Source: a bacterium
Lineage (GTDB): Bacteria > ARS69
Assembly: GCA_025774865.1 (NCBI GenBank)
Contig: JALGZO010000304.1
Span: 1 to 9,745, forward strand
Direction of reading: 5' to 3'
Length of the DNA: 9,745 bases
Positions 1 to 9,745 of this stretch are shown piece by piece. The notes below the pieces were generated by a model. That model was not told the origin of the DNA. It saw only the letters and a list, made by a program, of their open reading frames with translations, and did not search any database. The number at the start of each line of letters is the position of its first letter. Position 1 is the stretch's first letter. The position numbers were made by a program, and so were the translations under genes.

Positions 1-614
1 CAGGTACTCGCGACGTTCGCCAGGAACGCGGAGCTTATCGCATCCTTCTCCGTGAAGTCGGCGACCGTGATGAAGTCCTTGCGCTTCAGATCGTCGATCA
101 GTGGGTGATCCGGATCGAATCCCCGTGGCGGCCGTTTCAGAGAGTCACCGGCGAGCTCCAGCTTCTCCCGAAACTTCTTCGCCCCGACGATTCGCTTCCA
201 CCGCTTCGAATCCTCGGCGATCGCTTCCCGGATCTTCCGTTGCGACTCCGTGTCCGGCCTCCAGATCCCGGCTCCCACGAAGACGCTGCCCGGCTCCAGG
301 TGGAGATAGAACCCCGGCGCGTGCACATCGCTGGCCCGCACGTGGCGGAACTGCGCGGCCGCGTGCGTCTTGTACGGACTCTTGTCCTTGGAGAAACGGA
401 TGTCCCGGTGGATGCGGAACATGGAACGGCGAGGGTCGGCGCGAAAGTGCGGGCTGATGCGCTCCAGCGGCTTCGCGAAGTCGAGAATGAACTGCTGAAG
501 CGGTTCCTTGACGTCTTTCTCGTAGCGGTCGCGATTCTCGTCGAACCACTTGCGGTCGTTGTTCCGCTTCAGGTCCTTCAAGAAGGTGAAGAGGCGCGGA
601 GAGAGGTGGGTCAT
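1..614 (-). CDS. DUF2461 (TIGR02453) family protein, 3' end cut by window edge
   Basis: I translated 204 residues from an ATG at 614 to the left edge without a stop. The N-terminus has the family signature: a Phe-rich helix followed by NNDRKWFDENRDRY (residues 18-31). Further on comes FRIHRDIRFSKDKSPYKTH (residues 66-84), the most conserved block of DUF2461, and then a Gly-rich segment around GSVFVGAGIW. Family members are about 220-230 residues, so only a short C-terminal tail is missing. The biochemical role of the family is not established; there is no signal peptide, so a cytoplasmic protein is expected. The start ATG shares bases with the TGA of the DUF2277 gene (ATGA at 611-614), and I see no Shine-Dalgarno sequence upstream, so translation probably depends on coupling to that gene. 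Family assignment is confident; function is unknown. Confidence 0.9.
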   Translation of the reverse strand, partial: MTHLSPRLFTFLKDLKRNNDRKWFDENRDRYEKDVKEPLQQFILDFAKPLERISPHFRADPRRSMFRIHRDIRFSKDKSPYKTHAAAQFRHVRASDVHAPGFYLHLEPGSVFVGAGIWRPDTESQRKIREAIAEDSKRWKRIVGAKKFREKLELAGDSLKRPPRGFDPDHPLIDDLKRKDFITVADFTEKDAISSAFLANVAST

Positions 615-820
615 GCCGCGCTATGGACGACGAGGCGATCGAAGAGCCTCCTGGAGGCCACCGCGACGTCCGCCACCGCGTCGTCGAACGCTTCTTGATT
701 CACCGCCGAGGGCTTTCGGTAGCCGCTCACCTTGCGGATGAACTGCAGCGCGGCGTCGTGCAGCTCGACGTCCGTCGGTGGACCCTCCGGTTTGCGCAGC
801 TTCTTGATATTCCGACACAT
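611..820 (-). CDS. DUF2277 family small protein
   Basis: This 69-residue protein begins MCRNIKKLRKPEGPPTD and continues with an Ala-rich helix, then FIRKVSGYRKPS (residues 27-38), then a second helical half ending in RRLFDRLV. The MCRNIK start, the central RK(V/I)SG(Y/F)xKPS block and the length are those of DUF2277, a family of unknown function found in bacteria. The start is set by a good Shine-Dalgarno (AGGTGAGG, 825-832) four bases upstream of the ATG. The TGA stop overlaps the ATG of the next gene (DUF2461), and the PLP-enzyme gene ends 32 bp upstream, so the three probably share a transcript. No membrane segment or export signal is visible. The conserved Cys at position 2 is a family trait; I see no second ligand that would make a metal site. 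Confidence 0.9.
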   Translation of the reverse strand: MCRNIKKLRKPEGPPTDVELHDAALQFIRKVSGYRKPSAVNQEAFDDAVADVAVASRRLFDRLVVHSAA

Positions 821-852
821 GAGACCTCACCTTTCGATCGAAGGCCGGCCGT
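821..852 (-). promoter_or_regulatory. Intergenic leader of DUF2277 with SD and adjacent palindromes
   Basis: This 32-bp spacer lies between the PLP-enzyme stop and the DUF2277 start. It holds the Shine-Dalgarno AGGTGAGG (825-832) directly abutted by a 10-bp perfect palindrome TTCGATCGAA (833-842) and then GGCCGGCC (843-850). No -10/-35 pair is visible, which fits read-through from the upstream gene. The palindromes could be an operator or a chance product of GC-rich sequence; I cannot tell which. Confidence 0.4.
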
Positions 853-1818
853 TCACCACGGCAGATCCTCGAGGTCGACGTTGCCGCCGCTCAGGATCAC
901 TCCGACCCGCGACATTTCATCCAGTCCCAGAAACTCCTCCGTGAGGACCGCAGCGAGCGCGGTCGCCGAGCTCGGCTCGATCAGGAGCTTCGCTCTCTCC
1001 CACGCGAGCCGCATCGCCGCGACGATTTCTTCCTCCTCCACCGTCACGACACGCTCGACGAGATCGCGAACCACGGGCCATGTGAACTCGCCGAGGCTCG
1101 TGAGCAATCCGTCCGCGATCGTACGGGGTCCGGTCTGAAGGATCAACTCGCCGGCGGTCTTCGAGCGCGCGGCGTCGTCCGCTCCCTTGGGCTCCGCGGC
1201 GAAGATCCGCACGGAGGGCCTCACGCCGTGCGCGGTCAGGGCCGTCCCCGACACGAGACCACCGCCCCCCACGGGAGCGACGATCGCGTCGAGGTCGGGA
1301 ACCTGCTCCAGCAGCTCCAGAGCCGCCGTCCCTTGCCCGGCGATGATGTCCGGGTGATCGTACGGCGGAACGAGCGTGGCTCCGGTGTCGGCAAGGACCT
1401 CCAGGACGGTGCTCTCGCGGGCGGCCAGCGTGGGCTCACACTCGATGATCCGGGCGCCGTAACCTTCGACCGCCCGGCGCTTCACTGACTTCGCGTTGCT
1501 CGGCATGACGACGTGGGCGTCCACCCCGCGGAGTTTCGCCGCGAGCGCGAGCGCCTGCGCGTGATTCCCCGAGCTGTGAGTCGCCACGCCGCGCGCGGCG
1601 GCCTCGTCGGAAAGGCGCATGACCGCGTTGCACGCACCCCGGAACTTGAATGCCCCGACCTTCTGATACTGCTCGCACTTGAAGACGACTTCCCGCCCCG
1701 CGCGGCGATCGATTGCGGCGCACGTCGCGATCGGCGTCCGGTGAGCGTAGGGCGCGATGCGCTCGGCGGCCTCCCGAATGTCGGTGAGGGTTGCCGCATA
1801 CTCGGTCTTCGACTCCAT
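853..1818 (-). CDS. Serine racemase / threonine (serine) dehydratase-like PLP enzyme, fold type II
   Basis: The 321-residue product is a PLP-dependent beta-family enzyme. Numbering from the ATG, the Schiff-base lysine is K58 in GAFKFRGA. The substrate/cofactor loop is THSSGNHAQAL (80-90), the phosphate-binding glycine loop is PVGGGGLVSG (182-191), and the C-terminal SGGNVD (310-315) supplies the Ser that contacts the pyridine nitrogen. It lacks the C-terminal ACT regulatory domain of biosynthetic IlvA. The second Ser of the SSGNH motif (S83) and the E-x3-A-x-D pattern (E209, A213, D215) match the re-face base and divalent-metal site of eukaryotic serine racemase, as do the stretches around ETIADG-like TIADG and WERxKLLIEP. 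It could therefore racemise and/or dehydrate L-Ser or deaminate L-Thr; threo-3-hydroxyaspartate dehydratase is a further possibility. A GTG at 1821 is also in frame, but the AAGAAGG (1823-1829) is spaced properly only for the ATG at 1818. It probably heads the transcript that continues into DUF2277 and DUF2461. Confidence 0.92.
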   Translation of the reverse strand: MESKTEYAATLTDIREAAERIAPYAHRTPIATCAAIDRRAGREVVFKCEQYQKVGAFKFRGACNAVMRLSDEAAARGVATHSSGNHAQALALAAKLRGVDAHVVMPSNAKSVKRRAVEGYGARIIECEPTLAARESTVLEVLADTGATLVPPYDHPDIIAGQGTAALELLEQVPDLDAIVAPVGGGGLVSGTALTAHGVRPSVRIFAAEPKGADDAARSKTAGELILQTGPRTIADGLLTSLGEFTWPVVRDLVERVVTVEEEEIVAAMRLAWERAKLLIEPSSATALAAVLTEEFLGLDEMSRVGVILSGGNVDLEDLPW

Positions 1819-1877
1819 CACACCTTCTTTCCCGGCACGACCTGGAGGGCGCCGCGATATTTAGAGATCTTCATCAT
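1818..1877 (-). other. 19-codon mini-ORF bridging methyltransferase fragment and PLP enzyme
   Basis: A short reading frame starts MMKISKYRG and ends in PGKKV-stop. Its first ATG overlaps the TGA of the methyltransferase fragment (bases 1874-1877), and its TGA overlaps the ATG of the PLP enzyme (TGATG). It has no Shine-Dalgarno of its own. It may be a translational-coupling peptide, a leftover of the deleted methyltransferase end, or chance. The segment is locally AT-richer (TAAATAT near 1856-1863), which could also act as a -10 element for the PLP-enzyme gene, but I find no matching -35. Confidence 0.25.
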
Positions 1878-2131
1878 GCTGCGTGGGTGACGAAGACCCG
1901 GTCGAATGCTCCGTCCGGAAACGACACACGAGCCGCGTCGCCTTCGACGAATCGAAGCCCCGGGCGGCACCGCTTCCGGGCACGTCGAAGCTGCCCCGGC
2001 GACAGGTCGACACCCACGACCTCGCCCCCCGTCCCCGCCCGAGCTCGGATCGCCGCACTGACGCCGCCAGTCCCGCAACACAGGTCGAGGATCCTCTCGT
2101 CTCGCCCGAACCACCTCCTTTCGGCGAGCAT
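1874..2131 (-). pseudogene. Truncated class I SAM-dependent methyltransferase fragment
   Basis: The 85-codon frame carries the first half of a Rossmann methyltransferase. Motif I is ILDLCCGTGG (14-23), the acidic motif II strand is VVGVDLSPGQL (38-48), and the motif III/IV region is GDAARVSFPDGAFDRVF (64-80). It then stops at FVTHAA, precisely where UbiE/COQ5-like proteins continue with LHH and the substrate half. Only 55 bp separate this stop from the PLP-enzyme start, and none of the other frames there continues the fold, so the C-terminal 80-120 residues are absent rather than frame-shifted. The N-terminus is also short: an in-frame TAG lies a few codons upstream of the ATG, leaving only 13 residues before motif I. 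The AAAGGAGG inside codons 4-6 has no start codon behind it in this frame. A gene remnant is the simplest reading; a functional mini-domain is unlikely. Confidence 0.7.
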
Positions 2132-2223
2132 ACCCGAAGTCGCGGTCGCTCGGGTCGCGTGGGCCTGCTAGGATCGTCGACACTCGTGGCACCGCTTTTG
2201 TCCCGGACCCGGAGCCGTCTATC
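2132..2223. promoter_or_regulatory. Divergent intergenic region between the two methyltransferase genes
   Basis: This 92-bp region, the largest gap in the window, separates the minus-strand fragment from the plus-strand exported methyltransferase. A TAGGAT hexamer (2169-2174) is a possible -10 for the plus gene, but no acceptable -35 lies 16-18 bp upstream. GGAG at 2211-2214 is a modest ribosome binding site nine bases before the GTG at 2224. No inverted repeat stands out. Confidence 0.35.
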
Positions 2224-2925
2224 GTGCGAAGAACAACGATCCTCTGGCTCTGCGCGGGTTCGATTCTGTCCGGCGGCCCCTCCCGGGCGGAGGCTCCGCC
2301 CGATGGACACGGTCAGCGCGACCATTCCGGGCATCACGATGCCACTGCTCATCACCGGTTCGAAGATGCGACCCAGTGGGCTGAGCGGTTCGAGGCGGCC
2401 GAGCGCGATGCCTGGCAGCTCCCCGACTCCGTCATCGCGACGCTGATCCACCGCGACGATCTCGTCGTGGCCGACGTCGGTTCGGCGACCGGATACTTCC
2501 CCGTGCGGTTCGCGCGCGCGACGCCGCGCGGGGCCGTGTTCGGCTCCGACGTCGAGCCCTCCATGGTCATGTACTTGAACGACCGCGCGAGGGTGGAGGG
2601 GCTGACGAACCTCTCGAGCGTGCTCGCCGCCCCGGATGACCCGCATCTTCCTCGACGCGTCGACCTCGTTTTTCTATGCAACACGGTTCACCACATCGAC
2701 GATCGGATCGACTACTTCCAGAGGCTGCGCGAGCAGCTCCGGCCTGGCGGTCGGATCGCCATCGTCGACTTCCGTCTCGCGTCCGAGAAGGGGCCTCCGC
2801 ACAAACTGGCGCCGAACATCGTAGAGGAAGAGTTCTTGGCCGCCGGCTACGAGCTGGCCGAGCGGCACGACTTCTTGCCCGAGCAGTACTTCCTGGTGTT
2901 CGCGTTGGCTACGGAACCGGAGTGA
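2224..2925 (+). CDS. Exported class I SAM-methyltransferase-fold protein with His-rich segment
   Basis: This 233-residue protein starts at GTG 2224. Residues 1-23 form a Sec-type signal peptide: RR at positions 2-3, a hydrophobic core around ILWLCAGSIL, and a probable cut after SRA. Next comes a His-rich stretch (residues 29-45, six His) and then a methyltransferase domain. Motif I is VVADVGSATGYF (81-92), motif II is GSDVEPSM (107-114), motif IV is DLVFLCNTVHHI (147-158), and the post-motif strand is LRPGGRIAIVDF (172-183). The end, DFLPEQYFLVFAL, matches a recurrent family of about 200-250-residue 'methyltransferase domain-containing' proteins that often carry signal peptides. Motif I reads GSATG where GAGTG is usual, so the SAM loop keeps its last Gly but has Ser for the first Ala and Ala for the middle Gly. 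Substrate is unknown. Location outside the cytoplasm is predicted only from the N-terminus and is odd, because SAM is cytoplasmic. The small CxxC gene follows 67 bp downstream on the same strand. Confidence 0.85.
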   Translation: MRRTTILWLCAGSILSGGPSRAEAPPDGHGQRDHSGHHDATAHHRFEDATQWAERFEAAERDAWQLPDSVIATLIHRDDLVVADVGSATGYFPVRFARATPRGAVFGSDVEPSMVMYLNDRARVEGLTNLSSVLAAPDDPHLPRRVDLVFLCNTVHHIDDRIDYFQRLREQLRPGGRIAIVDFRLASEKGPPHKLAPNIVEEEFLAAGYELAERHDFLPEQYFLVFALATEPE

Positions 2926-2992
2926 AAGAGCGCCGGGCCCGGCCAATGATCCCCGGCACCCATCTACCCATCAAAAGCCTCGGAGGATAATC
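2926..2992 (+). other. Intergenic spacer with GC palindrome and strong SD
   Basis: The 67-bp spacer contains a perfect 12-bp palindrome GCCGGGCCCGGC (2932-2943) seven bases after the methyltransferase stop. A CCCCGGC further on (from about 2951) could pair with its left arm to form a hairpin, but there is no T-run, so this is not a convincing intrinsic terminator. GGAGG (2982-2986), six bases before the GTG at 2993, sets the start of the next gene. I see no clear promoter. Confidence 0.4.
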
Positions 2993-3181
2993 GTGGGCGG
3001 ATTCAAGACTGAGCAGAAGGTCGAGCTGAACGACGATCACGCCACATGGCTGGACGAGATGGCCTCGAAGTACCACTTGCCCGACCGAAACAAAGCGCTG
3101 CGCTGCGTTCTCGATCACGCGATGGGTGACGCCGACGCCGACACCATCTTCACCGAGTTTCGCTGCCGGCACTGCGGCTAG
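2993..3181 (+). CDS. 62-residue uncharacterised protein with C-terminal CxxC
   Basis: The start is GTG, supported by an excellent Shine-Dalgarno (GGAGG, spacing 6). The sequence begins with a short strand-like KTEQKVELND, is followed by a helix (HATWLDEMASKY), a turn LPDRNK, a second helix (ALRCVLDHAM) and an acidic DADAD linker, and ends in FRCRHCG. Cys58 and Cys61 form a CxxC pair two residues from the end, and Cys38 sits in helix 2. The strand-helix-helix layout and the helix-1/LPDRNKAL arrangement resemble ribbon-helix-helix regulators, but the match is structural impression only. I recall similar roughly 60-70-residue proteins ending in RCxxC from other bacteria, without an assigned function. 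The Cys pair could bind zinc, with a third and fourth ligand from His60 or a dimer partner. The gene stops three bases from the convergent Asp-box gene. Confidence 0.75.
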   Translation: MGGFKTEQKVELNDDHATWLDEMASKYHLPDRNKALRCVLDHAMGDADADTIFTEFRCRHCG

Positions 3182-3184
3182 CGC

Positions 3185-6100
3185 TCAGTTTCCGCCGCCG
3201 CTCCCGAACCCCCGCCCGGGGGTCCACGGTACGCCGGCCGCGTCGAGCTGCCGCTCGAGGGCCGGCAGATCCGACTCCAGTAGCCGGGCGAGCTCCACCC
3301 CGAGCTGCTGGAGCTCTTCGCGGGCGATTGCGAAGTTTTCGCGATGCGTGGCGGTCGGGCCGTACGTCGAGAACAGGTTGCCCATGACCGCCACGTCGAG
3401 GCGCCGCTCGACCGAAACCGGGCCGGGATCGCGGGCCCACAAACGTTGCTCATCCCCGAGGAGCCGTTCCCGCAGATCTTTCAATCGCAGGTCCATCTCG
3501 CGCGCCGCGCCATCCAGGGCCGGATCGGCGGTGGATTGCATCAACGCGGCCTGAATGCCGGTGAGTCGCTCGGCCGTATCATCGAGAGCCGACTTCGCCG
3601 CGCCCACGTCGCGGCGGGCCGCGTCGAGTTCGCGCGTGAACGCGACGAGCTCTTCGTACGACGCGCCCGGCAACACTCCCTTCCGGAGCGGAACGACCTC
3701 GAATCTCTGGCGCTGACCGAGATCCGTCAGCTTCCCTTCGACCCGTTTCTCGAGGCCGACCGTGTAGGTGCCGGGCGCCACGAGGAGCCCCCTCGTCCAC
3801 TCCTCCCATTCGTCCGACGCCTCCGGATCCCACGGTTGCGGCGACGGGTATCGAAGGTCCCACGCCACTCGATGGAATCCTGCGGTCACCGGACCGGTGA
3901 TGCGCCGCACGATCTCGCCGGATTCGTCGCGCACGGTGAGGACGATCTCCGGTTCCTCCTCGCGCGCCTCGTGCCGCAGCTCGACCCAGCCGGGGTACGG
4001 CGTGTCGCCGCCGGCCTCTGCGATCTCCTTCTCCTTCTCGCGGCGCTCCTTCTTGCGCGTCCGGATCTCGTCGCGAAGGTAATACGTGAAGACGGCCCCG
4101 AAGGGAGGGTTCGGCGCCGTGAAAAACGCGTCGCCCTGGCTGGCGCTGCCCTTGTCCCCGAGCGGCCAGCGTTCGAGGTACCACCACGCGTCCCGAACCG
4201 GGAAGAGCTGGGCTTCCCCGGCGAGTGTCTCCTCGGAGAGGTTTCGAAGCGGCGTGTAATCGTCGAGCACCCAGAAGCCGCGGCCGAACGTCGCGCCGAC
4301 GAGATCGTTCTCGCGCCGCTGGATCGCGAGGTCCCGGAACGGGATGTTCGGCACCTTGCCGCCGGTCAGCTTCACCCAGCGGCTGCCCCCGTCCACGGTG
4401 AAGAAGACGCCGAACTCCGTGCCGACGAACAGCAGCTCCGGATCCACGTGGTCCTGCACGAGCCGCCAAACGACGTGCCGCTCCGGCAGGTCACCGGCGA
4501 TGCTCTTCCAGCTCTTGCCGCGGTTCGTCGTCTCGAACACGTACGGCGCGAAGTCACCATTCTTGTGGTGGTCGACGCAGACATAGGCGACATCCGCATC
4601 GTGGAGGTCCGCCTTGATGTCGTTCACGAAGAAGAGGCCCTCGACGCCGGGCAGCTGATCGATCATCCGCCAGCTCGAGCCGCCATCCTCGGTCACCTGA
4701 ATCAGACCGTCGTCGGTGGCCGCGTACATGAGGCCTTCCACGACCGGCGACTCGGACAGCGACGTGATCGTCCCGTACTCCGACATGGCCAGGAAGTCCC
4801 AGATGGCGTCGAAGCTCTGAACCCGGCCCATCATCGGCAGCTCGAGACGATCCAGGTCCCTCGTGAGATCGCCGCTGACCGGACGCCACTGGTTTCCGCG
4901 ATCGTCGCTCCGCCAGACGCGTTGACTCGCGAAATAGATGCGCGCCGGATCGTGCGGGCTGATCAGGATCGGAGAGTCCCAGTTGAACCGGTCCCAGGGC
5001 TCTCCCTTCGCAGGCTGGGGCTGGATGTAAGTGATCTCGCCGGTCCTGCGATCGTAGCGGCAGAGATTCCCGCGCTGCCACTCGCAGTAGACGATGTCGG
5101 GATTCGTCGGGTCGACGGCCGGCTGGTGCCCGTCGCCAAAGAGCGTGATGTGCCAGTCGCTGTTTCGGACGCCGTTGACGTTGTCGGTGCGGGACGGTCC
5201 GCCCTGCGTGTTGTTGTCCTGCGTTCCGCCGTAGAGATTGTAGAACGGCTCGTCGTAGTCGACCGCCACCTTGTAGAATTGCGTCACCGGCAAGTTGGCC
5301 ACGAACTTCCAGTGCTCGCCGAGATCCCAACTCTCGTACAGGCCGCCGTCGCAACCGAGCAGGAGATAATCCGGGTCGTGCGCGACGAAGGCCAGCGCGT
5401 GGCTGTCGCTGTGCATGAACTCGTGCGGGACTTCCCGCAAGGTTTCGCCGCCGTCCTCGGTGACATGCATGCGGACGTCGGCCTGATAGACACGGTCGAA
5501 CGCGTGCGGGCTCGCGAAGAGCTCCTGGTAGTAGTGCGGCCCGGTGCCGCCGGAAATGTAGTCGTTGCGCTTCTCCCAGCTCTCGCCGCCGTCGGACGAG
5601 CGGTAGAAGCCGCCCTTGCGGTGCGCGCGCTCGATCGTGGCGTAGACGACGTCCGGATCCTGGGGCGAGATGGCCAGGCCGATCTTGCCCATCTCCTCTT
5701 CTTCGTCTTTGTCCTTCTCCTCTTCGTCTTTCTCCGGCATGAGGCCGGTCTCGAGCTCTCGCCAGGTCGTGCCACCGTCCGTCGACTTGTGGATGCCGGA
5801 CTCCGGTCCGCCGTTGACGAGAGCGGCCACGTTGCGGAACCGCTGGTGCGTCGCCGCGTAGAGGACTTCGGGATCACGAGGGTCCATCACGACCTCGTTC
5901 ACGCCCGTGTACTCGCCACCGCCGAGGATCTTGTTCCAGGTGCCGCCGCCGTCCGTGGACTTGAAGAGTCCGCGGTCTCCGCCCGCCGACCACAGGGGAC
6001 CCTGCGCCGCGACGTACACCACGTTCGAGTCGCGCGGATCCACGACGATGTTGCCGATGTGCTCCGATTGCCCCAGCCCGACGTTGCTCCAGGTCCGGCC

Positions 6101-6502
6101 GCCGTCCAGGCTCTTGTAGACGCCGTCGCCGTAGCCGACGTGCCGACCGCCGACGTTCTCCCCGGTTCCGATCCAGACGGTCTCCGGACGGTTCGGATCG
6201 AGGGTGACGCAGCCGATCGAGTAGGATCCTTGATCGTCGAAGATCGGTTCCCAGGTCGTGCCCGCGTTCGTGGTCTTCCACACGTTTCCGCTCCCGACCG
6301 CGACGTACCTCGTACTAGGACGGTCGGGATGGATGGCGATGTCGGCGATTCGGCCGGACATGAGGGCCGGCCCGATGCCGCGCAACTCGAGACCCTCGAA
6401 CGTTTCGGCCTGGAATCGAGAGTCCCCGTTCGCGCGAACGGCAGTGGCGTCGGGTGAGTTGCCCAGAACGAGCAGCGTCACGGCGATTCGGATGGTCCTC
6501 AT
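3185..6502 (-). CDS. Large exported Asp-box (BNR/sortilin-VPS10-like) repeat protein
   Basis: This is a 1105-residue protein. The N-terminus (MRTIRIAVTLLVLGNS) is a short signal peptide, cut near ATA or VRA at about residues 21-24. Residues 35-750 form beta-propeller-type repeats with at least eleven Asp-box motifs (S/T-x-D-x-G-x-x-W). These sit at 77, 131, 182, 240, 302, 348, 391, 532, 604, 658 and 702; the 348 copy has Leu for Trp, and 77, 391, 532 and 658 are degenerate. A conserved block YGGTQDNNTQGGPSRT (424-439) is typical of the family annotated as 'glycosyl hydrolase' or 'VPS10 domain' in Acidobacteriota-like genomes. Residues 760-935 look like a beta-sandwich with a FlgD/Ig-like TGPVTAGFHRVAWDLRY segment, and 945-1090 are helical and probably coiled-coil. 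The tail is GFGSGGGN. No catalytic acid/base set of sialidases is recognisable, so binding or peptide handling is as likely as hydrolysis. The start ATG follows an AGGAGAGG (6512-6519) that overlaps the preceding gene's stop. Confidence 0.9.
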   Translation of the reverse strand: MRTIRIAVTLLVLGNSPDATAVRANGDSRFQAETFEGLELRGIGPALMSGRIADIAIHPDRPSTRYVAVGSGNVWKTTNAGTTWEPIFDDQGSYSIGCVTLDPNRPETVWIGTGENVGGRHVGYGDGVYKSLDGGRTWSNVGLGQSEHIGNIVVDPRDSNVVYVAAQGPLWSAGGDRGLFKSTDGGGTWNKILGGGEYTGVNEVVMDPRDPEVLYAATHQRFRNVAALVNGGPESGIHKSTDGGTTWRELETGLMPEKDEEEKDKDEEEEMGKIGLAISPQDPDVVYATIERAHRKGGFYRSSDGGESWEKRNDYISGGTGPHYYQELFASPHAFDRVYQADVRMHVTEDGGETLREVPHEFMHSDSHALAFVAHDPDYLLLGCDGGLYESWDLGEHWKFVANLPVTQFYKVAVDYDEPFYNLYGGTQDNNTQGGPSRTDNVNGVRNSDWHITLFGDGHQPAVDPTNPDIVYCEWQRGNLCRYDRRTGEITYIQPQPAKGEPWDRFNWDSPILISPHDPARIYFASQRVWRSDDRGNQWRPVSGDLTRDLDRLELPMMGRVQSFDAIWDFLAMSEYGTITSLSESPVVEGLMYAATDDGLIQVTEDGGSSWRMIDQLPGVEGLFFVNDIKADLHDADVAYVCVDHHKNGDFAPYVFETTNRGKSWKSIAGDLPERHVVWRLVQDHVDPELLFVGTEFGVFFTVDGGSRWVKLTGGKVPNIPFRDLAIQRRENDLVGATFGRGFWVLDDYTPLRNLSEETLAGEAQLFPVRDAWWYLERWPLGDKGSASQGDAFFTAPNPPFGAVFTYYLRDEIRTRKKERREKEKEIAEAGGDTPYPGWVELRHEAREEEPEIVLTVRDESGEIVRRITGPVTAGFHRVAWDLRYPSPQPWDPEASDEWEEWTRGLLVAPGTYTVGLEKRVEGKLTDLGQRQRFEVVPLRKGVLPGASYEELVAFTRELDAARRDVGAAKSALDDTAERLTGIQAALMQSTADPALDGAAREMDLRLKDLRERLLGDEQRLWARDPGPVSVERRLDVAVMGNLFSTYGPTATHRENFAIAREELQQLGVELARLLESDLPALERQLDAAGVPWTPGRGFGSGGGN
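5690..5731 (-). repeat. 21-nt tandem duplication coding an acidic insert in the Asp-box protein
   Basis: Two adjacent 21-base copies encode KDEEEKD (residues 258-264) and KDEEEEM (265-271). The copies share their first eleven bases exactly and differ at a few later positions. The insert sits in the loop after the fourth Asp-box (S240-W247) and before the next propeller strand. Replication slippage in a GAA/GAG-rich codon run explains it. Confidence 0.75.
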
Positions 6503-6511
6503 GCTCGACAG

Positions 6512-6519
6512 CCTCTCCT
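6512..6519 (-). promoter_or_regulatory. Ribosome binding site of the Asp-box gene, overlapping upstream stop
   Basis: AGGAGAGG on the minus strand shares bases with the TAG stop (6518-6520) of the lipoprotein gene and lies nine bases before the ATG at 6502. It fixes the start and indicates continuous transcription, with likely ribosome re-use between the two genes. Confidence 0.7.
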
Positions 6520-7030
6520 AAACGCCCCGGGCAAGCACCACATCGTCGATCCAGACGGTGCCTCCGCCCTCCACGACGACGTTGAGCTTGACGCGGTTCG
6601 GGTTCTCGCCCTCCTTCAGGAAGAAGGGGGTCTCCTGCGTCGTCCATTCGTTCGATCCCGTGAGCGGCGCATGCAACGCCCGCGAAAAGTACTCGCCCTT
6701 GCCCGGGAATTCGCACCACATTTCGAGATACGCTTGGCCCTGCACGTCCTCCGTGCGGATCTTCGCGCGGTACACTATCCGCGTATCTTCCACGTCAATG
6801 CCTTCGATCTCGTAGAGCCTGAACGTCGTGGTTTCCGTCGCGGTCAATCGGAGGGCGCCACCGTCGTCGGCCGTGATCTCCTCGTCGAACTCGACCCCCG
6901 ACCGCGTGACGACGTCCTGCATCCCGTGAATCGGGTAACGGTGCACCACTTCCTCCCCGGCCGGCTTCCGAGAGCAGCCGAGTCCACCGACGAGCCCCAG
7001 CGCCACGATCGTCACGACAACGGTTCGCAT
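6518..7030 (-). CDS. Small lipoprotein with jelly-roll/carbohydrate-binding-like C-terminus
   Basis: The product is 170 residues from the ATG at 7030. An upstream in-frame GTG at 7045 would make the ribosome binding site part of the coding region, so I reject it. MRTVVVTIVALGLVGGLGC is a short lipoprotein signal with Cys19 as the lipid-attached residue. The lipobox (G-L-G-C) has Gly instead of Leu at -3, so lipidation is probable, not certain. The mature part is rich in beta strands (TFRLYEIEGI, VYRAKIRT, AYLEMWCEF) and ends in a WIDDVVLARG strand. That IDDVxL ending is typical of jelly-roll ligand-binding modules of the CBM type found beside extracellular enzymes. There are no catalytic motifs. 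It lies between the DUF72 gene (11 nt upstream) and the Asp-box gene (15 nt downstream), so it is likely to act in the envelope with the latter. I do not recognise a named family. Confidence 0.8.
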   Translation of the reverse strand: MRTVVVTIVALGLVGGLGCSRKPAGEEVVHRYPIHGMQDVVTRSGVEFDEEITADDGGALRLTATETTTFRLYEIEGIDVEDTRIVYRAKIRTEDVQGQAYLEMWCEFPGKGEYFSRALHAPLTGSNEWTTQETPFFLKEGENPNRVKLNVVVEGGGTVWIDDVVLARGV

Positions 7031-7036
7031 CTTCCC

Positions 7037-7042
7037 CCTCCT
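7037..7042 (-). promoter_or_regulatory. Perfect AGGAGG Shine-Dalgarno that decides the lipoprotein start
   Basis: AGGAGG lies six bases before the ATG at 7030 and overlaps the TGA stop of the DUF72 gene (7042-7044). Because the alternative GTG at 7045 lies upstream of this site, the ATG is the start. Confidence 0.85.
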
Positions 7043-7746
7043 CACGTGGATCCAGCCAGCTCCAGGAACTTCGTCGCGAGCGCGGGGCCCGCTCCTTCAT
7101 CCTCGTGCTTGAAGAACACGAATGCATCGGACCAACCCTGTGTGCTCACCTGCTTCCCCCATTCCGCGAGCTCCGCGTCAGAGTACTCCGGACGTCGGAG
7201 CCGAAGATAGCCCCAGGAGGCCGTACTCACCAAAGGGGTGGAAGACTCTTCGCCCGTGTCCGCCACGCAGATCGCGCAGTTCCTTCTGCGCAGCGCGTCG
7301 AAGACTTCGTCATCGAACCAGCTCGCGTGTCGGAACTCGAACGCGGCGCGCGTCTCATCGGTCAGGTGCTCCAGGAAACCCTCGAGACGCTCGACGTCCT
7401 TCTTCATATAGGGTGGCAACTGGAAGAGGATGACTCCGAGCCGCTCACTCAGAGCCTTCGAGGTGCGAAGCAGATAGTCCGTCTCCTCTGCGGCTTCCTT
7501 CAACCGTTTCATGTGGGTGATGCGGCGCGACGCCTTCAGCGAGAATCGAAACGTGTCGGGCACCTGATCCGCCCACGCCTCGAGGACACTCGTCTTCGGC
7601 ATGCGGTAGAACGTGTTGTTGATCTCGACGGCCGGGAGTCGCTCGCCGTAGTAGCGAAGCATGTCCTTCGCGGCAAGATCTTCAGGGTAAAAGCTCCCCT
7701 TCCACTCCTTGTAGCTGTAGCCGCTCGTCCCCACGCACAGATTCAT
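7042..7746 (-). CDS. DUF72 (YecE-like) family protein
   Basis: This 234-residue TIM-barrel-type protein has all the DUF72 landmarks. They are GTSGYSYKEWKGSFYP (6-21), VEINNTFYRMP (40-50), FRFSLKASRRITH (66-78), LGVILFQLPP (103-112), FEFRHASW (136-143), CVADTGE (160-166) and a terminal FFKHEDEGAGPALA (211-224). The last block differs slightly from the more common FNN...GxAPxNA form but occupies the same place. Length is usual for the family (230-290), at the short end. The function of DUF72 is not established; the fold and conserved polar residues suggest binding of a phosphorylated or nucleic-acid ligand, but that is inference. It has no signal peptide and is cytoplasmic, unlike its neighbours. 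The start ATG at 7746 follows a GGGGTGA. The repeat-protein gene ends 50 bp upstream, with no promoter visible in between. Confidence 0.93.
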   Translation of the reverse strand: MNLCVGTSGYSYKEWKGSFYPEDLAAKDMLRYYGERLPAVEINNTFYRMPKTSVLEAWADQVPDTFRFSLKASRRITHMKRLKEAAEETDYLLRTSKALSERLGVILFQLPPYMKKDVERLEGFLEHLTDETRAAFEFRHASWFDDEVFDALRRRNCAICVADTGEESSTPLVSTASWGYLRLRRPEYSDAELAEWGKQVSTQGWSDAFVFFKHEDEGAGPALATKFLELAGST

Positions 7747-7796
7747 GGCTCACCCCGACGGTTCGTCCGCGTCTGGTCCGCCTGACCCGCCGCGCG

Positions 7797-8315
7797 TCAG
7801 AACTGCCAGTTCACGATCGGCATGAACTTGAACTTCGCCTGCCCGGTCGCGAAGTTGAGGATGCCGATCTGCAGACCGTTGAGATCGCCCGTCACGTTGA
7901 CCGCCCCGAGCTGCAGGCCGCGGGCCGATTCCGACTTGTTGACGAGTCCGAACTGGATACCCTCGAGGCTCCCACTCTCCGTGTAGAGTCCGCTCTGAAA
8001 TCCGACGAACGCTCCCTTCGTGATGCTCACGAAGTGATCCTGCCAGCCGGTGAAGTCGCCCTCCACGTAGCCTACCCCACCCCACTGGACACCCGCCACT
8101 GAGCCCGAGGTTCGGCTGACGAGCCCGATGTCCACCCCCGTGAGGTCGACATTGTAACCGTAGAGAAGGCTCAGCCGGAGCCCTTTGACCGACGTGGTGT
8201 TTTCGAAGATCTGCACCGGATCGAAGAGCGAGAGCTGGACCTGCTTTTCCTCGGAGGCCTGCGCGGCTGAGGCAGCGATGAAGACGGCCGCCGCGGCGAA
8301 GACGATATTGCGCAT
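7797..8315 (-). CDS. Exported repeat protein of the LA_2272 surface-repeat type
   Basis: The product is 172 residues from the ATG at 8315. In-frame starts further upstream overlap the promoter and would precede the signal peptide, so I discard them. MRNIVFAAAAVFIAASAAQA is a classical Sec signal peptide with cleavage after AQA. From residue 45 there are eight back-to-back units, each opening with G-[hydrophobic]-[Q/D/R], at G45, G60, G75, G90, G105, G119, G133 and G147. The period is 15 residues for the first units and 14 for the later ones, with a consensus like GLQxGLVNxxxG. This matches what is annotated as the LA_2272 surface repeat family. The protein ends in NWQF, an aromatic C-terminal residue typical of outer-membrane beta proteins. 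I infer a beta-solenoid or small barrel at the outer membrane or cell surface; the ligand is unknown. It is the first gene of the four-gene unit and has its own promoter at 8344-8372. Confidence 0.85.
   Translation of the reverse strand: MRNIVFAAAAVFIAASAAQASEEKQVQLSLFDPVQIFENTTSVKGLRLSLLYGYNVDLTGVDIGLVSRTSGSVAGVQWGGVGYVEGDFTGWQDHFVSITKGAFVGFQSGLYTESGSLEGIQFGLVNKSESARGLQLGAVNVTGDLNGLQIGILNFATGQAKFKFMPIVNWQF
7833..8183 (-). repeat. Eight 14-15-residue coding repeats
   Basis: The segment codes for residues 45-161 of the surface-repeat protein. Glycines at 45, 60, 75, 90, 105, 119, 133 and 147 mark the unit starts. The DNA copies have diverged; the periodicity is clear only in protein sequence. 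Confidence 0.85.
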
Positions 8316-8321
8316 CACGAA

Positions 8322-8326
8322 CTCCT
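8322..8326 (-). promoter_or_regulatory. Shine-Dalgarno of the surface-repeat gene
   Basis: AGGAG lies six bases before the ATG at 8315 and selects this start, which places the signal peptide exactly at the N-terminus. Confidence 0.8.
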
Positions 8327-8343
8327 GGGGAAAGGGGGACGTC

Positions 8344-8372
8344 ATGCTAGGTTGGGGCCGCGGCATTGTCAA
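8344..8372 (-). promoter_or_regulatory. Near-consensus sigma-70-type promoter of the four-gene unit
   Basis: On the minus strand there is a perfect -35 hexamer TTGACA (8367-8372), a 17-bp spacer (8350-8366) and a -10 hexamer TAGCAT (8344-8349, four of six consensus bases). Transcription would start near 8337, giving a leader of roughly 20 bases with the AGGAG site. The -35 overlaps the TGA stop of the glycosyltransferase gene (8369-8371). It stands out in a region where other intergenic spacers show no such pair. Confidence 0.75.
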
Positions 8373-9745
8373 CGGACCCGCGGAACGTCGAAGTCGCGCA
8401 GGCGCGCCTGCGCTTCCGCATGGTCGGGTTCGAGTTCGAGCACCCGCTCCAGGAGGCCGCGCGCCACGGCGGTCCGGTCTTCCTCCGGCCGGGCGGCGTG
8501 CGTTTCGACGAGCACGCGGGCCGCGTCGAGTAAGACGTCCGGGAAGTCGTCGCGGACGCGGAGTGAGCGCCGAAACGACTCCACCGACTCTTCCGTTCTA
8601 CCCAGGTCGAAGAGAGCTCGTCCCAGATCCGCGAGAACGTCCGCGTCCTCCGGACGGTCCTCCAGCGCGTCGCTCAACGCGGCCGCGGCGGAATCCGGGC
8701 GGCCGAGCCGCAGGAATGCGCGGCCACGGAGCGCCAGGAGATCCCCGTCTCCCGCCTTCAGCTCGAGCCCGAGGGCCGTGACCTCGACCGCGCGGCGATC
8801 GTCCCCCGCTTCGAGCGCCAACGCCGCATAGCCCACGTATGACTCCACGCGCGAAGGATCTTCCTGAAACGACCCCACCCACCACCGCGCCGCCTCTTCC
8901 AGCTCGCCACGCTCCTCGTAGACGAACGCCACGCGCTCCATCTCCTCGGCGAAGCCGCCGGGCTCCGACACGTCCTGGTGGACGATCATCGCCGCGGCTA
9001 CGACGCCGGCGACCGCGATCGCTGCGGCCCGGCGCTGGTCGGAGCGAAGCCAGCCGACGATCCGGACGAGCGCGTACGCGGCGAATCCGATGAGAAACGG
9101 AACGACCGGCAAGCGGTAGCGGCTGCCCACGACCGTGAGAACGACCGCGAGGCCCTGCGGCACCGCGAACGCGTACAGGAGCCACGGTCGCCGGGGCCCG
9201 ATCACCCCGAGGACGAGCCCGACGATCGCTAGCGGCCCGACCCAGCCGAAGTCCGGCAGCCACGGCGCGCTCTGGAGCGGCGCGAATCGATCGAAGAAGT
9301 ACGGCGACATGATCACTCGCAGCTCGCGCTCGTGAAAGAACAAGAACAGCTTGCGGAACTGGAGAGCCGCGAACGCCACCGGATCGTCACGAAGAAATTC
9401 GAGCACGCGATCGCGGAAGTAGGCTTCGTGCTCCGGCAGCGTCTTCGCGCCACCCTCCCGCTCCGGCTCGAAGCTCAGACGATCCCAATCCCGCCCGGGG
9501 CGAATTGTGTGGTAGCCAGCTGCTTCGGGGCGGTTGCCCAGATAGAGGTTGATCGCCATGTGGTGCCGCAGCGCGAACATCCCGCTGAGCTGATGGTTGC
9601 GCACGAGAACGGGAGTCGCCACCACGGCGACCGCCGCGAGCAGCGGCCACGTCCGGACCAGGCGGGAGGGCCACCGGCCGCGTTCCGTCGCGGCTACGAA
9701 CCACAGGAGAAAGGGCAATGAGAAGAGCGCATTCGGTCGGGTGAT
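8369..9745 (-). CDS. PMT/ArnT-like membrane glycosyltransferase with C-terminal TPR domain, 5' end cut by window edge
   Basis: The frame is open to the right edge (the first readable residues are ITRPNALFSL), and 458 residues are visible. A leucine codon TTG at 9718 could be mistaken for a start, but the TRPNAL motif before it is the usual continuation of this family. Numbering from the edge, membrane segments lie near 5-18, 31-48, 167-183, 187-206, 212-232 and 240-256. The loop between the second and third holds RNHQLSG...INLYLGNRPEAAGY, the extracytoplasmic GN-P block of PMT/GT39-like enzymes, and SRYRLPVVPF (208-217) is another family signature. Residues 266-449 are helical repeats matching TPRs. 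Such enzymes transfer a sugar from a polyprenyl-phosphate donor on the periplasmic face of the inner membrane; the catalytic N-terminal Asp-containing loop lies outside the window. The TPR tail probably recruits a partner or acceptor. The gene ends just inside the promoter of the next unit. Confidence 0.88.
   Translation of the reverse strand: MTRPNALFSLPFLLWFVAATERGRWPSRLVRTWPLLAAVAVVATPVLVRNHQLSGMFALRHHMAINLYLGNRPEAAGYHTIRPGRDWDRLSFEPEREGGAKTLPEHEAYFRDRVLEFLRDDPVAFAALQFRKLFLFFHERELRVIMSPYFFDRFAPLQSAPWLPDFGWVGPLAIVGLVLGVIGPRRPWLLYAFAVPQGLAVVLTVVGSRYRLPVVPFLIGFAAYALVRIVGWLRSDQRRAAAIAVAGVVAAAMIVHQDVSEPGGFAEEMERVAFVYEERGELEEAARWWVGSFQEDPSRVESYVGYAALALEAGDDRRAVEVTALGLELKAGDGDLLALRGRAFLRLGRPDSAAAALSDALEDRPEDADVLADLGRALFDLGRTEESVESFRRSLRVRDDFPDVLLDAARVLVETHAARPEEDRTAVARGLLERVLELEPDHAEAQARLRDFDVPRVR
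8372..8950 (-). repeat. TPR-coding region of the glycosyltransferase
   Basis: About five helical pairs follow the last membrane segment. Typical TPR positions are seen in ALALEAGDDRRAVEV, GRAFLRLGRPDSAAAAL and GRALFDLGRTEESVESF, each about 34 residues apart. The final unit is less regular and includes a longer insert (ARPEEDRTA). Confidence 0.75.

Follow-up and report, generated by a model that had tools for sequence, protein, structure and literature searches.

A glycine-marked repeat protein of the VC2662/LA_2272 group whose units shorten towards the C-terminus, probably a parallel beta-solenoid

The window (the whole stretch of 9,745 nucleotides that was analysed) encodes on its minus strand a 172-residue protein related to the VC2662 and LA_2272 repeat proteins, built from units of 15 and then 14 residues; this shortening towards the C-terminus recurs throughout the family. 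The explanation that we favour, and hold to be probably correct, is that the protein is an exported member of this group in which the units make up the successive coils of a parallel beta-solenoid, acting as a scaffold or binding rod in the cell envelope. The gene itself is unremarkable, one more member of a known but little-studied repeat group, and its parts are as follows.

7797..8315, minus strand: repeat-protein gene, ATG to stop, 172 amino acids (AGGAG upstream, NCBIfam matches, homologue alignments A1 and A2)
8253..8315, minus strand: putative signal peptide, approximately residues 1-21, ending ...SAAQA-S (by eye; homologue starts are alike)
8184..8252, minus strand: N-terminal segment, residues 22-44, with a conserved LF-x-PVQ-I motif (conservation across alignment A2)
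8004..8183, minus strand: four 15-residue units, residues 45-104 (glycine spacing and unit profile)
7836..8003, minus strand: four 14-residue units, residues 105-160, with glycines at 105, 119, 133 and 147 (glycine spacing, unit profile and taper test)
7800..7835, minus strand: C-terminal segment KFKFMPIVNWQF, residues 161-172 (conserved P-x-[VI]-N-[WF]-x-F end)
8322..8326, minus strand: Shine-Dalgarno-like AGGAG, six bases before the ATG at 8315 (read from the sequence)
8344..8372, minus strand: promoter-like TTGACA-17-TAGCAT (motif scan, 10 of 12 matches)

The gene, its surroundings and its family

The start codon is probably the ATG at 8315, which lies behind the AGGAG. The preliminary description had taken 7797-8372 as the gene, but the TTG at 8372 falls within the proposed -35 box, and the ATG is the likelier start. 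This -35 box also shares bases with the stop codon of the TPR gene upstream (8372-9718). The promoter-like site had been described as the only clear one in the window, and it is indeed the one site to pass the scan; shuffled windows, however, contain 0.6 such sites on average, so that the match is not significant by itself. The high constitutive expression that had been read from it is not upheld, given this chance level and the absence of such a site upstream of the homologue in genome G004, which belongs to the same taxonomic family.

Directly downstream lies a DUF72 gene (7042-7746, minus; PF01904, E 8e-63), which does not adjoin the repeat gene in G004; there the homologue adjoins two sugar-epimerase-like genes. 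Comparison of 20 loci disclosed no conserved neighbour gene widely common to the lineages, so that a role for the protein can only be inferred. Elsewhere in the window, 3185-6502 (minus) encodes an exported protein of 1105 residues that contains Sortilin-Vps10 and BNR-type repeats (PF15902, E 3e-30; its NF045728 score, 143.6 bits, stays short of the cut-off of 175), and the 1037-residue open frame antisense to it (3344-6457, plus) is probably a shadow of coding sequence of high G+C content. A protein encoded at 2224-2925 (plus) resembles SAM-dependent methyltransferases by eye and has an apparent signal peptide, which is unusual for such enzymes; an 85-residue frame at 1874-2131 (minus), with a methyltransferase-like LDLCCGTGG motif and an early stop, may be a gene remnant.

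The resemblance to the LA_2272 repeat noted previously was borne out by the NCBIfam model NF047436, which scored 40.1 bits against a cut-off of 25 (44.3 bits in the genome search, neighbours in frame included). This LA_2272 surface-repeat model shares its repeat unit with the protein but spans 30 residues, that is two units, and is silent on the protein as a whole. The model of the VC2662 family (NF047437) matches residues 4-170 at profile positions 5-185 of 187 (59.1 bits, E 3.8e-16), and the likeness to Vibrio cholerae VC2662 and its relatives extends to the overall plan of signal peptide, N-terminal segment, seven to nine units and a C-terminal PxxNxx end; despite this full-length match the score lies far under the 140 bits at which the NCBI rule assigns membership. 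A third model, NF047435 (LA_2272/LA_2273 family lipoprotein), scored 37.2 bits against a cut-off of 30, with its best stretch at residues 40-81, but the 172 residues include no cysteine, hence no lipobox, and identity as a lipoprotein is ruled out. All three models were matched by all 22 aligned homologues. Neither Pfam, PHROGs nor the PDB sequences gave a match for the protein, and the alignment of the 22 homologues yielded no relative in the PDB and, from Pfam, nothing beyond scattered matches of single members above E 0.05. The source genome holds a single copy of the gene, as judged by a genome-wide profile search.

Periodicity and taper of the units

All eight glycines reported earlier, at residues 45, 60, 75, 90, 105, 119, 133 and 147, are found at those positions in the 172-residue reading from the ATG at 8315, with successive spacings of 15, 15, 15, 15, 14, 14 and 14. 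When the mature sequence was shuffled 100,000 times, an equally long chain of eight glycines at 14/15 spacing arose only 36 times, so the arrangement is not due to chance; the self-similarity of the protein peaks at lags of 15 residues (z 4.2) and 14 residues (z 2.5). Across the family the unit of 14 or 15 residues follows the consensus G-phi-Q-phi-G-phi-phi-N-x-[AST]-(x)-G-[DNS]-phi-x. In a profile derived from 143 fourteen-residue units the glycines are conserved at positions 1 (97%) and 5 (82%), glutamine at position 3 (88%) and asparagine at position 8 (90%); positions 2, 4, 6, 7 and 13 are hydrophobic, 9 is x, 10 is A, T or S, 11 and 12 are polar and 14 mostly so. Units of 15 residues have an additional residue after N8 but before the glycine close to the unit end, and this residue would sit in a putative turn after the asparagine. 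The ends of the family are likewise kept, with the LF-x-PVQ segment before the units and P-x-V-N-W-x-F after them (alignment A2), and residues 22-44 are probably an N-cap.

The step from 15 to 14 residues is family-wide among 57 non-redundant homologues. Towards the C-terminus the units become shorter (16 to 15 to 14) in 48 of the 51 scorable proteins and longer in two; none of 10,000 within-protein shuffles produced a taper as strong. The units were identified with a manually devised score that is independent of position, makes no difference between 14 and 15 residues and sets a slight penalty on 16. The last unit has 14 residues in 47 of these 51 proteins. The taper is present separately in the short members and in the long fusions; the order of units in long members is 16...16,15,14,14(,14). 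A closed beta-solenoid of two stacked halves, as suggested in the preliminary description, is rejected because the long members have three unit lengths; the step seen in the present protein is the end of the family taper, and in longer members 16-residue units lie upstream of it. Shrinking coils across a family seem not to have been described previously. We tentatively propose, as a possibility that we rate somewhat short of even, that the family represents a type of beta-solenoid without a solved structure, conical in shape, with coils that narrow from 16 to 15 to 14 residues according to a fixed programme, coil size being set by distance from the C-terminal cap and the smallest coils lying beside it, and which extends from stand-alone envelope proteins to caspase-like and CsgG fusions.

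Evidence on the fold

Among homologues that share their N- and C-terminal segments, the number of units varies in steps of one and is 6, 7, 8 or 9, as exemplified by L037, the first gene at L027, the present protein and the second gene at L027. Turn length does not alternate between neighbouring units, and adjacent units resemble each other more than units two apart. When unit i is compared with unit i+1, residue covariation is greatest in the parallel register 0 (z 18.6), with lesser signals at +2 (z 3.7) and -2 (z 3.1) and negative values at +1 and -1, which matches residues on one face of a parallel sheet. The register-0 value drops to z 6.8 at two-unit distance and stands at z 11.6 after removal of near-duplicate pairs, covariation at the same position being partly attributable to unit duplication. 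Single-unit changes, non-alternating turns and parallel-register covariation thus favour a parallel solenoid over an up-and-down barrel, in agreement with the regular repeat originally described and with a beta-solenoid as the likelier of the two folds then suggested; the single-sequence AlphaFold2 models are poor (low confidence, pLDDT 45.6 and 63.9), the better of them having strands of 9-10 residues with short gaps and a hairpin-like look, and a Foldseek search with these models was uninformative (best E 0.3). The two L027 genes (1498-2010 and 2056-2649) are adjoining tandem paralogues with 7 and 9 units respectively, a natural instance of unit gain or loss.

A transmembrane outer-membrane beta-barrel is unlikely, though it has enough in its favour to be weighed seriously. 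Each unit would then supply one strand, roughly ten residues long, and a tight turn, giving about ten strands, and the C-terminal aromatic residue would be the insertion signal. The G-phi-Q-phi-G-phi alternation within the unit and the strands of the better, low-confidence AlphaFold2 fragment are in keeping with this, and two old genome-wide predictions class LA_2272 or LA_2273 of Leptospira as outer-membrane proteins (PMC5348505, PMC2387172). The terminal Phe that had earlier prompted the suggestion of a small outer-membrane structure is common but not universal: it ends 20 of 37 short members, and 32 of the 37 have an aromatic residue among the last three. An outer-membrane beta-barrel has an even number of antiparallel strands, and with odd as well as even unit numbers between similar ends, the C-terminal strand would come to lie on the wrong side. 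Neighbouring units do not alternate, L013 has up to about 20 similar units, and there is no general antiparallel register, the best in the full set reaching z 2.6. One such register (p+q=19, in block positions) gives z 5.0 in the short-protein subset only and is not explained by parallel coils; it vanishes in the full set.

The heads of trimeric autotransporters such as YadA, BpaC and UspA1, which are left-handed parallel beta-rolls, offer an analogy in their parallel stacking and their layers of equal length, 14 residues or, in UspA1, mostly 15; gain and loss of single layers has been proposed for them too (PMC9543794). That the present protein is a surface adhesin with an oligomer-only roll of this kind is nevertheless quite improbable: no Pfam head model was matched by 22 members even at E 10, no sequence relation was found, the YadA-type layer has one invariant glycine, at position 8, where the repeat family conserves Gly 1, Gly 5, Q3 and N8, and the 172-residue protein has no stalk or anchor domain. 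It is very hard to credit that the gene is merely glycine-rich, low-complexity coding sequence of no defined fold, with the period a by-product of tandem duplication. Such repeats do arise by duplication, and the greater likeness of adjacent units fits that origin, but the columns of G, Q, N and hydrophobic residues are kept between distant genomes, the taper is family-wide and the ends are conserved.

In the parallel solenoid that we prefer, the 172-residue protein would cross the inner membrane and each 14- or 15-residue unit would become one coil. The G, Q, N and hydrophobic columns would be stacked from coil to coil, with the fifteenth residue accommodated in the turn past the asparagine; the coils would narrow towards the C-terminus, where the conserved PxVNWxF segment would close the stack. 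The product would serve the envelope as a stable scaffold or as a binding rod, located in the periplasm or on the outer membrane.

Distribution, location and possible role

Of 386 genomes sampled across Bacteria, 43 carry the repeat, as do 96 of 195 from the phylum to which G032 belongs; in the source phylum the VC2662 model was matched in two of the five genomes examined. Protein searches and DNA patterns disclosed no family member in viral contigs. A supposed relative in L003 (Saganbacteria) was discarded, since the match there is to GDFTGWQDH, within a domain that resembles carbohydrate-binding ones, and is due to chance. Fusions to caspase-like (PF00656) or CsgG (PF03783) domains occur in some members. 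The caspase fusions L009 (1-2244) and L041 (1078-3294) begin with a caspase-like domain, carry the same glycine repeats mid-protein and continue past the last unit glycine for some 157-161 residues that are barrel-like in look; they look like envelope caspases. CsgG, a component of curli export, is represented by L033 (694-1980, PF03783 scored) and, by resemblance, L007 (1459-2946).

Export, proposed already in the preliminary description, agrees with the N-terminal signal peptide read from the sequence and with the similar beginnings of the homologues, from which we infer it. The source genome encodes Omp85 proteins, and the cell therefore has an outer membrane; given a signal peptide and no anchor, except perhaps the aromatic C-terminus, the protein most likely resides in the periplasm or at the outer membrane. 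That it serves there as a structural or binding rod is suggested with low confidence. The literature searched assigns no role to the repeat family, for which one mutant, loss of VC2662, has been described: in V. cholerae, VC2662 increases in abundance when OmpU is lost, and an ompU-deleted strain from which it had been removed as well resembled the ompU mutant in colony phenotype (PMC10865864). The repeat is widespread in bacteria, yet has neither a Pfam entry nor a solved relative. The taper, together with the covariation for parallel stacking, is the part of this analysis most worth keeping, and a fold model in which coil size can be predicted from position would offer repeat-protein designers a tapered example from nature.
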